The notes below the pieces were generated by a model that saw nothing but the letters and a program-made list of their open reading frames with translations, made no database searches and was not told the DNA's origin. Below, in pieces: positions 1 to 64,000 of a DNA stretch of 64,000 bases. Location: contig NZ_CP045488.1 in assembly GCF_009392895.1 (NCBI RefSeq), positions 558,001 through 622,000 on the forward strand, read 5' to 3'. Both the position numbers and the translations under genes were made by a program. Every line of letters starts with the position of its first letter. Within the stretch, counting starts at the first letter, position 1. This DNA is from Natronorubrum aibiense (lineage in GTDB: Archaea; Halobacteriota; Halobacteria; Halobacteriales; Natrialbaceae).

Positions 1-558
1 AGCAGCATGCTGGGCGAACGTGTCCTCGTGATCCGGCGCGATTTCCGTCAGTCCGTCGGCGATGTTGTCGACCGACGTCATCGCCAGTTCGGGATCGAGC
101 CAGAAGTGCGGGTCCTTTGCATCCCCGACCGCCTCCTCGTCGGTCAGCGTGTCGGCGAGGTCGACCAGATTGACGCCTTCGCGGACGTTGATCAGACTCG
201 TTTCCTGCGTCTCGGTCTGGACGGTATCGATCGCTCGGTCGGCCCACGGCTGGAAGTCGGGACCGACGTGGATGAACGCGTCCGCGTCGGTGATATCGCG
301 CTGAATCGACGGGTCGGGCTCCCATCCGTGGCCGTGCATTCCCGTGGGAACGAGGTTCTCGACCGAAACGGGCGTCTCCGCGGCGATCCGTCTCGCGAAG
401 TCGTAGAACGTAAAGAAGGATGCAACGGCGACGGGCCCGCCACCGTCCTCGTTCGAACTGCCGAGACAACCAGCCAGTCCGGCGACCGCAGAGCCGCCGA
501 CTGCCGACACGACGTGTCGACGCGACCATCGGCCGTTGCGGAATCGAGTATCGCTCAT
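1..558 (-). CDS. metal ABC transporter substrate-binding lipoprotein, ZnuA/TroA-like (3' end cut by window)
   Basis: The first 186 residues are visible; the C-terminal part lies outside the window. The N-terminus has a twin-arginine pair (R13-R14) and a lipobox LAGC ending at C31, so the protein is probably Tat-exported and lipid-anchored. The mature part carries hallmarks of cluster A-I metal-binding receptors: a GMHGHGWEPDP segment, where one His normally binds the metal, and a PHFWLDP segment that normally gives the second ligand. The family captures Zn2+ or Mn2+ for an ABC importer, whose permease and ATPase genes would be expected just left of the window. A strong TATA box 25-32 nt upstream of the ATG implies a leaderless mRNA, and a palindrome just outside it suggests metal-dependent repression. 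Which metal is bound cannot be told from this part. Confidence 0.88.
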   Translation of the reverse strand, partial: MSDTRFRNGRWSRRHVVSAVGGSAVAGLAGCLGSSNEDGGGPVAVASFFTFYDFARRIAAETPVSVENLVPTGMHGHGWEPDPSIQRDITDADAFIHVGPDFQPWADRAIDTVQTETQETSLINVREGVNLVDLADTLTDEEAVGDAKDPHFWLDPELAMTSVDNIADGLTEIAPDHEDTFAQHAA

Positions 559-582
559 GCTACGAGAGACTGATTCGCCAAC

Positions 583-619
583 ATATATAATTAACTAACT
601 CAAATAGATGGTTTAGTTA
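583..619 (-). promoter_or_regulatory. TATA box plus palindromic operator of the metal-uptake gene
   Basis: On the minus strand TTATATAT (590-583) is centred about 28 nt before the ATG at 558, as expected for a leaderless haloarchaeal transcript. Directly upstream, TAACTAA (592-598) and TTAGTTA (613-619) form a perfect 7-bp inverted repeat with a 14-nt gap. Its place beside the TATA box of a metal-uptake gene suggests a binding site for a DtxR/MntR-type repressor. The regulator itself is not in the window. Confidence 0.6.
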
Positions 620-910
620 TGTCTAATTTAGATTGGCTTCGAGGATGATGGATTGCGGTCAGCAACCGACCGAGCCACTGTGGGAGGGTAGAACGCACTC
701 GAGAGAGGGAACAATGCTCCACTTGAGCGGTACTGACGCAAGTCGCCGTCGGCGAACTCACGGACGAATTCAGTCCCGTATTTAGATGGGACTAATTTGG
801 AGAGCTAGTTCAGAGAAGGATATGTTCACCTCGGCGGAAACGGTTCGATCGCTCTCGAGTGGCGACGTTCGTCGAGACTCGGAGTCGGCCTCGATCGGAG
901 GCGCGTGACG
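620..910. other. intergenic stretch with no convincing gene
   Basis: No ORF here has haloarchaeal coding character. The only structure seen is a perfect 6-bp inverted repeat, AGTCCC (772-777) and GGGACT (788-793), around an AT-rich 10-nt centre. It could be a hairpin or a protein-binding site. Confidence 0.5.
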
Positions 911-1504
911 CTACCGACCGAGCGTGTGGAACTCGTCGTTCGGCCGCATCTCCGCAAACATCGCGAGTCGGTTGCTCAGGTTGTAAAAGGCCGTGACGGC
1001 CGCGATATCCCAGATCGCCTCCTCGCTGAAGCCAGCCTCGCGCAGCGCCTCGAGGTCGTCCGGTTCGACCTCGGTCGGGTTCTCGGTCAGAGTCACGGCC
1101 ACGTCGAGCATCGTCCGGTGGGCGTCGTTGATATCCGCCGTCCGGTAGTTGGCGACCAGCTGATCTGCAAGTAAGGGGTCGTCGGCGTAGATCCGGACGA
1201 GCGCCCCGTGGGCCACGTTACAGTAGTAACAGTGATTGACACCGGAAACGGCGACGACGATCATCTCGATCTCCTCGCGCTCTAAGGCGGCGTCCTCGAC
1301 GAGGGCGTCGTGATACTGGAAGAAAGCGCGGAAGTGAGAGGGCTTGTATGCCATCGCCGAGAACACGTTCGGCGTGAAGCCGGCGCGCTCGGTCTCGGAT
1401 TCGATTCGCTCCTGCAGATCGTCCGGAAGGTCGTCGAACGCCGGGACGGGGAATCGGGCCATCGCATCATCGCCGAGTTTCGGGTCGGTGTCGGAGTTAC
1501 TCAT
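911..1504 (-). CDS. carboxymuconolactone decarboxylase / AhpD-like peroxidase-related protein
   Basis: 197 aa. It has the CMD-domain active-site signature: an acidic helix (E77-E80) followed by C92-x-x-C95 and H99 in NHCYYCNVAHG, which forms the redox-active dithiol relay of AhpD-type alkylhydroperoxidases. The length and the N-terminal extension before the CMD core fit the peroxidase-related branch. The likely role is cytosolic thiol-dependent peroxide detoxification or a related redox reaction; the substrate is unknown. It is transcribed alone, and the neighbours give no pathway hint. Confidence 0.85.
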   Translation of the reverse strand: MSNSDTDPKLGDDAMARFPVPAFDDLPDDLQERIESETERAGFTPNVFSAMAYKPSHFRAFFQYHDALVEDAALEREEIEMIVVAVSGVNHCYYCNVAHGALVRIYADDPLLADQLVANYRTADINDAHRTMLDVAVTLTENPTEVEPDDLEALREAGFSEEAIWDIAAVTAFYNLSNRLAMFAEMRPNDEFHTLGR

Positions 1505-1548
1505 GGCTACCGATTCACACGCATCCGTAATAACTCAGGGGCTCGAGT

Positions 1549-1965
1549 TCACTGCTCGTCGTCGACGACGCCACCGGCATCGACTGCCGCCTCGAGGACG
1601 GTCGCTTCGCTCGACGTCTCGAGCAGATGGGCCACGCAGTCACAGTCCGACGCCCCGAAGTCGGGGACGGGGTCGCCGGGGAGCGAGGCTGCTAGTTCAC
1701 ACTCCCGGTCGGCGTCGGGGAACGTGATCACGCGCTCGAGGGTCGTCTCCGGGTGGCCGAGCAGGTAGTCGATGTGCCAGTGGCGCGTCGCTCGCTCGCC
1801 GGCGGCGAGTTCGCGGTGGCGGTCGACGCGTGCGAACCCGCCCGGGCCGAACGCGCTGCCGACGTACGCGTAGGTTCCGGCGGTGAACTCGCGAGCGCCC
1901 AGCGCGCCGACGTCGATGCTCGTCGCTCGAGCGACGTCGACGACGAGAACGTAGGTTCCGCCCAT
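1549..1965 (-). CDS. DUF123 (GIY-YIG-like) domain protein
   Basis: 138 aa when started at the ATG at 1965, which places the typical opening GGTYVLVVDV at the N-terminus; an in-frame start further upstream would add an atypical segment. The order GTYVLVV, AGTYAYVGSAFGPGG, RHWHIDYLL and a late Cys pair (SDCDCVAHLL) matches DUF123, a family related to GIY-YIG endonucleases and often linked to DNA repair or fused to endonuclease III. No exact biochemical role is established. A copy of the 84-bp element lies about 120 nt upstream of the start. Confidence 0.8.
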   Translation of the reverse strand: MGGTYVLVVDVARATSIDVGALGAREFTAGTYAYVGSAFGPGGFARVDRHRELAAGERATRHWHIDYLLGHPETTLERVITFPDADRECELAASLPGDPVPDFGASDCDCVAHLLETSSEATVLEAAVDAGGVVDDEQ

Positions 1966-2082
1966 ACGGAACGTCGACAGCGAGGCGACAAAAACGGGCG
2001 TGATTCGTGGCAACTCGAGGCCGTGTCGCGGTGCCGTCCGAACCGGCACGGCGAGCGCCTCGGCGTTCGGCGTGGGAGACGT

Positions 2083-2166
2083 TATAGTAACAACTGAAAC
2101 GGTTTACCACCGATCGTACAGCCATCGTTCGATCGGGTGTGCACTGATTTTTCAGTGGCTACTATA
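2083..2166 (+). repeat. 84-bp palindromic element, copy A
   Basis: It runs from TATAGTAACAACTGA (2083-2097) to TCAGTGGCTACTATA (2152-2166); these ends are inverted repeats matching at 13 of 15 positions. In the middle is an imperfect 10-bp stem with a 7-nt loop (2110-2136). Copies B, C and D share the ends, the length and the central hairpin; copy E is diverged. It has the same orientation as copy B, and the two bracket the Q/R-rich gene. The stop codon of that gene (TGA, 2154-2152) lies inside the right terminal repeat. Confidence 0.85.
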
Positions 2167-3642
2167 GTTACGATAGTGGTCCCCGCGGCTTTCCTCGTCC
2201 CGGTGGTCCTGCTCGCGCTCGTGGACGTGCCGACGAGTGCTCATGTCTTCGTCTGCCTGCTGGGTGTGTCGGTGGTCCTCGCCGCCACCAGATCGCGGTC
2301 CGTGCTGGCCTCGTCGCTGTCCACCCATGTCGGTGCGTTCGCCGCGTTGACGGGGCTGTCGTTCGCGGCTTTCGGAGCCTTGATACCGATCGAACTCCGG
2401 CTCCTCGGTCCAGTCACCCTGCTCGTATCGCTGCCGCTGTTGGTGGTGCTCGAGGCCGCCACCGGACTGGTCGCCTATCCGATGTCGGTCGACGTCGCCA
2501 CGGTCGCCGGTGTCTCGCCGTCGGTCAGGCTGGCCCTGCTGGCCGCGCTGCCCTCGGTGCTGCTGGTCGAACTGAGTGTCGTCCTGTCGCTGCTCCGTAC
2601 GACGGTCGTGACCGCGCTGGAATCCCTGCTGGCTCCCACCGCGTTGGCTGACATCCGGACCCTGCCCGCGGTCACGCCCTTGCGCCTGCGGAGGACCGCG
2701 ATAGCCGCGATCTCGCCGGTCCTGCGGCGCCTGTTGGCGCTGCAACTCCGTCTCACCGCGCGGCAGCCGTTCCTCGCGTCCGCGGTCTTGTCCCGACTGC
2801 TGTTGACCGCGGCGCTGCTGGCGCGCTCGAGGCTGACGATCCCGTTGCTGGCGCTGGTCCTGCTGACGGTGGTCCTGTTGGCGGCCCTGAGATCGAGAGC
2901 CCCGTTCAGGTTGTTCCTCGCGGAACTGGGACTGGTCGCGCCCTCGCCGTTCCTGTCGCCGCGCCTCACCGCCGTACTCGAGGTTCGTCTCGTCGCGGAC
3001 GTCGGGTTCGAACTGGCTGCCAGGACCGGGCTGGCGCTCGCGGCGGGACCAGCCGCGCTCGCTGCGTCGACCCTGCATGCCGCCCTGCTCACCGTACTGG
3101 TCTTGCTGATAGCGCTGGCCCTGTTGTCCGTATTGGTTTTGCCGGCGTTGCTGGCCCTGCTGTCCGCGCTGTTGGCTGGGGCGCTGTTGGCCCTGGCCGG
3201 TCATTCCGTGCTGTTCTCGCTGTCCGTGCTGCCCGCGACTCGGCTGTCGATACTGCTCTTGGCGTTGCTGTCCGCGCTGCCCTCGAGTTTGCTGTTCGTA
3301 CTGCCCACCTCGGTCCTCGTGAATCTGTTCGCGCCGTGCCTCGCCGCCGTACTCGAGCGAGCCCTCCTCGAGCGCGTCGGTTTCGAAGCCGCTGTGCTGG
3401 CCGCCTCGCTGTGATCGCCTGCGATTCGTTCGCCGCTCCTGCTGACTTCCCATTCCCTGTTGCCGCCGCTGTGGTCGGTCCCGGTGGCCCTCGTCCCAGC
3501 GGTCCTGGGACTCGTGCTGTCCTCGCTGGGGGTCGTTGTGCCCTCGAGTTCGGCTCTCCTGAGACGCTCGATACCGCTCGCGGCCACGTTCGTACTCGAT
3601 CTCTCGGTCGGACGGTCGCTGCCGGTCGTTTGGATCGTTCAT
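2152..3642 (-). CDS. Gln/Arg/Gly-rich low-complexity protein of unknown function
   Basis: 496 aa, dominated by Q, R, G, E and D, with almost no hydrophobic core and therefore probably largely disordered. Two copies of a distinct unit end in LEYGGEARR (residues about 85-106 and 210-231); between and after them run irregular QQGQQRR, RGQQ and RGG-like tracts. The basic character is unusual in an otherwise acidic haloarchaeal proteome and would suit nucleic-acid or polyanion binding, but that is inference. The opposite strand encodes a hydrophobic Leu/Ala/Val-rich ORF that is only the mirror of CAG/CGN codons. The last five codons and the stop come from the terminal repeat of copy A. The gene is bracketed by copies A and B. 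I do not recognise the family. Confidence 0.65.
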   Translation of the reverse strand: MNDPNDRQRPSDREIEYERGRERYRASQESRTRGHNDPQRGQHESQDRWDEGHRDRPQRRQQGMGSQQERRTNRRRSQRGGQHSGFETDALEEGSLEYGGEARREQIHEDRGGQYEQQTRGQRGQQRQEQYRQPSRGQHGQREQHGMTGQGQQRPSQQRGQQGQQRRQNQYGQQGQRYQQDQYGEQGGMQGRRSERGWSRRERQPGPGSQFEPDVRDETNLEYGGEARRQERRGRDQSQFREEQPERGSRSQGRQQDHRQQDQRQQRDRQPRARQQRRGQQQSGQDRGREERLPRGETELQRQQAPQDRRDRGYRGPPQAQGRDRGQGPDVSQRGGSQQGFQRGHDRRTEQRQDDTQFDQQHRGQRGQQGQPDRRRDTGDRGDVDRHRIGDQSGGGLEHHQQRQRYEQGDWTEEPEFDRYQGSESRERQPRQRGERTDMGGQRRGQHGPRSGGGEDHRHTQQADEDMSTRRHVHEREQDHRDEESRGDHYRNYSSH

Positions 3643-3858
3643 GATTGGTGAATCGGTGTGCGGTCACCGCTCGCCGTTCCGTAAGCGAGAGGAACTGTTC
3701 GGTGTCGATTCGGTCACGCGCTGACGGGCGAGTGGTGTCGACGATGTGCTGTCGATCCAGCGGCGTGTGTTCACCCGTCAAGCGGATAAATCCAGAGCGT
3801 GAGATGTCGTGCAGCGGCGACAGACAGCGGCTTCAGGCCCGCTACTGCTGTCCGTGTA
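3643..3858. other. intergenic stretch upstream of the Q/R-rich gene
   Basis: It lies between the start of the Q/R-rich gene and copy B of the 84-bp element. I see no credible gene and no clear TATA box; the short ORFs have non-haloarchaeal composition. Confidence 0.4.
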
Positions 3859-3942
3859 TAGAGTAGCAACTGAAGCGGTTTACACACCGATCGTACGACG
3901 ACTGTGCGACCGTGTGGACATTGACTGTGAGTGGCTACTATA
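3859..3942 (+). repeat. 84-bp palindromic element, copy B
   Basis: It begins TAGAGTAGCAACTGA (3859-3873) and ends TGAGTGGCTACTATA (3928-3942), with the central hairpin around CCGATCGTAC and GTGCGACCG. It has the same length and orientation as copy A. The stop codon of the KaiC-like gene to its right (TAG, 3940-3938) is formed by the CTATAG terminus of this copy. Confidence 0.85.
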
Positions 3943-4909
3943 GTTCAGCGGAGGACGAGCCCACGGGTACGTCGCGGGCGTCGGCAGCTCCGTGCGCGAC
4001 GAGTCCCCGTACAGGTTCGTACTCGTAGGTGATCCACTGTGGGAGGTGCTGGGCCCCAGTCAGTTTCCGAACGCCGAGTTGTCTGTGTCGAACGTCCGAC
4101 TCGAGGTGGTCGGCTAGCCGAAGGTCGACGATGCCGTCGACGATGGACGCATCGCCGGGCCCCCAGTCACCCTTGGCGACCGTTCCAGCCACAATCGGGA
4201 CATAGCGGGCCTTGCACACCGCTGCTCGCGTTTCCGTGACGAACGCGTGACGGTGGTGGTCCTCGAACTCGTCGAGCGAGTCGATCGTCACCAATCCAGT
4301 CTCGGTCATCTCGAGGTCGTCGAGCGCCTCGTTCAGGCCGGAGAGGATCGGCTCGATGTCGGTCGGCTCCTCGATCGCGACGATCGAGTCGACAGCGGTT
4401 TTCCCGACGAACTCGATCCACGTGCTCCGTCGCTCGAGGAACGTCTCGCGGTCCGTGAGCCGATGGGTGAAACAGTCGATGATCCGAAGTCGATCGTCCT
4501 CGAGTGCGGGCAGGACGTTCCAGCCGGTCTCGAAAAAGCGCTCGAGGATCGCTGTCGGTGGGGTCGTCGCGGTGACGATCGCGGCGGGTTCGCCCCGCTC
4601 TACGGCGCGCCAGACGAGTTCGGTCAGGAGTTCGGTCCGACGGGTGCCCGCCTCGCCGACGAGCGAGATGAACGAGTCCGTCGGCACGCCGTTGGGGACG
4701 AGCGAGTCGAGCGGTTCGACACCCGTGGCGATGCGCTTGTACGCGCTCGGGTCGGCCATCGTCGCATCGTCGGTCCCGGCGTCGCGACAGGCCGTCGAAC
4801 AGAAGTAGCCGTCGTCGGTTTCTTTCGGTTCGCCGGGGATCGGGTAGTGACAGTGATCGCACTCGAGGGGGTAGTCGCCGGGTCGATCCGATCGCTGGTG
4901 TGATGACAT
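3938..4909 (-). CDS. KaiC/RAD55-like RecA-superfamily protein with N-terminal zinc finger and degenerate Walker A
   Basis: 323 aa. The N-terminus has a treble-clef-like zinc motif (C17-x2-C20 and C37-x3-C41). The rest resembles the HTR-like/RAD55 branch of RecA-fold ATPases: YKRIATGVEPLDSLVPNGVPTDSFISLVGEAGTRRT aligns with the KaiC opening, but the P-loop reads GEAGTRRT (85-92) instead of GxxGxGKT, losing the key Lys. Nucleotide binding is therefore doubtful, and a regulatory or signalling role is more likely. It is a single gene. Its last codon and stop are supplied by the 84-bp element, copy B. Confidence 0.75.
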   Translation of the reverse strand: MSSHQRSDRPGDYPLECDHCHYPIPGEPKETDDGYFCSTACRDAGTDDATMADPSAYKRIATGVEPLDSLVPNGVPTDSFISLVGEAGTRRTELLTELVWRAVERGEPAAIVTATTPPTAILERFFETGWNVLPALEDDRLRIIDCFTHRLTDRETFLERRSTWIEFVGKTAVDSIVAIEEPTDIEPILSGLNEALDDLEMTETGLVTIDSLDEFEDHHRHAFVTETRAAVCKARYVPIVAGTVAKGDWGPGDASIVDGIVDLRLADHLESDVRHRQLGVRKLTGAQHLPQWITYEYEPVRGLVAHGAADARDVPVGSSSAEL

Positions 4910-5089
4910 AGGCGCGGCGACCTACGGGAGACGGGGGAAAAGAACTAGTTCGTCGGACACGTGACTGTCGCGTCCATGAGAGTGTCGACGGATTGAATGA
5001 TCGCTCGAGGCAAGGTGTGTGAGACCGTTGCTCGATCGTCGACGGGGCGCTCCGCCACCGTTTTCTGCGGGTGCGACGACGACCCTCAC

Positions 5090-6079
5090 ATGGACACCGC
5101 ACTCGTTATCGGCGGCACGCGGTTTATTGGCCGGCATCTCGTGGACGACCTGCTCGAGCACGGGTACGACGTGACGATCTTCAACCGCGGGACGCACGAC
5201 AATCCGTTCGAGACTGACGACCGCGTCAGCCACGTCGCGGGCGATCGGACGAACGACTCGGCGCTCGAAGCGGCAGCGATGACGGTCGACCCCGACGCCG
5301 TCTTCGACTGCGTGGCCTACCACCCGAAAGACGTTCGGGCCGCGACGCGCATCTTCGCGGACTGTGAGGCGTACGTCTACGTCTCGAGCGGCGCCGCCTA
5401 CGGCCGCGAGGAGATCCCGAAACGCGAAGGCGAGACGCCGCTCGAGTCCTGTACGGCCGAGCAGGCGACTGACGACTCGAGCGACACGTACGGCAATCGC
5501 AAGGCCGAGGGCGATCGCGCGGTCGCCGCGGCCGCAGAACAGGGCATCAACGCGATGAGCGTCCGCCCGCCGATCGTCTACGGGCCCCACGACTACACCG
5601 AGCGGCTCGACTGGTGGATCGACCGGGTAAACCGCTTCGACCGCGTGCTCGTTCCCGGTGACGGGACGAACGTCCGACACCGCGTGTACGTCGAAGACGT
5701 CGCCAGCGCCCTGCGAATCGTCGCCGAACGCGGCGAGGCTGGCGAGGCGTACAACGTCGGCGACCGACGCCTCACGACGCTCGAGGAGATGGTCGACCTG
5801 ATCGCCGCGCAACTGGACACCGACGTCAAGGTCGTCCACGCCGGCCCGCACGAACTCGCCGCCGGCGAGATCGAACTCGAGGACTTCCGCCTCTATCGAT
5901 CGTACCCGCACGTGCTCTCGACGGCGAAACTCGCCGCGCTGGGCTGGGAGTCGACGCCGCTCGAGGAAGCTATGGGCCGAGCCGTCGACGACCACCTCGA
6001 GAGCGACCGCGACGGCAGCGAGTACGGCCCGGAACGGGACGCCGAAGAGCGGGTACTGGGGATTCTCGAGACGCTCTGA
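5090..6079 (+). CDS. NAD-dependent epimerase/dehydratase (extended SDR)
   Basis: 329 aa from the ATG at 5090, which places the Rossmann fingerprint GGTRFIG at residues 8-14; an earlier in-frame start would add a non-conserved tail. The SDR catalytic pair is Y134-GNR-K138, preceded by VYVSSGAAYG. Extended SDRs act on nucleotide sugars or similar substrates with NAD(H). The order of motifs also resembles the CSP41-like archaeal branch. It stands upstream of egsA on the same strand with a gap of about 100 nt, so co-transcription is possible but not shown. Confidence 0.85.
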   Translation: MDTALVIGGTRFIGRHLVDDLLEHGYDVTIFNRGTHDNPFETDDRVSHVAGDRTNDSALEAAAMTVDPDAVFDCVAYHPKDVRAATRIFADCEAYVYVSSGAAYGREEIPKREGETPLESCTAEQATDDSSDTYGNRKAEGDRAVAAAAEQGINAMSVRPPIVYGPHDYTERLDWWIDRVNRFDRVLVPGDGTNVRHRVYVEDVASALRIVAERGEAGEAYNVGDRRLTTLEEMVDLIAAQLDTDVKVVHAGPHELAAGEIELEDFRLYRSYPHVLSTAKLAALGWESTPLEEAMGRAVDDHLESDRDGSEYGPERDAEERVLGILETL

Positions 6080-6184
6080 GTCGCGGTGCGGGCGCTTGGG
6101 TCGTCTCGCGGCCGGACAACGATAGGTGGCCGATCGTTCGAACAACAGGAAAAACACATGGCCCGCGGGTGAGTGAGAGCAGGT

Positions 6185-7246
6185 ATGTTCGAAAAGTCGA
6201 CGTGGATTCGCCTGCCGCGAAACGTCGTCGTCGGTCACGGAGTTATCGACCAGGTCGTCGACGTGATCGACGACCTCCACCTGCAGGGTCGGCCGCTGTT
6301 CGTAACCAGTCCGACGCCACGGGAGGTCGCCGCGGAGCCGATCGTCGCGGCGTTCGAAGCCACCGGCGTCGAGCCCGCAATCGTCACGATCGAGACGGCG
6401 ACGTTCGACGCCGTCGAGCGCGTGATCGAGACCGCAGAAGCCGAAGACGTCTCCTACCTCGTCGGTATCGGCGGCGGGAAGGCCATCGACATTGCCAAGA
6501 TGGCGAGCTATCACCTCGAGATGGGCTTCTGTTCGGTGCCGACGGCAGCCAGTCACGACGGCATCGTGAGCAACCGGGGCTCCGTGCCGGACGGCGACTC
6601 CCGCCACAGCGTCGCGGCCGAGCCGCCGCTTGCAGTGATCGCGGACACCGAGATTTTGGCCGACGCGCCGTGGGAGCTGACGACGGCGGGCTGTGCGGAC
6701 ATCATCTCGAACTACACCGCCGTGATGGACTGGCGGCTCGCCCACCGACTGAAAAACGTCGAGTACTCCGAGTACGCCGCTGCCCTCTCGGAGATGACCG
6801 CCGAAATCCTCGTGGACAACGCCGACCTCATCCGGCCCGGGCTCGAGGAGTCGGCCTGGGTCGTCACGAAGGCGCTCATGTCCTCGGGCGTCGCGATGAG
6901 TATCGCCGGCTCCTCTCGCCCGGCGAGCGGTGCGGAACACCTCTTCTCGCACCAACTCGATCGAATTGCACCCGAGGCGGCCTTACACGGCCATCAGGTC
7001 GGCGTCGGCTCGATCATGACCGCGTACTTACACGGCGGCGAGCGCGGCATCTGGCGAGACATTCGGGACGCACTCGCGAGTATCGACGCGCCGACGACCG
7101 CGGCCGAACTGGGAATCGACGACGAAACCGTCATCGAGGCGCTGACGACCTGCCACGAGATCCGCGATCGCTACACGATTCTCGGCGATGGGATGAACGA
7201 GCGCGCGGCACGCGAGGTCGCGACGAAGACTGGCGTCATTAATTGA
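6185..7246 (+). CDS. egsA: sn-glycerol-1-phosphate dehydrogenase
   Basis: 353 aa. It makes sn-glycerol-1-phosphate from dihydroxyacetone phosphate with NAD(P)H, the step that sets the archaeal stereochemistry of ether lipids. The family motifs are present: GIGGGKAIDIAK (NAD binding, G96-K99 region), SVPTAASHDGI with the Zn ligand D125, then EHLFSHQLD and LHGHQVGVGSI, which carry the two Zn-ligand His residues. The ATG at 6185 is chosen over one 12 nt upstream because the family starts at MFEKSTWIRLPRNV. Length is normal. This is a core, probably constitutive gene. Confidence 0.95.
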   Translation: MFEKSTWIRLPRNVVVGHGVIDQVVDVIDDLHLQGRPLFVTSPTPREVAAEPIVAAFEATGVEPAIVTIETATFDAVERVIETAEAEDVSYLVGIGGGKAIDIAKMASYHLEMGFCSVPTAASHDGIVSNRGSVPDGDSRHSVAAEPPLAVIADTEILADAPWELTTAGCADIISNYTAVMDWRLAHRLKNVEYSEYAAALSEMTAEILVDNADLIRPGLEESAWVVTKALMSSGVAMSIAGSSRPASGAEHLFSHQLDRIAPEAALHGHQVGVGSIMTAYLHGGERGIWRDIRDALASIDAPTTAAELGIDDETVIEALTTCHEIRDRYTILGDGMNERAAREVATKTGVIN

Positions 7247-7464
7247 GTGGACGCTGCGGGGAAGCCGTCGTTCGGGCCCGGCTCGAGTATACAGTCGGAA
7301 TCGGGGGGAGCTGTAACCAACCCGAACAGTTATTTTCGGGATCGTTGGATGTGTGTATTGACAGCAATGTTCACTGATATCGATACTCGTATCGTCGGTC
7401 TGCCATCGGAGACCACCCACGGTACCGAGTCGTCAGTCATCACCACCGCGAGCGAGCACGGCCG

Positions 7465-9192
7465 ATGACGGAGACACCGCGGCTCGAGGCGTACCACTTC
7501 GACGAGCGGGAGTGGGACGACTACGAGCACTTGCGCGAGGCGTTCGAGTGGGAGATCCCGGAGCGGTTCAACATGGCGGCATACGTCTGCGACCGGTGGG
7601 GCGACCACGACGAGCGGGCGGATCACGTGGCGCTCTACGCCGAGGCTGAGAGTGGTGAACGCGAGCAGTACAGTTTCCGCGAGTTTCAGACGGTGACGAA
7701 CCGGCTGGCGAACGCGCTTTCCGACGCCGGCATCGAACACGGCGACCGGATCGGCGTCAACGCACCGCAGCGTCCGGAGACGGTGTTCGCACACGTCGCC
7801 GCCTGGAAACTCGGTGCCGTCTCCGTCCCGCTGTCGACGCTATTCGGCCCCGATGCGCTCGCCTACCGGCTCGACGACAGCGACGCGCGAGCCTGCATCG
7901 TCGATGCGTCGAACGTCGAGGCAGTCCGCGAGGCGGCTCCCGAGGTTCCATCGCTCGAGCGACTGTTGACCGTCGGTGACGTCGACGCCGACGAGGCGGG
8001 ACCCTCAACAGTCGACGAAGTCGACTTCTGGGACGCCCTCGAGGGGCGCTCGAGCGAGTTCGAGACCGTCGACACGGACGCCGAGGACGACGCGATCATC
8101 ATCTACACCAGCGGTACGACCGGCGAGCCGAAAGGCGTCCGCCACGCTCATCGGATGTTGCTCGGTCACCTGCCGCTGTTTCTGACGACGTTCTGTAACC
8201 TCGAGCGCGGGGCCGACGACGTTTACTGGACGCCCGCGGAGTGGGCGTGGATCGCGTCGCTGTTCGACGTCGTCATCCCGGGGCTGTACTACGGCAAGCC
8301 GGTCGTCGCCTACGACGGCGGCCCGTTCGACCCGGAGACGGCGTTCGAGATCGTCGAGCGCTACGAGGTGACGAACTTCTTCGCGCCGCCGACGGCGCTG
8401 CGAATGCTGATGCAGGTCGACGACCCTCGAGCCCGGTACGACGTCGATTCCGTGCGCGTGATCCCAAGCGGCGGGGAGTCGCTGGGCCAGAGCATCGTCG
8501 ACTGGGCCGAAGCGACGTTCGACGGCGCGGCGGTCCACGAGGGATATGGCCAGACGGAGGCGAACCTGCTCGTCGGCGACTGTACGGCCCTCACCGAGTT
8601 CCGCGAAGGAAAGATGGGGCTAGCCGCACCGGGTCACGACGTTCGGATCGTCGACCCCGAGACGGCAGAACCGACCGTCGACACGGGCGAGGTCGGCGAA
8701 ATCGCCGTCCGATACGCGGACAATCCCGTCTGCTTCAAGGAATATCTGAACAAGCCCGAGCGCACCGCACGCAAGGTCCGCAACGGCTGGCTGCTCACGG
8801 AAGACCTCGGGACGGTCGACGAGGACGGCTACGTCACGTTCAAGAGTCGCAAAGACGACGTGATCATCAGCGCCGGCTACCGGATCGGGCCCGAAGAGAT
8901 CGAGGAGAGTCTAGCCGGTCACGACGCGGTCGCCGACGCCGCCGTGATCGGCGTGCCCGACGACGAACGCGGCGAAGTGCCGAAGGCGTACGTCGTCACC
9001 GCCGAGGGAACTGATCTTGAGCGCGATACCGACGCCGAGGACGACCTCGAGGCCACCCTGCAAGCCCACGTCCGGGAGCGACTCGCCCAGTACGAGTACC
9101 CGCGGGCAATCGAGTTCGTGGACGAACTGCCGACGACGGCGACCGGGAAGATCCGGCGGGCGGATCTGCGCGACCGCGAGGGTCTCGAATAA
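7465..9192 (+). CDS. AMP-dependent acyl-CoA synthetase (medium-chain/acetate-type)
   Basis: 575 aa ANL-superfamily enzyme that activates a carboxylic acid to acyl-CoA through an acyl-adenylate. It shows the A3 motif YTSGTTGEPKG (214-224), the YGQTE A5 motif, the hinge region GWLLTEDLGTVDEDGYV, and the C-terminal A10 motif PTTATGKIRR with the catalytic Lys. The motif pattern resembles medium-chain/butyrate-type synthetases, but the substrate is not readable from sequence. About 220 nt of upstream sequence separates it from egsA; a short in-frame ORF there ends at an overlapping ATGA but looks spurious. Confidence 0.92.
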   Translation: MTETPRLEAYHFDEREWDDYEHLREAFEWEIPERFNMAAYVCDRWGDHDERADHVALYAEAESGEREQYSFREFQTVTNRLANALSDAGIEHGDRIGVNAPQRPETVFAHVAAWKLGAVSVPLSTLFGPDALAYRLDDSDARACIVDASNVEAVREAAPEVPSLERLLTVGDVDADEAGPSTVDEVDFWDALEGRSSEFETVDTDAEDDAIIIYTSGTTGEPKGVRHAHRMLLGHLPLFLTTFCNLERGADDVYWTPAEWAWIASLFDVVIPGLYYGKPVVAYDGGPFDPETAFEIVERYEVTNFFAPPTALRMLMQVDDPRARYDVDSVRVIPSGGESLGQSIVDWAEATFDGAAVHEGYGQTEANLLVGDCTALTEFREGKMGLAAPGHDVRIVDPETAEPTVDTGEVGEIAVRYADNPVCFKEYLNKPERTARKVRNGWLLTEDLGTVDEDGYVTFKSRKDDVIISAGYRIGPEEIEESLAGHDAVADAAVIGVPDDERGEVPKAYVVTAEGTDLERDTDAEDDLEATLQAHVRERLAQYEYPRAIEFVDELPTTATGKIRRADLRDREGLE

Positions 9193-9273
9193 GTGAAAGA
9201 GCGACACGAATCCATCTCGAGTCCGCCACGCTGACTTCGCCTATCGTTCGCGCGTCGCCATCACCGGGAGTTC

Positions 9274-11028
9274 TCAGTGCGAAATCCGCGTCGCTTCGTC
9301 GACGACAGCCGCCAGCTCCAGCCGGCGGAGGAGGGATCGAGTCGGTCGCCCCTGTCGGTCCCACTCGCGGGACGCGTAGTACTGCTCGAGCAGCGCGTCG
9401 AACGTCGACCGGTCGACGGCGGTTCCCTCGCTCGAGTCGTCGAGCGGTTCCGTCAGCGTCGCCGGCAACTCGTCGTCCGCTCGAGTGAACCCTTCGCGGA
9501 CGTTGAACAGGCGGACCAGCGTCCAGATCCGTTCGCCGACCTGCTCGAGGGCGGCCGACTCGAGGTCGTAGCCAACGGCGGCGAGCCACTCCGCCCCGTG
9601 GTCCGTCTCGAATACTTCCGCGAGAAAGTCGTCGACGATCAGACTCCACAGCACCGCCCGGCGGTTCTGTTCGGCGATCACGGCATCGACTCGGGAATCT
9701 CGATCCGGCGCGTCGCCGACGGCCTCGAGTTCGACCGGTCGGGCGCGGCGATGACAGCCGCCGCGATCGCTCGTGGCGTACGCCAGCGCCATCGTCTCAG
9801 CCCCGCGCGGATCGTACGAGGAGAGTTCCATCCCTTTCACAGTCGGAATCAGGTCCTCGCCGCCGAAGCGCTCGACCGCAGCCTCGACGCCGGCCGCGAG
9901 CGCCTCGCCGAGCGGTGTCGACTGATAGACGATTTCGTCGATGAGCGTCCGTGCGACGGCCTCGTCGCCGAACGAGAGGTCGCGGTCGATCACACCCTCC
10001 TGACTCGCCCGCACCGCCCACGCGATCGCGTTGCCCACCGTGATCACGTCCATCGCGAGCCGATCACAGACCGCGCCCAGCGTCGCGACGGCGCCGAAGT
10101 CGTCGATACCGAGCCCCGCGCCGAGCACGATCGGCGTCGCGCCGCGGGGAACGCTCTCACCCTCGTCGCTGTCGACTCGGAACCCGCCCGGGACGGGGTC
10201 GTCGGGACGCTCCCGTCCGTTGGCTCGCTCGCGGACGCGCTGGATACCTATGTCTTCGGTGCCTTCGAACTGCCCCTCCTGCCAGCCCCGAGTCGGGAGC
10301 ACGCCGACCTCGTTGGCGAAGTCGACCGTCTCGAGGGTATCGCTGGCTGCCAGCCACCGGCCGGCGTCGCTTTCGGCGAACGCCTCGCCGTACTCCGCTC
10401 GGAGGGAGGGCAATCCGTCCGGTGGCGGATCGCGGGCGACGACGGCCTTCAGATTCTTCGACCCCATCACGGTCCCCGCACCACCCCGACCGGCGTGGTG
10501 ATCGCCGCCGTCCGAAGCGATCGTCGCGTACCGGACGCCACTCTCTCCAGCGGGCCCGATACAGGCGACCGCGCTGTCCGGAAACCGCTCGCAGGTCGCT
10601 TTGGCATCGCACCCCCACAGATCCGCGGCCGGCTCGAGCGTCGCCTCGCCGTCGGCGATCGACAGCACGACCGGTTCGTCGGCGCGTCCCGTCACGAGGA
10701 TTCCGAGGTGATCCGCCAGCGAGCCGGCCAGTCGTCCGGGGAACGTCCCGCCGCCGTAGGAGTCCAGAAACGCCCCCGTCAACGGCGATTTCGTGATCGC
10801 CGCGTACCGCTGTTCGCCGGGCGTATAGCCCGTCAGCGGTCCCACCATGAATAGCAGGATGTTGGCCGGTGCTTCCGGATCCGTCCCCGGCTCGAGTTCC
10901 TCGTAGAGATAGCGCGCGCCCACGCCCTTGCCTCCGACGTAGTGCTCGAGCCACCGCTCGGGAATCTCGCTGCTCGTCGTTCGTTCGGCAGAGAGGTCGA
11001 CCCGCAGTATCCTGTCCGCGTGGGGCAT
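9274..11028 (-). CDS. aldehyde:ferredoxin oxidoreductase family protein lacking the [4Fe-4S] cysteines
   Basis: 584 aa from the ATG at 11028 (MPHADRILRVDLS). Tungstopterin-domain motifs are clear: GGKGVGARYLYEEL, TKSPLTGAFLDSYGGG, GRGGAGTVMGSKNLKAV, and near the C-terminus ERIWTLVRLFNVREGFTR. In canonical AOR a CxxCxxxC motif precedes the GIDD helix, and a fourth Cys lies near the end; both bind the cluster that wires the cofactor to ferredoxin. Here the first region has no Cys at all before VLGAGLGIDD, and the later one reads RAVLWSLIVDDFLAEV. The protein may bind the pterin cofactor without the usual electron route, or have lost AOR activity. It is convergent with the acyl-CoA synthetase. 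Confidence 0.85.
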   Translation of the reverse strand: MPHADRILRVDLSAERTTSSEIPERWLEHYVGGKGVGARYLYEELEPGTDPEAPANILLFMVGPLTGYTPGEQRYAAITKSPLTGAFLDSYGGGTFPGRLAGSLADHLGILVTGRADEPVVLSIADGEATLEPAADLWGCDAKATCERFPDSAVACIGPAGESGVRYATIASDGGDHHAGRGGAGTVMGSKNLKAVVARDPPPDGLPSLRAEYGEAFAESDAGRWLAASDTLETVDFANEVGVLPTRGWQEGQFEGTEDIGIQRVRERANGRERPDDPVPGGFRVDSDEGESVPRGATPIVLGAGLGIDDFGAVATLGAVCDRLAMDVITVGNAIAWAVRASQEGVIDRDLSFGDEAVARTLIDEIVYQSTPLGEALAAGVEAAVERFGGEDLIPTVKGMELSSYDPRGAETMALAYATSDRGGCHRRARPVELEAVGDAPDRDSRVDAVIAEQNRRAVLWSLIVDDFLAEVFETDHGAEWLAAVGYDLESAALEQVGERIWTLVRLFNVREGFTRADDELPATLTEPLDDSSEGTAVDRSTFDALLEQYYASREWDRQGRPTRSLLRRLELAAVVDEATRISH

Positions 11029-11093
11029 GACACGGTGTTCGTGGTTGGCACTGATTAGTGTCATGCCGTCGCAAGGGGTGGTTCTCGTCCGCG

Positions 11094-12914
11094 CTAGCCG
11101 AGGTGTTCGTCGAGGAAGGCCGCGATTTCGGAGTACGCTTCGATACGATTCTCGAGTTTCGAGAAGCCGTGCCCTTCGTCGTCGAAGATCAGCTTGCGGA
11201 CCGGGACACCCTGTTCTTCGGCCTTCTCGGCGATCTGTTCGGCCTCGCCGACCGGAACGCGCGGGTCGTTCTCGCCGTGGAGGACGAACAGCGGGGCTTC
11301 GATCCGCTCGATATTGTTCGTCGGTGAGATCTTTTCCAAGAACTCGCGGTCGTTCTCGAGGCTACCGTACTCGGCCTCGCGCAGTTCGCGCCGCCAATCG
11401 CCAGTGTTCTCGAGGAAGGTGACGAAGTTGGCGATGCCGACGACGTCGACGCCGGCCGCCCAGAGGTCGGGGTACTCGGTGAGCGCGGCGAGCACCATGA
11501 ACCCGCCGTAGGAGCCGCCCTTGGCCGCGATTCGGTCGGGGTCGACGGCGGGGTGGTCGTGGAGCCACTCGACGCAGGCCTCGATATCGGCCACCGAATC
11601 CATCCGCTTTTCGACGTCGTCGAGAGCGGCGTAGTCAGCCCCGTAGCCCGCCGAGCCGCGGACGTTCGGCTCGAAGTAAGCGTAGCCTCGATCGACGAAG
11701 TACTGTTTGACACTCGAGAACGACGGCCGACGCTGACTCTCGGGCCCACCGTGGATGTCGACGATGACGGGCGTCTGGCCGTCCTCGGCGTCGTCGGGCA
11801 GCGTGAGGAAGGCGGGTACCTCGAGCCCATCGAAGCTCTCGACGTGGACGAGCTCGGATTCGTCGAACGACGCGCGGGGAATTCCCGCCGTCGGGGCGTC
11901 GGTCCAGCGCTCGGCCTCACCGGTCTCGACGTCGACCACGAACACGTTCGTGTTGACCGTATCGCCAGTGGTAGAGAGCGCGAAACGCTCTGCATCGGGG
12001 TCGAAGCTCACGCCGCCGGAGATGCCACCCGGCAGGTCGGGGTCGGGGAACGTCTCGAAGTCGGTCGGGTCGTCGGCGTCGAACTCGCCGACAGTCAGCT
12101 CGGTGTAACCTTCGACGTTTCGCGAGTAGACGAACCGGCCCGTCTCGTCGTCCAGTGCGATGCCGTCGACGTTCCATCCGTCTCCCTCGGCAACGGTCTC
12201 GAGCGCACCGTTCTCGAGGTCGAGATACGCCAAATACAGCGTGTCGGCATCGCCCTCGTCGGTGACGAGATAGACGCCCTCCCCGTCGGGGGCCCAACTG
12301 GCGCTCCCGTAGCGGATGTCGCCCTCGTGGGGCGTGAGGTGCTCGAGTTCAGGCTCGTCGGCCTCGAGGTCGAGCACGTACAGGTCCTGATCGAAGTTGG
12401 AGTACGCCTGCGAAACCAACAGGCGAGAGTCGTCGGGGCTCCACCCCGACAGCGAGAGCCAGCCGTCGCCTTCGTAGACGAGCGTCGCTTCGTCGCCGAT
12501 CTCGTCTCGGCCCTGCACGTAGATGTCGAAGACGGACTCGTCACGGCGGTTCGATGCGAACGCGAAACGCTCGCCGTCGTGACTCCAGCCGCCCCATCGG
12601 TGTTTCGCGTCGGGCATCGCCGTCAGGTTCTCGATGACGCCCGTCTCGGCGTCCAGTCGGAACAGTTGGGCGCGCTCGTTGCCACCCTCGTCCATCCCGA
12701 AGATCAGTTCGGGACACTCGGGCGACCACGAGGCGAACGTCACGCGCTCGTCGTAGAACGTTCGCTGCTCGGGCCACGCGCGGGGGGCCTCGAGCGTCCA
12801 GACCTGTGCGGTGCCGGTCGTGTCCATTAGAAACGAGAGTCGGTCACCCTCGGGACCGAACGACGTACCGTAGGCGCTGCGAATGTTGAGATAGCGGTCG
12901 ATCTCGTAGCTCAT
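11094..12914 (-). CDS. S9 family prolyl oligopeptidase / acylaminoacyl-peptidase-like
   Basis: 606 aa. The N-terminal two-thirds are WD40/TolB-type beta-propeller repeats (SWSPECPELIFG, WSHDGERFAFASN, WSPDDSRLLVSQ, WAPDGEGVYLVTD). The C-terminal alpha/beta-hydrolase domain has the catalytic triad S468 (GGSYGGF), D550 (GENDPRVPV) and H582 (DEGHGFSK). S9C-type enzymes cleave short or N-acylated peptides in the cytosol. There is no signal peptide. Its start is about 300 nt from the divergent Asp-rich gene. Function by family is solid; the substrate is unknown. Confidence 0.93.
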   Translation of the reverse strand: MSYEIDRYLNIRSAYGTSFGPEGDRLSFLMDTTGTAQVWTLEAPRAWPEQRTFYDERVTFASWSPECPELIFGMDEGGNERAQLFRLDAETGVIENLTAMPDAKHRWGGWSHDGERFAFASNRRDESVFDIYVQGRDEIGDEATLVYEGDGWLSLSGWSPDDSRLLVSQAYSNFDQDLYVLDLEADEPELEHLTPHEGDIRYGSASWAPDGEGVYLVTDEGDADTLYLAYLDLENGALETVAEGDGWNVDGIALDDETGRFVYSRNVEGYTELTVGEFDADDPTDFETFPDPDLPGGISGGVSFDPDAERFALSTTGDTVNTNVFVVDVETGEAERWTDAPTAGIPRASFDESELVHVESFDGLEVPAFLTLPDDAEDGQTPVIVDIHGGPESQRRPSFSSVKQYFVDRGYAYFEPNVRGSAGYGADYAALDDVEKRMDSVADIEACVEWLHDHPAVDPDRIAAKGGSYGGFMVLAALTEYPDLWAAGVDVVGIANFVTFLENTGDWRRELREAEYGSLENDREFLEKISPTNNIERIEAPLFVLHGENDPRVPVGEAEQIAEKAEEQGVPVRKLIFDDEGHGFSKLENRIEAYSEIAAFLDEHLG

Positions 12915-13223
12915 ATACGCAAGTCTCGGCTCGAGGCGGTAGTCGTTTGGGTTGCGGAGAACGGGTGACAGCTCGGTACTCGGTCGAAGTGAAAGCCATC
13001 ATGAGGGGGACGACAACGCGCCGAGCCGATACAGTGGCAGCGCGTGAAGGGTGTGCAAGTACCGTTCAGCCCCTCTCGTAGGCAGTCCCTACACCACGTC
13101 AAGCAGCCAGACGACGGGCTTCGGACGGCAGCGCTCGACACCTACCCGAACGAATGGTCGGTCGGGAGATACGGGACTGAATGCCATGCGTAACAAAAGT
13201 CGTCGCTATGCATCCGTCGACTA
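12915..13223. other. divergent intergenic region, no gene seen
   Basis: 309 nt between the peptidase start and the Asp-rich gene. No small ORF has coding character. A sequence resembling half of the origin box (GATACAGTGGCA at 13028) occurs here but lacks correct spacing to its G-tract. It must hold the promoters of both genes, yet no strong TATA box is evident. Confidence 0.4.
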
Positions 13224-13988
13224 ATGACCCAAACAGGCGGGAGCGACGACGGGGGTGCGTCGACGAGGGCTGTCCTCGTAACGATTCTCGTCGTCCTCGT
13301 TGCGTTCGGACTGACGATCGCAGCCGTCGGCAGTGGCTTCTCGAGCGACGACGGGACGACCGACGTCGGTGACGATGCGAGCAGCGGCGCCGACTCGAGC
13401 GAGTACGAAGTGGCAGACAACGAATCCGGAGCCGGCGACACCGGGGCTGACGACGGGAGTGACGACTCCGAAGATGACGGCGGCAGTGACGACAGCGACG
13501 AGGATGATGACAGCGACGAGGACGATGATAGCGACGAGGACGATGACAGCGACGAGGATGATGACAGCGACGAGGATTCGGAGGGAGACGCTGACGACGC
13601 TGACGACGATTCGGATGAAGACGATGCGGACAACGCTGACGAAGATGAAGACGACGCTGACGATGACGAGGACGGGGCGGAAGACGATGATGATGCTGAC
13701 GACGACGATAGTGACGACGAGGACGGATCAGCGGGCGACGATGACGGTGATGACGGTGAGGACGACAGTGATGACGAACCCGAAGCCAGTGATGAAGACG
13801 ACGCAGCTGATGACGACGGCGACGACAGCGACGAAACGGATGGCGATGACGACAGTAGTGACAGCGGTGATAGCAGCGAGGGCGACGACAGCGACGAAAC
13901 AGACGACGATGACGACAGCAGCGACGATGACGGCGGCATCACCGAGCGACTCTCCGAGTTCTTCGATGGGACGGACGACGACGAGTAG
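13224..13988 (+). CDS. extremely Asp-rich, N-terminally anchored acidic protein
   Basis: 254 aa. Residues about 16-37 form one hydrophobic segment after a short charged N-terminus, which can act as a signal anchor. The remainder is almost only D, S, E and G, with near-perfect SDEDD tandem repeats (about residues 89-115) and then degenerate DD-rich sequence up to a more normal C-terminal tail (ITERLSEFFDG). The topology implies a long polyanionic domain outside or at the membrane. It could bind cations or water at the cell surface; no enzymatic motif is visible. The DNA is a GAC-rich microsatellite-like tract, so repeat number may vary between strains. Confidence 0.75.
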   Translation: MTQTGGSDDGGASTRAVLVTILVVLVAFGLTIAAVGSGFSSDDGTTDVGDDASSGADSSEYEVADNESGAGDTGADDGSDDSEDDGGSDDSDEDDDSDEDDDSDEDDDSDEDDDSDEDSEGDADDADDDSDEDDADNADEDEDDADDDEDGAEDDDDADDDDSDDEDGSAGDDDGDDGEDDSDDEPEASDEDDAADDDGDDSDETDGDDDSSDSGDSSEGDDSDETDDDDDSSDDDGGITERLSEFFDGTDDDE

Positions 13989-14043
13989 CGCTCGGTGTCG
14001 ACGGAGATGACAACCGACGCGACTGACTCGAGAAAAGAAGTGA

Positions 14044-14050
14044 TTTTTTA
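14044..14050 (+). promoter_or_regulatory. TATA-like box of the glycosyltransferase gene
   Basis: TTTTTTA is centred 28 nt upstream of the ATG at 14075 in otherwise GC-rich DNA, which fits a leaderless transcript. Confidence 0.55.
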
Positions 14051-14074
14051 TCCCGTCCCTGCGTCGCGCGTCAT

Positions 14075-15136
14075 ATGCGTATTGCGTTCGTCTCGTTCGA
14101 AACGGTCTTTCACCGCGATACCGAGACGAACCAGCGGTTTCAGACCGTCCTCGAGCAACTCGCGGCCAGCGGTCACGACGTCCACTGTTACTGTGCCGAG
14201 TTCTGGGCCGACGAGTCCTCGACCGTCGAGCGAGACGGAATCACCTACCACGGCGTCGCCACGGGCCTCGAGGCCCGTGGCTCGTTTCTCGCCCGGCTAC
14301 CGTTCGTCCTCGCCGGGTCGAGTCCCGACGTCGTCCATGCGACCGCACAGCCGCCGACAGCGGTGCTCGCAGCCAGCGTGGGAGCCACGCTCGCCCGTGT
14401 GCCGCTAGTCGTCGAGTGGTACGGCGACGGCGGTCTCGCCGACGATCGGTGGACGCGACTGGCGGCGGCCCGCGGCGCTCGTATTCTCACGCCGTCCGAA
14501 CTCGTCGCGACGTGGGTCCGCGAACGCGGGGCTGACGGCGACCGCGTCGAGACGGTGCCGAACCCGGTCGATCTCGAGCGCATCCGAGACGTGCCGGCGG
14601 GCGATCGGGTCGACGTGATCTACGCCCGCCGACTCGACGAGGGGGCGAACCTCGAGAGCCTGTTGCTCGCGCTGGCGGAGCTTCGCGATCGCGACTGGCA
14701 GACGACCGTCATCGGCGACGGCCCCGAACGGGCGACGTACGAACGGCTGGCGAGCGATCTGCGGATCGACGACCGGATCACGTTCGCCGGCGACTGCTCG
14801 CTCGAGGAACGCATCGCCGCCTACCGTGGCGCACACGTCTTCGCGCAGACAGCCGAACACTGCGTGTTCCCGACGGAGATGCTGTGGGCGCTGGCAGCGG
14901 GCTGTGTCGGCATCGTCGAGTACCACGTCGACTCGAGCGCCCACGAACTCGTCGAGGGCTGGGATCGCGGCTTCCGAACGACGAGCGAAGCGGAACTCGC
15001 CGACGCCATCCTCGAGGCCGGCGACCTCGAGTACCGCGCGTTCGACGACCGCTTTGCCGACTACGATCGCTCGGCCGTCACCGAGGCATATCTCGAGCAG
15101 TATCGAACGCTACAAGAGGAGTACGGACTGCTGTAG
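14075..15136 (+). CDS. GT4-type glycosyltransferase
   Basis: 353 aa, GT-B fold. The N-terminal half starts with MRIAFVSFETVFHRDTE, typical of retaining glycosyltransferases. The C-terminal half carries VPNPVDLERI, VIYARRLDEGANLESLLLALAEL, TVIGDGPERATYERLA and a sugar-nucleotide region ending in PTEMLWALAAGCVGIVE, where the usual E-x7-E is modified. It probably adds a sugar to a lipid, glycan or S-layer glycoprotein precursor at the cytosolic membrane face. No other glycosylation genes are adjacent, so the pathway is open. Confidence 0.87.
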   Translation: MRIAFVSFETVFHRDTETNQRFQTVLEQLAASGHDVHCYCAEFWADESSTVERDGITYHGVATGLEARGSFLARLPFVLAGSSPDVVHATAQPPTAVLAASVGATLARVPLVVEWYGDGGLADDRWTRLAAARGARILTPSELVATWVRERGADGDRVETVPNPVDLERIRDVPAGDRVDVIYARRLDEGANLESLLLALAELRDRDWQTTVIGDGPERATYERLASDLRIDDRITFAGDCSLEERIAAYRGAHVFAQTAEHCVFPTEMLWALAAGCVGIVEYHVDSSAHELVEGWDRGFRTTSEAELADAILEAGDLEYRAFDDRFADYDRSAVTEAYLEQYRTLQEEYGLL

Positions 15137-15193
15137 GCGTCGGCGATAAAATACGAACCGGGCTCGAGCGCGGACGCCTCGAGCGGGGGATGG

Positions 15194-15201
15194 CTATATA
15201 T
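15194..15201 (+). promoter_or_regulatory. TATA box of the HIT gene
   Basis: CTATATAT is centred about 26 nt before the ATG at 15224, indicating a leaderless mRNA. Confidence 0.65.
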
Positions 15202-15223
15202 CCGTCCGAGAGAACGTTCGAAT

Positions 15224-15634
15224 ATGACTGCTGAGTGTGAGTTTTGTCGTATCGTAGCCGGCGACCAGTCGGCGCACGTCCTCTACGAAGACGAGCGAAC
15301 CCTCGCCTTTCTCGATCGCAACCCGGCCGTGACGGGACACACGCTCGTCGTGCCGCGCAGTCACGAGGAAGATGCACTGACGATCGACGAACCGACCGCG
15401 AGCGCGGTCTTCGAGACGGTTCGAACCGTCGCGGTGGCGCTGGAGACGGCGCTCGAGCCGGACGGATTCAGCGTCTTTCACACCAGCGGGCCGCTGGTCG
15501 GCGACATCGATCACGCCCACGTTCATCTCGTTCCCCGAAGCGAGGACGACGACGTGGCGCTGTCGCTGACGCGGGGTCAGCTGACTGACGAGGAAGCGGC
15601 CCGTCTAGCGGATCGCGTTCGAGCGGTACTATAA
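15224..15634 (+). CDS. HIT family nucleotide hydrolase/transferase
   Basis: 136 aa. The histidine triad is H97-A-H99-V-H101 (DHAHVHLVP), and the zinc-type ligands C5 and C8 and a PRSH motif (H47) are present as in Hint-like proteins. Such enzymes cleave nucleoside phosphoramidates or dinucleoside polyphosphates. It is a short single gene with its own TATA box, convergent with trpB (27 nt apart). Confidence 0.93.
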   Translation: MTAECEFCRIVAGDQSAHVLYEDERTLAFLDRNPAVTGHTLVVPRSHEEDALTIDEPTASAVFETVRTVAVALETALEPDGFSVFHTSGPLVGDIDHAHVHLVPRSEDDDVALSLTRGQLTDEEAARLADRVRAVL

Positions 15635-15661
15635 AAACGGTGAAAACGGCGGTCGCCGCGA

Positions 15662-16813
15662 TCAGAGGTTGAACTTCGACGCCGCGGTTTCCATGTCCTT
15701 GTCGCCGCGTCCGGAGAGGTTCACGAGGATCGTTTCGTGCTCACCCGCTTCGGCGAGCTGGATCGCACGGGCGATGCCGTGGCTGGACTCGAGCGCCGGG
15801 ATGATTCCCTCAGTCTCGCTGAGTTCGCGGAATGCCGCGAGCGCTTCCTCGTCGGTGACGCCCGTGTACTCACAGCGGCCGATAGCCTTGTACATAGCGT
15901 GTTCGGGGCCGACACCGGGGTAATCGAGGCCCGCGGAGACGGAGTGAACCTCGACGTCGTCGTCGATCACACGCGTTTTCATCCCGTGGATGACGTCGTC
16001 TTTCCCTTTCGCGAGCGGGGCCGCGTGGCGACTCGAGTCGGCTCCTTCGCCGCCGCCTTCGGCACCGTAGAAGTCGACGTCGTCGTCGCGGAACGCATGA
16101 AAGAGACCGATCGCGTTCGACCCACCGCCGACGCAGGCGACGGCCGCGTCGGGTAACTCGCCCGTTCGCTCCTGGAACTGTTCGCGGGCCTCCCGACCGA
16201 TGACGCTCTGGAAGTCCCGAACCATCCGCGGGAACGGGTCGGGGCCGACGACGCTACCCACGAGGTAGTGGGTGTCGTCGACGTTCTCGGCGAAGTCCTC
16301 GAGCGCCGCGTCGACGGCGTCGGCGAGGCCTTCGTCGCCGCGAGTCACTTCGTTGACCTCGGCACCCATCAGCCGCATCCGGAAGACGTTCATCTCCTGT
16401 CGGGCGACATCTTTCGCGCCCATGTAAATCTCCGTCTCGAGGTCGAGCAACGCGCCGACCATCGCGGTCGCGGTGCCGTGTTGGCCGGCCCCGGTCTCGG
16501 CAATGATGCGGTCGCGGCCGCTCTGTTTGGCTAGCAGGGCCTGTCCGAGTGCGTTGTTGATCTTGTGGGCCCCGCCGTGGAGCAGGTCCTCTCGCTTGAG
16601 GTAGATGTCGGCACCGTACCGGTCGCTCAGCGTGCTCGCGTAGTACAGCGGCGTCGGTCGGCCGGCAAACGTCTCGAGCAACTCACGCAGCTCCGAACGG
16701 AACGCGTCAGTGTCGGCGACCTCGTCGTAGGCGGTCGCGAGCTGCTCGAGTGGTTCCTGCAGGGGATCGGGAACGTGGCGTCCGCCGTACCCCTCGAACG
16801 CGCCATTAGACAT
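15662..16813 (-). CDS. trpB: tryptophan synthase beta subunit
   Basis: 383 aa from the ATG at 16813 (MSNGAFEGYGGRHVP); an upstream in-frame start is rejected because haloarchaeal TrpB begins here. The PLP lysine is K84 in HGGAHKINN, followed by ETGAGQHGTATA and the phosphate loop GGGSNA; the C-terminus is NLSGRGDKDM. It condenses indole with serine to give tryptophan in complex with TrpA. Neither trpA nor trpC is adjacent, unlike the usual haloarchaeal trpCBA cluster, so this is an isolated copy, possibly a second beta subunit. Confidence 0.93.
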   Translation of the reverse strand: MSNGAFEGYGGRHVPDPLQEPLEQLATAYDEVADTDAFRSELRELLETFAGRPTPLYYASTLSDRYGADIYLKREDLLHGGAHKINNALGQALLAKQSGRDRIIAETGAGQHGTATAMVGALLDLETEIYMGAKDVARQEMNVFRMRLMGAEVNEVTRGDEGLADAVDAALEDFAENVDDTHYLVGSVVGPDPFPRMVRDFQSVIGREAREQFQERTGELPDAAVACVGGGSNAIGLFHAFRDDDVDFYGAEGGGEGADSSRHAAPLAKGKDDVIHGMKTRVIDDDVEVHSVSAGLDYPGVGPEHAMYKAIGRCEYTGVTDEEALAAFRELSETEGIIPALESSHGIARAIQLAEAGEHETILVNLSGRGDKDMETAASKFNL

Positions 16814-16937
16814 ATGTCGGCCAGTCGCACCCGGACGGTAAATATATTCTGACCCCGTCGCGACCGGGGAACTGTGCAGCCGAAGAGACAGCAATTGTTT
16901 CCGGAATCTCCAACGATCGACGGTCCGTCGAACGCCG

Positions 16938-17924
16938 TCACGAGAACAATATCACGAGCAGCACGAGCGAGAATGCGCTGACGATAAGTAGCGATACCAA
17001 GACGACGATCGCTGGCGTCACACCGGTGTTGCGGAGCCCATCGAGACGAATTTCGGTTCCCAGTCCGACGAACGCGAGCACGAACAGCCAGTTGTAGGCG
17101 TTCTCGAGCGCGGTCTGTTGGGCCGGCGAGAACACGCCCGCACTCGCCAGCACGACGAGCGCGATGAATCCGAGGACGAACTTCGGGAACTCCGCCCAGA
17201 GCAACTGCACGGATGGGCGTCCACCCTCGCCGCGCTGGGCATAATAACTCGCATAGACGAGGACCACGACGCCGATCAAGGCGTTTCGCGAGAGTTTCGT
17301 CATCGTCGCCCATTGGCCGGCGACCTCGGAGTGGGCGAAGCCGACCGCGACGACTGGCCCCGTCGAGAACATGCTGACGCCGGCCCAGACGCCGAAGACG
17401 ACGTCCGAAAGCCCGAGCAGGTCGCCGAGGATCGGGTAGACGACGATCGTGATCGCGTCGAACAACAGGACCGTCGCCGCCGCGTAGGCGATCTGGTCTT
17501 CGCGGGCGCGGATCGCTCCGGCGACCGCGACGACGGCCGACACGCCACAGATCCCAGCCCCCGCTGCGAGCAACGAGCCGAGGCGATCGGCGAGTCCGAA
17601 GACGTTCCGCGAGAGCGCTTCGACGACGCTGATCGTGAGGGCAGTGACGAGCACGACAACAAGGAGGACGGTGCCGCCGACCTCGAGGATCGTCTCGAGC
17701 GTCAGCGACGCGCCCATGAGGACGATTCCGGCCCCCAGCCAAAGCTTGTGAGTCGCGATTCCCGGCTCGAGGCGGTCGGGCACGCCAGGACCGTTCGCCA
17801 GCGCGAAGCCGAGTGCGATGGCGACGAGCAGGTGATTGACGCCAGCGGTCAGCCCGATGGCTCGCGCGGCGAGTGCACCAAGGCAGAGCGCGACGAGCCC
17901 CGGAAAGAGCCGGTAGGCGGACAT
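16938..17924 (-). CDS. YeiH/UPF0324 family putative sulfate exporter
   Basis: 328 aa, with about ten hydrophobic segments throughout. The conserved features HKLWLGAGIVLMGASLT, AGAGICGVSAVVAVAGAIRA and GVWAGVSMFSTGPVVAVGFAHSEVAGQWATMTKLSRNALIG match the family. Bacterial YeiH-type proteins are proposed sulfate or small-anion exporters; direct evidence is thin. It is preceded 4 nt upstream by a 37-aa ORF, so both are probably translated from one message. Confidence 0.85.
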   Translation of the reverse strand: MSAYRLFPGLVALCLGALAARAIGLTAGVNHLLVAIALGFALANGPGVPDRLEPGIATHKLWLGAGIVLMGASLTLETILEVGGTVLLVVVLVTALTISVVEALSRNVFGLADRLGSLLAAGAGICGVSAVVAVAGAIRAREDQIAYAAATVLLFDAITIVVYPILGDLLGLSDVVFGVWAGVSMFSTGPVVAVGFAHSEVAGQWATMTKLSRNALIGVVVLVYASYYAQRGEGGRPSVQLLWAEFPKFVLGFIALVVLASAGVFSPAQQTALENAYNWLFVLAFVGLGTEIRLDGLRNTGVTPAIVVLVSLLIVSAFSLVLLVILFS

Positions 17925-17928
17925 GTCG

Positions 17929-18042
17929 CTACCAAGGAATCTGTATCTCGAGGCCGGCCGTCAGGGCGACGATCACCGCACTGACGGCGACGCTTTGCCA
18001 GTCCCGCTCGAGATTCTGCCAGCGAGTACGGATCGTCGTCAT
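17929..18042 (-). CDS. 37-aa small membrane protein upstream of YeiH
   Basis: ATG at 18042, stop TAG at 17931-17929, only 4 nt before the yeiH start codon. The peptide has a charged aromatic N-terminus (TRWQNLERDWQS) and then one hydrophobic stretch (VAVSAVIVALTAGLEIQIPW). Tight spacing and shared strand suggest translational coupling with the exporter. It may be a small subunit, a detached first helix of the transporter, or an assembly factor. Function is unknown. GC3 fits coding DNA. Confidence 0.6.
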   Translation of the reverse strand: MTTIRTRWQNLERDWQSVAVSAVIVALTAGLEIQIPW

Positions 18043-18533
18043 ACCCGGACTCCATCGATCAGTCGACATCCGTTCGGTGTCTCCGGATCGGCGCACTTAA
18101 CGATTGTCGATTTCGTCAGCGATACCGGGCTATGTTGCCGGCGTCAGCGACGGTAGCTGTCCGTCGAACGCGGTTGGTCGTCGGTCGACTGCACTCGACT
18201 CTGGCTGCCCGAAGTCCCGGGGTCGCTCGAAGAACGACGTCGACTCGAGGCTGGTCGTACTCGAGGACGAGATCCGCCGGCTTGTGGTTGGCTGTCCTAG
18301 GGGCAGACCTCGCCACACCGAGTGCCACAGGCGCGTGTGCCGACAGACACGGCCGACGCCGGATTGAGCGTTTGCGGTTCGCAGTGATTGGCGTCGATTT
18401 CGGGACGAACACGATGAAACCACACTCAGCGCTCGTGAGAGCTGTCGGCGGCCGAAGTCGACATCCGGATAACGTCCGGCAAGCCGTCCGCACAACCGAA
18501 CCCCTATCAACTCGGCGGGCAATACGTCGGAGT
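18043..18533. other. intergenic stretch, no supported gene
   Basis: A plus-strand frame is open here in phase with the downstream acyltransferase, but it is Arg/Thr-rich and lacks acidic haloarchaeal character, so it is taken as noncoding. A different frame shows a short plausible fragment (DSRLVVLEDEIRRLV) that might be a relic of a small coiled-coil gene. Confidence 0.4.
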
Positions 18534-19421
18534 ATGACAAAGCGGTACGTCTCTCTCCCTGACGAGGCGGAGACGGGAATGCGCGAGTTCATTGACGAGG
18601 TCGACCGACGACTGGCGAGCGACGAAGACACCTGTTCGGTCGTCGAAGACGTCCTAATCGACCTGTCGGGCGACCGCGAGGCATACGACCACTGGCAGAA
18701 CGGCGGCGACGTCTCGCCGGCCGAGCGCGTCCGCTTGCAGAGTTACGACCCCTGTAACACCACCCTCGAGAGCGAGTACTACGCCGAGAAAGACGAAGCC
18801 GAGTTCCGTCGCTCGAAACACCTCCAATGGCTGTGGCGACAGTTCGACAGCCTCCCGATTGCGGACAACGTCGAGTTCGCCCTGCGATTCCGTCGGATGC
18901 TCGCCGACCACCTCTTCGAGGAGTGTGGCGACAACTGCCGGTTTTTCAAGGGCGTCACGTTCACCTACGGGCACAACATCACGATCGGCGACAACACCGT
19001 CGTCCACGACGACGTCCACCTAGACGATCGCGGAAAACTCACGATCGGCGACCGCGTCTCGGTTTCCGACGGCGTCCACATCTACAGCCACGACCACGAC
19101 GTCGTCGACCAGACAGAGGTACGCAACTACCACACGATCGTCGAAGACGACGTGCGACTCACCTACGACGCGATGGTTCGTGCCGGCTGCAAGGTCGGCG
19201 AAAACGCCATCGTCGGCGCTCGTGGGATCGTCCAGCACGACGTTCCCGCCCATCACATCGCGATCGGCGCACCGGCCAAAAGCGTCAAGATCAAACCCGG
19301 CTGGGAGGACGTCGCGACACCACTCGACGACGCCGGCGTCAACCGACAGGAACAGCGCCACATCGAGTACGATCTCCCCGACGACCTCGAGGTCTTCGAC
19401 GAGTTCGGTCGCGATTTATAG
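18534..19421 (+). CDS. hexapeptide-repeat acyltransferase (maltose O-acetyltransferase/LbH type)
   Basis: 295 aa from the ATG at 18534. The N-terminal half has a helical region with FALRFRRMLADHLFEECGDNC. The second half is a left-handed beta-helix with hexapeptide turns: VTFTYGHNITIGDNTVVHDDVHLDD, ISHDHD-like SHDHDVVDQ, IVEDDVRL, ACKVGENAIVGARGIVQHDVPAHHIAIGAPAK. This is typical of CoA-dependent O-acetyltransferases of the LacA/NodL group with His catalysis. The substrate is probably a sugar or similar; the operon context is uninformative. Confidence 0.88.
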   Translation: MTKRYVSLPDEAETGMREFIDEVDRRLASDEDTCSVVEDVLIDLSGDREAYDHWQNGGDVSPAERVRLQSYDPCNTTLESEYYAEKDEAEFRRSKHLQWLWRQFDSLPIADNVEFALRFRRMLADHLFEECGDNCRFFKGVTFTYGHNITIGDNTVVHDDVHLDDRGKLTIGDRVSVSDGVHIYSHDHDVVDQTEVRNYHTIVEDDVRLTYDAMVRAGCKVGENAIVGARGIVQHDVPAHHIAIGAPAKSVKIKPGWEDVATPLDDAGVNRQEQRHIEYDLPDDLEVFDEFGRDL

Positions 19422-19437
19422 ACGGACGGCACCGTCA

Positions 19438-19490
19438 TCAAGACACTATTGTCCGTGGATCCGAACTCAGGGAATAGCCAAGTGTCTTGA
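19438..19490. repeat. 10-bp perfect inverted repeat with 33-nt spacer
   Basis: TCAAGACACT (19438-19447) and AGTGTCTTGA (19481-19490) are exact inverses. They lie after the acyltransferase stop and 12 nt before the first ATG of the zinc-ribbon gene. The position allows either a terminator hairpin for the former or an operator for the latter. Confidence 0.6.
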
Positions 19491-19501
19491 GAACCTATAG
19501 C

Positions 19502-19828
19502 ATGATGATGGAGCTCTGGGGCTGGCTCGTCGGCTACATACTGCTGTTTGCCCTCCTCCACCTGTTACTGTACTTTCTGTACGTACGAGGGAACGACGAC
19601 GCGGGGTCGCCTTCGTTCGCCGAACCGAACCGTGCAAGCCCGCGGGCGTCACCCGGGCCCGACCGATATCCGAACGCGGCCGACGACGTCGAACCCGAGG
19701 AAGACGCCGACGATCACGACCTCGAGTTCGACGGGGAGACGATCCGCTGTCCCCACTGCGGCGTCCGAAACGAGGGCGATCAGACGTTTACGTACTGCTG
19801 GAACTGTATCTCGTCGCTTCGGCAGTGA
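19502..19828 (+). CDS. small membrane protein with C-terminal zinc ribbon
   Basis: About 108 aa; three consecutive ATGs (19502, 19505, 19508) make the exact start uncertain. It has one N-terminal transmembrane helix (WGWLVGYILLFALLHLLLYF), an acidic linker, and a C-terminal zinc ribbon C-P-H-C ... Y-C-W-N-C (RCPHCGVRNEGDQTFTYCWNC). This architecture is common in haloarchaea and has no assigned function. A strong inverted repeat lies directly upstream. Confidence 0.75.
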   Translation: MMMELWGWLVGYILLFALLHLLLYFLYVRGNDDAGSPSFAEPNRASPRASPGPDRYPNAADDVEPEEDADDHDLEFDGETIRCPHCGVRNEGDQTFTYCWNCISSLRQ

Positions 19829-19882
19829 CGCCGAGTGACGACCACACTGTGTGCCAGCCACTCGAGCGATTCGTTGTGTTTC

Positions 19883-20644
19883 TCATTCGCGACTATCGCA
19901 TGAGAGTGCGTCTGTGATCGTCTCGAGGTGGTCGACACCGACGACGGCGACGATGGGTCCGTCGGTCGTCGCTCGAAGTTCCTCGAGGCGGTCAATCATA
20001 CACCGTTCGCGAGTTTCGTCGCGATAGGTGAGTGCGCTGTCGTCCGTCTGGATGCTACCGAGCAAGGCCTGTACGCTGGCAACGTGTGACCGCTCGTGGG
20101 CGGCCTGTTCGGCCGGTGGAGCGTCGGCCTCGCAGTCGTACTCGATCGGGTCGTCGCAGGCGACAGTCATTGACGTCGCGTGAGTCAGCGTCGCGGCGAG
20201 CCGACAGGTCAGCGCTTCCTGTGTCGCGCCGCGTAGACTCGAGATGACGCGGCGAGCCGTCGACGGCGAGACGCGGTCGGCGATCAGTCGTGTCACAAGG
20301 CGTCGCAGAAACGACCAGTTCGGGGCATCGATGCCGACAGTCGTCGCGGCGGGCGCCGCGTTGATCGCCGCGCTCATTTCGCCGCCGAAGCGCGGCGGGG
20401 CCTCGGCCGTGGCCTCGCGGGCGTAGGCACGATACAGCGGGAGGGCTGCCGCCGGGAGTTCGAGGGCGAGCACGTCGGGGTCGACCGACTCGAGGACGGT
20501 TTCGACGCGCGCAACGCTCGCCGGGTGGTCGTGGACGACGCCAAGAAGGTGGCAGGTGCCTGCCGGACCGGTCACGCGACGCGCGAACTGCGACGTAATT
20601 CGCGGATCGTCGAACGACGCGGCGAGCGGCGGGGATTCGGCCAT
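19883..20644 (-). CDS. TraB-domain protein
   Basis: 253 aa. The conserved opening HLLGVVHDHPASVARVETVLESVDPDVLALELP and the C-terminal block DETRERCMIDRLEEL ... VAVVGVDHLETI are the two parts of the TraB/PrgY (ChaN/erythromycin-esterase-like) fold. Unlike many archaeal TraB proteins it has no C-terminal membrane segments. In bacteria TraB blocks peptide pheromone signalling; the archaeal role is unknown. A TATA-like TTATACT (20678-20672) is about 31 nt upstream. Confidence 0.75.
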   Translation of the reverse strand: MAESPPLAASFDDPRITSQFARRVTGPAGTCHLLGVVHDHPASVARVETVLESVDPDVLALELPAAALPLYRAYAREATAEAPPRFGGEMSAAINAAPAATTVGIDAPNWSFLRRLVTRLIADRVSPSTARRVISSLRGATQEALTCRLAATLTHATSMTVACDDPIEYDCEADAPPAEQAAHERSHVASVQALLGSIQTDDSALTYRDETRERCMIDRLEELRATTDGPIVAVVGVDHLETITDALSCDSRE

Positions 20645-20867
20645 TGATCGAGTGGTAATACGTGACTACCAGTATAACCCTTCTGTTGTGCTCGAGCACG
20701 GCCGAAATCGAACGACGAAACCGGACGTAAGCTGACCATACTCGCCGCTGATCGGTCGGGCGGCGTGTAAGGGGACCGTGGCCCTTGGAAACGATTTCCG
20801 CGCTTTATTACTCGCGCAGCCATGGTGCCGGTGGTTCGGTTTCCGGAGATAGCCTGGTTCGAACGGG

Positions 20868-20921
20868 ATGCAGACGGCGGGTAGTATGCAGACGGCGGGT
20901 GGTATGCAGACGGCGAGTTCA
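20868..20921 (+). repeat. three tandem 18-bp units, each with an in-frame ATG
   Basis: Units start at 20868, 20886 and 20904 (ATGCAGACGGCGGGTAGT and near-identical copies). All three ATGs are in frame with the following PRC-barrel-like gene, whose conserved part starts at 20928. Confidence 0.8.
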
Positions 20922-20927
20922 TCAGCA

Positions 20928-21173
20928 ATGCCCGAAGACGCACTCACCAAAGCCGATGAAGGAAAACTGGTCCTGAACACGGACGGCACTACGGTCGGTC
21001 GCCTCGTCGACGTCCGTGACGGCTACGGGTACGTCGAGCCGAACCCGACGCTACTCGAGACGATCAAAGCGAAACTCGGGTGGGCGACGCGAAGCGACGA
21101 GGCACACCCGCTCGACGAGGGAAGTATCGAGAAAATCACCGACGATGCGGTGTATCTCCGGGGGACGCTGTGA
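20928..21173 (+). CDS. PRC-barrel-like small protein
   Basis: 81 aa from the ATG at 20928; three upstream in-frame ATGs in tandem repeats could extend it by up to 20 residues (MQTAGS units). The sequence KLVLNTDGTTVGRLVDVRDGYGYVEPN ... LGWATRS ... HPLDEGSIEKITDDAVYLRGTL is a beta-barrel of the PRC-barrel type. It is clearly paralogous to the proteins at 54048-54344 and 54407-55009. PRC barrels bind partner proteins or rRNA-processing factors; the specific role here is unknown. Convergent with the aRF1 gene. Confidence 0.75.
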   Translation: MPEDALTKADEGKLVLNTDGTTVGRLVDVRDGYGYVEPNPTLLETIKAKLGWATRSDEAHPLDEGSIEKITDDAVYLRGTL

Positions 21174-21226
21174 TCGAGACTCGAGAGCAGGCGTGCCCGT
21201 CGTGATGAGGACGATCAGGAGGGTGC

Positions 21227-22486
21227 TTAGACGCCGGTACTGTAGCGCAAGATTCCGGCGAAGCCGCCGAAAGCGTTGTAGAGCTGTTCGCCTTTCTCGA
21301 AGTCCGTCGAGATGAACTTGGTTTCGGTGCCTCGCTGTTCAGCGATTTCGATGAGGTGGTCGATCGCGTCCTCGCGGTCGTCGTCCGTCGCTTCGATCTC
21401 GGTGCCACACTCGCTGCATGTGTGCTCGGGCGTCGATTTGCGCCGGTCGAGCACCTCGTAGTCCGTGTTTCCACAGGCCTCACAGTCGTAGACGATGACG
21501 TCCTTTCGGAGGTCCTCGCTGATGAGGAGTCGATCGACGGCCCCCATCATGAGATTGCGGCGGGTCTGCTCGAACCCGTAGGTTGCGAGGTCGCCCGCGT
21601 TGAGTTCCTTGAAGAACTCCTCCATCTCCTGTTTGTCCTTCATCACCTCGGCGTCGGCCAGCGCGTCTTCGGCGTTATCGACTAAGTCCTTCAGGCCGGA
21701 CTCGTCGGTGTAGGCGACGTCGAACTTCCCGATGACGTTGTCCTGAATCTCGTGGTGGAGGTAGTCACCGTCGAGGAACTCGTCTTTGGTCGGCGAGGGA
21801 CCGCCGACGAGGATGCCGTCGAGTTCGTGGCGTTTGGGGACAAACAGATCGTTTGCCATCCCCGCGACCTCCTGATAGAAGTTGTCGATGGCCTCGAGTC
21901 GCAGTCGAGCGAAACGCTGGGCGGACTGGCCACCTTTACGCTGTTTGCCGGGGACGAGCGAAGAGGCGGACTTGACGGCTTCGATACGTTTGCCTTTCAA
22001 CCAGCCGACGTTGGCCTCGCGGCGATCGAGGACGATCAGGCCGTACAACCCCTGATCGGCCAGCATGTGCTCGAGCGGTTCGGTGAGGAAATCCGAGTCG
22101 CAGTGATAGCGGAACGACTCGATGGGCTGGGGTGGACTCTCTAAGACCTTCGTGACCATCTCGGTCCGGCCGCCGCCGGAGTCGACGGCACCCGAAAACA
22201 ACACCATTCCGTTCTCCGGCGGATAGGTATCGTAGTACCGGAGCCGGTCTTTGATGCTGGTCAGCGCGTCCTGAACGGCCGTTCGAGTCTGTTTGGACTT
22301 GATGTTGGCCGCTTCGCTGTGTTCCTGTGTGACGTGGGTGACGACGTCACTGATCTGTCGGTCCTCGGGAATGTAGATCGTCACGAGCTGTGTGCCGGAG
22401 CCATCGAAATCTTTGAGATCTTCGATGACCTTCCGGAACTCGTATTTTTTCCGGTCGGATTGCTCCTGATCGCCCTCCTGGCTCAT
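21227..22486 (-). CDS. prf1: peptide chain release factor aRF1
   Basis: 419 aa from the ATG at 22486 (MSQEGDQEQSDRKKYEF). It recognises all three stop codons in the A site and triggers peptidyl-tRNA hydrolysis. Diagnostic elements: the stop-codon-reading NIKS motif (61-64), the catalytic GGQ (185-187, RKGGQSAQRF), and a C-terminal zinc-binding minidomain (CEACG ... CSECG). Length is normal for archaea. Single gene. Confidence 0.97.
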   Translation of the reverse strand: MSQEGDQEQSDRKKYEFRKVIEDLKDFDGSGTQLVTIYIPEDRQISDVVTHVTQEHSEAANIKSKQTRTAVQDALTSIKDRLRYYDTYPPENGMVLFSGAVDSGGGRTEMVTKVLESPPQPIESFRYHCDSDFLTEPLEHMLADQGLYGLIVLDRREANVGWLKGKRIEAVKSASSLVPGKQRKGGQSAQRFARLRLEAIDNFYQEVAGMANDLFVPKRHELDGILVGGPSPTKDEFLDGDYLHHEIQDNVIGKFDVAYTDESGLKDLVDNAEDALADAEVMKDKQEMEEFFKELNAGDLATYGFEQTRRNLMMGAVDRLLISEDLRKDVIVYDCEACGNTDYEVLDRRKSTPEHTCSECGTEIEATDDDREDAIDHLIEIAEQRGTETKFISTDFEKGEQLYNAFGGFAGILRYSTGV

Positions 22487-22799
22487 TACCCGTACAAAAC
22501 GGTGCTGTGGGTAAGAATCCTTTGACACACCTGTCGACGATTGATACGGTTTACTGTCGTCAATTACCGCCGATCGCCGACCCGTGCTGGCGATCGACGG
22601 TACACAGTTACAGCAATCCGTATGACTCGCCCAGACGACCGGTACTTACGGCGTGTGGGGAGCCACCGGTCGACTCGAGAGCACCGACGGAGCGGACTGC
22701 TCCGTCCCCGACACGGACGTGTCGGCGAACTACCATGCATCGGGAGTTGAGGTGACGATTTAAGGTGTTCCCGTGAGACTGTCCGGACAGTACTCCAGT
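22487..22799. other. divergent intergenic region, aRF1 / MinD-like
   Basis: About 313 nt without a credible gene. A TTTAAG at 22759-22764 lies 36-41 nt before the MinD-like start and may be its TATA element. Confidence 0.4.
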
Positions 22800-23669
22800 A
22801 TGTCTCACGAGACGGTCTATGCGATCGCGAGCGGGAAAGGGGGCGTCGGAAAGACGACGACGACGGTCAATCTCGGGACGGCGCTGGCGGAGGCCGGCAA
22901 ACGTGTCGCCATCGTTGATACCGACCTCGGGATGGCGAACCTCGCTGGGTTCGTCAGTCTGAGCCCCGACTCGATGACGCTCCACGACGTGTTGTCCGGA
23001 GCGGCATCGGTCGACGACGCCACCTACAGTATCACGGATAACATCGTCGCCGTACCAAGCGGCACCAGCCTCGACGAGTACGCCGACACCTCCCCGGAAG
23101 GACTCCGCGAGGTCGTCGCGGAGCTTCGAGATCGATTCGACTACGTCTTTCTCGACGTCGGCGCGGGCGTCAATCACGAAACTGTCCTCCCGCTGGGACT
23201 CGCCGACGCCGTCATCCTCGTGTCGACGCCCGAACCGGCGGCCGTCCACGACTCGAAGAAGACCCTTGAGTTGACCGAACGGGCTGGCGGCTCGGTCGCC
23301 GGACTCGTCCTCACTCGCACGTTGCCCGACAGCGACATCTCCCACGAGGAGATCGCCACCCGTCTCGAGACCACCCTGCTGGGAACGATCCCGGAAGACG
23401 CCACGGCCCGCGAGAGCGTCTACGCCGGGACGCCGCTGGTCGTCTACGAACCAGACGGCCCCGCTGCCGCCGCCTACCGACAGCTCGCGGGCGATCTGGC
23501 CGGGGTCGACGTTCCCGACGCTGAGTCGACAGCCGACGAGGCAATCGAACTGGGTGAAGAAACCGCGGACGACTCCGATACCGAATCGGCGGTCGGCAAC
23601 GACGGCGAGCGAGAAGCCGCACACGACGACGTCTCGAGTGCGATCACGGAAGCCGAATCCGACTCCTGA
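22800..23669 (+). CDS. MinD/ParA-type ATPase
   Basis: 289 aa from the ATG at 22800. The deviant Walker A motif GKGGVGKTT (12-20), the DTDLGMANL switch and FDYVFLDVGAGV Walker B region define the MinD branch. The C-terminal 60 residues are very acidic and low in complexity (DEAIELGEE, DDSDTES), where bacterial MinD has its membrane-targeting helix; none is evident here. Haloarchaea have several MinD paralogues, some of which position motility and chemosensory arrays rather than the division ring. No partner gene is adjacent. Confidence 0.9.
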   Translation: MSHETVYAIASGKGGVGKTTTTVNLGTALAEAGKRVAIVDTDLGMANLAGFVSLSPDSMTLHDVLSGAASVDDATYSITDNIVAVPSGTSLDEYADTSPEGLREVVAELRDRFDYVFLDVGAGVNHETVLPLGLADAVILVSTPEPAAVHDSKKTLELTERAGGSVAGLVLTRTLPDSDISHEEIATRLETTLLGTIPEDATARESVYAGTPLVVYEPDGPAAAAYRQLAGDLAGVDVPDAESTADEAIELGEETADDSDTESAVGNDGEREAAHDDVSSAITEAESDS

Positions 23670-23920
23670 CTCGACCCACGGCGGTTCGTCTCGCTGGTAA
23701 CTGGTCCCTACGTTGGCGATTTCGTGCGTGAGACTGTCTCGAGCACCATCGTAACTGCTGAACGAACCGCAGTGCAGACGGACGGGTAGCCGACGCATAC
23801 TGGTTCACAGGTCGGGCGACGACCGCCGTCAGCAACGTTCTTCGACTGGTGACGACGCCGGCTGGCGGTCGTACTGTACTCAATCCCAGACAGTCACGAG
23901 AAAATGACAGTAACGATCTG

Positions 23921-23930
23921 ATTACTAAAC
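23921..23930 (+). promoter_or_regulatory. TATA-like element of the lipoprotein gene
   Basis: ATTACTAAAC is centred 28-30 nt before the ATG at 23955, in an AT-richer patch. The 250 nt before it, back to the MinD-like stop, show no gene. Confidence 0.5.
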
Positions 23931-23954
23931 ACAGACAGGATCGATGGCACGAGC

Positions 23955-24536
23955 ATGGAGCGACGAAACGTACTCCTTGGCGGTGGTGCCGCGCTCGCGA
24001 CCATACTGGCCGGCTGTTCCAGCGACGAAACGAGCGACGATACCGGATCGAACTCTCCCACTGACGACGAGTCCGACGAGGACGGGACCGGAACTGAGGG
24101 CGAGCCCGACGAGACGGACAAAACCGGTGACAAGGACAAGACGGACGAGGACAAGGCCGGTGACAACGACGACCTGGCTGACGACGAGATTCCCGGATTC
24201 GAGAGAGACAAGTTCGAACTCGACAGCGAGACGGTGTCGGTGTCGACGATCGAACGCGAGGGCGAGATCGTCACCATCGTCGTCGACACCGAGACGACCG
24301 ACGAGGAGACACTCGCCGAAGAACTCAAGTCGTTCGCCGACGACGTCGACGAGGGAATCGTCGACCTCGAGACGTTCACCGACCACATCGAAACGATCGC
24401 ACTCTTCATCAAACACGACGGGGAGAAGGTCGTCTCGTACGGCATTGCCGTCCAGTGGATCACCGAGTACCGTGAGGGCTCGCTGACGAGAGCGGAGTTG
24501 CTCGAGAAAATTCGGGGAACCGAGACGACGTACTGA
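23955..24536 (+). CDS. haloarchaeal lipoprotein of unknown function
   Basis: 193 aa. The N-terminus has RRNVLLGGGAALATILAGC, an RR pair and lipobox ending at C21, so it is a likely Tat-exported lipoprotein. Next comes a disordered, K/D/T/E-rich linker (residues about 22-75), then a folded C-terminal domain (ETVSVSTIEREGEIVTIVVDTETT ... FTDHIETIALFIKHDGEKVVSYGIAVQWITEYREG). I do not recognise the domain. A copy of the 84-bp element follows about 110 nt after the stop. Confidence 0.75.
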   Translation: MERRNVLLGGGAALATILAGCSSDETSDDTGSNSPTDDESDEDGTGTEGEPDETDKTGDKDKTDEDKAGDNDDLADDEIPGFERDKFELDSETVSVSTIEREGEIVTIVVDTETTDEETLAEELKSFADDVDEGIVDLETFTDHIETIALFIKHDGEKVVSYGIAVQWITEYREGSLTRAELLEKIRGTETTY

Positions 24537-24649
24537 CGATTGAGCCGCTTCCCGCTGACGTGATTTTTCAACCGACGACCGAAAGCGGTGCATCCGCCGC
24601 TCGAGCGGCTTCGCTCGGGTCGCAGCGATGCAGGCGTGCGTGTCGGAGG

Positions 24650-24731
24650 TATAGTACCAACTGAAACGATTCACACCTGATCGCACAGTTGCCGTGCGAT
24701 CAGGGGGGCATGACGTTCAGTGGCTACGATA
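24650..24731 (+). repeat. 84-bp-family palindromic element, copy C (82 bp)
   Basis: Ends TATAGTACCAACTGA (24650-24664) and TCAGTGGCTACGATA (24717-24731). The central hairpin is perfect: CCTGATCGCAC (24676-24686), 7-nt loop, GTGCGATCAGG (24694-24704). It has the same orientation as A and B. It lies 16 nt beyond the argS stop codon, so it again sits at a gene 3' end and could also terminate that transcript. Confidence 0.85.
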
Positions 24732-24747
24732 GGTGTCCGGAGATTGC

Positions 24748-26535
24748 CTACATCGACCGCGGCGGTTCGACGCCGAGGATCGACAGCGCGTTCGCGACGG
24801 TGTGTTTCGACGCAGCCACGAGCGCGAGTCGGGCCGCCCGAACGTCCGGGTCGACGTCGTCGGCGAGCACTGGACACTCCCGGTAGAAGCCGTTGAACCG
24901 ATCGGCGAACTCGCGCGTGTAGGTCGCGATCTGGTGCGGTTCGAGGTCGTCGGCCGCCTCGTCGACGACCGCCGGGAACCGGGCGATCGTCTCTAGGAGG
25001 TCCCGTTCCGCGTCGGTGTCGAGCAGGTCGGCCTCGAGTGCCTCGAGTTCGACGTCCTGAGTCGCGAGGTCGGCCTCGGGATCGAGGCCGGCTTCCTCGA
25101 GAATGCCACAACAGCGCGCGTGGACGTACTGGACGTACGGCGCGGACTGGGCCTCGAAATCGAGCGCCCGCTCCCACTCGAAGGTGATCGCTTTCGTCGG
25201 CTGCTTGGAGACGATGTCGTAGCGGACCGCGCCGATGCCGACCTGGTGGGCGATGCGTTCGATGTCGTCCGTATCGAGGTCGTCGTCGCGAAGGCGGTCC
25301 TCGAGTCGGTCTTCGACTTCCTCGCGGGCGCGGTCGATCGCCTCGTCCAACAGGTCGTCTAGATCGACGCCGGTACCTCGTCGAGTGGACATCTTCCCTT
25401 CGGGCAGGTTAACGTAGGAGTAGAGCACTTGCTGGAGCCCGTCAGTGTCGTTGTCCAGTAACTCGAGTGTGGTGCGAAGCTGTTTGGCCTGCAGTTTGTG
25501 GTCCTCGCCGAGCACCGTCACTGCGCGATCGTAGTTGTCGAACTTCCACTCGTGGTGGGCCAGATCGCGGGTCGCGTACAGCGAGGTACCATCCGAGCGC
25601 AGGAAGACGAGGTTCTTGTCGATACCGTGGTCGTCGAGTTCGAGCTGCCAGGCGTCTTCCTCGTAGACGGCCTCGTCGAGTTCTTTGAGGCGGGCGACGA
25701 GGTCGTCGGTATCGCCGTTTCGCATAAACCGCGTCTCCTTGACGAACTCGTCGAACTCCGCGGGCAACCGGCCGAGACAGGCTTTCATGCCCGAGAGCAC
25801 CTGATCGACGACCTCGCTGACGCGCTCGTAGGCCTCCTCGTCGCCGGCCTCGAGGCCCTGCATGATCGACTCGATCTCGGCTTCGGCCGCTTCGACCTCG
25901 CTTTCGGCGGCGTTCTCGAGGTAGGCGTTCCCCTTGCGGTAGTACCGAACGAGGTCGTACTCGATGCGGTCGCGTTCGGGGTCGTCCTCGAGGTCGTCCT
26001 CGTCGAACGTTTCGTACGCCCAGGTGAAGACGGCCATCTGCCGGCCAGCGTCGTTGACGTAGTAGTGGCGTTCGACGTCGTAGCCAGCGGCGTCGAGCAG
26101 GTTCGCGACCGCGTCGCCGATGATCGGGTTGCGTGCGCGGCCGACGTGAACCGGGCCGGTCGGGTTCGCGCTCGTGTGTTCGACGACGACGGACTCTTCG
26201 CGATCCTCGAGTTCGCCGTAGGTCTCCTCGGTCGCGGTCGCGAGAGTGTCGGCGAAGTAGGCGTCACTCGGCAGGAAGTTGAGATACGGGCCCTGCGTCT
26301 GTACCTCGGAGACGTAGGTCAGGTCGTCGACGTCGATTTCGTTTGCGAGCTGGCCTGCGACCTGTGGCGGTGGGGCTCCGGCCTCGCCGGCGAGTCGGAA
26401 CGCGACGCTCGAGGCGAGCACGCTCGGCACGTCTTCCGGCGGTTCTTCGATCCCGAGATCGTCCGTCGGGAAGTCGAGCGCTGCGAGTGCCTCCTCGAGG
26501 GCGGCCTCGACCTCCGCGCGTAGGGAGAGGAACAT
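24748..26535 (-). CDS. argS: arginyl-tRNA synthetase
   Basis: 595 aa class I aminoacyl-tRNA synthetase. It has the HIGH-type motif HVGR (130-133, in [14 protein letters not shown]), KMSTR (381-385) as the KMSKS equivalent, an N-terminal additional domain, and a C-terminal DALR anticodon-binding domain ([15 protein letters not shown] ... [23 protein letters not shown]). Length is normal. It ends just before element copy C. Confidence 0.97.
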
Positions 26536-26619
26536 ACCCGCCCGTATTCAGGGGGCAAGTAAAGGAATGTCGGGTTTCGCCGCTCATCGGCTGGCGGCTC
26601 GAGCGTCGGGCGGGTCGAG

Positions 26620-27156
26620 TTACTCGAAATAGGTGGCCGCGGCCCGGAACCGCCGTTCGTGAATCGGGCGGAACGTCTCCCCGGAGGCGTCGAAGGCTGC
26701 CGGAGACCAAAAGCGGGCCGCGCTCGCGTCGCTGCCGGCCATCGGCTCGCCGGTCGCATTAGCCCGGTCGGCAACGTAGTGGATCGTCGTCACGTGCTTG
26801 CCGTCTCGAGGCGGCATCGATGCTGCGCCGAGAATCTCGAGGACGTCGGGCGCGACGGTAACGCCCGTTTCCTCCTCGAGTTCGCGGACGGCAGCAGCCG
26901 CGGGTTCTTCGCCGACCTCCATGTGGCCGCCGGGGAGCGTCCACTCGCCGACGCCCGGCGGAACGGCCCGTTCGACGCAGAGCACCGCCGGCTCCGGTCG
27001 CAACCGGTCGACGACCGCGACACTCGCACAGGGGACCGGGTTGTGCCAGACCACGTCCTCACAGGTCGGACAGCGTCTGCGCTCGCGGGCGTCGAAGGTG
27101 ATCGTCTCGAGCGAGGTGCCACAGCGAGGACAGTAGTCGGCTGGACGACTGACCAT
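26620..27156 (-). CDS. Nudix hydrolase with zinc ribbon
   Basis: 178 aa. An N-terminal zinc ribbon (C9, C12, C29, C32) precedes a complete Nudix box from G77 to V99 (G-x5-E-x7-REUxEExGU). This combination is found in NADH-pyrophosphatase-like and ADP-ribose-type Nudix proteins. It hydrolyses a nucleoside diphosphate derivative; the substrate is unresolved. It is followed 26 nt away by the end of thrC on the same strand's upstream side, so it may share the thrC transcript. Confidence 0.9.
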   Translation of the reverse strand: MVSRPADYCPRCGTSLETITFDARERRRCPTCEDVVWHNPVPCASVAVVDRLRPEPAVLCVERAVPPGVGEWTLPGGHMEVGEEPAAAAVRELEEETGVTVAPDVLEILGAASMPPRDGKHVTTIHYVADRANATGEPMAGSDASAARFWSPAAFDASGETFRPIHERRFRAAATYFE

Positions 27157-27181
27157 CTACCGCACCGTCAGTGCTCGGTGC

Positions 27182-28336
27182 TCATAGGGTTTTCAATCCG
27201 CTTCCGGTCAGCGGGACGACGACATCGGCGTCGTCGGCGAGCGTGTCGGCCTCGCGGTACGCCTCGAGCGCGGCGGGTGCGACGGCGCAGGTCGGCTCGA
27301 CGTAGAAGCCGCCACGGTGGAGTCGATCGAGCGCGCTCTCGACGGGATTGGGGCCCAGCGCGATGGCGTCGCCGTCGGTTTCGTCGATCGCCGCGAGAAT
27401 TTCGTCTTTGCGGGCCGGCTCAGCGATCTGAATGCCGTCGGCGATGTCGGTGTCGGCGTCGTCCGCGGCGATCGTTCGGCCGCCGAGTGCGTCGACGATG
27501 GGGGCGTACCCCGCCGCCTGTGCGCCGAGCAGTCGCGGCAGCCCGTCGACGATCCCGGCCTCGTTGAGCAGCGTAAACCCACGATAGGCACCGAGAAACA
27601 GCGTCCCGTGGCCGATCGGGAGCACGAGAGCGTCGGGCACGGTCCAGCCCCGCTGGGCCGCAACCTCGAACGCGAACGTCATCGTACCCGCATAAAAGGC
27701 CGGGTTCCAGGCGTGGCTGGCGTACCAGCCCGCGCCCGTCTGGCGCGGGGCGTCGCGGTTCTCGGCGTCCGAGGTCTGGTGTGTCCCGCCTTCGACGGCC
27801 TCGAGGCAGGCGTCGGTGACGTCCTGTCGGCTCCCTTCGATACGGACCGGACGAGCGCCGGCCCGCTGGATCGCCATCAGTTTCGACTGTTTGACATCCG
27901 CGGGGACGTAGATATCCGCCTCGAGGCCCGCCCGAGCCGCGTATGTCGCAATCGCCGCCCCAGCGTTGCCCGAGGAGTCTTCGATCACCTTCTCGACGCC
28001 CAGTTCGACGGCTCGAGAGAGCGTCGTCGTCGCGCCGCGGTCTTTGAACGAGCCCGTCGGAAAGACGTACTCGAGTTTGAACGCTGCGTCCCAGTCGGGA
28101 GCGTCGACGAGCGGCGTGAACCCTTCATGGAACGTGACGTGTTTCTCGATCGGAAGGAACTCGAAGAACGTCCAGAGGCCGTCGCTGGTGTCGAGTCGGT
28201 GGAGGGGGAGCGGGTCGCCCTGCGGACGTGGTCGATCCTCGAACTCGAGGGCGTGGCCACACGCACAGCGCCACGGCTCGTCGGGGCCGGGATCGTAGAT
28301 GCGATCACAGGCGGGACAGTAGAGGGCAGATGGCAT
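27182..28336 (-). CDS. threonine synthase or related PLP-dependent lyase
   Basis: 384 aa from the ATG at 28336. An N-terminal zinc ribbon (C7, C10, C24, C26) precedes a fold-type II PLP domain with K98 in GSFKDRGATTT, SSGNAGAAIATYAA, and TGSGLKTL at the C-terminus. These match archaeal threonine synthase, which converts O-phosphohomoserine to threonine. Haloarchaea carry several ThrC paralogues, so the substrate may differ. It starts 1 nt after the stop of the aspartoacylase-like gene, which implies coupled translation. Confidence 0.85.
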   Translation of the reverse strand: MPSALYCPACDRIYDPGPDEPWRCACGHALEFEDRPRPQGDPLPLHRLDTSDGLWTFFEFLPIEKHVTFHEGFTPLVDAPDWDAAFKLEYVFPTGSFKDRGATTTLSRAVELGVEKVIEDSSGNAGAAIATYAARAGLEADIYVPADVKQSKLMAIQRAGARPVRIEGSRQDVTDACLEAVEGGTHQTSDAENRDAPRQTGAGWYASHAWNPAFYAGTMTFAFEVAAQRGWTVPDALVLPIGHGTLFLGAYRGFTLLNEAGIVDGLPRLLGAQAAGYAPIVDALGGRTIAADDADTDIADGIQIAEPARKDEILAAIDETDGDAIALGPNPVESALDRLHRGGFYVEPTCAVAPAALEAYREADTLADDADVVVPLTGSGLKTL

Positions 28337-28337
28337 G

Positions 28338-29297
28338 TCAGTATGTGTCAATGTCGGTCGCGACGGAGCAGACGTACTCGCCCGTCGCAACTTGTGGCAG
28401 TCGGCGGGCGCGCCAGAAGATCCCGTTTCGCTCGGCGGTCACCTCGGCTTTCGACTCGCCGAAGGGGGTCGTCACTTCGAACAGGAGGTCGCCGCCGCGG
28501 ACGCGCTCGCCCAGTTCCTTGTGGAAGCGAACGAGGCCGCCGTTCGGGGCCCCAAACTGTTCGAACCCGTGGGCGCGCGTCTGGGGCTCGAGCGTGACGT
28601 CGCCGTCGAGAAAGCCGTAGTAGGTGAGGACGTTAAACACGCCCTCGACACCTTTCTGGATGCTCGTTTCGTCCCAGCCGACGCAGCCGCCGAGTTCGGG
28701 ATCGACGGTCGGAATCCCTTCGTTCGGGGCCGCGCGCGCGAGTTGGCCGTCGGGGCCTTTCTGGTCCAGAATGTAGCCACAGCCGAAGGCTTTCGCGAGC
28801 TCGAGACACTCCTTGTGGAGTCGGTGGCGCGTCCCACAGCGGACCCGGACTTCGTCGATCATGCGACTGGTCGAGCCCTGATGGAGGTCGAGAATCAGAT
28901 CCGCTCGGGTCGCAGCCTCGAACGTCGCAGCTGCGATCCGCTCGCTCGAGGTACCGCTCTCGTTGCCGGGGTAAGCCCGGTTCATCTTCGTATCGTCGAT
29001 CGGGTTTCGGTGTTCGGCGACCTGAAAGGCGTGGTAGTTGACGATCCCAACGATCAGAATCGTGCCGGCGATCTCGGCGGGGTCGAGTTGCGGTACGACA
29101 CGTTGGAGTACGCCGACGCCGTTGAGTTCGTCGCCGTCGCTCGCCGCCTGCATGTAGAGGGTCTTTCCCGACCGCTCGCCGTTGATTACGGCGACGGGAA
29201 GACCGAAGGGGCTGCCGTCTCTGGTCTCGCCGACCTCGAGACGGCCCGTATCGATCTCTCCGGGCCTCGCGCTCGCCGTTCCGAGCGTCGTCGTCAT
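28338..29297 (-). CDS. succinylglutamate desuccinylase/aspartoacylase family zinc hydrolase
   Basis: 319 aa, M14-like amidohydrolase of the AstE/AspA family, which removes acyl groups from N-acyl amino acids. The DLHQGS motif with zinc ligand H139 and FQVAEHRNPIDDTKMNRAYPG are conserved. The first zinc motif, usually HGxE, reads DGDE (54-57), so the first ligand would be Asp instead of His. The C-terminal part ends in a lipoyl-like barrel (GGLVRFHKELGERVRGGDLLFEV). It is the first gene of a pair with thrC. A TATA-like CCAATAAAGA (29330-29321) lies about 28 nt upstream. Confidence 0.85.
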   Translation of the reverse strand: MTTTLGTASARPGEIDTGRLEVGETRDGSPFGLPVAVINGERSGKTLYMQAASDGDELNGVGVLQRVVPQLDPAEIAGTILIVGIVNYHAFQVAEHRNPIDDTKMNRAYPGNESGTSSERIAAATFEAATRADLILDLHQGSTSRMIDEVRVRCGTRHRLHKECLELAKAFGCGYILDQKGPDGQLARAAPNEGIPTVDPELGGCVGWDETSIQKGVEGVFNVLTYYGFLDGDVTLEPQTRAHGFEQFGAPNGGLVRFHKELGERVRGGDLLFEVTTPFGESKAEVTAERNGIFWRARRLPQVATGEYVCSVATDIDTY

Positions 29298-29313
29298 GTG
29301 CCTGACGACGGAG

Positions 29314-29352
29314 CCGTTGGTCTTTATTGGTTCGGTGTTCCCCAGCCAACGG
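29314..29352 (-). promoter_or_regulatory. promoter with 7-bp inverted repeat flanking the TATA region
   Basis: CCGTTGG (29314-29320) and CCAACGG (29346-29352) are perfect inverses around the TATA-like box CCAATAAAGA of the aspartoacylase-thrC pair. The arrangement suggests an operator, but the spacing is wide and the regulator is unknown. Confidence 0.35.
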
Positions 29353-29438
29353 GCAGTTCGAGTGTTGTCGGCAGTCCATCGACAGACGGCTGTTGCCGGA
29401 AAGGAACAGCAAAGCAGATCGAGCTAGAATGAAACGCT

Positions 29439-30821
29439 GTGAGCCTCGAGCAGAATCCATCGGACAGTGATGAGGCCGACCCGTTCGACGCGTTTCGACA
29501 GTTTTTCGCCCTCGAACGTGACGTCCTCGTGCTCTCGGTGGCGATGTTCGCGTTCAGCCTCGGTTTCCAGATGACCAGCCGGTACATGGCCGAGTACCTA
29601 TCCGCGCTGGGCGCGACGGCGGTCGTCGTCGGCCTGTTCGGGACGTTCGGTAACGTGATCAGCGCCGTTTACCCCTATCCCGGCGGGGCGATCTCGGATC
29701 GGATCGGCTCGCGATACGCGCTGACCGTCTTCGGGCTGTGTTCGACGCTCGGATTCGGCATCTGGCTCGCCGCGCCCGCGCTCGCAGACGTCACTGTCGG
29801 CCCGACCTCGCTCGGCATCGTCGCGATTTTCGTCGGCCTGCTCCTCGCGCAAGCCTGGAAGTCGTTCGGACTCGGAGCGAGTTTCGCGATCGTCAAGCAG
29901 GCGGTCGCGCCCAGCCACCTCGCCGCCGGCTTCGCGAGCACCGAAACGTTTCGCCGCACTGCCTTTCTCGTCGGGCCACTGCTCGCCGCCGCGCTGTTCT
30001 TCCCGTTCGGCTCGAGTGACGGCGACGTCCGGTTTGCGTTCCAGCTCATTCTGCTCGTTGCGCTCGTGTTCGGGATCGTCGGGACGCTCGTCCAGCACTT
30101 CCGATACGAGGCCGAGGCGGACAGTTTGAGCTCGGAGTTCGAAGATGTCGGCCAGCTCGTCGCGGACCTGCGGGCGATGCCGGACGAACTCCGCCCACTG
30201 TTAGTCGGCGACACGCTCGTACGCTTCGGCAACGGGATGGTCTACGTCTTCTTCGTCATCGTCGTCACCCGATTTCTCGAGGTCGGACTCACCCTTTCGG
30301 TTCCAGCGGTCGGCACCCTCGAGTTCAGCCCGCAGTCGTACTTCGGGATCTTACTCGGCCTCGAGATGCTCGTCGCCTTACTGGTGATGATCCCGGCCGC
30401 GAAGGCCGCCGAACGGGTCGGGCTGAAGCCCGTCGTTTCGGTCGGCTTCGCCGTCTACGCGGTTTTCCCGGTCCTGCTCATCACGGCCCCCGAGAACGCG
30501 GGCGTCCTCGCCGGACTCTTTGCCGCCTCCGGACTGCGATTTGCCGGGCTACCCGCTCACAAGGCGCTGATCGTCGGCCCGGCTGAACGGGGTGCCGGCG
30601 GTCGCGTCACGGGGACGTACTACCTCCTGCGGAACCTGATCGTCATCCCGAGCGCCGCCCTCGGTGGCGTTCTCTGGTCGGGAATATCGAACCCCGTCAC
30701 CGGCGAGGAACTGGTGGCCGGTTCGCCGACGCTCGCGTTCACCATCGCAACGGTGATCGGGCTGGTCGGCACGGGCTACTTTCTCCTGTTCGGCGAAGAG
30801 TTCGAAGCCTATCGAGCCTGA
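29439..30821 (+). CDS. MFS transporter
   Basis: 460 aa, GTG start at 29439. Twelve hydrophobic segments in two halves; the loop 2-3 signature of the major facilitator superfamily appears as GGAISDRIGSRYAL. Substrate and direction cannot be told. It is divergent from the aspartoacylase-like gene and ends at a strong hairpin shared with the convergent SpoIIM-domain gene. Confidence 0.85.
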   Translation: MSLEQNPSDSDEADPFDAFRQFFALERDVLVLSVAMFAFSLGFQMTSRYMAEYLSALGATAVVVGLFGTFGNVISAVYPYPGGAISDRIGSRYALTVFGLCSTLGFGIWLAAPALADVTVGPTSLGIVAIFVGLLLAQAWKSFGLGASFAIVKQAVAPSHLAAGFASTETFRRTAFLVGPLLAAALFFPFGSSDGDVRFAFQLILLVALVFGIVGTLVQHFRYEAEADSLSSEFEDVGQLVADLRAMPDELRPLLVGDTLVRFGNGMVYVFFVIVVTRFLEVGLTLSVPAVGTLEFSPQSYFGILLGLEMLVALLVMIPAAKAAERVGLKPVVSVGFAVYAVFPVLLITAPENAGVLAGLFAASGLRFAGLPAHKALIVGPAERGAGGRVTGTYYLLRNLIVIPSAALGGVLWSGISNPVTGEELVAGSPTLAFTIATVIGLVGTGYFLLFGEEFEAYRA

Positions 30822-30829
30822 GGCGGACA

Positions 30830-30873
30830 CGACCGTTCGGTGGTGCGCGCTGGCCCGCACCACCGAACGGTCG
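30830..30873. terminator. 18-bp perfect hairpin between convergent genes
   Basis: The arm CGACCGTTCGGTGGTGCG (30830-30847) is exactly inverted at 30856-30873 across an 8-nt loop. It begins 8 nt after the MFS stop and ends 29 nt before the stop of the opposing gene. A bidirectional terminator or mRNA 3'-end stabiliser is the simplest reading. There is no flanking T-tract. Confidence 0.65.
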
Positions 30874-30902
30874 ACGAGCCGTCTCGTGTCCGAAACGCCG
30901 AC

Positions 30903-32432
30903 TCAGAGGAACAGCCGAAAATAGTACGGACTCACGAACCCCTCGATCACTGCTGCGACCGCCAACAGGATGCCGACCCCGACGAGCACCCAGAACGCCC
31001 GCTCGAGGGCGTCAGCGAGGCTGGCTCGAGTCGCTCGACCGCGGGCGGTCCGCCAACCGGCGAGGCCAAGATGGACACCTAGCACCGTCGCGATGAAGAT
31101 CGCTGGAATCTCGAAGATTCCGTGGGGGACGACGAAGGCGAGTAGTTCCATCGGGGCCACTTCCGTACGCGCGTAGACGCCCATGAAGACGCCGTTGAAC
31201 AGCAGCGAGACAATCGCCGGAATCGCGAGGACGACTCCGGACAGCGCCGTCGTCAGCGCGACTAACCAGTTGTTGCCGAAGAACTCGAGGGCCGCCGCGG
31301 GCGCGATATGGCCCTCGAGGCGTGCCGAGATCGACGTCTCGACGGTGCCGACGAGCGGTTCGGCGGCCGTCCAGCCGGCCCAGAAGCCAGCGACGGCGAG
31401 GGCGATGACGACTGCGTGGGTTCCAAGCGTCGCGCGGACGAACGCCGTCAGTTCGGTCCAGCCGCGAGAGAAGCCGTCGCGGAACTGCGCGCGAATCGAT
31501 CGGTCGGGAATGGTCGGTGGCGACAGTCGACCCCGGGAACCATCGTAGAGCGCTGTCTTCAACAGATCGAGGGCGGGAAAGACGAGAAAGACGGTGAGCA
31601 GCGAGGGAAACGCGACGACGTCGACGAGCGTGAACACACCCGACAGGATCGAGAACGCGAGGAGCGTGCCGACGGAGACGACGTAGTAAAACCCCGCCTC
31701 GAGCGGACGCGCCCGGACGAACGCGACGGTCGTCGACAGCGATCCAACGACGGTCGCGTCGTCGACGACGACCGACACCGGCGCGAACGCGAACACCGCC
31801 CGAACGACGGCCAGAGCAGCGACGAGGACGAAGCCCACCGGGAGTGCCACGAGTGCAGCGATCAGCACCGACCCGGTGGCCGCCACGAGAAGTCCGGAGA
31901 CGAGCGCAGCCCCCGCCCCGACCGTGAGGAAGACGACAATCCACAGCAGGATCTCGAGGGCGTACAACCCGAGAAACCGCAGCCAGTAGCGTCGAGCACC
32001 CGCAAGACCGGCGGTCAACCCCCGTTCGTCTCGCAGTCGGGCGGCACAGGTCGAAAGCTGGCCGGCGGTGACGGCCGCGTACAAGACCACGCCGACGAGC
32101 AGCGTCGTCAGGAACGTCAGCCCGACGAGTGCGACCAGTCCCGGAGTCAGCAACTGATCGAGGACCGGCTCAAAGCCAGTCGCCCACTCCTCGACTGCCT
32201 CGGGATCGGCGTTCGGATCCGGCGGCGCGGTCTCGAGGTCGGACAGTTCGTCCCGGATCGTCGCGAGTCGGCCGGTCACCTCGAGGTAGACAGCACCGAT
32301 CACGAACGCGAAAAACGGGATCACGCGGGCGACTGCGGGGACGGACGCACCGAGGAGATACCACGGCAGGATATCGGCCGGACGGCGACGGAGCACGGCG
32401 ACGGCGGCAGTGACGGCATCGGAGAGGGCCAT
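30903..32432 (-). CDS. membrane protein with C-terminal SpoIIM (stage II sporulation protein M-like) domain
   Basis: 509 aa with about a dozen hydrophobic segments. The N-terminal 320 residues are an Ala/Val/Leu-rich integral-membrane domain (paired helices, SLSTTVAFVRARPLEAGFYYVVSVGTLL) like those seen with DUF95 proteins in haloarchaea. The C-terminus (FGNNWLVALTTALSGVVLAIPAIVSLLFNGVFMGVYA ... VPHGIFEIPAIFIATVLGVHLG) is the SpoIIM domain, with the conserved HGIxEIPA motif. Archaea do not sporulate, so it has another membrane role, possibly linked to proteolysis or exopolymer secretion. Confidence 0.85.
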   Translation of the reverse strand: MALSDAVTAAVAVLRRRPADILPWYLLGASVPAVARVIPFFAFVIGAVYLEVTGRLATIRDELSDLETAPPDPNADPEAVEEWATGFEPVLDQLLTPGLVALVGLTFLTTLLVGVVLYAAVTAGQLSTCAARLRDERGLTAGLAGARRYWLRFLGLYALEILLWIVVFLTVGAGAALVSGLLVAATGSVLIAALVALPVGFVLVAALAVVRAVFAFAPVSVVVDDATVVGSLSTTVAFVRARPLEAGFYYVVSVGTLLAFSILSGVFTLVDVVAFPSLLTVFLVFPALDLLKTALYDGSRGRLSPPTIPDRSIRAQFRDGFSRGWTELTAFVRATLGTHAVVIALAVAGFWAGWTAAEPLVGTVETSISARLEGHIAPAAALEFFGNNWLVALTTALSGVVLAIPAIVSLLFNGVFMGVYARTEVAPMELLAFVVPHGIFEIPAIFIATVLGVHLGLAGWRTARGRATRASLADALERAFWVLVGVGILLAVAAVIEGFVSPYYFRLFL

Positions 32433-32632
32433 ACCGACCCATCGGTCGGAAACCAGTTAAATCGGTTGAACGTTCGACCGACGGCGACGCGCTCGAGTCG
32501 GTGGCGGCGTTACAAAACAGCAGCTGTCGATGACTGCGCTGTACTCGAAATCACAGTGAGGACGGCGTGGTCGTGCCGTCGGCCGTCTCGAAACCGAGGG
32601 TCGGTGTCAGACTGCACTGCGTAGATCGCGTG

Positions 32633-33166
32633 TCAGCCCAGCAGGTATCGAAGCTGGGGAACGCGCTCGACGATCGGGTGAGACTCGACGTAGCGGTCCA
32701 GCCCGAGGATGCGGCCGGCGGCCAGCGCACCGAGAGTCACGAAGACCAGCGCGTAGACCAGCTGGCTGTTGACCAGTCCGCCCGCGACGTCCCAGCTGCC
32801 GAAGTAGAACAGCCCCATCTGGGTGGCTGCTCCGAGCGCGGCCAGCCGGACGAAGATGCCGGCGATCAGCGCGACGCCGATCAAGATCTGCGTGATCGGC
32901 ACGATCACGTCGATCGCACCCATCAGCGCGGCGCTTTCGGCCATCGCACCATAGAGTCCGCTCGCCGGACTCGCCGGATCGACGTTCGCAAGGTAGCCCT
33001 GCGCGCTAAATCCGCCCGTCAGTTTGCCCCATCCTGCGGAGAACATCACCCATCCCATGATGAGACGCAGGGCGACGATCGCCCACGCGCTCAGGTGATG
33101 CGGTCGACCCTCGAGTATGACGCCACCGAAGCGGCTTTCCAATCTGTTTTCCGTCGTTGTTGACAT
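32633..33166 (-). CDS. DoxX family membrane protein
   Basis: 177 aa with four transmembrane helices. WAIVALRLIMGWVMFSAGWGKLTGGF is the conserved DoxX first helix, followed by the HxxxxH-free core ITQILIGVALIAGIFVRLAALGAA. DoxX proteins are related to the small subunit of thiosulfate:quinone oxidoreductase and to oxidoreductase-associated membrane subunits. No partner enzyme is adjacent. A TATA-like AAATATGT (33205-33198) is about 35 nt upstream. Confidence 0.82.
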   Translation of the reverse strand: MSTTTENRLESRFGGVILEGRPHHLSAWAIVALRLIMGWVMFSAGWGKLTGGFSAQGYLANVDPASPASGLYGAMAESAALMGAIDVIVPITQILIGVALIAGIFVRLAALGAATQMGLFYFGSWDVAGGLVNSQLVYALVFVTLGALAAGRILGLDRYVESHPIVERVPQLRYLLG

Positions 33167-33239
33167 CGTCGGTCACCTCTACAGATGGATGTAGGGAACA
33201 TATTTACTTGAAGTTAGATTGTATTTCCCGTCCTGTAAG

Positions 33240-33290
33240 AAATCGAGGGTCAGAATCCCTCTATATCGAGGGAGGGTATCACCCTCGGGA
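33240..33290. other. cluster of GAGGG/CCCTC hairpins between uspA and doxX
   Basis: GAGGGT-ATC-ACCCTC (33272-33286) is a perfect 6-bp stem with a 3-nt loop. CCCTC/GAGGG pairs repeat on its left around CTATATC. It sits about 60 nt beyond the uspA stop, so it may terminate that operon; a regulatory site for doxX is also possible. Confidence 0.4.
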
Positions 33291-33346
33291 TGGAAGCTGA
33301 CGCGGATATTGCCGATAGACGGCGACTCGAGTCCCTCTGCTGTCCG

Positions 33347-33802
33347 TCAGTCGTCGTGGATATCGACGACCAACACCGGTACTCGGGTAGTTCGGAGCGT
33401 TCGTTCGGCAACGCTGCCGAGGATCGCCCGTCGGACGCCGCCGCGTCCGGCCGATCCCATGACGACGAGGTCAACGTCGTTGTCGGCCGCGTAGTCGCTG
33501 ATCACGCGATGGGGCTGGCCCGCTTCGATCGATTGGGTGACCTCGAGGTCGTCGCCGGCCCGTTCGGCGACGGTACTGGTCGCCGCTTTGGCCCGGTCGT
33601 GCAGTTCAGTCATCTCGCCGAATCGGCCCTCTTTGATGCGGTCGACCTGTTCGGTGCCGAGGCTGATATCGATCGCGTCGGTGTCGACGACGTACAGCGC
33701 GTGGAGCGTCGCGTCGTACCGGCGTGCGAGATCGATCGCATGATCGATGGCGTTCTCGGCAACGTCGCTACCGTCGGTCGGGATGAGTATGGTGTCGTAC
33801 AT
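33347..33802 (-). CDS. universal stress protein UspA-type
   Basis: 151 aa. It has the canonical opening ILIPTDGSDVAENAIDHAIDLA and the ATP-binding C-terminal motif G-x2-G-x9-G-S/T (GSAGRGGVRRAILGSVAERTL). It starts 2 nt after the symporter stop, with a GGAGG ribosome-binding site overlapping that stop codon, so it is the third gene of the operon. Usp proteins often accompany haloarchaeal transporters and probably sense ATP or regulate transport. Confidence 0.93.
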   Translation of the reverse strand: MYDTILIPTDGSDVAENAIDHAIDLARRYDATLHALYVVDTDAIDISLGTEQVDRIKEGRFGEMTELHDRAKAATSTVAERAGDDLEVTQSIEAGQPHRVISDYAADNDVDLVVMGSAGRGGVRRAILGSVAERTLRTTRVPVLVVDIHDD

Positions 33803-33804
33803 CG

Positions 33805-35460
33805 TTATTCCTCCTCGGGAGTACCGCCGTCAGTCGCGACGTCTTCCGCGGACTGCATCGTCTCCATCGGCATCGGACTGTGACACTGGCGGACGAGACG
33901 CTTGACGTCCTCCGGCGGGTCCTCAGTGAACTGCGAGACGACGACGATCGTGAGCATCACTGCCGGCGCGCCGATGAGCGACGACGACGTTGCAGGAACG
34001 ATCGTCGCGAACGTGGTACTGATGACCTCGCCGCCGAACATGTCGACGTACTGCGGGAGGATCTCGTTGATGATCGAGCCGAATCCGAAGAACAGCCCGA
34101 CGAACATCCCGGCGATCGCCCCCTCGCGCGTGGCGTCTTCCCACCAGAGACCGAGGAAGAACACCGGGAACAGGACGGTGCCGGCGAGCGCGAAGGACAT
34201 GCCGACGACTTCGGCGATGAGCGCCGGCGGATTGAGCGCCAGATACGTGACGACCGCACCGAGTCCGAGGATCGTCAGTCGACCGACGATCATCTGTTCG
34301 CGCGCGGTCGCGTCCTCCTTGTAGAGGTTGGTGTAGATGTCGTGAGCGGCGGCCGACGACGCGGAGATGAACAGCCCCGCGGTCGTCGCCAGCCCGGCCG
34401 CGACCGCGCCCGCGGCGACGATGCCGACGAGCCAGTCGGGCAGTCCAGCGAGGTGCGTCGTCAACACGACGAGCGTGTCGGATTCGGTGCCGGTCATCTC
34501 GGTGTATGGGCCGACGTTCGCCTGATAGAGCAGGGTCCCGTAGGCAGCGTAGGCGGTCGTCCCGAGGAACAGCAGGAGGGTGAAAAACAGCCCCCAGACG
34601 GTTCCCCAGCGAGCGTTGCGCTCGTTGTCAGCGGTGTAGAATCGCACCAGCACGTGAGGTAGTCCGCAGGTCCCGGCGATCAGGCTCACACAGAGGGCGA
34701 CCCAGTGGTAGTAGCTCGCGTCCTGGAACGGTTCGGTGAACTGCCGATCGATCTCGGTCGCGATCTCGGTCGACTGAGAACCGTACTCGAGGAACGGCAG
34801 GACCGTCGACCAGCCCTGCGTCCAGCCGGTCGCATAGAGGCCGAGCAGGAACGCGCCGATAAGGATGACGTACTGCAGCGTCATGTTCTTGGTCGTGCCG
34901 AGCATCCCCGAGAGCGCGACGTAGCCGATCGTGATCGTCATCAGCAAGACGACGCCGACCTCATACGAGACGCCGAAGATGTACTGGGCCATCAGCCCGA
35001 GGCCGTTCCCCTGAGCGATGATGTAGACGAACGCGATCAAAAGCGTCGTCGTCGCCGCGATCGCCCGCCCCAGATCGGAGTAGTACCGGTCGCCGACGAA
35101 GTCGGGTGCGGTGTACTTCCCGAACCGACGGAACTGCGCGGCCATGAAAATCAGCAGGACGAAATAGCCCGTCGTCCAGCCGACGACATACGCCAGCCCG
35201 AAGTAGCCGAGGAAAGCGACGAGCGAGGCGACACCGAGGTAGGCGGCGACGCTCATCCAGTTTGCAGCGATCGCCATCCCGTTCTCGATGCTCCCGATCG
35301 ATCGACCCGCGACCCACATGTCGTCGACCGACGCGACACGGAAGAACCAGCCGACGCCCAGAAACAGCACGAGCATACTCGCAAGCGTCAACGCTGGGAT
35401 GAGCTTGAATCCACCGTCGAAGAGTCCGGTTGCGGACTGGAGCGCAACTGACTCGATCAT
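33805..35460 (-). CDS. sodium:solute symporter (SSS family, large subunit, acetate/monocarboxylate type)
   Basis: 551 aa, about 13 transmembrane segments. Family features include WVAGRSIGSIENGMAIAANWMSVAAYLG (first helix and sodium site), QFRRFGKYTAPDFVGDRYYS, GLPHVLVRFYTADNERNARWGTVW and AAGAVAAGLATTAGLFISASSAAAHDIY. It is preceded by a DUF4212 protein with an ATGA overlap. In bacteria this pair forms a two-component Na+/monocarboxylate (acetate, lactate, pyruvate or propionate) symporter. The likely substrate is therefore a short organic acid, by family analogy only. Confidence 0.92.
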   Translation of the reverse strand: MIESVALQSATGLFDGGFKLIPALTLASMLVLFLGVGWFFRVASVDDMWVAGRSIGSIENGMAIAANWMSVAAYLGVASLVAFLGYFGLAYVVGWTTGYFVLLIFMAAQFRRFGKYTAPDFVGDRYYSDLGRAIAATTTLLIAFVYIIAQGNGLGLMAQYIFGVSYEVGVVLLMTITIGYVALSGMLGTTKNMTLQYVILIGAFLLGLYATGWTQGWSTVLPFLEYGSQSTEIATEIDRQFTEPFQDASYYHWVALCVSLIAGTCGLPHVLVRFYTADNERNARWGTVWGLFFTLLLFLGTTAYAAYGTLLYQANVGPYTEMTGTESDTLVVLTTHLAGLPDWLVGIVAAGAVAAGLATTAGLFISASSAAAHDIYTNLYKEDATAREQMIVGRLTILGLGAVVTYLALNPPALIAEVVGMSFALAGTVLFPVFFLGLWWEDATREGAIAGMFVGLFFGFGSIINEILPQYVDMFGGEVISTTFATIVPATSSSLIGAPAVMLTIVVVSQFTEDPPEDVKRLVRQCHSPMPMETMQSAEDVATDGGTPEEE

Positions 35461-35870
35461 TCGCGCTCACCACCGTCGGCGGCGACGGCCTGTCCGGCCT
35501 CGGCCTCGGTTTCGGTCTCGTGAGTGATGTCGTACTGGGCGTCCAGCTGGTCGCGCTGCCACGCGTAGACGGCACACAGGACGAGCGCACCGACTGGCGA
35601 TCCGATCGCGGTCAGGAAGTAGTGCAACTGGAAGCCAAGCACTTGCGTGCTCGTCATGAAGTCCGTCGCGAGCCAGGTCGCGGTCACCGGCCCGAACGTG
35701 AACAGCATCCAGACGGCGAACAGACCCCAGATCACCTTCAAGTGGTCCCGCATGAACGGCGTTGCGGGCTTGAACATGTGGATCTTGGCGCCGAGATAGT
35801 CGACGTCGCGACCGCCGTCGGTCTCGAGGCTATCCCGCCGATCGGTTTCCGTGGACGTGTCGTCAGACAC
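35457..35870 (-). CDS. DUF4212 symporter small subunit
   Basis: 137 aa with two transmembrane helices (WGLFAVWMLFTFGPVTATWL and GFQLHYFLTAIGSPVGALVLCAVYAW), characteristic of DUF4212 partners of SSS symporters. Acidic N- and C-terminal tails. Its stop overlaps the start of the large-subunit gene by 4 nt (ATGA), so the two are translationally coupled. First gene of the three-gene operon. A TATA-like TTATTAAG about 70 nt upstream would give a short 5' leader. Confidence 0.88.
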   Translation of the reverse strand: MSDDTSTETDRRDSLETDGGRDVDYLGAKIHMFKPATPFMRDHLKVIWGLFAVWMLFTFGPVTATWLATDFMTSTQVLGFQLHYFLTAIGSPVGALVLCAVYAWQRDQLDAQYDITHETETEAEAGQAVAADGGERE

Positions 35871-36131
35871 CGGTCGTCACCCCACCCGAAATCCCCTGCT
35901 CCGCACCGACTGCTCGTGAGCCGGCCGGTTCGCACAGAGATCTTAATAATTGTATGCGATATTTCACTTCGTGAGATATGTTGCCACGAATGTCACTCAT
36001 GCAAGTCAGTATAGAATTATAATGATAGATAAACCCCTACATGAGTGCAACAATTGTCGCCAAACCGCTAGCAGGAGCAAGGGTAATGATACCTAGCAAC
36101 ACTCGATTATACATGATAGATTGTGTTTATG

Positions 36132-36305
36132 ATGCGCTACCATTACGCACTAGACGGATATCTGTGCCGAAGTTCGACGACTAATGGTACCAGACGAGAT
36201 AGGTCTATAATTGTAGATGGAAAGCCCACGGACACGAATATCGCCAATTTCCTGGCTACATTGGATGGGTCCCGTAACAGTGTGGTCGTTTTTCTGGAAA
36301 ATTAG
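36132..36305 (+). CDS. possible 57-aa small protein in the AT-rich island
   Basis: ATG at 36132 (a GTG at 36123 and ATG at 36129 are also in frame), stop at 36305. The peptide MRYHYALDGYLC ... DRSIIVDGKPTDTNIANFLATLDGSRNSVVVFLEN has a non-acidic composition and codons unlike its neighbours. A TATA-like ATTATACA lies about 22 nt upstream. It could be a foreign small gene or a fragment; nothing familiar is seen. Confidence 0.25.
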   Translation: MRYHYALDGYLCRSSTTNGTRRDRSIIVDGKPTDTNIANFLATLDGSRNSVVVFLEN

Positions 36306-36342
36306 TTATATACCACCGTGGCATCCTATACCATGGTGGTAT
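36305..36342 (+). promoter_or_regulatory. TATA box and 12-bp imperfect palindrome before the zinc-motif gene
   Basis: GTTATATACC holds a TATA element, and it overlaps ATACCACCGTGG (36310-36321), whose inverse with one mismatch, CCATGGTGGTAT, is at 36331-36342. The pair spans the region between the TATA box and the ATG at 36346, a natural place for a repressor. The small zinc protein could be its own regulator, but this is inference. Confidence 0.5.
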
Positions 36343-36345
36343 CGA

Positions 36346-36519
36346 ATGCAAGTAACGGCGATACGAGAAGTCACCTGTCCCTACTGTGGAGTCCGAACGA
36401 GCGTTTCAATACCCGATTCGAACACCGAATTGCAGTCGAATCACACCGTGACAGCGTTCGATGGCCAACGGAAAGTGACGTGCTCGAACGGACATCCGTA
36501 CTGGGTTCCAATCCGGTGA
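36346..36519 (+). CDS. small zinc-finger-like protein (57 aa)
   Basis: From the ATG at 36346, preferred over an earlier in-frame start because the upstream residues (SWLHWMGPVTVWSFFWK) are not haloarchaeal-like and cross the TATA box. VTCPYCGVRTSV (C-x2-C) and VTCSNGHPYWVPIR (C and H) can form one zinc site; the central FDGQRKV looks like a beta-turn. Such mini zinc proteins are common in haloarchaea and some are regulators. Its promoter has a strong palindrome. Confidence 0.6.
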   Translation: MQVTAIREVTCPYCGVRTSVSIPDSNTELQSNHTVTAFDGQRKVTCSNGHPYWVPIR

Positions 36520-36558
36520 TACACGCGTTTGAATTACCAGCTATCCACCCGCCCGAAG

Positions 36559-36915
36559 CTACCGCGAGTACGTCTCGAGGCCGACGATCCGTCCGTCGTC
36601 GAAGGCGAAGAAGTCCGCGAAGTCGAACAGCGCCGTGCCGTCCTCGAGGACCTGCCCACGGACCGCGACGCCGGTTTCGTCGGCGACCACCGCCTCGAGG
36701 GTATGCGTCGTGTCCGGGTTGGGGCGCCCGTCGCGCATGAACCGAGCGAACGCGTCACGGCTCTCGAACGTCCGATCGGGGCGACGCTGCGTGAACTCGG
36801 AGGCGAGTAGGTCCTCGAAGACGTCGTACTCGTGGTCATCGAGGGCGGCGTAGTACCGTCGGACGAGGCTGCGTTGATCGTCGCCCGCGTCGGTCGTGTT
36901 CGGGTCCGTCTCCAT
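36559..36915 (-). CDS. SnoaL/NTF2-like protein
   Basis: 118 aa from the ATG at 36915 (METDPNTTDAGDD). LVRRYYAALDDHEYDVFEDLLASEFTQRRPDRTFESRDAFARFMRDG ... LFDFADFFAFDDGRIVGLETYSR follows the alpha+beta cone fold of NTF2-like proteins, as in SnoaL cyclases and ketosteroid isomerases. The specific activity is unknown. Single gene, convergent with the small zinc-finger gene. Confidence 0.8.
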   Translation of the reverse strand: METDPNTTDAGDDQRSLVRRYYAALDDHEYDVFEDLLASEFTQRRPDRTFESRDAFARFMRDGRPNPDTTHTLEAVVADETGVAVRGQVLEDGTALFDFADFFAFDDGRIVGLETYSR

Positions 36916-37081
36916 GGGCGAATGTTCGTCGCCGTCGATAAAAGCACCCGACCCACGCTGGGTGGCCACAGCGCACGGTGGCCGTAGCGGAGCAGGGATA
37001 GCTGAGTAAAATCTACTTCGCAGGCGCGCGACCATCGATCGATTCGGACCGTTTTTCTCCCGGCTTCCCCTACTTTCGCTC

Positions 37082-37606
37082 GTGGAGTGTCACGTCTACT
37101 ACGAAGGCGACGACGACCCGAAGAAATGTACCGCTCGTCGCTTAGAGAAGTTCGACAAGGCGATCCTCCATCGGCGGATGGAGCAAGTCCCCTACGGCGT
37201 CGTCCTCAACCCTCACGCCGAGCAGGCGCTGTCGCCAGCCGACGCCGAAGAAGCCCTCGGAACGCTCGTCGCCCTCGATTGTTCGTGGGAATCCGCCGAA
37301 GCGGCCGCGTTCCGGATGAACGGCATCCACCGGGCACTGCCGTTTCTCGTCGCCGCCAACCCAGTCAACTACGGCCGCCCGTTTCAGCTGACGACCGTCG
37401 AGGCGCTCGCGGCCGCCTGCTGTATCTTCGACGAGTACGAAGCGGCCGAAGCCCTCCTCGAGCCGTTCCGCTGGGGCGAGACGTTTCTGACGCTCAACGA
37501 GGAGCCGCTGCGCCGGTACAGCGAGTGTGCGGACTCGAGCGAGGTCGTCGCGGTGCAAGACGATTACTTGGCTGACAAGGGTGACGACGGAGCCGAATCC
37601 GAATAA
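37082..37606 (+). CDS. tsr3: rRNA aminocarboxypropyltransferase Tsr3 (DUF367)
   Basis: 174 aa, GTG start at 37082. It matches Tsr3: [18 protein letters not shown] near the N-terminus, [47 protein letters not shown], and [21 protein letters not shown]. Tsr3 transfers the 3-amino-3-carboxypropyl group of S-adenosylmethionine to a modified uridine in helix 31 of small-subunit rRNA. Length is typical for archaea. Single gene. Confidence 0.9.
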
Positions 37607-37673
37607 GAGACGGCAACGACGTGGCCGAAGTGCGAAACGTCGTTGTTCATGTCCGACGGGCGTGACGGACGCG

Positions 37674-38570
37674 TTAGCCGTCGGTCGCCTCGCGACGGGC
37701 GAGCCACGACTCGTACCCGGCGTAGGCGACCATCCCGAGGCCGAACAGCGCCAGACTGGCGAGAACCCCGAACGCGCGTGCCCCTGCTGTGTTTCCGGTT
37801 TCGAGGACGAGACAGACGAAGACGGCCGCGATCGCGACGGATTTCAGGCCAGCAACGGCTAACACGATTCGCATCGCGCCCGTCGTACTCGCAGTCGCCG
37901 GATCGGCGGGCGGTGACGCGCGGATGCCGTCCCCGAGCGCCCGCTCGAACAGCGATCGGTGCTCGTTGGGAACGGGAACGAACGTCGCGTGTGCGCCCAC
38001 GCGTCGGCAGACGTAGAGACCGGTCGTTCCGAGCGGGATTCGAGACGCTGCCGAGACGTTTGCGAGATCGATTTCCGTCGGCTCCGAGTCGCCACTCTCT
38101 CGGTCGGTCGATAGCGTCACTCGCCGATCGGTCGGCTCGAGCGTGACCGTCGTCGAGACGGCACTCGAGACGCCGGCGAGCAGCGGTGTGCCGAGAAACA
38201 CCACCGCGATCGCTATGGCCGGCCGGAGTGCGATGAGTCCGATGACGATGGTCGCACCGAGCAGAACGGCCCAGACGAGTCCGCGACGCGTGACGTTCGC
38301 CGCCGGGAACAGGGCGTTCTCCCACCGCCCGAGATCGGAGCCCTGTGTCACAAGTACGAACAGATACAGCAGCGAAAGTGGTCCGCCGACGAACGCGACG
38401 ACGACGAGCGGGTGTACCGATCCACGGGTCGCCTGCAGCGTCGTGAGCACGCCGAGTGCGCCAACGACTACCAGCCCGAACCCACCGAGCAGCCCGTACG
38501 GCGCGTACAGCAACAGCCGCCCGAGCGCCGTCTCGCGGGGGAGTGCCGGCCACTCGAGGGTGGCGTCCAT
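37674..38570 (-). CDS. multi-spanning membrane protein of unknown function
   Basis: 298 aa with about seven hydrophobic segments: two pairs at the N-terminus, a cluster near residues 95-135, then a soluble beta-rich segment (residues about 140-225, [20 protein letters not shown] ... [19 protein letters not shown]), and two final helices. The soluble insert may face the cytosol or exterior. I do not recognise a family. It shares the divergent promoter region with L40e. Confidence 0.7.
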
Positions 38571-38635
38571 GAGCGATCCGACTCACTCCGCCCACATAAC
38601 TATTGATTCGCTTACTAGTTACGGGACCACAGCGG

Positions 38636-38642
38636 TTATATG
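38636..38642 (+). promoter_or_regulatory. TATA box of rpl40e
   Basis: TTATATG is centred about 26 nt upstream of the ATG at 38665, as for leaderless genes. Confidence 0.6.
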
Positions 38643-38664
38643 CACCACGGGCCAACGGAGCGAT

Positions 38665-38814
38665 ATGGCCAGTTTCGAAGAAGCCGAGAAACGGACGCTC
38701 GAGAAGATGATCTGCATGCGCTGTAACGCGCGCAACTCCCAGAAGGCGAAGCGATGTCGCAAGTGCGGTTACAAGAAGCTTCGCCCCAAGGCGAAAGAGC
38801 CGCGCGCCGCATAA
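38665..38814 (+). CDS. rpl40e: 50S ribosomal protein L40e
   Basis: 49 aa. It has a zinc-binding C4 motif (C-x2-C at [10 protein letters not shown] and C-x2-C at [10 protein letters not shown]) within a basic body, typical of archaeal L40e, a large-subunit protein. It is very short and carries its own TATA box. Confidence 0.95.
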
Positions 38815-38956
38815 CCGACCGTCTGCGGCTTCGTTTTCTCGAATTTCGACGGGACGATCGGTTGGATAGCGCCTGAGCCGTTCGACCGATTACGGCGTGG
38901 GTGCGTGTCGGTTGATGCCTGTCCCGGGCCGATCGACTGCGGCTTCGCTTGCGGTT

Positions 38957-39625
38957 CTATTCGTCCGGATACTTCGGCTCGCGCTTTTCCGCCCGCTCGA
39001 GCGCCGTCTCGACGACGTCCCGGACGTCACCGTGGAAGACGCCGCCGTGGCCCGCGTACATGTGTTCGACGCCGGCAGACTCGCTTTGCTCGTCTCCCGA
39101 GGCCGCACTCGCGTCGCTCGCGCGACCGCCGTCGGGCAGTCGCTCGAGGAGGTCTTCGATGCTCTCGATGAGTCGCTCACGAGACTGGCCGGCCATGTCG
39201 GTGCGGCCGAAGCTGCCGTAGTCGAACGCGCCGTCGTCGTGGACGACGACGTCGCCCGAAAACAGCGACGTCTGGGAGACAAAGGAGACGTGATCGTCGG
39301 CGTGGCCCGGCGTATAGACGACCTCGAACGTCTCGTCGCCGATCGTGACGGTGTCGCCGTCATCGATCGCGTGGGTCCGCAGCGGGTGCTCGGCGTAGGC
39401 GTAAACGTCGGGATCGAACGCCTCGCAGACTGCCTCGAGTTGGGCGACGTGATCGCCGTGTTGGTGGGTCATAACGACGGTATCGACCTCGTCGGTATGG
39501 GCTCGAATCTCGTCGACGATGCCATCCCACGCGCCGGCGTCGACCAGCGTCGTCTCCGCGCCGACTGCCAGAAACGCGTTACAGGTGAACGTCTCTGCTG
39601 GTTCGGTGACGTGGTGGATGTCCAT
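38957..39625 (-). CDS. metallo-beta-lactamase fold hydrolase
   Basis: 222 aa from the ATG at 39625; a longer frame upstream is not conserved in type. The motif THQHGDH (HxHxDH) supplies metal ligands, followed by TPGHADDHVSF and GDVVVHDD for the rest of the site. A glyoxalase-II-like or general thioester-hydrolase role is likely. An internal D/S/E-rich insert is near residues 170-190. Confidence 0.87.
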   Translation of the reverse strand: MDIHHVTEPAETFTCNAFLAVGAETTLVDAGAWDGIVDEIRAHTDEVDTVVMTHQHGDHVAQLEAVCEAFDPDVYAYAEHPLRTHAIDDGDTVTIGDETFEVVYTPGHADDHVSFVSQTSLFSGDVVVHDDGAFDYGSFGRTDMAGQSRERLIESIEDLLERLPDGGRASDASAASGDEQSESAGVEHMYAGHGGVFHGDVRDVVETALERAEKREPKYPDE

Positions 39626-39758
39626 ACACGATGGCTCGAGGGCCGGGCTCAAAACGGTGCCGTCTATCGGATGGTCGGTTCCAGTTTCGTCTCTGATCGG
39701 CGTCTGGAACACGGTAGAGACGACGAGAACGGAGAATGTGTCGGATTGACACACGAGA

Positions 39759-39766
39759 TTTTTTAG
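39759..39766 (+). promoter_or_regulatory. TATA box of the DUF5786-DUF99 transcript
   Basis: TTTTTTAG is centred about 28 nt before the ATG at 39791. The next two genes follow closely on the same strand and may share this promoter. Confidence 0.55.
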
Positions 39767-39790
39767 CTCCAAGCACGAACAGTGTCCTGT

Positions 39791-39964
39791 ATGGGATTCG
39801 GGAGCTACGACGAATCCGAACAGCAGGAAGTCGACGCCGATTTTGATGATGATGACGCGGTACAATCCAGTGAAAACAGCCACGACGGAGAGATCGAGTT
39901 CGAGAACGGTGCCTCCAGCGACGAGCTACTCGATCGCCTCCAGGAGATCAAAGACAACGGCTGA
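39791..39964 (+). CDS. DUF5786 small acidic protein
   Basis: 57 aa from the ATG at 39791 (MGFGSYDESEQQEVDADFDDDDAV). This is a haloarchaea-specific acidic mini-protein, largely disordered with one C-terminal helix (SSDELLDRLQEIKDNG). It precedes a DUF99 gene by 9 nt, and UDG follows, so it may belong to a small DNA-repair operon. No function is known. Confidence 0.85.
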   Translation: MGFGSYDESEQQEVDADFDDDDAVQSSENSHDGEIEFENGASSDELLDRLQEIKDNG

Positions 39965-39973
39965 ACCGAGGCG

Positions 39974-40540
39974 ATGAAGCCCGGGGTGCGGGCGCTGGGA
40001 ATCGCCGAGTCGTTCGGACACGACAGTGATCGGAGCACGTTCGCCGGCGTCGTCGTCCGTGCCGACCGTGTCATAGACGGCATTGCCTATCGCGAGTGTA
40101 CCGTCGGCGGCACCGACGCGACCGACGCCGTCGTCGGGCTGGTCGACGAACTCGGACGTCCCGACGTCCAGTACGTGCTGGTCGGCGCCGTCGCCCCGGC
40201 GTGGTACAACCTTCTCGATTTTGAAACGATACACGAGACAGCCAACCGCCCAGTAATCGCCGTCACGTTCGAGGCAAGCGACGGCCTCGAGACCGGCCTT
40301 CGGGAGGCGTTTTCCGGCTCCGCCCTCGAACAGCGACTCGAGCGTTATCGCTCGCTACCCGACCGGCGAGCGCTGTCGGTCAACGACGAGACCGTCTACG
40401 TCAGACCGCTCGGCTGCGGGATCGACGAGGCGGCTACTGTCGTTCGGAGGTTCACGCCCGAAGGCGGCCGTCCGGAGCCGATCCGGGTGGCTCGACAGGC
40501 CGCTCGAGCGGGCGATTCGTACGCACACTCGCTCGAGTGA
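39974..40540 (+). CDS. DUF99 / UPF0215 protein, endonuclease V-like (endonuclease dU)
   Basis: 188 aa. The pattern KPGVRALGIAESF, FAGVVVRADRVIDG, RPDVQYVLVGAVAPAWYNLLD, RPVIAVTFEASDGLE fits the DUF99 family, which belongs to the endonuclease V fold and has been described as acting on deoxyuridine-containing DNA. It lies between DUF5786 and a uracil-DNA glycosylase, which supports a shared uracil/deaminated-base repair role by context. Confidence 0.85.
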   Translation: MKPGVRALGIAESFGHDSDRSTFAGVVVRADRVIDGIAYRECTVGGTDATDAVVGLVDELGRPDVQYVLVGAVAPAWYNLLDFETIHETANRPVIAVTFEASDGLETGLREAFSGSALEQRLERYRSLPDRRALSVNDETVYVRPLGCGIDEAATVVRRFTPEGGRPEPIRVARQAARAGDSYAHSLE

Positions 40541-40579
40541 ACTCGAAAGACGTAGGACGCGTCCGTCTGTGCCACCAGT

Positions 40580-41176
40580 ATGGAAGAGATGGACGGGTTC
40601 TGTGTCGACGAGTGTACGCGGTGTCCGGCGCTCGTCGACTCCCGGAACCAAATCGTCAACGGAACCGGACCGAACGACGCCGACATGCTGTTCGTCGGCG
40701 AAGGGCCGGGCGCACAGGAAGACGAGACAGGCGAACCGTTCGTCGGACGCAGCGGCACCGTCCTCGACGACGGACTCCGTGACGTCGGCCTCGCGCGTGC
40801 GGACGTCAGAATTACGAACTGCGTACGCTGTCGCCCGCCGGAGAACCGCGATCCGACGAGCGACGAACTCGAGCACTGTCGGGGGTACCTCGAGCACGAA
40901 ATCGAGTTGCTCGATCCGGACGTGATCGTTACCCTCGGAAAAGTGCCGAGCGAGCACTTACTCGAGCGTTCCGTGGCGATCACGAAGGAAGCAGGCTCGC
41001 TCGAGGAGGTCCGTATCGGCGGGACACCACGGCGCGTGTTGCTCTGTGTCCACCCGGCGGCGACGCTGTACGACCGCAGTCAGGAAGAGACGTTCGCGAA
41101 CGCCCTCGAGCGGGCGGCCGACCTCGCAAACGTCGGCGATAGTGACAGGGGACAAACGCGACTCGACGGCTTCTGA
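40580..41176 (+). CDS. type-4 (Fe-S) uracil-DNA glycosylase with C-terminal PIP-like motif
   Basis: 198 aa. It excises uracil from DNA. The catalytic motif GEGPGAQEDETGEPFVGRSG (39-59) and HPAA (158-161) are those of family 4; the four Fe-S cysteines are C12, C15, C84 and C100 (NCVRCRPPENRDP region). The last seven residues, QTRLDGF (192-198), match a PCNA-interacting QxxLxxF box, which would tether it to the sliding clamp. Placed 39 nt after the DUF99 gene. Confidence 0.92.
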   Translation: MEEMDGFCVDECTRCPALVDSRNQIVNGTGPNDADMLFVGEGPGAQEDETGEPFVGRSGTVLDDGLRDVGLARADVRITNCVRCRPPENRDPTSDELEHCRGYLEHEIELLDPDVIVTLGKVPSEHLLERSVAITKEAGSLEEVRIGGTPRRVLLCVHPAATLYDRSQEETFANALERAADLANVGDSDRGQTRLDGF

Positions 41177-41452
41177 CCAGACTCCTCGAGACGGCCGTTT
41201 CAGTACTCGAGTGTCACTTTTGAGCTAGTACAGCGCTGTATGCTGGGGATTATCGGCCACAGAGAAGCGATTCTGGCTCGCACCCATCAGAAAATATTGC
41301 CGATATGTATGACGGAAGGTTTCTGCCGTTCTGGCGTCGCATCGGCCGAGTATCGTGACAGCGGCGGAAAGCGGGTCTCAGCGGTGTCATGACTCCGGGT
41401 CGTACTTACCGAGACCATGTACTCAAAACGTCTCGGGTCGCTAAACGGGGTA
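41177..41452. other. intergenic region before the ABC importer operon
   Basis: About 275 nt with no credible gene. An AT-rich patch (AAAATATTGCC near 41290) lies in the middle. An alternative start at 41417 for the binding protein falls in this stretch. Confidence 0.4.
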
Positions 41453-42466
41453 ATGACTGAGCACTCGTTTCGGCTCTCGAGGCGGTCGTATCTCACGGGA
41501 GTCAGTGCTGTTAGCGTCGCGGGAGTTGCCGGTTGCTTGAGTAGTGGGACGGACGAACTCACGGTCGCGTACATGCCGATCTTTCCGGATCTCCAGTACT
41601 TCGTGATGGAATCCGAGGGCTATCTGTCGGACCTCGACGCCGAAATCGATAGCCGAGAGTTCACTGACGGCCCCGCCATCATCCAGGCGTACGGCGGCGG
41701 CGAGATCGACATCGCAATGTTCGGGGTCGTTCCGTCGATGATCGTGATCGACCGCGGCCTGCCGGCGAAGGTGACGGCGACGAACATCAAAGAGCCGATG
41801 GCCATTCTCGCACACGAGGAGCTACAGGCGCTGTGGGACGACCACGGCGCGGACGCGTTCGACGTCTGGGAGGACGAACACGGCGAGAAGTTCCGCTTCG
41901 GGACGTTCCCGCAAGGGTCGGTTCCGGACGTCCTATTGCGTTATTGGCTCCGCGAGGACGTCGGCGTCGAGCCCGAAGCGGCCGTCGACATCGTCGAGAT
42001 CGGCGGTGCGAACGCGGTGTTCCAGGCGATCGCGAACGACGAGATCGACGGCACGTCCATCATGGAACCTGTTCCGACCCGCGCCGAAAGCGAGGGCCTA
42101 CCGGTCCAGACGTTCCGAACGTCGAGCGAGATCATGCCCGGACAACCCGCCGCCGTCACGCTGATGAACGACGAAGTCCGCGATTCGGAGCTCGGAACGG
42201 AGTTCCTCCGCCAGCACGTCCGAGCGACGGAGTTCATCGACGAGAACCCGGCCGCAACTGCAGACATCGTCGAAGACGGAATCGGCATGTCGGCCGAGCA
42301 GGCCCAGGCCGCTCTCGACGGGCCGCTCGCGAACTTCGTGACCGATCCGCGCGAAATCGAAAACGGGACCGAGATCTTCTCGTCGTTCGCCCACGAGAAC
42401 GGCCAGATCGACGACGAACTGGCGCTCAAGGACGTCTTCGATTACGACGTATACGACAGTCTCTAA
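41453..42466 (+). CDS. ABC transporter substrate-binding lipoprotein (NrtA/SsuA/ThiY-like)
   Basis: 337 aa from the ATG at 41453; a start at 41417 would add 12 residues before the Tat motif. RR at 10-11 and a lipobox ending at C28 mark a Tat lipoprotein. LTVAYMPIFPDLQYFVMESEGYLSDL begins a periplasmic-binding type-2 domain of the nitrate/sulfonate/thiamine-precursor group. The ligand is not resolved (nitrate, sulfonate, taurine, pyrimidine or similar). First gene of a three-gene importer. Confidence 0.87.
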   Translation: MTEHSFRLSRRSYLTGVSAVSVAGVAGCLSSGTDELTVAYMPIFPDLQYFVMESEGYLSDLDAEIDSREFTDGPAIIQAYGGGEIDIAMFGVVPSMIVIDRGLPAKVTATNIKEPMAILAHEELQALWDDHGADAFDVWEDEHGEKFRFGTFPQGSVPDVLLRYWLREDVGVEPEAAVDIVEIGGANAVFQAIANDEIDGTSIMEPVPTRAESEGLPVQTFRTSSEIMPGQPAAVTLMNDEVRDSELGTEFLRQHVRATEFIDENPAATADIVEDGIGMSAEQAQAALDGPLANFVTDPREIENGTEIFSSFAHENGQIDDELALKDVFDYDVYDSL

Positions 42467-42496
42467 CCATGACACGGAAGCGGACGCTCCGAAACC

Positions 42497-42502
42497 GGAG
42501 GT
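42497..42502 (+). promoter_or_regulatory. ribosome-binding site of the permease
   Basis: GGAGGT is 6 nt before the ATG at 42509, a clear Shine-Dalgarno site. It supports internal translation initiation within the importer operon. Confidence 0.6.
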
Positions 42503-42508
42503 ACTGAA

Positions 42509-43375
42509 ATGGCAACCGACGTGACACAAGAGATCGAGCACTCGAGAGACGACGGGAAGGGTACCGAGCACTCGAAAAACAGCGGACAGGGCGTCGAACT
42601 CCCCGGACAGGGAGCCGACAGTCCGCTCGTGGATGTCGACCCTCGTCGAACCCTGTTCGGCATCGGCGGAATCGTCGGCTTCGTCGCACTTTGGTGGCTC
42701 ATCTCGCTGTTCCAGCCGGAGTACGTCCTGCCGTCGCCGTTCGTCGTCGCCGAGACGTTCGCAACGGAGGCCGCAAGCGGGGAACTGACCGCTGCGCTCG
42801 GACAGAGCGTTCGTCACTGGATCCCGGGGACCGTCATCGGAACCGGACTCGGCGTCGCCATCGGCATCGCGCTGGCGTGGAGTTCGCTCGCCGACGACAT
42901 CTCGTCGCCGGTCGTTCGCGTGCTTCGGCCAGTGCCACCGCTTGCGCTCGTCGGGTTCGCAATCGCCTGGTTCGGAATCAATCACGCCGGCGCAGCGTTT
43001 ATCATCGCCGTCGGCGCGTTCTGGATCAACTTCTATGCGACGTATGGCGCCGTCGAAGGGGTATCCGAGGAACTCCTCGACGTCGGCCGAAGCCTCGGAC
43101 TCGAGCGTGACGTCGGCTTGATTCGATCGATCGTCGTCCCAGCAGCGTCGCCGGAGATCATGACCGGCATTCGGACAGGGATCGGTCGCTCGTGGATGCT
43201 CGTCGTCGCCGCGGAGATCTTCGGCGTCCCCGGAATCGGGCGCGAGATCCTGCGCGCGTCGAACAACCTGCAAGTCGACGTCGTGATCACGTACATCCTC
43301 GTCTTGAGCATCATGTTCCTCATCGTCGATACCGCGTTCCGCGCGACTCAACAGAGGCTGTTAGCATGGCGATAA
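42509..43375 (+). CDS. ABC transporter permease
   Basis: 288 aa, with a disordered acidic N-terminus (about 45 residues) and then six hydrophobic segments. The EAA loop EGVSEELLDVGRSLGLERDVGLIRSIVVPAASPEI contacts the ATPase. It belongs to the SsuC/NrtB/TauC-type permeases. The coding region overlaps the ATPase start by 10 nt, which keeps subunit ratios coupled. Confidence 0.9.
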   Translation: MATDVTQEIEHSRDDGKGTEHSKNSGQGVELPGQGADSPLVDVDPRRTLFGIGGIVGFVALWWLISLFQPEYVLPSPFVVAETFATEAASGELTAALGQSVRHWIPGTVIGTGLGVAIGIALAWSSLADDISSPVVRVLRPVPPLALVGFAIAWFGINHAGAAFIIAVGAFWINFYATYGAVEGVSEELLDVGRSLGLERDVGLIRSIVVPAASPEIMTGIRTGIGRSWMLVVAAEIFGVPGIGREILRASNNLQVDVVITYILVLSIMFLIVDTAFRATQQRLLAWR

Positions 43376-44130
43376 ACGACACCGACGCCTCCCGCGTCCG
43401 CGTCGACGGCGTCGGGAAGCGATACGACGGATCGCAGGGTCCGGTGCAGGCACTCGAGGACGTCTCGTTCGAGGTCGAGTCCGGTGAATTCGTCTGTCTC
43501 GTCGGCCCCTCCGGCTCCGGAAAGACGACGCTGTTTCGCATCGTTGCCGGCCTCGAGTCGCCGACATCGGGAACTGTCTCGCTCAACGAGACGCCTGTCA
43601 CGGGCCCGAACGCCAACATGGGAATCGTGTTTCAGGAGTACCACCTGTTCCCGTGGCGAACCGTCCGGGAGAACGTCGCCTTCGGACTCGAGCAGTCGGA
43701 CGTCCCGGCAGACGAGCGAGCTCAGCGTGTCGAGCGGCTCGTCGACCTCGTCGGCCTCGAGGGCTTCGAAGACCACTATCCGAAGGATCTCTCCGGCGGT
43801 ATGAAACAGCGCGTCGGCCTCGCACGGGCGCTGGCGATCGACCCCGCCCTGTTGATGATGGACGAACCGTTCGGTGCCGTCGACGCACAGACGAAAGCGA
43901 TGCTTCAGCGCGAACTCCTCGAGATCTGGGAGCAAACGGGGAAAACCGTCCTCTTTGTCACCCACGACATCGAGGAAGCCGTGAAACTCGCCGACCGCGT
44001 CATCGTGCTGGCGAAAGACCCGGGTCGAATCCGGGACATCGTCGAAATCGATCTGCCGCGGCCGCGGTCGCGTGCGGACGACGCGTTCGGCGACTACTAC
44101 GAACACATTCTCGACCTGATTCGCACCTGA
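43366..44130 (+). CDS. ABC transporter ATP-binding protein
   Basis: 254 aa from the ATG at 43366, inside the end of the permease gene; the frame is open further upstream but that part is antigenic to the permease and not coding. Walker A GPSGSGKT (47-54), Q-loop Q90, signature LSGGMKQR (142-149) and Walker B/DEPFG (166-170) are complete. SsuB/NrtD/TauB type. Third gene of the operon. Confidence 0.93.
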   Translation: MAINDTDASRVRVDGVGKRYDGSQGPVQALEDVSFEVESGEFVCLVGPSGSGKTTLFRIVAGLESPTSGTVSLNETPVTGPNANMGIVFQEYHLFPWRTVRENVAFGLEQSDVPADERAQRVERLVDLVGLEGFEDHYPKDLSGGMKQRVGLARALAIDPALLMMDEPFGAVDAQTKAMLQRELLEIWEQTGKTVLFVTHDIEEAVKLADRVIVLAKDPGRIRDIVEIDLPRPRSRADDAFGDYYEHILDLIRT

Positions 44131-44268
44131 AACGGACGGCATTCTACGTCGTATCGATCAAGAGAGGTGGGTCTCGAATACTGCTTTCTTTGCCCTGTGT
44201 CGCCATCGTGCAACGCGATCGATTGTTCGAAGAGTAATGCACTTCAACACGCCACTACGAGTACACGT

Positions 44269-44925
44269 ATGAGCACCGCCTCGTCTGCACAGTCGCTTGC
44301 ATCTATCGTCGTCGTCGACTACGGACTGGGGAACCTTCGCAGCGTCACTCGCGGTTTAGAGCGTGCGGGTGCCGACGTCGAGATCACCGACGATCCGGAC
44401 GCGTTCGCCGCCGCCGACGGCGTCGTCCTGCCCGGCGTTGGCGCGTTCCGAGAGGGCGTCGAGAACGCCGATCCGATCCGAGAGGACCTCCTCGAGGTCG
44501 CAGCCGACGGCACGCCGCTGTTTGGCATCTGTCTCGGCATGCAGATGTTGTTGACGACGAGCGAAGAGGGAGAAACCGACGGCGACTCGGCCGTACAGGG
44601 TCTCGACCTGATTCCGGGCACCAACGTACGATTCGCCGAAGGACAGAAGGTCCCACACATGGGCTGGAACGAACTTCGCGTCGAGCGTGACCACCCGCTG
44701 GTCGAAGGAGTCGACGGAAACTACGCCTACTTCGTCCACTCTTACTACGCCGTTCCCGACGACGAGAAGGCGACCGTTGCAACGACTGACTACGAACTCG
44801 AGTTCCCATCAATCGTCGCCAACGACGACGGCACCGTCTTCGGGACGCAGTTCCACCCCGAAAAGAGTGGGGAGACGGGGCTACAGATCCTGCGGAACTT
44901 CGTCGAAATCTGTGCCGAGGAATAG
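44269..44925 (+). CDS. hisH: imidazole glycerol phosphate synthase glutaminase subunit HisH
   Basis: 218 aa from the ATG at 44269. Class I glutamine amidotransferase with catalytic C88 (GICLGMQ), H196 and E198 (QFHPEKSG). It supplies ammonia to HisF for the histidine pathway intermediate. DYGLGNLRSVTRGLERAGA at the N-terminus is typical. HisF is not adjacent. Single gene, next to the replication origin. Confidence 0.93.
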   Translation: MSTASSAQSLASIVVVDYGLGNLRSVTRGLERAGADVEITDDPDAFAAADGVVLPGVGAFREGVENADPIREDLLEVAADGTPLFGICLGMQMLLTTSEEGETDGDSAVQGLDLIPGTNVRFAEGQKVPHMGWNELRVERDHPLVEGVDGNYAYFVHSYYAVPDDEKATVATTDYELEFPSIVANDDGTVFGTQFHPEKSGETGLQILRNFVEICAEE

Positions 44926-45277
44926 GCTGGTCGAAACAGCGCAATCGAGAGCGAGCGGATTCGTCTCATCGATCGGTTGCTTTCTCACCAGCCGTTTCTC
45001 ACTGATCCCTTGTTCTACCGATTCCAGATCTAACTACGAACTCGAGGAACACATGCTCAACGAATGGAACCGCCACTCGTGGATGAGAGGACACTCGGCG
45101 GATGAAAGCGCCACCCGAGCGCAAGCGAATCTACGAGTTACGTTCTGGAGATTTCCCTGTGATCACCTCCCCTATCATCTCCTTTTCGCCTGTTCTCTTC
45201 TGTAAGGTCACCTCGGTTCAAGAGCGTCCGAGGGGGTTGTGTCTGTCCTCGGCTCGTCGGTAGCCGACCGGAGAGAC
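44926..45277. other. noncoding flank of the origin
   Basis: No ORF of haloarchaeal character was found. It leads into the first origin box. A G-rich sequence near 45216-45240 (GGTTCAAG ... GAGGGGGTTG) weakly resembles the general archaeal origin recognition box but does not match the boxes below. Confidence 0.45.
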
Positions 45278-45298
45278 ACACCCCGGAGTGCCGCTGTA
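45278..45298 (-). repeat. origin box R (inverted)
   Basis: Minus-strand TACAGCGGCA-CTCC-GGGGTGT, a perfect match, pointing opposite to all other boxes. Confidence 0.85.
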
Positions 45299-45439
45299 TA
45301 GGCTGAGGGGAAAAGCGAATTCGTGGGAAGTCCGGTGAACTATAGGTGATTACGCATCGGTGCGTATACTCCACCAGCCTAGCTGTTAAATCAAACCCAG
45401 AGGAGTTAAATATTGGATCTGTGTCAAAGTCCATTGAGT

Positions 45440-45478
45440 GTAGTGAACGCAGTTTCGTTCACTCGGTAGTGAACGCAG
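45440..45478. repeat. 13-bp direct repeat in the putative unwinding region
   Basis: GTAGTGAACGCAG occurs at 45440-45452 and 45466-45478. Its GTGAAC also pairs with GTTCAC (45457-45462) as an inverted repeat. It lies between box R and the direct boxes. Confidence 0.6.
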
Positions 45479-45733
45479 AACCAACGCTCGAGTTGATCCA
45501 GACCGTTGTCTCTACCTCGGATTACAGCGTTCCCTCTAGGAGCGATTCTTTCGAATCTGTGAGTCGTGATCGACCTGTTTTCGTCACTTCTTACTCGTCT
45601 TCGTCGTCGTTGCGGTTCGAGCGTGGTGTGTTCGATCGGCTCCGATTCTCGTTTCGCATCGCTGTATCGGTTCGTCGATCGATCCCCGTGCTCGTCCTGA
45701 CCCCCGCTTCAGGTCGACACACCGCCAAACCAA

Positions 45734-45754
45734 TACAGCGGCAACGCGGGGTGT
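45734..45754 (+). repeat. origin box F1
   Basis: TACAGCGGCA-ACGC-GGGGTGT, perfect match to the consensus. Confidence 0.85.
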
Positions 45755-45767
45755 GTGTGTGTCCATA

Positions 45768-45788
45768 TACAGCGGCACCGAGGGGTGT
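45768..45788 (+). repeat. origin box F2
   Basis: TACAGCGGCA-CCGA-GGGGTGT, perfect, 34 nt after F1. Confidence 0.85.
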
Positions 45789-45830
45789 CAAACGACCAGT
45801 TCGATCGCTATGGAAACCCTTTTGAAGCCA

Positions 45831-45850
45831 TACAGCGGAAATACGGTATC
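45831..45850 (+). repeat. origin box F3 (degenerate right half)
   Basis: TACAGCGGAA-ATAC is intact but the G-tract has decayed to GGTATC. Confidence 0.6.
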
Positions 45851-45909
45851 TGGCCGTCCTCGAGCACCATCGGGTCCGACGTTTCTTCCCGATAGCGGGG
45901 AACTCACGA

Positions 45910-45930
45910 TACAGCGGCACTCCGGGGTCA
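45910..45930 (+). repeat. origin box F4
   Basis: TACAGCGGCA-CTCC-GGGGTCA; the core is identical to box R. Confidence 0.8.
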
Positions 45931-45938
45931 CGCAGCTA

Positions 45939-45959
45939 TACAGCGGAACCACGGGGTGT
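45939..45959 (+). repeat. origin box F5
   Basis: TACAGCGGAA-CCAC-GGGGTGT, 29 nt after F4. Confidence 0.85.
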
Positions 45960-45970
45960 GGTGTCGTCTA

Positions 45971-45991
45971 TACAGCGGAAACGTGGGGTTA
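45971..45991 (+). repeat. origin box F6
   Basis: TACAGCGGAA-ACGT-GGGGTTA, 32 nt after F5. Confidence 0.8.
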
Positions 45992-46002
45992 TACCTCGAC
46001 TA

Positions 46003-46023
46003 TACAGCGGCATTGAGGGGTGT
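46003..46023 (+). repeat. origin box F7
   Basis: TACAGCGGCA-TTGA-GGGGTGT, 32 nt after F6. Confidence 0.85.
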
Positions 46024-46067
46024 CATTTCCCCTGTCTAAGGAACGCTTGTGCCAGAATCACCGATCA

Positions 46068-46088
46068 TACAGCGGCAACTAGGTTCCG
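46068..46088 (+). repeat. origin box F8 (degenerate, next to the orc1/cdc6 promoter)
   Basis: TACAGCGGCA-ACTA followed by GGTTCC. It ends 5 nt before the likely TATA element (TTTAAG, 46093-46098) of orc1/cdc6, so initiator bound here could repress its own gene. Confidence 0.6.
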
Positions 46089-46129
46089 AACTGTTTAAGA
46101 GCGCACCAACGAATGTCAACGACAACTGA

Positions 46130-47329
46130 ATGTCGGACGCCACGGACTACTTCGGGAGCGAAAACGAAATTTTCCAGAACAAAGAGCTCCTGCAGGTCTC
46201 ACACCTTCCCGACGGCGACCGGATCATCGGTCGCGAAGACGAACTCACGAACCTCGCGAACGCGATCAAGCCGGCGACTCGAGGCAACACCCCGAACAAC
46301 GTACTCGTCTACGGGAAGACGGGGACCGGTAAGTCGCTGTGTTCGAAGTTCATCACCAACCAAGCGATCGAGCGCGCGAAGAACAACGACGTCTCGATCG
46401 GCGTCGCGTACGTCGACTGCCTACAGGAGTCGACGGAAACACAGGCCGTCCAGTCGACCGGCCACCAGCTCAACGAGCAGGAGGAGACGGGAATCTCGAT
46501 CCCTCACTCGGGATTGAGCACGTCCGAATACTATCGTCGGCTGTGGCGCATCGTCGACAGCCGCTACGACGTCGCGTTAATCATCTTAGACGAGGTCGAC
46601 AAGATTGAAGACGACGACATCCTGATGCAGCTCTCGCGTGCGGTCGAATCCGGGAAACTCACCGAGAGCACGGTTGGCGTTATTGGCATCTCGAACAAGG
46701 TCCGGTACAAGGACTCGTTGGATGAGCGAATCAAATCGAGCCTCTGTGAGCGCGAGTACGTCTTCTCGCCGTACGACGCGAACCAGATCCGCGAGATCTT
46801 ACGCTCCCGGTCCGACGCGTTCCACGAAGGCGTCCTCGAGGACGGCGTCGTCCCGCGCGTGGCGGCGCTCGCAGCGCGTGAACACGGTGACGCCCGCAAA
46901 GCGATCGACATTCTTCGGTTTGCTGGCGAGATCGCCGAGGAGAACGACCTCGAGTCCGTCACAGAGGCCTGCGTCGATCAGGCCCACGAACGCGAGGAGA
47001 CTAGCCGGCTCGCCGAACTCATCTCGAAGAGTCCGAGTCACGCGAAACTCGTCCTCGAGGCGATGGCGCTGCTCACCCAGCAAAAGGAAGGCGACGACGT
47101 CCCGGTCAAAACCAACGAGGCGTACGACCTCTACAAGCGCCTCTGCGATCGCGACCAGTCGGACCACCTCAAACTGCGACGGGTGCGGGACATCCTCTCG
47201 GAACTCGAGTTCCTCTCGATCATCGAACAGGAGCGCAAGTGGGCCGGCAAGGGGAAAGGAAACTACATGGAAAACCGGCTGATCGACGATCCAGAGGTCA
47301 TCATCGCGGCCTGTAACGAGTCCGACTGA
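46130..47329 (+). CDS. Orc1/Cdc6-type replication initiator
   Basis: 399 aa AAA+ protein that binds origin boxes and loads MCM. Walker A GKTGTGKS (62-69), Walker B LIILDEVDK (D154, E155), sensor region VIGISNKVRYKDSLDERIKSSL, and a C-terminal winged helix (about residues 300-399, KLRRVRDILSELEFLSIIEQERK). Start at 46130 gives the usual N-terminus; a TTTAAG lies 32-37 nt upstream. The adjacent box array is its probable target; such haloarchaeal initiators are usually specific for their own origin. Confidence 0.95.
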   Translation: MSDATDYFGSENEIFQNKELLQVSHLPDGDRIIGREDELTNLANAIKPATRGNTPNNVLVYGKTGTGKSLCSKFITNQAIERAKNNDVSIGVAYVDCLQESTETQAVQSTGHQLNEQEETGISIPHSGLSTSEYYRRLWRIVDSRYDVALIILDEVDKIEDDDILMQLSRAVESGKLTESTVGVIGISNKVRYKDSLDERIKSSLCEREYVFSPYDANQIREILRSRSDAFHEGVLEDGVVPRVAALAAREHGDARKAIDILRFAGEIAEENDLESVTEACVDQAHEREETSRLAELISKSPSHAKLVLEAMALLTQQKEGDDVPVKTNEAYDLYKRLCDRDQSDHLKLRRVRDILSELEFLSIIEQERKWAGKGKGNYMENRLIDDPEVIIAACNESD

Positions 47330-47401
47330 CGGACCAGTACCCAGTCGTCGTATTCAGTCGTGCTCTTTCGAGGGCGTCCCGTTTCGATATCACCATTTAT
47401 C

Positions 47402-48259
47402 ATGCCAGTCGTCGATCGTATGGATATGTACGGCATCCTCACCGCAGATCGCGACCTCGGTCGAGCCGAGGTCGGAGACGTCACGCACTTTTTCGCCGAC
47501 TCCGTCGATGGAACGCGCCGCGAGCCGCTTTCGGGGGCGGTCAACTCCGTCGCCTGCTGGGGCGATACGGCGACGGTTCGCGACGAACCAGAGCGCGCCG
47601 CCGTGACAGCCGACGGAACGCGTGCCACGCCCGTCACCGAGGGCCACCACTGGGGAACCGTCTGCCCGACCGATCCCGACTATCGCGACGGGTTGCTCGA
47701 GCGACTCGAGCGAGTCGGTGCCGTCGGCGACGTTCGGCTTACGACGCTTGGCTTCCCCGGCTCGTCGTTCTGTCACTGCAAGCGCTGTGAACGACAGTTC
47801 GACGCGAGCGACCACGAGGACCGCGACGCGTGGCGGACAGCCGTCATCACCGACTTCGTCGCCGACGCGACAGAGCGCGTCGAGGGCGACCTCCTCGCGA
47901 CGCTCTATCCCGATCCCTACCCCGGCAATCTCCGCGAACGCGCCGGCCTCGATCCCGCTGCGCTCGCCCCCGTCGTTGACGGCTTCGTCGTCCCGCTGTG
48001 TGGCGTCGGCTACGGAACGACCTACTGGGTAGAGTCGCTGGCACGCGGCTTCGCTCGAGAACTCGAGGGACTCGAAGCGGATCTCACGATCCAGCTCTCG
48101 GCGGACGGCGTCGACGCCGATCGATTGGTGGGCCTGACTCGCCAACTCGAGGCCCACGCAGACACCATCGTCTACGGGACGTATCCGGACGATGCAGCCG
48201 TCGTGCGAGAGGTCATTCGGCGTGTCAGTGAGGCCGACACGCCGGCACAGACCGTCTGA
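47402..48259 (+). CDS. haloarchaeal protein of unknown function, possibly TIM-barrel glycosidase-like
   Basis: 285 aa from the ATG at 47402; later ATGs at 47420 and 47426 are possible. It reads DMYGILTADRDLGRAEVGDVTHFFADSVDG, then VRLTTLGFPGSSFCHCKRCERQF, a CxCxxC-like motif also found in some TIM-barrel glycoside hydrolase-like proteins, then VVDGFVVPLCGVGYGTTYWVESL and DLTIQLSADGVDADRLV. The alternating beta-alpha pattern supports a barrel. Function is not known. It follows orc1/cdc6 on the same strand with about 70 nt between. Confidence 0.65.
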   Translation: MPVVDRMDMYGILTADRDLGRAEVGDVTHFFADSVDGTRREPLSGAVNSVACWGDTATVRDEPERAAVTADGTRATPVTEGHHWGTVCPTDPDYRDGLLERLERVGAVGDVRLTTLGFPGSSFCHCKRCERQFDASDHEDRDAWRTAVITDFVADATERVEGDLLATLYPDPYPGNLRERAGLDPAALAPVVDGFVVPLCGVGYGTTYWVESLARGFARELEGLEADLTIQLSADGVDADRLVGLTRQLEAHADTIVYGTYPDDAAVVREVIRRVSEADTPAQTV

Positions 48260-48323
48260 CAGGATGGACCAGTTACCGAGCAGCGACCGCTAACGAGTAC
48301 CGATGTCACCGGGCAGCAGCGCG

Positions 48324-48680
48324 CTACAACAACTCGCGAACGTCCGAGTACCACATATCGTGGTAGTCGACGTGGCCGACCCGGCGAGCGATCGCGACGG
48401 CGAGGGCGTGCCAGCACCGATCCGTCGGATCGTCGGCATCGAGGTTGTACTCGCTGTCCTTGCAGGTACAGCCGCCATCTTCGACGATGTACTCGTCGTC
48501 GTAGCCGACGACGATCGTAAAATCGCGGTAGGCCTTGACCCGGTTCTCGCCGACGGCTTCGATCGCGCGCGCCCCACGGTCGCCGTGGATGCGCGTGATC
48601 CGCTCGACGATGTCGGGCGTGAGTTCGCCCGCTTCCTCGAGGTCCGCCTGCCATCGCTCGACTGGGTTGGCCTTCGACAC
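48324..48680 (-). CDS. SWIM zinc finger protein
   Basis: 118 aa with a GTG start at 48680. The SWIM motif C71-x-C73 ... C89-x-H91 (CTC...RCWH) is complete; the 15-residue spacer is normal. The N-terminal half is helical. SWIM domains mediate DNA or protein binding; in haloarchaea such small proteins have no fixed role. Confidence 0.85.
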   Translation of the reverse strand: MSKANPVERWQADLEEAGELTPDIVERITRIHGDRGARAIEAVGENRVKAYRDFTIVVGYDDEYIVEDGGCTCKDSEYNLDADDPTDRCWHALAVAIARRVGHVDYHDMWYSDVRELL

Positions 48681-48846
48681 GACCGGAACTGTGTCCCGAA
48701 CTGTAAAATCGGTTTGGTTGTCGGTCGGGTAACCGACCGGCAGCGCGGACGACGTCTCTGGGGTCGTCGACTGGCTGAGCGGCGATGTCCGCTGTGGGCA
48801 ACCAGTTGGCGGTGTGATCCCATTTCAGCCTGTTGGCGGCGCAATT

Positions 48847-48855
48847 CAAAAATAG
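48847..48855 (+). promoter_or_regulatory. TATA-like element of the histidine kinase gene
   Basis: CAAAAATAG is centred about 26 nt before the ATG at 48877. Two similar TTGGCGGYG words lie nearby (around 48806 and 48832). Confidence 0.45.
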
Positions 48856-48876
48856 ATTCCAGTCCCAGTACTACTA

Positions 48877-50073
48877 ATGGGCCACTGGCACCGAGGAACG
48901 GTCGCCATCGGTGGACGGCGAGCAATCGCAGCCTTCGGGGTCGTGTACGTCATCCTCGCTCTCTGGTGGGCGCTCTGGCAGCTCGTCGACGGCGCGCCGA
49001 TCTCCAACGTAGCGCTCGTCTCCAGCTTTATCGGTATTCCCGGCGTGGTGCTTCTGTACGGCAGTTATCGGTTGCCACGGACCGACATCCGTTCCGAATT
49101 CTACGCGACGATCTCGAACTGGTGTTTCGGTGGGATCGTGTTGCTACTCGGTATTCTCCTCCTCTATCAACTCGAGCCCGCCGAAAGTATCAGCGATCCG
49201 TTTCGAGCCATGCTCGTCCTCACGGCGTTCGGCAGCACCGCCGGGTTCGGCGTCGGCAGCTACGATGCGAGAGCCAAAACGCATGCGCTCGAGGTTGAAC
49301 GCCAAAACCGGGACCTGCAGCAAACGACGACGCAACTCGACGAGACGGTGGCACGACTGGAAGCGACAAACCGCGACGTCGAAGCCTCGAACGAGCGGTT
49401 AGAACAGTTCGCGTACGCGGCGTCTCACGATCTCCAAGAGCCGCTGCGAATGGTCACGAGCTACCTCATGCTCGTGGACAATCGGTACGGTGACCAACTC
49501 GATACGGACGGTCGAGAGTTCATCGCCTACGCCGTCGACGGGGCAGAACGCATGCGCGAGATGATCGACGGACTCCTCGAGTACTCTCGGATCGAAACGC
49601 AGGGCGAATCGTTTGAACCGGTCGACCTCGAGGCGGTGTTCGCGGATGTCCAGCAGGATCTCGAAGTACAACTCGCCGAACGCGACGCCACCGTAGAACT
49701 CGAGTCGTTACCCCGCGTCGAGGGCGACAGTCACCAGTTGCGCCAGCTGTTCCAGAATCTGTTAAGTAACGCGCTCGAATACAGCGGCGACGAGCCGCCA
49801 CGGATCCGGGTCGCGGCCGAGCGCGACGGATCGAGGTGGATTGTGTCGGTCGAAGATAATGGGATCGGTATCGATCCGGCGGACGCTGATCGGATCTTCG
49901 AGCTCTTCCAGCGACTTCACAGCCGTAAAGAGTACCCCGGCACCGGGCTCGGGCTCGCGCTCTGTCAGCGGATCGTCGAGCGCCACGGCGGCGAGATCTG
50001 GGTCGACTCGGAGTCGGGCGAGGGGGCGACGTTTTCGGTCGCGCTCCCGGTGGTCACCGACCGTGGCGGATAG
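48877..50073 (+). CDS. membrane histidine kinase
   Basis: 398 aa. Four hydrophobic segments lie in the first 125 residues ([64 protein letters not shown]), then a coiled coil (about 135-178). The phosphoacceptor is H184 in [15 protein letters not shown], followed by an HATPase_c domain with the N box ([12 protein letters not shown]), G1 (VEDNGIGID) and G2 ([18 protein letters not shown]). No PAS domain. No response regulator is adjacent. It senses an unknown signal at the membrane. Confidence 0.92.
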
Positions 50074-50168
50074 TGTTTCCGTTCGTCGCTGCACAGCGTT
50101 CGGTCGAGTGCGCCGAGGTTCCCGGTCGAGACCACACCGTTTTTCGCCCGTTACCGACGAGAGGGGGT

Positions 50169-51284
50169 ATGCGCGTCACCGAGGGCGGGATCGAACTCGA
50201 GGTCCCCGGCGAACAGACGGAGGGCGTCGAGGAGTCGGTGTTTTACAACCCGCGACAGGAGTTGAACCGGGATCTGACGATCGCGACGCTGCGGGCCTAC
50301 CGCGACCGCGAGGAGCGTGCCGAGACGTATCTCGACGCGATGACGGCGAGCGGTATCCGTGGCGTTCGGGCGGCCACCGACGGCTGGGACGTGACCTGCT
50401 GTGACGTCAACGAGGAGGCGGTCGACCTCGCACGGGCGAACCTCCAGCGAAACGACCGCGAAGCACGGGTCGAACATCGGAACGTCAACGCGCTCATGCA
50501 CGACGAGGTGTTCGACGTGATCGACCTTGATCCCTACGGGACGCCGATGCCGTTCGCCGACGCGGCGTTTGCGAACTGCCGGGATCTCGTCTGTGTCACC
50601 GCGACCGACACCGCGCCGATGTGTGGGGCCCACTTCAACAGCGGCGTTCGCTCGTATTCGGCGGTCCCGCGGAACACGGACTACCACACCGAGATGGGTG
50701 TCCGAATCCTCCTCTCCGCACTCGTCCGCAGCGGGGCCCGCTTCGACGTCGGCGTCGAACCAATCCTCACCCACGCAACCAGCCACTACGTCCGCACCTA
50801 CCTCGAACTCGAGCACAAACCGACCGCTGCGGACGCGGCGATCGACGAACTGGGCTACATCTACCACTGCGAGGACTGTCTCTACCGCGAAACGGACGCC
50901 GGACTGATCGCTAACCCGCTCGAGACGTGTCCTCACTGCGACGGCAGCCGACTGCTCACCGCCGGCCCGGTCTGGCTCGGCCCGATTCAGGACCACGGGT
51001 TCGTCGAGACAGTCCGCGACGAAGTGCCGGACGAGTTCGGGACTGCGACGAAAGCGCGGGACCTCTGCGATGCGCTCGCGGCCGAACTCCACGAACCGAC
51101 CCACTACGACCAGCACAAACTCTGTCGCACGTGGGGGCTGCCTGCCAACGCGATGGACGACTTCCTCGCGGATCTCCGAGAAGCGGGCTACGAGGCCTCG
51201 AAAGCTCACTACGGCGGGACGACGTTCAAGACGGACGCCAGCGTCGGAGAGATCCGCGCGGCGACCGAAGACAATCTCGTCTAA
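50169..51284 (+). CDS. trm1: tRNA (guanine26-N2)-dimethyltransferase Trm1
   Basis: 371 aa from the ATG at 50169 ([14 protein letters not shown]). [35 protein letters not shown] (SAM binding), [11 protein letters not shown] (catalytic DPYG motif) and a zinc region (HCEDC ... CPHCDG) are those of Trm1, which dimethylates G26 of tRNA. Length is typical. Confidence 0.95.
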
Positions 51285-51360
51285 CCTGTGCGTCTGCCGT
51301 CAGTTTCAGCTCGCGATTGGGACACGGTTCCATATTGTTCTGGGCGTCGATACGGGAAAC

Positions 51361-52662
51361 GTGATCGACCGCAGACAGGGGCTCGAAGTCAGCCGTGCCG
51401 TCGTCTCTCTCGCGCGTGACGAACAGTTGACGCTGTTGGCGGCCGGCGTCGCGTTCTACGGGTTCATTTCGCTCGTCCCACTGGCGTTGCTCGGGTTAGG
51501 GATCACCGCCTCGATCGGCGGCGAACAGCTCGCCACGCGGCTCTCGAGTGCAGCCAGCGACGTGCTCACGCCGTCGGCCCGGGAGTTACTCGCCGAGACA
51601 GTCTTAGACGAGACCGGAAGACAGAGTGCGACCGTATTCGGGGCGCTCGGCGTCCTCTGGGGCTCGAGCCGGGTGCTTCGCGGTCTCGACCGGGCGTTCT
51701 CGCAGGTGTATGGAACCGCGGGCTCGAAGTCGCTGTTCGATACCATCTGGGACGCGACGATCGTCTTTCTGGTGATCGGGTTCGGGTTAACCCTCGTCGG
51801 CGTCCTCGAGGTGTTGATACGGTTCGTTCCGTTCATCAGAATTATCGGCCCGATCTTCGTCGTGCTCGGACTAGCCGTGACGTTTCTGCCGCTGTACGTC
51901 ATTTTCCCGGACTCCGATGTCGATATCCGCGAGGCCCTGCCGGGGACGGTCGTGGCTGCCGTCGGCTGGTTCGTGTTGAGTCGCACGTTCTCGCTGTACG
52001 CGGCGTTTGCGAGCGATTACGCCGTCTACGGTGCACTCGGAGCCGTCTTTCTGGTGCTCGCGTGGCTCTACCTCGGTGCGATTATCCTCGTCTTCGGGGC
52101 CGTGCTCAATTCAGTCCTCGCCACCCGTGATATGGATCGGCAGCTACAAAGTCCCGGCGCTCGACAGGTTCCAACAGAAGCGATGACCGACGACGCCACG
52201 GGTGCCGACGAGGGGGCGACGGAGGACCACGCAGCGACGGGTGCGAACGCGGGGCCGAGTGCCCGCGCGAGCGCCCGGACACGGGACCGTGCTGACGATC
52301 CCGAAGCGCTCCGTGAGGAGATCGAACGGTTGCGCGATCGCGTCGACTCGTTCGAAGACAACGTCGAGCGACGAACCGTCAGGAAGGAATCGCTCCAGAG
52401 CGAACTCAAACGCTACGTCCGTCGCCGGGTCAGACGCGGCCACGCCCGCGACTGGGGCCCGTATCTCGTCTTGTTGTACGGGACGGCGATGTCCATCGCA
52501 GCGTTTTATTTCCTCTCGGGCGGCTGGGCGATTCTCGCAATGTTCGTCGTCTGGACGTCGACGCTCGGCGTTTACGCGCTGATGGTGTTGTTCGAGTTCG
52601 GGATCTCCCTGCTCGATGTTCCCGGCCGCGTCCGCGATCTCATCGGCGAGCGCCGCTCCTGA
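51361..52662 (+). CDS. YihY/BrkB family membrane protein
   Basis: 433 aa from a GTG at 51361; the frame is open upstream but overlaps Trm1 out of phase. Six hydrophobic segments with the family signature LLAAGVAFYGFISLVPLALLGLGI, LWGSSRVLRGLDRAFSQVYG and AVYGALGAVFLVLAWLYLGAIILVFGAVLNSVL. A C-terminal extension holds a disordered Ala/Asp/Thr-rich linker, a coiled coil (residues about 317-345) and two further helices. BrkB-type proteins are putative transporters or flippases of unsettled function. Confidence 0.85.
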   Translation: MIDRRQGLEVSRAVVSLARDEQLTLLAAGVAFYGFISLVPLALLGLGITASIGGEQLATRLSSAASDVLTPSARELLAETVLDETGRQSATVFGALGVLWGSSRVLRGLDRAFSQVYGTAGSKSLFDTIWDATIVFLVIGFGLTLVGVLEVLIRFVPFIRIIGPIFVVLGLAVTFLPLYVIFPDSDVDIREALPGTVVAAVGWFVLSRTFSLYAAFASDYAVYGALGAVFLVLAWLYLGAIILVFGAVLNSVLATRDMDRQLQSPGARQVPTEAMTDDATGADEGATEDHAATGANAGPSARASARTRDRADDPEALREEIERLRDRVDSFEDNVERRTVRKESLQSELKRYVRRRVRRGHARDWGPYLVLLYGTAMSIAAFYFLSGGWAILAMFVVWTSTLGVYALMVLFEFGISLLDVPGRVRDLIGERRS

Positions 52663-52768
52663 ACCGACGCCACGCTCGAGGCCCCATCACCTCTCGGTAC
52701 GCCGTTTTGCACTCTCTCACGCTGCTTTTGCAGTTCGTCTCGCGCATCCGGGACCAGTTTCGGCTACG

Positions 52769-53566
52769 TCACCGCTGGCTCGGTACTCGCTGTTGGACGA
52801 AGTTCCGGACGCGCGACGTGTACGTCTCCGGTCGGTGGAGGTTGCAGATGTGTCCGACACCCGCGAGCACCTCGATGCGGGCGTCCTGTGCCGCGCTGGC
52901 GTGCTCTCGCTCGCCGCGACGCATGACCTTGTCGTGTTCGCCGTTGAGTATGAGCGTCGGGCCGGGATAGGTCGACAGCTTCGCACGAAAGTCCTCACCT
53001 GCGAGAGGCGGGCCCGCGTTTCCGAACTGCCGCGGGTAGATCCCGGCGTCGATGATCGCCGCCTCGGTATCCGTCGGTAGGTCCCGGTTGCGAACCCACT
53101 GCTCGCCGAGTCGCTCGACGAGCCGGTTGCCGAGTTCCGGTTTCGTCGCGAGTCGAGCGAGCCCACCGAAGCCTCGAGTGAGCGTCTCCATCCCACCCAC
53201 CGGGTTCGCACTTGAACCGGTCAACACCAGCCCATCGACGTCGGCGGGATTGTGATAAGCGTACTCCGTCGCGACGTAGCCGCCGAGTGAGAGCCCCACG
53301 AGCACCGGGTTGCCGTCGGTATGGCGCTCGATGGCGTCCTCGAGAACGCCGATCGCGGGCTCCATTTGAAATGTCTCGCTCGCCCGCACGCCGTGGCCCG
53401 GTAGATCCGGGGCCACGACGCGATAGGCGTCCGATAAGCCGCGCTGTTGGGGCCGCCACATCGTTCGCGTGAACATCGCACCGTGGACGAACACGATCGG
53501 GGTGCCATCAGCCGGGCCAGCGACGTCGATTCCATCGTATCCGCGCTCGGTGTCGCGTCCGAACAT
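52769..53566 (-). CDS. alpha/beta hydrolase
   Basis: 265 aa from the ATG at 53566 (an ATG at 53575 adds three residues; a longer frame would run through element D and is rejected). IVFVHGAMFTRTMW forms the oxyanion hole; the nucleophile is S93 in GLSLGG; acid and base come from the LNGEHDKVM and VGHICNLHRP segments. Esterase, lactonase or haloperoxidase-like; substrate not readable. Confidence 0.88.
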   Translation of the reverse strand: MFGRDTERGYDGIDVAGPADGTPIVFVHGAMFTRTMWRPQQRGLSDAYRVVAPDLPGHGVRASETFQMEPAIGVLEDAIERHTDGNPVLVGLSLGGYVATEYAYHNPADVDGLVLTGSSANPVGGMETLTRGFGGLARLATKPELGNRLVERLGEQWVRNRDLPTDTEAAIIDAGIYPRQFGNAGPPLAGEDFRAKLSTYPGPTLILNGEHDKVMRRGEREHASAAQDARIEVLAGVGHICNLHRPETYTSRVRNFVQQRVPSQR

Positions 53567-53611
53567 AGACGACATCTCACGTGGCAGACCTATAACGATC
53601 CGGCAGGCAAC

Positions 53612-53695
53612 TATAGTAGCCACTGAACGTCAATGCACACCGCATCGCACGACGGCTGTGCGATGCGTGTGTAAATCGTTTCAGTTGTTACTATA
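53612..53695 (-). repeat. 84-bp palindromic element, copy D
   Basis: Ends TATAGTAGCCACTGA (53612-53626) and TCAGTTGTTACTATA (53681-53695). The middle forms a perfect 10-bp stem, CGCATCGCAC (53641-53650) and GTGCGATGCG (53658-53667), with a 7-nt loop. Exactly 84 bp like A and B, but in reverse orientation to them. It lies just upstream of the hydrolase gene. Confidence 0.88.
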
Positions 53696-53758
53696 GCAAA
53701 CCAGCACGCGGAAGGCGACGCCACCAGCGAGCAGAACCAGTTCTTTCGGCCGTCCATA

Positions 53759-53917
53759 ATGGAGACGACTGATGGTCGTCTCACGGGCCGCCACCAAATG
53801 GCCCCGAACGGAAGCAAACACGCTCTTCACCGACTCGAGCGCGGTCCTGACGCGCTCGAGCGTGCGCGATTGGAAGCGCGAACCGACTGGGAGTACCGCG
53901 AACTCGAGGACGCGTAG
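53759..53917 (+). CDS. possible 52-aa acidic/basic small protein between element copies D and E
   Basis: ATG at 53759 (an internal ATG at 53798 would give 39 aa), stop TAG at 53915-53917. The peptide ends ...HALHRLERGPDALERARLEARTDWEYRELEDA, helical and charged in a way that resembles real haloarchaeal protein more than shadow frames do. It is enclosed by copies D and E of the 84-bp family. Function is unknown; it may be a fragment. Confidence 0.4.
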   Translation: METTDGRLTGRHQMAPNGSKHALHRLERGPDALERARLEARTDWEYRELEDA

Positions 53918-53983
53918 TCCGGCGGACGCATAATCGAGTCTCCAATCCGCAGCTAACGGCCCCGACTCTCTGCGCTGTCCTCA

Positions 53984-54052
53984 GATCGTCGCCACTGAAC
54001 TCGCTACACAGCTGCGTGTGAGCAGCGTGTAACCGCTTCAGTCGGGACTAAA
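53984..54052 (-). repeat. 84-bp-family element, copy E (diverged)
   Basis: GCCACTGA at 53991-53998 and TCAGTCGGGACTA at 54038-54050 correspond to the two ends of copy D in the same orientation; the centre is shortened (about 69 bp in total) and its hairpin is imperfect. The stop codon TAG (54050-54048) of the adjoining PRC-barrel-like gene lies in its right terminus, as with copies A and B. Confidence 0.6.
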
Positions 54053-54344
54053 GCTCCGTCGGCTCGCCTGCGAGGCCACGGGTCGTCGACTCATCGATGT
54101 CCGAGAGCGTGCCCTCGAGACGGACCGCCTCGTCGGTGAGCTCGCGAACAGCATCGGGATCGAGCGGGTGGGCGGCGGCGACGACGCCGTCCCAGCCGAT
54201 CGAGGACGTGATCGATTCGACGGCGTCGGAAGCGGGCCTGACGCGGGCGACGCCGCGCTCGACCGTCGTGACGACGCCGATTTCCTCGCCGGCGGCGTTC
54301 ACGACTGGTTTTCCGACGTCATCGGCTGTAAACGATGCACACAT
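54048..54344 (-). CDS. PRC-barrel-like protein
   Basis: 98 aa from the ATG at 54344 (MCASFTADDVGKPVV). It repeats the pattern of the proteins at 20928 and 54407: FTADDVGKPVVNAAGEEIGVVTTVERGVARVRPASDAVESITSSIGW ... HPLDPDAVRELTDEAVRLEGTL, followed by a short variable tail. Its stop is inside element E. Tandem with the next paralogue on the same strand, 62 nt apart. Confidence 0.78.
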   Translation of the reverse strand: MCASFTADDVGKPVVNAAGEEIGVVTTVERGVARVRPASDAVESITSSIGWDGVVAAAHPLDPDAVRELTDEAVRLEGTLSDIDESTTRGLAGEPTEL

Positions 54345-54406
54345 GGGTGGTGCAACCACCAGTCAAAAAAAGAGCGTGCTGCTTGCAGGCGTCAGGGACG
54401 ACGTGC

Positions 54407-55009
54407 TCAGTGATCGAAGCCGGGTTCCATGTAGATCGCCGCGATGAGCGCGACGGTCCCGAGGAACGCGGTTAACATGAGCCCAGCCATGCCGGAGATG
54501 ATGTTCAGTTCCGGACCGACTGTGAGCAGATTCATTCCCTGATAGCCAAACCAGGCGAACGACACCGCGAGGAGGAAACTCAGCGCCGAGACGACCGCAG
54601 CGCCGATCTGGAAGGGCGTGTTGAACGGACCAACACCGCCTGACGCTGCCTCCTCGGCGGCATGGTTCGTTTTCCCCGTCTCGCTTGAGGCAGTGGATCC
54701 GGCATCGTGGTCGTCTTCGGTCCCGGATCGAGTCGTTGTATCGCCCGACGGCGTCGGTGCGTTCGCCCTCGCAAACCCGTCGACGAGGTGGACGCGCGTC
54801 TCGGAAATCTCACGGACGTCACTTTCGTGGAGAATGAACGGACCGCCGACCTCGTCCCCACCGAAGCGAGCTTTGAGCGTATCGACGACGTCGGGTGCTG
54901 GTTCCACCCGCGCCGTCGCCGTTTCGAGTGAGGCGATGGTTCCGATTACTTTTCCGTCGGTACGCTCGACCAGCTTACCGATATCGTCGTCTGTAAACGT
55001 TGCACACAT
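54407..55009 (-). CDS. PRC-barrel-like membrane protein
   Basis: 200 aa. The N-terminal 75 residues are a PRC-barrel-like domain (MCATFTDDDIGKLVERTDGKVIGTIASLETATARVEPAPDV). An acidic, Thr/Ser-rich linker follows, then two transmembrane helices (FQIGAAVVSALSFLLAVSFAWFGY and IISGMAGLMLTAFLGTVALIAAIYM). The barrel may thus be displayed at the membrane. It is the first gene of a tandem pair with its soluble paralogue. Confidence 0.78.
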   Translation of the reverse strand: MCATFTDDDIGKLVERTDGKVIGTIASLETATARVEPAPDVVDTLKARFGGDEVGGPFILHESDVREISETRVHLVDGFARANAPTPSGDTTTRSGTEDDHDAGSTASSETGKTNHAAEEAASGGVGPFNTPFQIGAAVVSALSFLLAVSFAWFGYQGMNLLTVGPELNIISGMAGLMLTAFLGTVALIAAIYMEPGFDH

Positions 55010-55255
55010 AGATAATCCGACTGGTTAGCGAGGCAAGGCTGTAAACCCACTGGTTCACTCTCGAGAGAGGGCTCGTCGTCGACAGCGCCAACTAGTAGCC
55101 TTCCAGACATTTCTGTCGGAGTCGTTCAGGGGAACTGTCACAGCGACGGTCTGTCCGACGACGGGGACTCGAGTGTGCGACCTGTTGAAAACGGTCGTGC
55201 AGCGTAGATCGACGGTCCAGATCGGAATACGGGGTGTGAGCGCCACACGTAGCGA

Positions 55256-56242
55256 TCAGTCGGAACGATAGCCGCGTGGCTCCTCGGAGACCGGACTCTC
55301 GTCTGCGGGGGGCGTGTCGATCGCCCATGCGGGAAGCCACGATCGAACGTCGACGGATTCGCTGCCGAGAACGGCGAAGCCGGCGAAGATCGTCAGGAAG
55401 CCGACGACCGCCAGCGGCGCGATCGACTCGCCGAGTACTGCCGCGCCGCCGACCGTCGCGACGACCGGGACGACGTAGAAGATCAGGTTGGCCTGGATCG
55501 CCCCCGTCGACTCGAGCAGCCCGAAGTAGGCGATGTAGGCGAGGACGCCGGCGACGAGGCTGACGTACGCGAGCGCGAGAAGACCGCCGGTCGACCACGT
55601 GATCGCGCCGAGTGACTCGCCGGTTGCCAGCGCAAAGCCGTGTGACAGCGCCGCAGCGATAGGCAGTCCCCACGCGACTCGAACTGTACTCGAGAGGGTG
55701 GCACTCGAGCCGACCCGGCGGATGAGGACGGCCCCGAGGGCCGCGCTAACCGCGCCGGCGAACAGGATCGCGCGACCGAGGGCGTCCCCGCCCAGCAGGT
55801 TCGCAGGGTCGGGGTTGACCACGAGTGCAACACCCAGCAGGCCGAGGACCATTCCGACCGCGCCGCGAGGTGAGAGTCGCTCGTCGGAGAGGAGAACGGC
55901 CGCGAACACGGGCGTCAAGATCGGATTGAGACTGAAGACGATCGCGCCGACGGCGCTGGTCGCGTACTGCTGGCCGACGAAGATGAGCGCGTTCGCCAGC
56001 CCGATCACGAGCCCGCCAGTCGCGAGGATACCCAGCACGTCGCCGTGCGTTTTGGGCCGCAGGTCGTCGTAGGAGACGGTCATTACCACGTAGCCGAGCA
56101 TGACCAGCGCCGCCACGTCGAACCGTAACGCGACGAACAAAAGCGGTGGAAAGTACTCGAGGCCGGCTTTCGCGGCGACGAACGTCCCCCCGAAGAACAG
56201 ACTCGAGAGGAGGAAAAACCCGAGCGTCCGGCGATCGATCAC
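55256..56242 (-). CDS. DMT superfamily (EamA) transporter
   Basis: 328 aa with ten transmembrane helices in two EamA repeats; the second repeat carries the typical GALLALAYVSLVAGVLAYIAYFGLLE ... VPVVATVGGAAVLGE. It probably exports a metabolite. The C-terminal tail is hydrophilic. It diverges from the wHTH gene at 56487 with 244 nt between, where several TATA-like boxes lie (for example AGTTTCG and AAAATATG near 56345-56370). Confidence 0.88.
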   Translation of the reverse strand: MIDRRTLGFFLLSSLFFGGTFVAAKAGLEYFPPLLFVALRFDVAALVMLGYVVMTVSYDDLRPKTHGDVLGILATGGLVIGLANALIFVGQQYATSAVGAIVFSLNPILTPVFAAVLLSDERLSPRGAVGMVLGLLGVALVVNPDPANLLGGDALGRAILFAGAVSAALGAVLIRRVGSSATLSSTVRVAWGLPIAAALSHGFALATGESLGAITWSTGGLLALAYVSLVAGVLAYIAYFGLLESTGAIQANLIFYVVPVVATVGGAAVLGESIAPLAVVGFLTIFAGFAVLGSESVDVRSWLPAWAIDTPPADESPVSEEPRGYRSD

Positions 56243-56486
56243 GCTTTCACCTCTGATTGGCGTTCGTACACCGATTCCGGAGATCGCTGGCTGATATGGA
56301 TGGAGGAACCGATATGCATCTTAGAAACAGATATGACCGCAAGGGTTATAGTTTCGTTCAGAAAATATGTTGCGGTGAGAAACGGGCGTGGCCCCGAGAA
56401 AGAACCGATCGGCGTCGGAGGCTTGCAATGTATGAAACGATTTCACGGTGCGAAAGCACTATGGGGCGACAGTGACCAGAGACCGT

Positions 56487-57287
56487 ATGGAATCCGAACT
56501 CGAGGAAATCGAGTTCCTCGCACTCTCGGCGAACCGCGTCGACGTGCTTAGATTGCTCGCCGAACGGGCACACACGCGCAACGAACTGGCCAGCGAGACG
56601 GGCGCTTCGCAGGCGACGCTCGGGCGCATCCTCAGTGACCTTCAGGAACGGTCGTGGATCCGTCGTTCGGGCAGCGAGTACGTGGCGACCGCGACGGGTG
56701 AACTCGTCGCGTCGGGATTTCTCGACCTCCAGCACATCATCGAGACCGAGCGACGACTCCGCGACGTCGTCGACTATCTGCCGGCCGAAGCGATGGGCTT
56801 CGACCTCGAGCGACTGGCCGATGCGACGATCACGACGCCGAGCCAGACCCGGCCGAACGCACCGCTGTCCCGATTGCTCGGATTGCTCGAGGAGGCCGAG
56901 GACGTCCGGACAGTCTCGCACGCGTTCAACGAGCAGACGATCACTGTCGTCCAGCGACGGACGGGGACGGGCGACCAGACGTTCACCGGCGTCTTCTCGC
57001 AGCGTGCGATCGAGGCGCTCGCAGCCGATCCGGAGCTTCGCGGCCGCCTCGAGACGCTACTCGAAACTGATACCGCGTCGATACGCGTTCGCGACGGCGA
57101 CGTCCCGCTCGCGGTCATGCTCCTCGATGACGTCGTCTACCTGCTTTTGCGGGACGACGACGGCGTCTTGCGCGCATCGATCGATACCGACGACGACGTG
57201 GTCCGCTCGTGGGCACAGGAGACGATCGACGACTACTGGGCCGATGCAACGCCGCTCGACCTCGAGGACGACGAGTTTTCAGCGTGA
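56487..57287 (+). CDS. winged helix-turn-helix regulator (FilR1-like C-domain)
   Basis: 266 aa from the ATG at 56487. Residues 1-75 form a wHTH (LSANRVDVLRLLAERAHTRNELASETGASQATLGRILSDLQERSWIRRSGSEYVATATGEL). The C-terminal domain (HAFNEQTITVVQRRTGTGDQTFTGVFSQRAIEAL ... VRDGDVPLAVMLLDDVVYLLLRDDDGVLRASIDTDDDVVRSWAQETIDDYW) matches the effector part of haloarchaeal FilR1-type regulators. It may control the divergent DMT gene. Confidence 0.85.
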   Translation: MESELEEIEFLALSANRVDVLRLLAERAHTRNELASETGASQATLGRILSDLQERSWIRRSGSEYVATATGELVASGFLDLQHIIETERRLRDVVDYLPAEAMGFDLERLADATITTPSQTRPNAPLSRLLGLLEEAEDVRTVSHAFNEQTITVVQRRTGTGDQTFTGVFSQRAIEALAADPELRGRLETLLETDTASIRVRDGDVPLAVMLLDDVVYLLLRDDDGVLRASIDTDDDVVRSWAQETIDDYWADATPLDLEDDEFSA

Positions 57288-57416
57288 CACCGTCGCATCT
57301 CGAGTGCTCGAGCAAGCGCTGTCGCGATACCTAGCGGCGGACGGGGAGACGCCACCGGTGCCGTCGTCTCCCTGCCGGGGTATTTTACCTCCCGATGTCA
57401 TCCAGTAGAACAGTCG

Positions 57417-58442
57417 ATGAGCGAGGTGGATTCCAGTGACGGACCGGCCAGCGAAGACAGACTCGGTGGCCCGCGACTGTGGATACTGCTCCAACTGAAC
57501 CGGTGGGTCTTCACGGGCGTGATACTGGCAGTCGTGTACGTTGTCCTCGTCGCGTTCAGTCTGGTCGACGTCACGCCGTTGCGGGTAATCGTCGATACTC
57601 AGGGTAGCATCGGCTTCCTCTTCTCGGCGTTTATCGGCGCGATCATCACCGGCACCTCGATCGTCGTCACGATCAACCAGCTCGTACTCTCGCAGGAACT
57701 CGGCGCGGTCGGCAAGCAGCGCGAACGAATGCAGAAAGCGATGGAGTTCCAGCAGGACGTCGAGGAGACGATCGAGGAGGATGCCAGTCCGCCCGAACCC
57801 GCCGCGTTCCTCTACGAACTCGTTGACGGCGTCGACGAGCGCGCAACCGAACTCGAGGCCGTCATGGAAGACGAACGGGACGAACGACTTCGGGAGAAGA
57901 TCACCGACTACGTCGAAGACGTCAACAGAAACGCCCAAAGCGTCAAAGTCGATCTCGAGGACGCACAGTTCGGCACGTTCGAAGTGATCTGGAACGCGCT
58001 CAACTTCAACTACTCGCGGAAGATCTACGACGCCCGCAAGATCCGGGCGGACCACGACGACTCGATGTCGGAAGAGGCAAACGAGAAGATCGATCACATG
58101 ATCGATACGTTACAGCTGTTCGGACCGGCCCGCGAGCACTTCAAGACGCTGTACTTCCAGTGGGAGCTGATCAACCTCTCGCGGGCGCTGCTGTACATTT
58201 CGGTGCCCGCGCTGACCGTGATGGGGCTGTTGATCATGTACATCGATGGCAACGCGCTGCTCGGGACGACGCTCGGCATCGACAATCTCGTCTGGGTAAC
58301 CAGCGCCGGCTTCGTCGTCGGCATCTCGCCGTTCGTCGTCTTCATCACCTACATCCTCCGGATCGCGACGGTCGCAAAGCGAACCCTCGCGATGGGGCCG
58401 TTTATTCTTCGCGAGTCCGAACGGGAGGAAGATCTCGGCTGA
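57417..58442 (+). CDS. haloarchaeal membrane protein of unknown function
   Basis: 341 aa. Two N-terminal helices (VFTGVILAVVYVVLVAFSLV and GFLFSAFIGAIITGTSIVV), a soluble helical middle (about residues 95-250; NINQ-like TINQLVLSQELG, acidic coiled-coil-like stretches), and two C-terminal helices. I do not recognise the family. It could be a channel-like or signalling protein. Convergent with the cupin gene, 5 nt between stops. Confidence 0.7.
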   Translation: MSEVDSSDGPASEDRLGGPRLWILLQLNRWVFTGVILAVVYVVLVAFSLVDVTPLRVIVDTQGSIGFLFSAFIGAIITGTSIVVTINQLVLSQELGAVGKQRERMQKAMEFQQDVEETIEEDASPPEPAAFLYELVDGVDERATELEAVMEDERDERLREKITDYVEDVNRNAQSVKVDLEDAQFGTFEVIWNALNFNYSRKIYDARKIRADHDDSMSEEANEKIDHMIDTLQLFGPAREHFKTLYFQWELINLSRALLYISVPALTVMGLLIMYIDGNALLGTTLGIDNLVWVTSAGFVVGISPFVVFITYILRIATVAKRTLAMGPFILRESEREEDLG

Positions 58443-58447
58443 GGCTG

Positions 58448-58792
58448 CTAGCGTGGTGCGCCGACCAATACGAGTTTCGCGCGCTCGTCACCGCGGTTGA
58501 AGATCTGTCGGCGCTCCTCGGGATCCAGTCGGACCAGATCGTCTTCCTCGAGCGTCACCGTCTCGTCGCCGTCGCCTAACTCGATGTCGACCGTGCCGGC
58601 GACCACGTGGTAGATCTCTTCCTGTCCGCTCTCGGTCTCGTCGTGTGCTTTGCCTTTGCCACCGGGTTCGAGTTCGAGGATCGAAAAGCCGAGGTGGTCG
58701 GTCTCGAGTTCGTCTTTGAGAAACCACATGCCGCCGAACTCCTCGGGAACGACTGACTCCGGATCGGTCTTCGTTGCGGTATCGTAGCCCAT
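58448..58792 (-). CDS. cupin domain protein
   Basis: 114 aa from the ATG at 58792 (MGYDTATKTDPESVVPEEFGGMWFLKD). Cupin motif 1 is ILELEPGGKGKAHDETESGQEEIYHVVAGTVDIE, with His and Glu as metal-ligand candidates; motif 2 is DLVRLDPEERRQIFNRGDE. It may bind a small ligand or act as an isomerase or dioxygenase. Divergent from the kinase gene. Confidence 0.85.
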   Translation of the reverse strand: MGYDTATKTDPESVVPEEFGGMWFLKDELETDHLGFSILELEPGGKGKAHDETESGQEEIYHVVAGTVDIELGDGDETVTLEEDDLVRLDPEERRQIFNRGDERAKLVLVGAPR

Positions 58793-58903
58793 ACGCCACC
58801 GTTCGAACGCGAGTTGCAAATCGGTACGGGTACCGGAACCCAATCGCGGTCGAATCCAACGACTGTTGTGCCCGGGGCCCCTACCAACGGTCGTGATCGG
58901 CGC

Positions 58904-59365
58904 GTGATCCTCGTTATCTGCGGACCGTCCGGTGCGGGCAAAACCACGATCGCAAACGCACTCTCCGCGCGACTCGAGGCCCGCGGCGAGGCCGCCTCCC
59001 TCCACCACTCCGATGCGTTCTCGAGTCGAACCTACGAGCGGTTGTACGAGCGTGCCCGCGCCGACCCGGACGACACGATCACCATCGTCGACGGCACGTT
59101 CTACAAGCGCCGATGGCAGACCCAGTTTCGAACCCTCGAGGACGTCCGATTCGTCCACGTCACGGCGAGCCTCGAGACTTGCCTCGAGCGGAACCGATCG
59201 CGAGCCGACCCGATCGACGAGCAGGGCATCCACGTCGTCTATCGAGAGTTCACAGAGCCCGACGCTGCCCTCGAAATCGATACCGACGACTGCGCCGTCG
59301 AGACGGCCGTCGATCGGATCGAGGATGCCCTCGAGGCGTGGGGCTGGCTCGAGGACGACGCGTGA
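58904..59365 (+). CDS. P-loop kinase (adenylylsulfate-kinase-like)
   Basis: About 153 aa from a GTG at 58904; an upstream TTG would add a weakly supported 30 residues. P-loop GPSGAGKTT (residues 7-15), then DGTFYKRRWQTQF and VTASLETCLERNRSRADP as lid-like segments. This resembles small APS-kinase/zeta-toxin-like P-loop kinases (Type II chaperone-like fold of KTI12/tRNA-modifying group is also possible). The substrate is unknown. Confidence 0.75.
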   Translation: MILVICGPSGAGKTTIANALSARLEARGEAASLHHSDAFSSRTYERLYERARADPDDTITIVDGTFYKRRWQTQFRTLEDVRFVHVTASLETCLERNRSRADPIDEQGIHVVYREFTEPDAALEIDTDDCAVETAVDRIEDALEAWGWLEDDA

Positions 59366-59416
59366 GACTCGAGCGGCGAAGACAGTGCGTGCGGAAAAAC
59401 GAGTGGGCGAGTCGTC

Positions 59417-59824
59417 TCAGGCGGTCGTCCGCGGTTCGACGTTCGGAAGGACGACGTACCACGACCACAGCGCGGTCACAACGGCGACCGTTACGTAGAT
59501 TGCGCCAACCCAGAGGGCCGGGTATCCCTGTGTGACGAAGCCGATGGCGGCCACGCCACCGAGGATGAGTCCACAGATCACGGCGAGGAGGTGCCCGGCC
59601 TGTGACTGGACCCGAAACGTGCTCGTCGTTGCGAGGCGGGCGCCGATCAGTCCACCAGTTAGCACGGCCCACGTGAGGATCGGTAATCCAAGCACGGTGA
59701 ACACGGACGCATCCAGCCATGCGAACTCGGCGATGAGTATCGCCCAGCCGAACAGCCCGAGTCCGGCCCAGACGACACTCCGCCACAGCTCCTCCGTGAT
59801 GATCTGTCGAGTCTCTACGTTCAT
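59417..59824 (-). CDS. four-helix membrane protein of unknown function
   Basis: 135 aa with four transmembrane helices (VVWAGLGLFGWAILIAEFAW; VFTVLGLPILTWAVLTGGLI; HLLAVICGLILGGVAAIGF; LWVGAIYVTVAVVTALWSWYV). A TTTATT-like element near 59849-59855 is about 27 nt upstream. The family is not recognised. Convergent with the kinase gene. Confidence 0.7.
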   Translation of the reverse strand: MNVETRQIITEELWRSVVWAGLGLFGWAILIAEFAWLDASVFTVLGLPILTWAVLTGGLIGARLATTSTFRVQSQAGHLLAVICGLILGGVAAIGFVTQGYPALWVGAIYVTVAVVTALWSWYVVLPNVEPRTTA

Positions 59825-59906
59825 GTTAAAAATATTTTACATGAGGGGGAATAAACGTTCGTACTGCTAACACGTTTTGGACGGGTCGAGCACGGCTTCG
59901 AAGGGA

Positions 59907-60764
59907 CTACAACCCGGGAATCAGCGCCGCGAGTTCGTCCGGCCGCTGTTCGGGAACGAGATCTTCCGGGAGGGCATCCCAGTCGAGTTCGTCGGTGCCG
60001 GGTTCGGCACCGGTCTCGAAGCCGGGGTCGTCGGCCGGTTCCCCATCGCGGAACTCCTGTGGCGGGCCGTCGTGGGCGTGGACGCCCTCGGGGTGGTCGA
60101 CCGTCCACACGTGCAACATACAGGGTGTCCGACAGGGCAATGAGACGTCGCCGGTCTCGAAATCGCGTTCGTAGGCCTGTCGGTAGTACCACCACGCGAA
60201 CCGGCCGGGCAACCCCGCGTGGTAGTGCCAGGGCGAACAGCGGTCCTCGGAGTCGTCTTCGCCGTAGACGGCCGGCGGTTCGATTTCCTCGCCGTCCTGC
60301 GCCGCGATGAACATGACGCCGAGCGAGCGCCAGGTCTCGTTGTCGACGAGCACGGATTCCGGTCGCTCGGGGTCGACGACTGACTCGTCGCCGACGTACT
60401 CCGGGTTGATCCAGTGTGACCAGCCGTCGGCGTCCCGATCGAGCGTGTCGAAGTATGGTTTGTATCCCGCGTCCACCAGCGTGCCGACGTCTGGATACCG
60501 CTCCTCGAGCGTCTCCTGAACGGCCGCTTGCAGTTCGACCGTCGCCGGGTGATCGTCGACGCAGCCGTCCATCCCCCCATCCACGCAGTGGCCCATGCTC
60601 GGCTCGAGGGTCGCGTCGGGACACTCCCCGCCGAACCCGTCGATCGAGACGCGCTCCGTTGCACTCGCCTGCCCTACACCGACTGTCGAAACAGTCGCTG
60701 TCCCGATTGACGTCCGCAGTAGCGTTCGGCGGGAAACAGATCGATAGCCGTCACTGTCGTTCAT
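59907..60764 (-). CDS. Tat-exported protein of unknown function
   Basis: 285 aa from the ATG at 60764. The Tat signal is SRRTLLRTSIGTATVSTVGVG, followed by an ASA cleavage-type site. The mature part is Cys- and His-containing (GECPDATLEPSMGHCVDGGMDGCVDDHP; DRCSPWHYHAGLPGRFAWWYYRQAYERDFETGDVSLPCRTPCMLHVWTVDHPEGVHAH). The HYH and DHPEGVHAH segments may bind metal. No known domain was recognised. It probably folds in the cytosol and is exported intact. Confidence 0.72.
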   Translation of the reverse strand: MNDSDGYRSVSRRTLLRTSIGTATVSTVGVGQASATERVSIDGFGGECPDATLEPSMGHCVDGGMDGCVDDHPATVELQAAVQETLEERYPDVGTLVDAGYKPYFDTLDRDADGWSHWINPEYVGDESVVDPERPESVLVDNETWRSLGVMFIAAQDGEEIEPPAVYGEDDSEDRCSPWHYHAGLPGRFAWWYYRQAYERDFETGDVSLPCRTPCMLHVWTVDHPEGVHAHDGPPQEFRDGEPADDPGFETGAEPGTDELDWDALPEDLVPEQRPDELAALIPGL

Positions 60765-60834
60765 ACCAGCATCTCCACACCAACGCCTCGGATAAACCCC
60801 TGCTGGTAAAAACGGTGACAGTCCAGATCCGTGA

Positions 60835-61875
60835 CTACTCGAGGACCGCGCCGGTGCCCGCTCGCTCGAGGTCCGCGAGGTCGATCCGACCGTCGGGCAT
60901 CGGGACGCCGTCGTATGGATCGTCGGCGAGCAACAGCGAGCCGTCGAGGTCGGCGTAGTCGAGCAGCGGCGCAAGGTGGGCCGCCGCCGCGATCGAGGCG
61001 TTGGACTCGGTCATACAGCCACACATGACCTCGAGACCGTGGGCACGAGCGGTGTGGATCATCCGTTTTGCTTCCCGAAGGCCGCCACACTTCATGAGTT
61101 TCAGGTTCGCGATGTCACAGCGATCGGCGATCTGTGGGATATCCTCGAGCGTCACACAGGACTCGTCGGCGGCGATCGGCAGCGCCGAGCGCTCGTAGAC
61201 GAACCGCAGGCCCTCGCAGTTCTCGGCGGGCACGGGCTGTTCGACGAACTCGAGGTCGAACTCGGTCAGCCGCTCGATCTTCCTGACTGCCTCACGTGGC
61301 GTCCAGGCCTCGTTGGCGTCGACGAAGAGGTCGACGTCGGGGGCGACCGACCGGATCGTCCGGATGATCTCGATATCCCGATCCGTGCCGAGTTTGACCT
61401 TCAAGCGACCGTAGCCGCGCTCGAGCGCCGTCTCCGTCTTCTCGCGCATCGACTCCGTGTCGTCAATTCCGATGGTGTAGGAGGTCTCGAGCGTGTCGGC
61501 GGGGTCGAGCCCCCAGTACCGATAGAGGGGGACGTCCAGACGTTTCGCCGCGAGGTCGTGACAGGCGATGCTGACCGCGGTTCGGGCGGCCGGGTTGCGC
61601 TCGACCGTCTCGCGCATGCGGCGTTCGATCCGCGCGAGGTTGTGCGGGTCGTCGATTTCCTCGACGACGGCGAGCAGGTCCGGCAGGACGGCCTCAACGG
61701 TGGCGACGGTCTCGCCGTAATGCGGAGACGGCCCTGCGCCGCCGATACCGACCCGTCCGTCCTCGTCTTCGACGTGGACCGTGACGACCTCGGATTCGGT
61801 CTCGGTTCCGCGCGCGATCGTGAACGGGTACTCGAGGGGGAGCGAGCGCCGTTCGAACGACGTCTCGAGGCTCAT
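60835..61875 (-). CDS. enolase-superfamily racemase, dipeptide epimerase / N-acetyl-D-glutamate racemase (DgcA-like)
   Basis: 346 aa. Catalytic KxK lysines K159 and K161 (LKVKLG), metal ligands D186 (VDANEAW), E212 (EQPV) and D237 (AADES), and K259/K262 in the opposite-face segment follow the Ala-Glu epimerase pattern. The start overlaps the stop of the DUF1611 gene by 4 nt (ATGA). That neighbour points to the DgcN-DgcA pair, in which DgcA converts N-acetyl-D-glutamate to its L form in D-glutamate use. The alternative is plain dipeptide epimerase activity. Confidence 0.82.
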   Translation of the reverse strand: MSLETSFERRSLPLEYPFTIARGTETESEVVTVHVEDEDGRVGIGGAGPSPHYGETVATVEAVLPDLLAVVEEIDDPHNLARIERRMRETVERNPAARTAVSIACHDLAAKRLDVPLYRYWGLDPADTLETSYTIGIDDTESMREKTETALERGYGRLKVKLGTDRDIEIIRTIRSVAPDVDLFVDANEAWTPREAVRKIERLTEFDLEFVEQPVPAENCEGLRFVYERSALPIAADESCVTLEDIPQIADRCDIANLKLMKCGGLREAKRMIHTARAHGLEVMCGCMTESNASIAAAAHLAPLLDYADLDGSLLLADDPYDGVPMPDGRIDLADLERAGTGAVLE

Positions 61876-62888
61876 AGCAGCGCGTCGAGGACCGTCTCGC
61901 TGTCGAACCGAACGACGTCCGTCGCGGGGACGTCGATCGCGTCGGCATACGCGTCGACCGCCTCGCGGGCCTCGTCGTCCTTGAGAGCGGACGTGTTGAG
62001 CGCGCCGGCGACGACTTCACTGCCGGCGACGGGCGCGGCGAGATTCTCGTAGAGGTCGACGTACGTCGGCAGGTCGGGAAGCGGGAACGACTCGTAGCCG
62101 TGGATCGCCTCGCGGCCGGCGTCGTGACAGAGCACGAGTTTGTCCGCCATCGAGCCGTGGAGGATGCCACAGGTCACGGCAGAGTAAGCGGGGTGGACGA
62201 TGCTACCCTGCCCTTCGACGAATAGGTAGTCGTGTTCGTCGCCTTTCTCGAGGATCATCTCCTCGACGGCTCCTGCGGTGAAGTCGCTGACGACCCGGTC
62301 GATCGGGTTGCCCCAGCCTTCGATCATGATACCCGTCTGGCCGGTCGGGATCACGGCGGCGTCGTAGCCGGCCTCGCGGGCATCGCGGGCGAGTTCCATC
62401 GAGACGGTCATCTTGCCGACCGAGCAGTCGGTGCCGACGGTGAGGATAACCTCGGCGTCGACCTCGTCGGCGACACCCTGACTGACCGTCAGGTCGTCGC
62501 TCGGTTTTCGGACGTCCCGAAGTTCACAGTCGTTCTCGGCGGCGAGTTCGGCGAACTCCTCGTCCTCGGCGAGGAAGTAGTGCAGCCCGGAGATAATGTC
62601 ACAGCCGTTCTCGAGGGCGGTGCGGACGTCCTCGCGCCAGCTTTCCTCGAAGCCACCGCCGATCGGCGCGATGCCGATCAGCAGGGCGTCGACCTCGTCG
62701 GCCTCGAGGTCGGCCATCGATTCGTAGATCGGTGCGTCCTGAACGTCGGAGACGAAGTCGTTGACGCGCTGGCCCGCGGTCTCGCGGTCGAGGACGGCGA
62801 CGGCTTCGTAGTCGGCATATCGGAGGACGCCCAGTGCGGTTTTGGCTCGGTCGGGGAACTTCTCGTGTGCGAGAATTGCGACGCGCAT
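61872..62888 (-). CDS. DUF1611 protein, probable D-glutamate N-acetyltransferase (DgcN-like)
   Basis: 338 aa. The N-terminal Rossmann-like domain (MRVAILAHEKFPDRAKTALGVLRYADYEAVAVLDRETAGQRV) is followed by a P-loop-like domain with VGTDCSVGKMTVSMELARDAREAGYDAAVIPTGQTGIMIEGWG, typical of DUF1611. In bacteria DgcN acetylates D-glutamate with acetyl-CoA before DgcA racemises it. The ATGA overlap with the epimerase gene makes the two a translationally coupled operon here. Confidence 0.8.
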   Translation of the reverse strand: MRVAILAHEKFPDRAKTALGVLRYADYEAVAVLDRETAGQRVNDFVSDVQDAPIYESMADLEADEVDALLIGIAPIGGGFEESWREDVRTALENGCDIISGLHYFLAEDEEFAELAAENDCELRDVRKPSDDLTVSQGVADEVDAEVILTVGTDCSVGKMTVSMELARDAREAGYDAAVIPTGQTGIMIEGWGNPIDRVVSDFTAGAVEEMILEKGDEHDYLFVEGQGSIVHPAYSAVTCGILHGSMADKLVLCHDAGREAIHGYESFPLPDLPTYVDLYENLAAPVAGSEVVAGALNTSALKDDEAREAVDAYADAIDVPATDVVRFDSETVLDALL

Positions 62889-62971
62889 ACTCGAGCATTG
62901 TCGACGGCCTATTTAACGGTAAATACTGGACCCGACGGTCGCAAGAGAATGGCAGCCAGCGGCGGTCCGTA

Positions 62972-63910
62972 TCAGAGCACCCGCAGTTCCGTCGTCCAGA
63001 ACGACCGATGGGCGTCCTCGAGCGCCGGTTTCGGGTCGCCGGTCGCGTCGACAGCGGCCGTCCCGGCTGGCTCAAGGCCGGCGTCGTCCACGAGCGTCCC
63101 GACGACGCCGCGCTGGCCGACGACGAACAGCCGGTCGACGTCGTCGGGGACGTGTGTTGCGAGCGCGTCCGCACAGCGCTCGAGGTGGTCGTCGATCTGG
63201 TCGTCGCGGATACGCTCGAATCGGGCCTGCGAGAAGCCGCCTTTCGAGTGGCTACCCTTGACGTCGCTTTCGAACCCGTGGTAGTCGATGCGCTCGTCGC
63301 CGTCGTAGATCCCGAGCGCGAACAGGTCGGCCCGTACGAGCGCAAGCGCATAGCGGCCGGTCGGGAGGACCCACTCGCGCTCGAGTGCGAAGCGATCCCT
63401 CCAGCTGGCCCGGTGGTCTCCGTCGAGACTCACTGGTGGCTCGAGCGTGACGCTAATGAGGCCAGCATCGTCGGCACACACTACGCAGGGGGCAGCATCG
63501 TTGACGAGCGCGGCTCGCTCGCCGAGGACGTCCTCGAGGTCGTCGGCGATCTCATCGCGAAGTCCCACGAGACCGTCGTCGCCGACGACTGCCGTCAACG
63601 CGCCTTCAGGACCCGTCCGGAACGACGTTAATCGGTCGACCACCTCGGCGAGTCGACTCCCGCGAAGCTGTTCGCGACGGCGCACCTCGAGACCGCCGTT
63701 CTCGTCGTCCACTCGCTCGAGTTCGCCCTCGAGTTGGGCGATGCGGTCCTCGAGTCGGTTCACCTCCGCCTCGGCGTCCTGTCTGGCCGTGACGGCGTCC
63801 GACCGGCGGTCGGACTCGGCCTCGTAGCGCTTTCGCAGTCGCTCGTTTTCCTCCTCGAGTTCGTCGATGCGCGCTTTCAGCGAGGCGCGGCCGAGCAACT
63901 CATCGAGCAT
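62972..63910 (-). CDS. Vms1/VLRF1-type release-factor-like protein
   Basis: 312 aa from the ATG at 63910 (an earlier ATG would add an Arg-rich extension). Residues about 10-80 form a coiled coil (ARIDELEEENERLRKRYEAESDRR); the rest is an aRF1-like domain: VLPTGRYALALVRADLFALGIYDG, then SHSKGGFSQARFERIRDDQIDDHLER, and FVVGQRGVVGTLVDDAGLEP. In aRF1 the loop reads GGQ; here it reads GGFSQ (224-228), as in the VLRF1 branch of Vms1/ANKZF1 that rescues stalled ribosomes by freeing the peptide from peptidyl-tRNA. TATA-like AGTATTTT lies 18-26 nt upstream. Confidence 0.8.
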   Translation of the reverse strand: MLDELLGRASLKARIDELEEENERLRKRYEAESDRRSDAVTARQDAEAEVNRLEDRIAQLEGELERVDDENGGLEVRRREQLRGSRLAEVVDRLTSFRTGPEGALTAVVGDDGLVGLRDEIADDLEDVLGERAALVNDAAPCVVCADDAGLISVTLEPPVSLDGDHRASWRDRFALEREWVLPTGRYALALVRADLFALGIYDGDERIDYHGFESDVKGSHSKGGFSQARFERIRDDQIDDHLERCADALATHVPDDVDRLFVVGQRGVVGTLVDDAGLEPAGTAAVDATGDPKPALEDAHRSFWTTELRVL

Positions 63911-63939
63911 CTGACCGAACAGGCGAAGCGAAAATACTT

Positions 63940-64000
63940 CTAGGTTCCGACGTTCGACGGGTCGGTTCCGGGGGCCGACCACTCGCCGGTGAACGCGAGC
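63940..64000 (-). CDS. C-terminal end of an unidentified gene (cut by window)
   Basis: A minus-strand frame enters at the right edge and stops at 63942-63940 (TAG). The visible tail is LAFTGEWSAPGTDPSNVGT, with plausible haloarchaeal composition. Too short to name. Confidence 0.35.
   Translation of the reverse strand, partial: LAFTGEWSAPGTDPSNVGT

Follow-up and report, generated by a model that had tools for sequence, protein, structure and literature searches.

Archaeal chromosomes can have several replication origins, each read by its own initiator, and the evolution of box specificity is poorly resolved. The window analysed here is a 64-kb stretch of Natronorubrum aibiense DNA, which corresponds to 558-622 kb of a 3.35-Mb contig (C1) in a genome of 4.35 Mb. 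In this window, a series of sequence boxes lies upstream of an orc1/cdc6 gene, and a first-pass annotation proposed that boxes and gene form an origin-initiator pair with its own specificity. The question is whether this region is a chromosomal replication origin, and whether its boxes belong to the neighbouring protein.

Organization of the box array

The region between hisH (44167-44925, plus strand) and orc1/cdc6 (46130-47329) contains nine TACAGCGG boxes. All nine boxes of the first-pass annotation could be located, in the orientations it had given: eight are on the plus strand, toward orc1/cdc6, and one is on the minus strand (45278-45298). When at most three mismatches were allowed, the 64-kb window gave eight matches, and shuffled sequences 0.12 ± 0.33; the ninth box (46068) escaped this search solely for want of a G-tract in its right half. 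Exact matches to TACAGCGGMANNNNGGGG number nine in the whole genome, and seven of them are inside one 0.75-kb stretch at orc1/cdc6. Tandem repeats and RNA families were sought at the array, and none were found.

The reversed box carries a long G-string extension (45270-45299, ATACAGCGGCACTCCGGGGTGTGTCTCTCC) and forms the left arm of an inverted pair. The right arm is box A (45734-45765), which has the extended G-string GGGGTGTGTGTGTGTCC and is also the first member of a distal triad. Box B (45768-45788) follows 34 bp past A (32 bp in most relatives), and box C (45831-45851) 63 bp past B. Two boxes of a variable middle group (45910-45930 and 45939-45959) come next. The proximal triad consists of boxes at 45971-45991, at 46003-46023 (32 bp further) and at 46068-46081 (65 bp further), the last of which abuts the orc promoter; all these boxes are on the plus strand. 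The proposed box pattern with a G-tract thus holds for seven boxes, but those at 45831 and 46068 have the left half and lack GGGG. The forward spacings are, in order, 34, 63, 79, 29, 32, 32, and 65 bp.

Single boxes also occur elsewhere on the chromosome. An isolated exact box at C1:397691 was rejected as a functional site and taken as chance, since it is inside a reading frame that, as read from the ORF, resembles threonyl-tRNA synthetase. A lone full box, TACAGCGGAATCGCGGGGTGT, is intergenic at C1:768729-768749, directly downstream of a gene resembling TATA-binding protein; it could serve for titration or regulation, or be due to chance.

The core between the inverted boxes

The inverted pair encloses a core (45300-45733), the probable unwinding region. 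The core was described as AT-richer, and this is true to a moderate degree: its AT content is 48%, against about 36% in the surroundings, and reaches 63% in the best 60 nt. These 60 nt overlap a conserved element, TTAAATA...TGTGTCAAAGTCCATTGAGT, which is followed by the inverted repeat GTTCACT...AGTGAAC (45406-45476). The element was recognized in an alignment of eight Natrialbaceae cores and in the AT-richest windows of 30 loci, and is common to most relatives. Both arms of the pair, the reversed box and box A, have an extended G-string of the GGGGTGTGTGTCTCC type, which is not conserved in the other boxes. Among the reversed boxes of the Natrialbaceae, the extension GGGGTGTGTCTC is nearly invariant.

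The initiator gene and its promoter

The orc1/cdc6 gene (46130-47329, plus strand) is complete and encodes 399 amino acids. The product has a Walker A motif (GKTGTGKS), a Walker B motif (LIILDEVD), and a winged helix at residues 296-392; it matches TIGR02928 with 420 bits, and profile matches cover the Cdc6 lid and the winged helix. The nearest solved structures are those of Orc1 from Aeropyrum and Sulfolobus (2v1u and 2qby), which are DNA-bound forms.

The last box is fused to a BRE/TATA-like orc promoter, GGTTCCGAACTGTTTAAG (46082-46099, plus strand), that is kept in most of the 30 Natrialbaceae loci. The box continues into GGTTCCGAACG-TTTAAG, read as the BRE and TATA box of orc. Outside the Natrialbaceae, a TATA-like stretch is also found just past the last box in most of 20 clade loci. 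As the last box runs into these promoter elements, we infer that TFB and the initiator compete for the promoter of orc. One protein would then fire the origin and also restrain its own gene.

Conservation in the Natrialbaceae

A protein search gave 30 Natrialbaceae loci with an initiator identity of 78-99%; in most Natrialbaceae that carry the protein, the identity is 93-99%. Boxes are present upstream of the orthologous gene in all 30 loci, with 5-20 in forward orientation and one reversed in 29 of them (three are reversed in L057). The spacing of the outer groups is strict. Every locus has the distal pair, with a spacing of 32-34 bp; its third box, 62-64 bp further, is present at 20 loci, and the proximal triad (32, then 63-65 bp) at 29. 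The third box of each triad usually has no G-tract. The distance between the distal and proximal groups varies by hundreds of base pairs, and the middle stretch is variable. A periodicity of 10.5 bp was sought in the set of distinct spacings and not found, so that helical phasing of the array in general was dropped; spacings of 32 and 63-64 bp do fit three and six turns, and the claim is limited to the triads. A further block, CTATGGAAACCCTTTTGAA (45808-45826, plus strand), is AT-rich or promoter-like. This block, with the sequence CTATAGAAACTCTTTT, is kept between boxes B and C and is absent from Natronococcus-type loci; it may act as a promoter or as another unwinding element. In the literature searched, we found no earlier description of the triads, the promoter-fused box, the core element, or the extended inverted pair across the Natrialbaceae.

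In 23 of the 30 loci the next gene upstream is hisH, which means that the locus has been inherited as part of the chromosome; in a few relatives it resides on plasmids. The pair is present in 62 of 125 Natrialbaceae genomes (initiator E value below 1e-150), a count that includes a few genomes with more distant paralogues. The close pair is absent from the other 63, which makes it an accessory to oriC1 rather than an origin that is generally essential.

In Natrarchaeobius chitinivorans (L053, 870 bp upstream of orc), the array has grown to 20 forward boxes, many of them about 34 bp apart. In Natronoglomus mannanivorans, one locus (L102, G007:C42:224000-229500, on the same contig as L063) has intact boxes and a split initiator gene with about 65 middle residues missing. 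Judging from these features, we regard it as a recently broken origin.

Pairing of box and initiator in haloarchaea

An exact box match was found in 87 of 391 haloarchaeal genomes, and the reversed control pattern in very few. Contrary to what had been supposed, the box is therefore not unusual, but represents a haloarchaea-wide class tied to one initiator clade. With clade membership defined by an E value below 1e-153, 70 of the 391 genomes have the initiator. The box is present in 68 of these 70 and in 19 of the 321 others (Fisher p ~1e-55). The two protein-positive genomes lacking the exact box carry variant boxes of the TTTGCAGCGG and TTTCCAGCGG types, which read TTTGCAGCGGCAA...GGGGTGTG and TTTCCAGCGGCAACGAGGGGTGT. 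Among the 19 box-positive genomes with no full-length protein, G190 (Haloarcula hispanica) and G007 (N. mannanivorans) have broken initiators.

In a tree of 51 initiators, the proteins with TACAGCGG boxes, including a nested pair with TACATCGG boxes, form one clade (100/100), and the initiator of the window falls inside this TACAGCGG-box/Cdc6H clade. The sister clade (99/99) has TTTCACCGG or TTTCACTGG boxes. It should be mentioned that 20 loci from outside the Natrialbaceae were fetched for having the box, which makes the tree alone circular; the association rests on the independent protein-first search. In these other families, the boxes mostly form inverted pairs with a separation of about 290 bp, and the adjoining initiator is 58-68% identical, as in Haloarcula, Halorubrum, Halobellus, Haladaptatus, and others.

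The other initiators of the same genome adjoin other boxes: TACATCGG (31 kb), AACGTCGG, CACTCTTGA, TACACTCGA, AACAGCGGAA, AACAGCGGACA, TTTCACCGG, and the oriC1 type (1.256 Mb). The recognition helix and the wing of the winged helix differ by box class, with SELEFLS and a GKGKG wing here versus KEHAFLD and GGSAEG in the sister clade. The proposal of a pair with its own specificity is thus well supported by sequence comparison: box and one Orc1/Cdc6 clade occur together, and the paralogous initiators appear to use other boxes. The left half of the box was also said to differ from the general archaeal box. It does so by a few bases, but intermediates such as TTTCCAGCGGCAACGAGGGGTGT bridge to the classic ORB, TTCCAGTGGAAAC-GAA-GGGG. 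The box of oriC1 in the same genome is TCTCCAGTTGAAACGAAGGGGTG.

Several related arrangements were observed. The chromosome has a paralogous origin-initiator pair at C1:30862-32550, some 570 kb from the present one, with a protein of 65% identity and TACATCGGCACTCCGGGGTG boxes, one base off the box of the window; a Natrinema plasmid (L162) carries such a pair as well. At two loci (L086 in G402 and L103 in G395), inverted TACAGCGG clusters lack an adjoining initiator of the clade and lie beside a distant Cdc6 of about 27% identity, and this Cdc6/Cdc18-type gene also adjoins an intact pair in Halorubrum ezzemoulense (L158). At a Haloarcula locus (L097), a further box cluster is downstream of the initiator gene, which recalls the titrating oriC2D of H. 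hispanica.

Comparison with known origins

Each haloarchaeal Orc/Cdc6 family was shown in 2012 to have its own ORB (PMC3528665), and in 2013 the ARS activity of each H. hispanica origin was found to depend on the adjacent cdc6 (PMC3936714). In that species, oriC5-cdc6H is inactive, which was attributed to the initiator having lost its winged helix (PMC4441112). The H. hispanica Cdc6 of the present clade is split, with 123 kb between an N-terminal part at 108.5-109.4 kb and a C-terminal part at 232.6-232.9 kb. These halves fit the published Cdc6H and Cdc6H_C (PMC4441112), so that oriC5-cdc6H is a member of the clade. It shares with the window the box class (TACAGCGGCAACGAGGGGTG, inverted) and the initiator clade, and differs in its minichromosome/plasmid context, its core of about 290 bp, its few boxes, and an initiator lacking the winged helix. 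The window initiator is about 64-68% identical to the Haloarcula members, below the 80% or more that Wu et al. 2012 used for one origin family, and 78-99% identical among the Natrialbaceae; by that rule the latter form a separate family. An experiment on an intact clade member was sought in the literature and not found, and oriC5-cdc6H is the only tested member identified. A literature search with the exact box sequence gave unrelated matches only.

Another close counterpart is the chromosomal origin of the orthologue in Haloterrigena turkmenica (G028), whose initiator is 93% identical and whose boxes include one reversed. It differs in the number and spacing of the middle boxes and in nothing of principle. 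Wu et al. 2012 (PMC3528665) predicted origins on that chromosome, and this one is probably included. The locus is not oriC1, as oriC1-orc1, the universal haloarchaeal origin, sits elsewhere in this genome, near C1:1,256.2-1,258.6 kb. Both have inverted G-string boxes around an AT-rich core upstream of orc, but oriC1 has the box TCTCCAGTTGAAACGAAGGGGTGGGG, only two main boxes, and a G-rich inverted repeat inside, and its initiator shares only 42% identity within the aligned region. Origin II of Hlac_3512 and HQ2959A (ORB TAACAGCGGAAACAGTGGGGTGGGGGGGT; PMC3528665) shares the CAGCGG core and the G-string and differs in G-string spacing; the AACAGCGGAA...AGTGGGG box of the present genome goes with other initiator clades (L011 and L013). 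Natrinema J7 oriC4/pFJ2, with eight boxes and no transformants (PMC5350488), was considered as a tested orthologue and rejected, because its primer site is at 1,885 kb and the initiator at 1,266 kb (G061). The pFJ3 primer was sought in the genus Natrinema and not found.

Function of the locus

Sequence features of a haloarchaeal origin are present in the window. An intergenic region adjoins an intact orc1/cdc6 gene, whose product exceeds 300 residues and has both an AAA+ and a winged-helix domain; the region holds two or more ORB-like repeats that are inverted and carry a G-string, and between them, to a moderate extent only, an AT-rich part with the TTAAATA element. Very probably, the stretch is a haloarchaeal-type replication origin of the chromosome, linked to orc1/cdc6 and served by a cognate initiator of its own. 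As far as sequence can tell, the pair is a well-conserved new instance of an already known origin type.

The anatomy, conservation, box-clade co-segregation, and promoter overlap observed here can be set into a model in which binding, the unwinding site, MCM loading, firing, titration, and autorepression are taken from established archaeal origins. The Orc1/Cdc6 from 46130-47329 would bind the nine boxes, with its winged helix on the ATACAGCGG half and its AAA+ domain toward the G-tract. The core, where the DNA might open and MCM might be loaded, would be flanked by the reversed box and box A, whose extended G-strings point outward. The seven further forward boxes, which extend up to the orc promoter, may serve as an array for loading or titration. 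At the last box, where the G-tract is replaced by the BRE, the initiator would repress its own gene. We tentatively propose, as a possibility short of even chances, that this graded array couples firing to initiator supply: the extended high-affinity boxes would fire the core, the 32/64-bp triads would act as counters of bound initiator, and the gene would be shut off through the G-less box at BRE/TATA, to which it is fused.

It is rather unlikely, but deserves attention, that the locus is a dormant or reserve origin, that is, an intact pair outcompeted by oriC1 in normal growth and kept for replication without the main origin. There is a precedent in oriC4 of Haloferax mediterranei (PMC4595724), full-length orc genes number at least 13 in the present genome, including nine on the chromosome of the window, and the pair is missing from half of the Natrialbaceae. 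In addition, GC and purine skew, sampled along the chromosome in 50 stretches of 20 kb, did not turn clearly at 604 kb. The high protein identity, the hisH context, and the strict box spacing, however, suggest steady use.

A mainly regulatory role, in which the boxes titrate the initiator and autorepress its gene, like H. hispanica oriC2D, with little origin activity, seems quite improbable. The boxes are strongly biased to the gene side and one is fused to the orc promoter, and an ORB-rich region has been reported to lower origin activity (PMC3936714); yet the extended inverted pair and the conserved core belong to the usual make-up of an origin and have been retained along with the array, and oriC2D sits downstream of its gene, apart from the origin. 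Chance or unrelated repeats, such as a relic of a mobile element, can practically be dismissed: the boxes are enriched over shuffles and tied to one protein clade, and their conservation in 30 loci refutes this explanation.

For an origin with its own initiator, the clade offers a graded series of boxes, TTTCCAGCGG, TTTGCAGCGG, TACAGCGG, and TACATCGG, with TTTCACCGG in the sister clade, and matching changes in the winged helix. Given these, specificity is testable by simple swaps. Two members of the clade in one chromosome (TACAGCGG at 604 kb and TACATCGG at C1:30.9-32.6 kb) are a natural pair for mapping a change of initiator specificity. The fixed triads and the promoter-fused box make self-regulation of an archaeal initiator directly testable.
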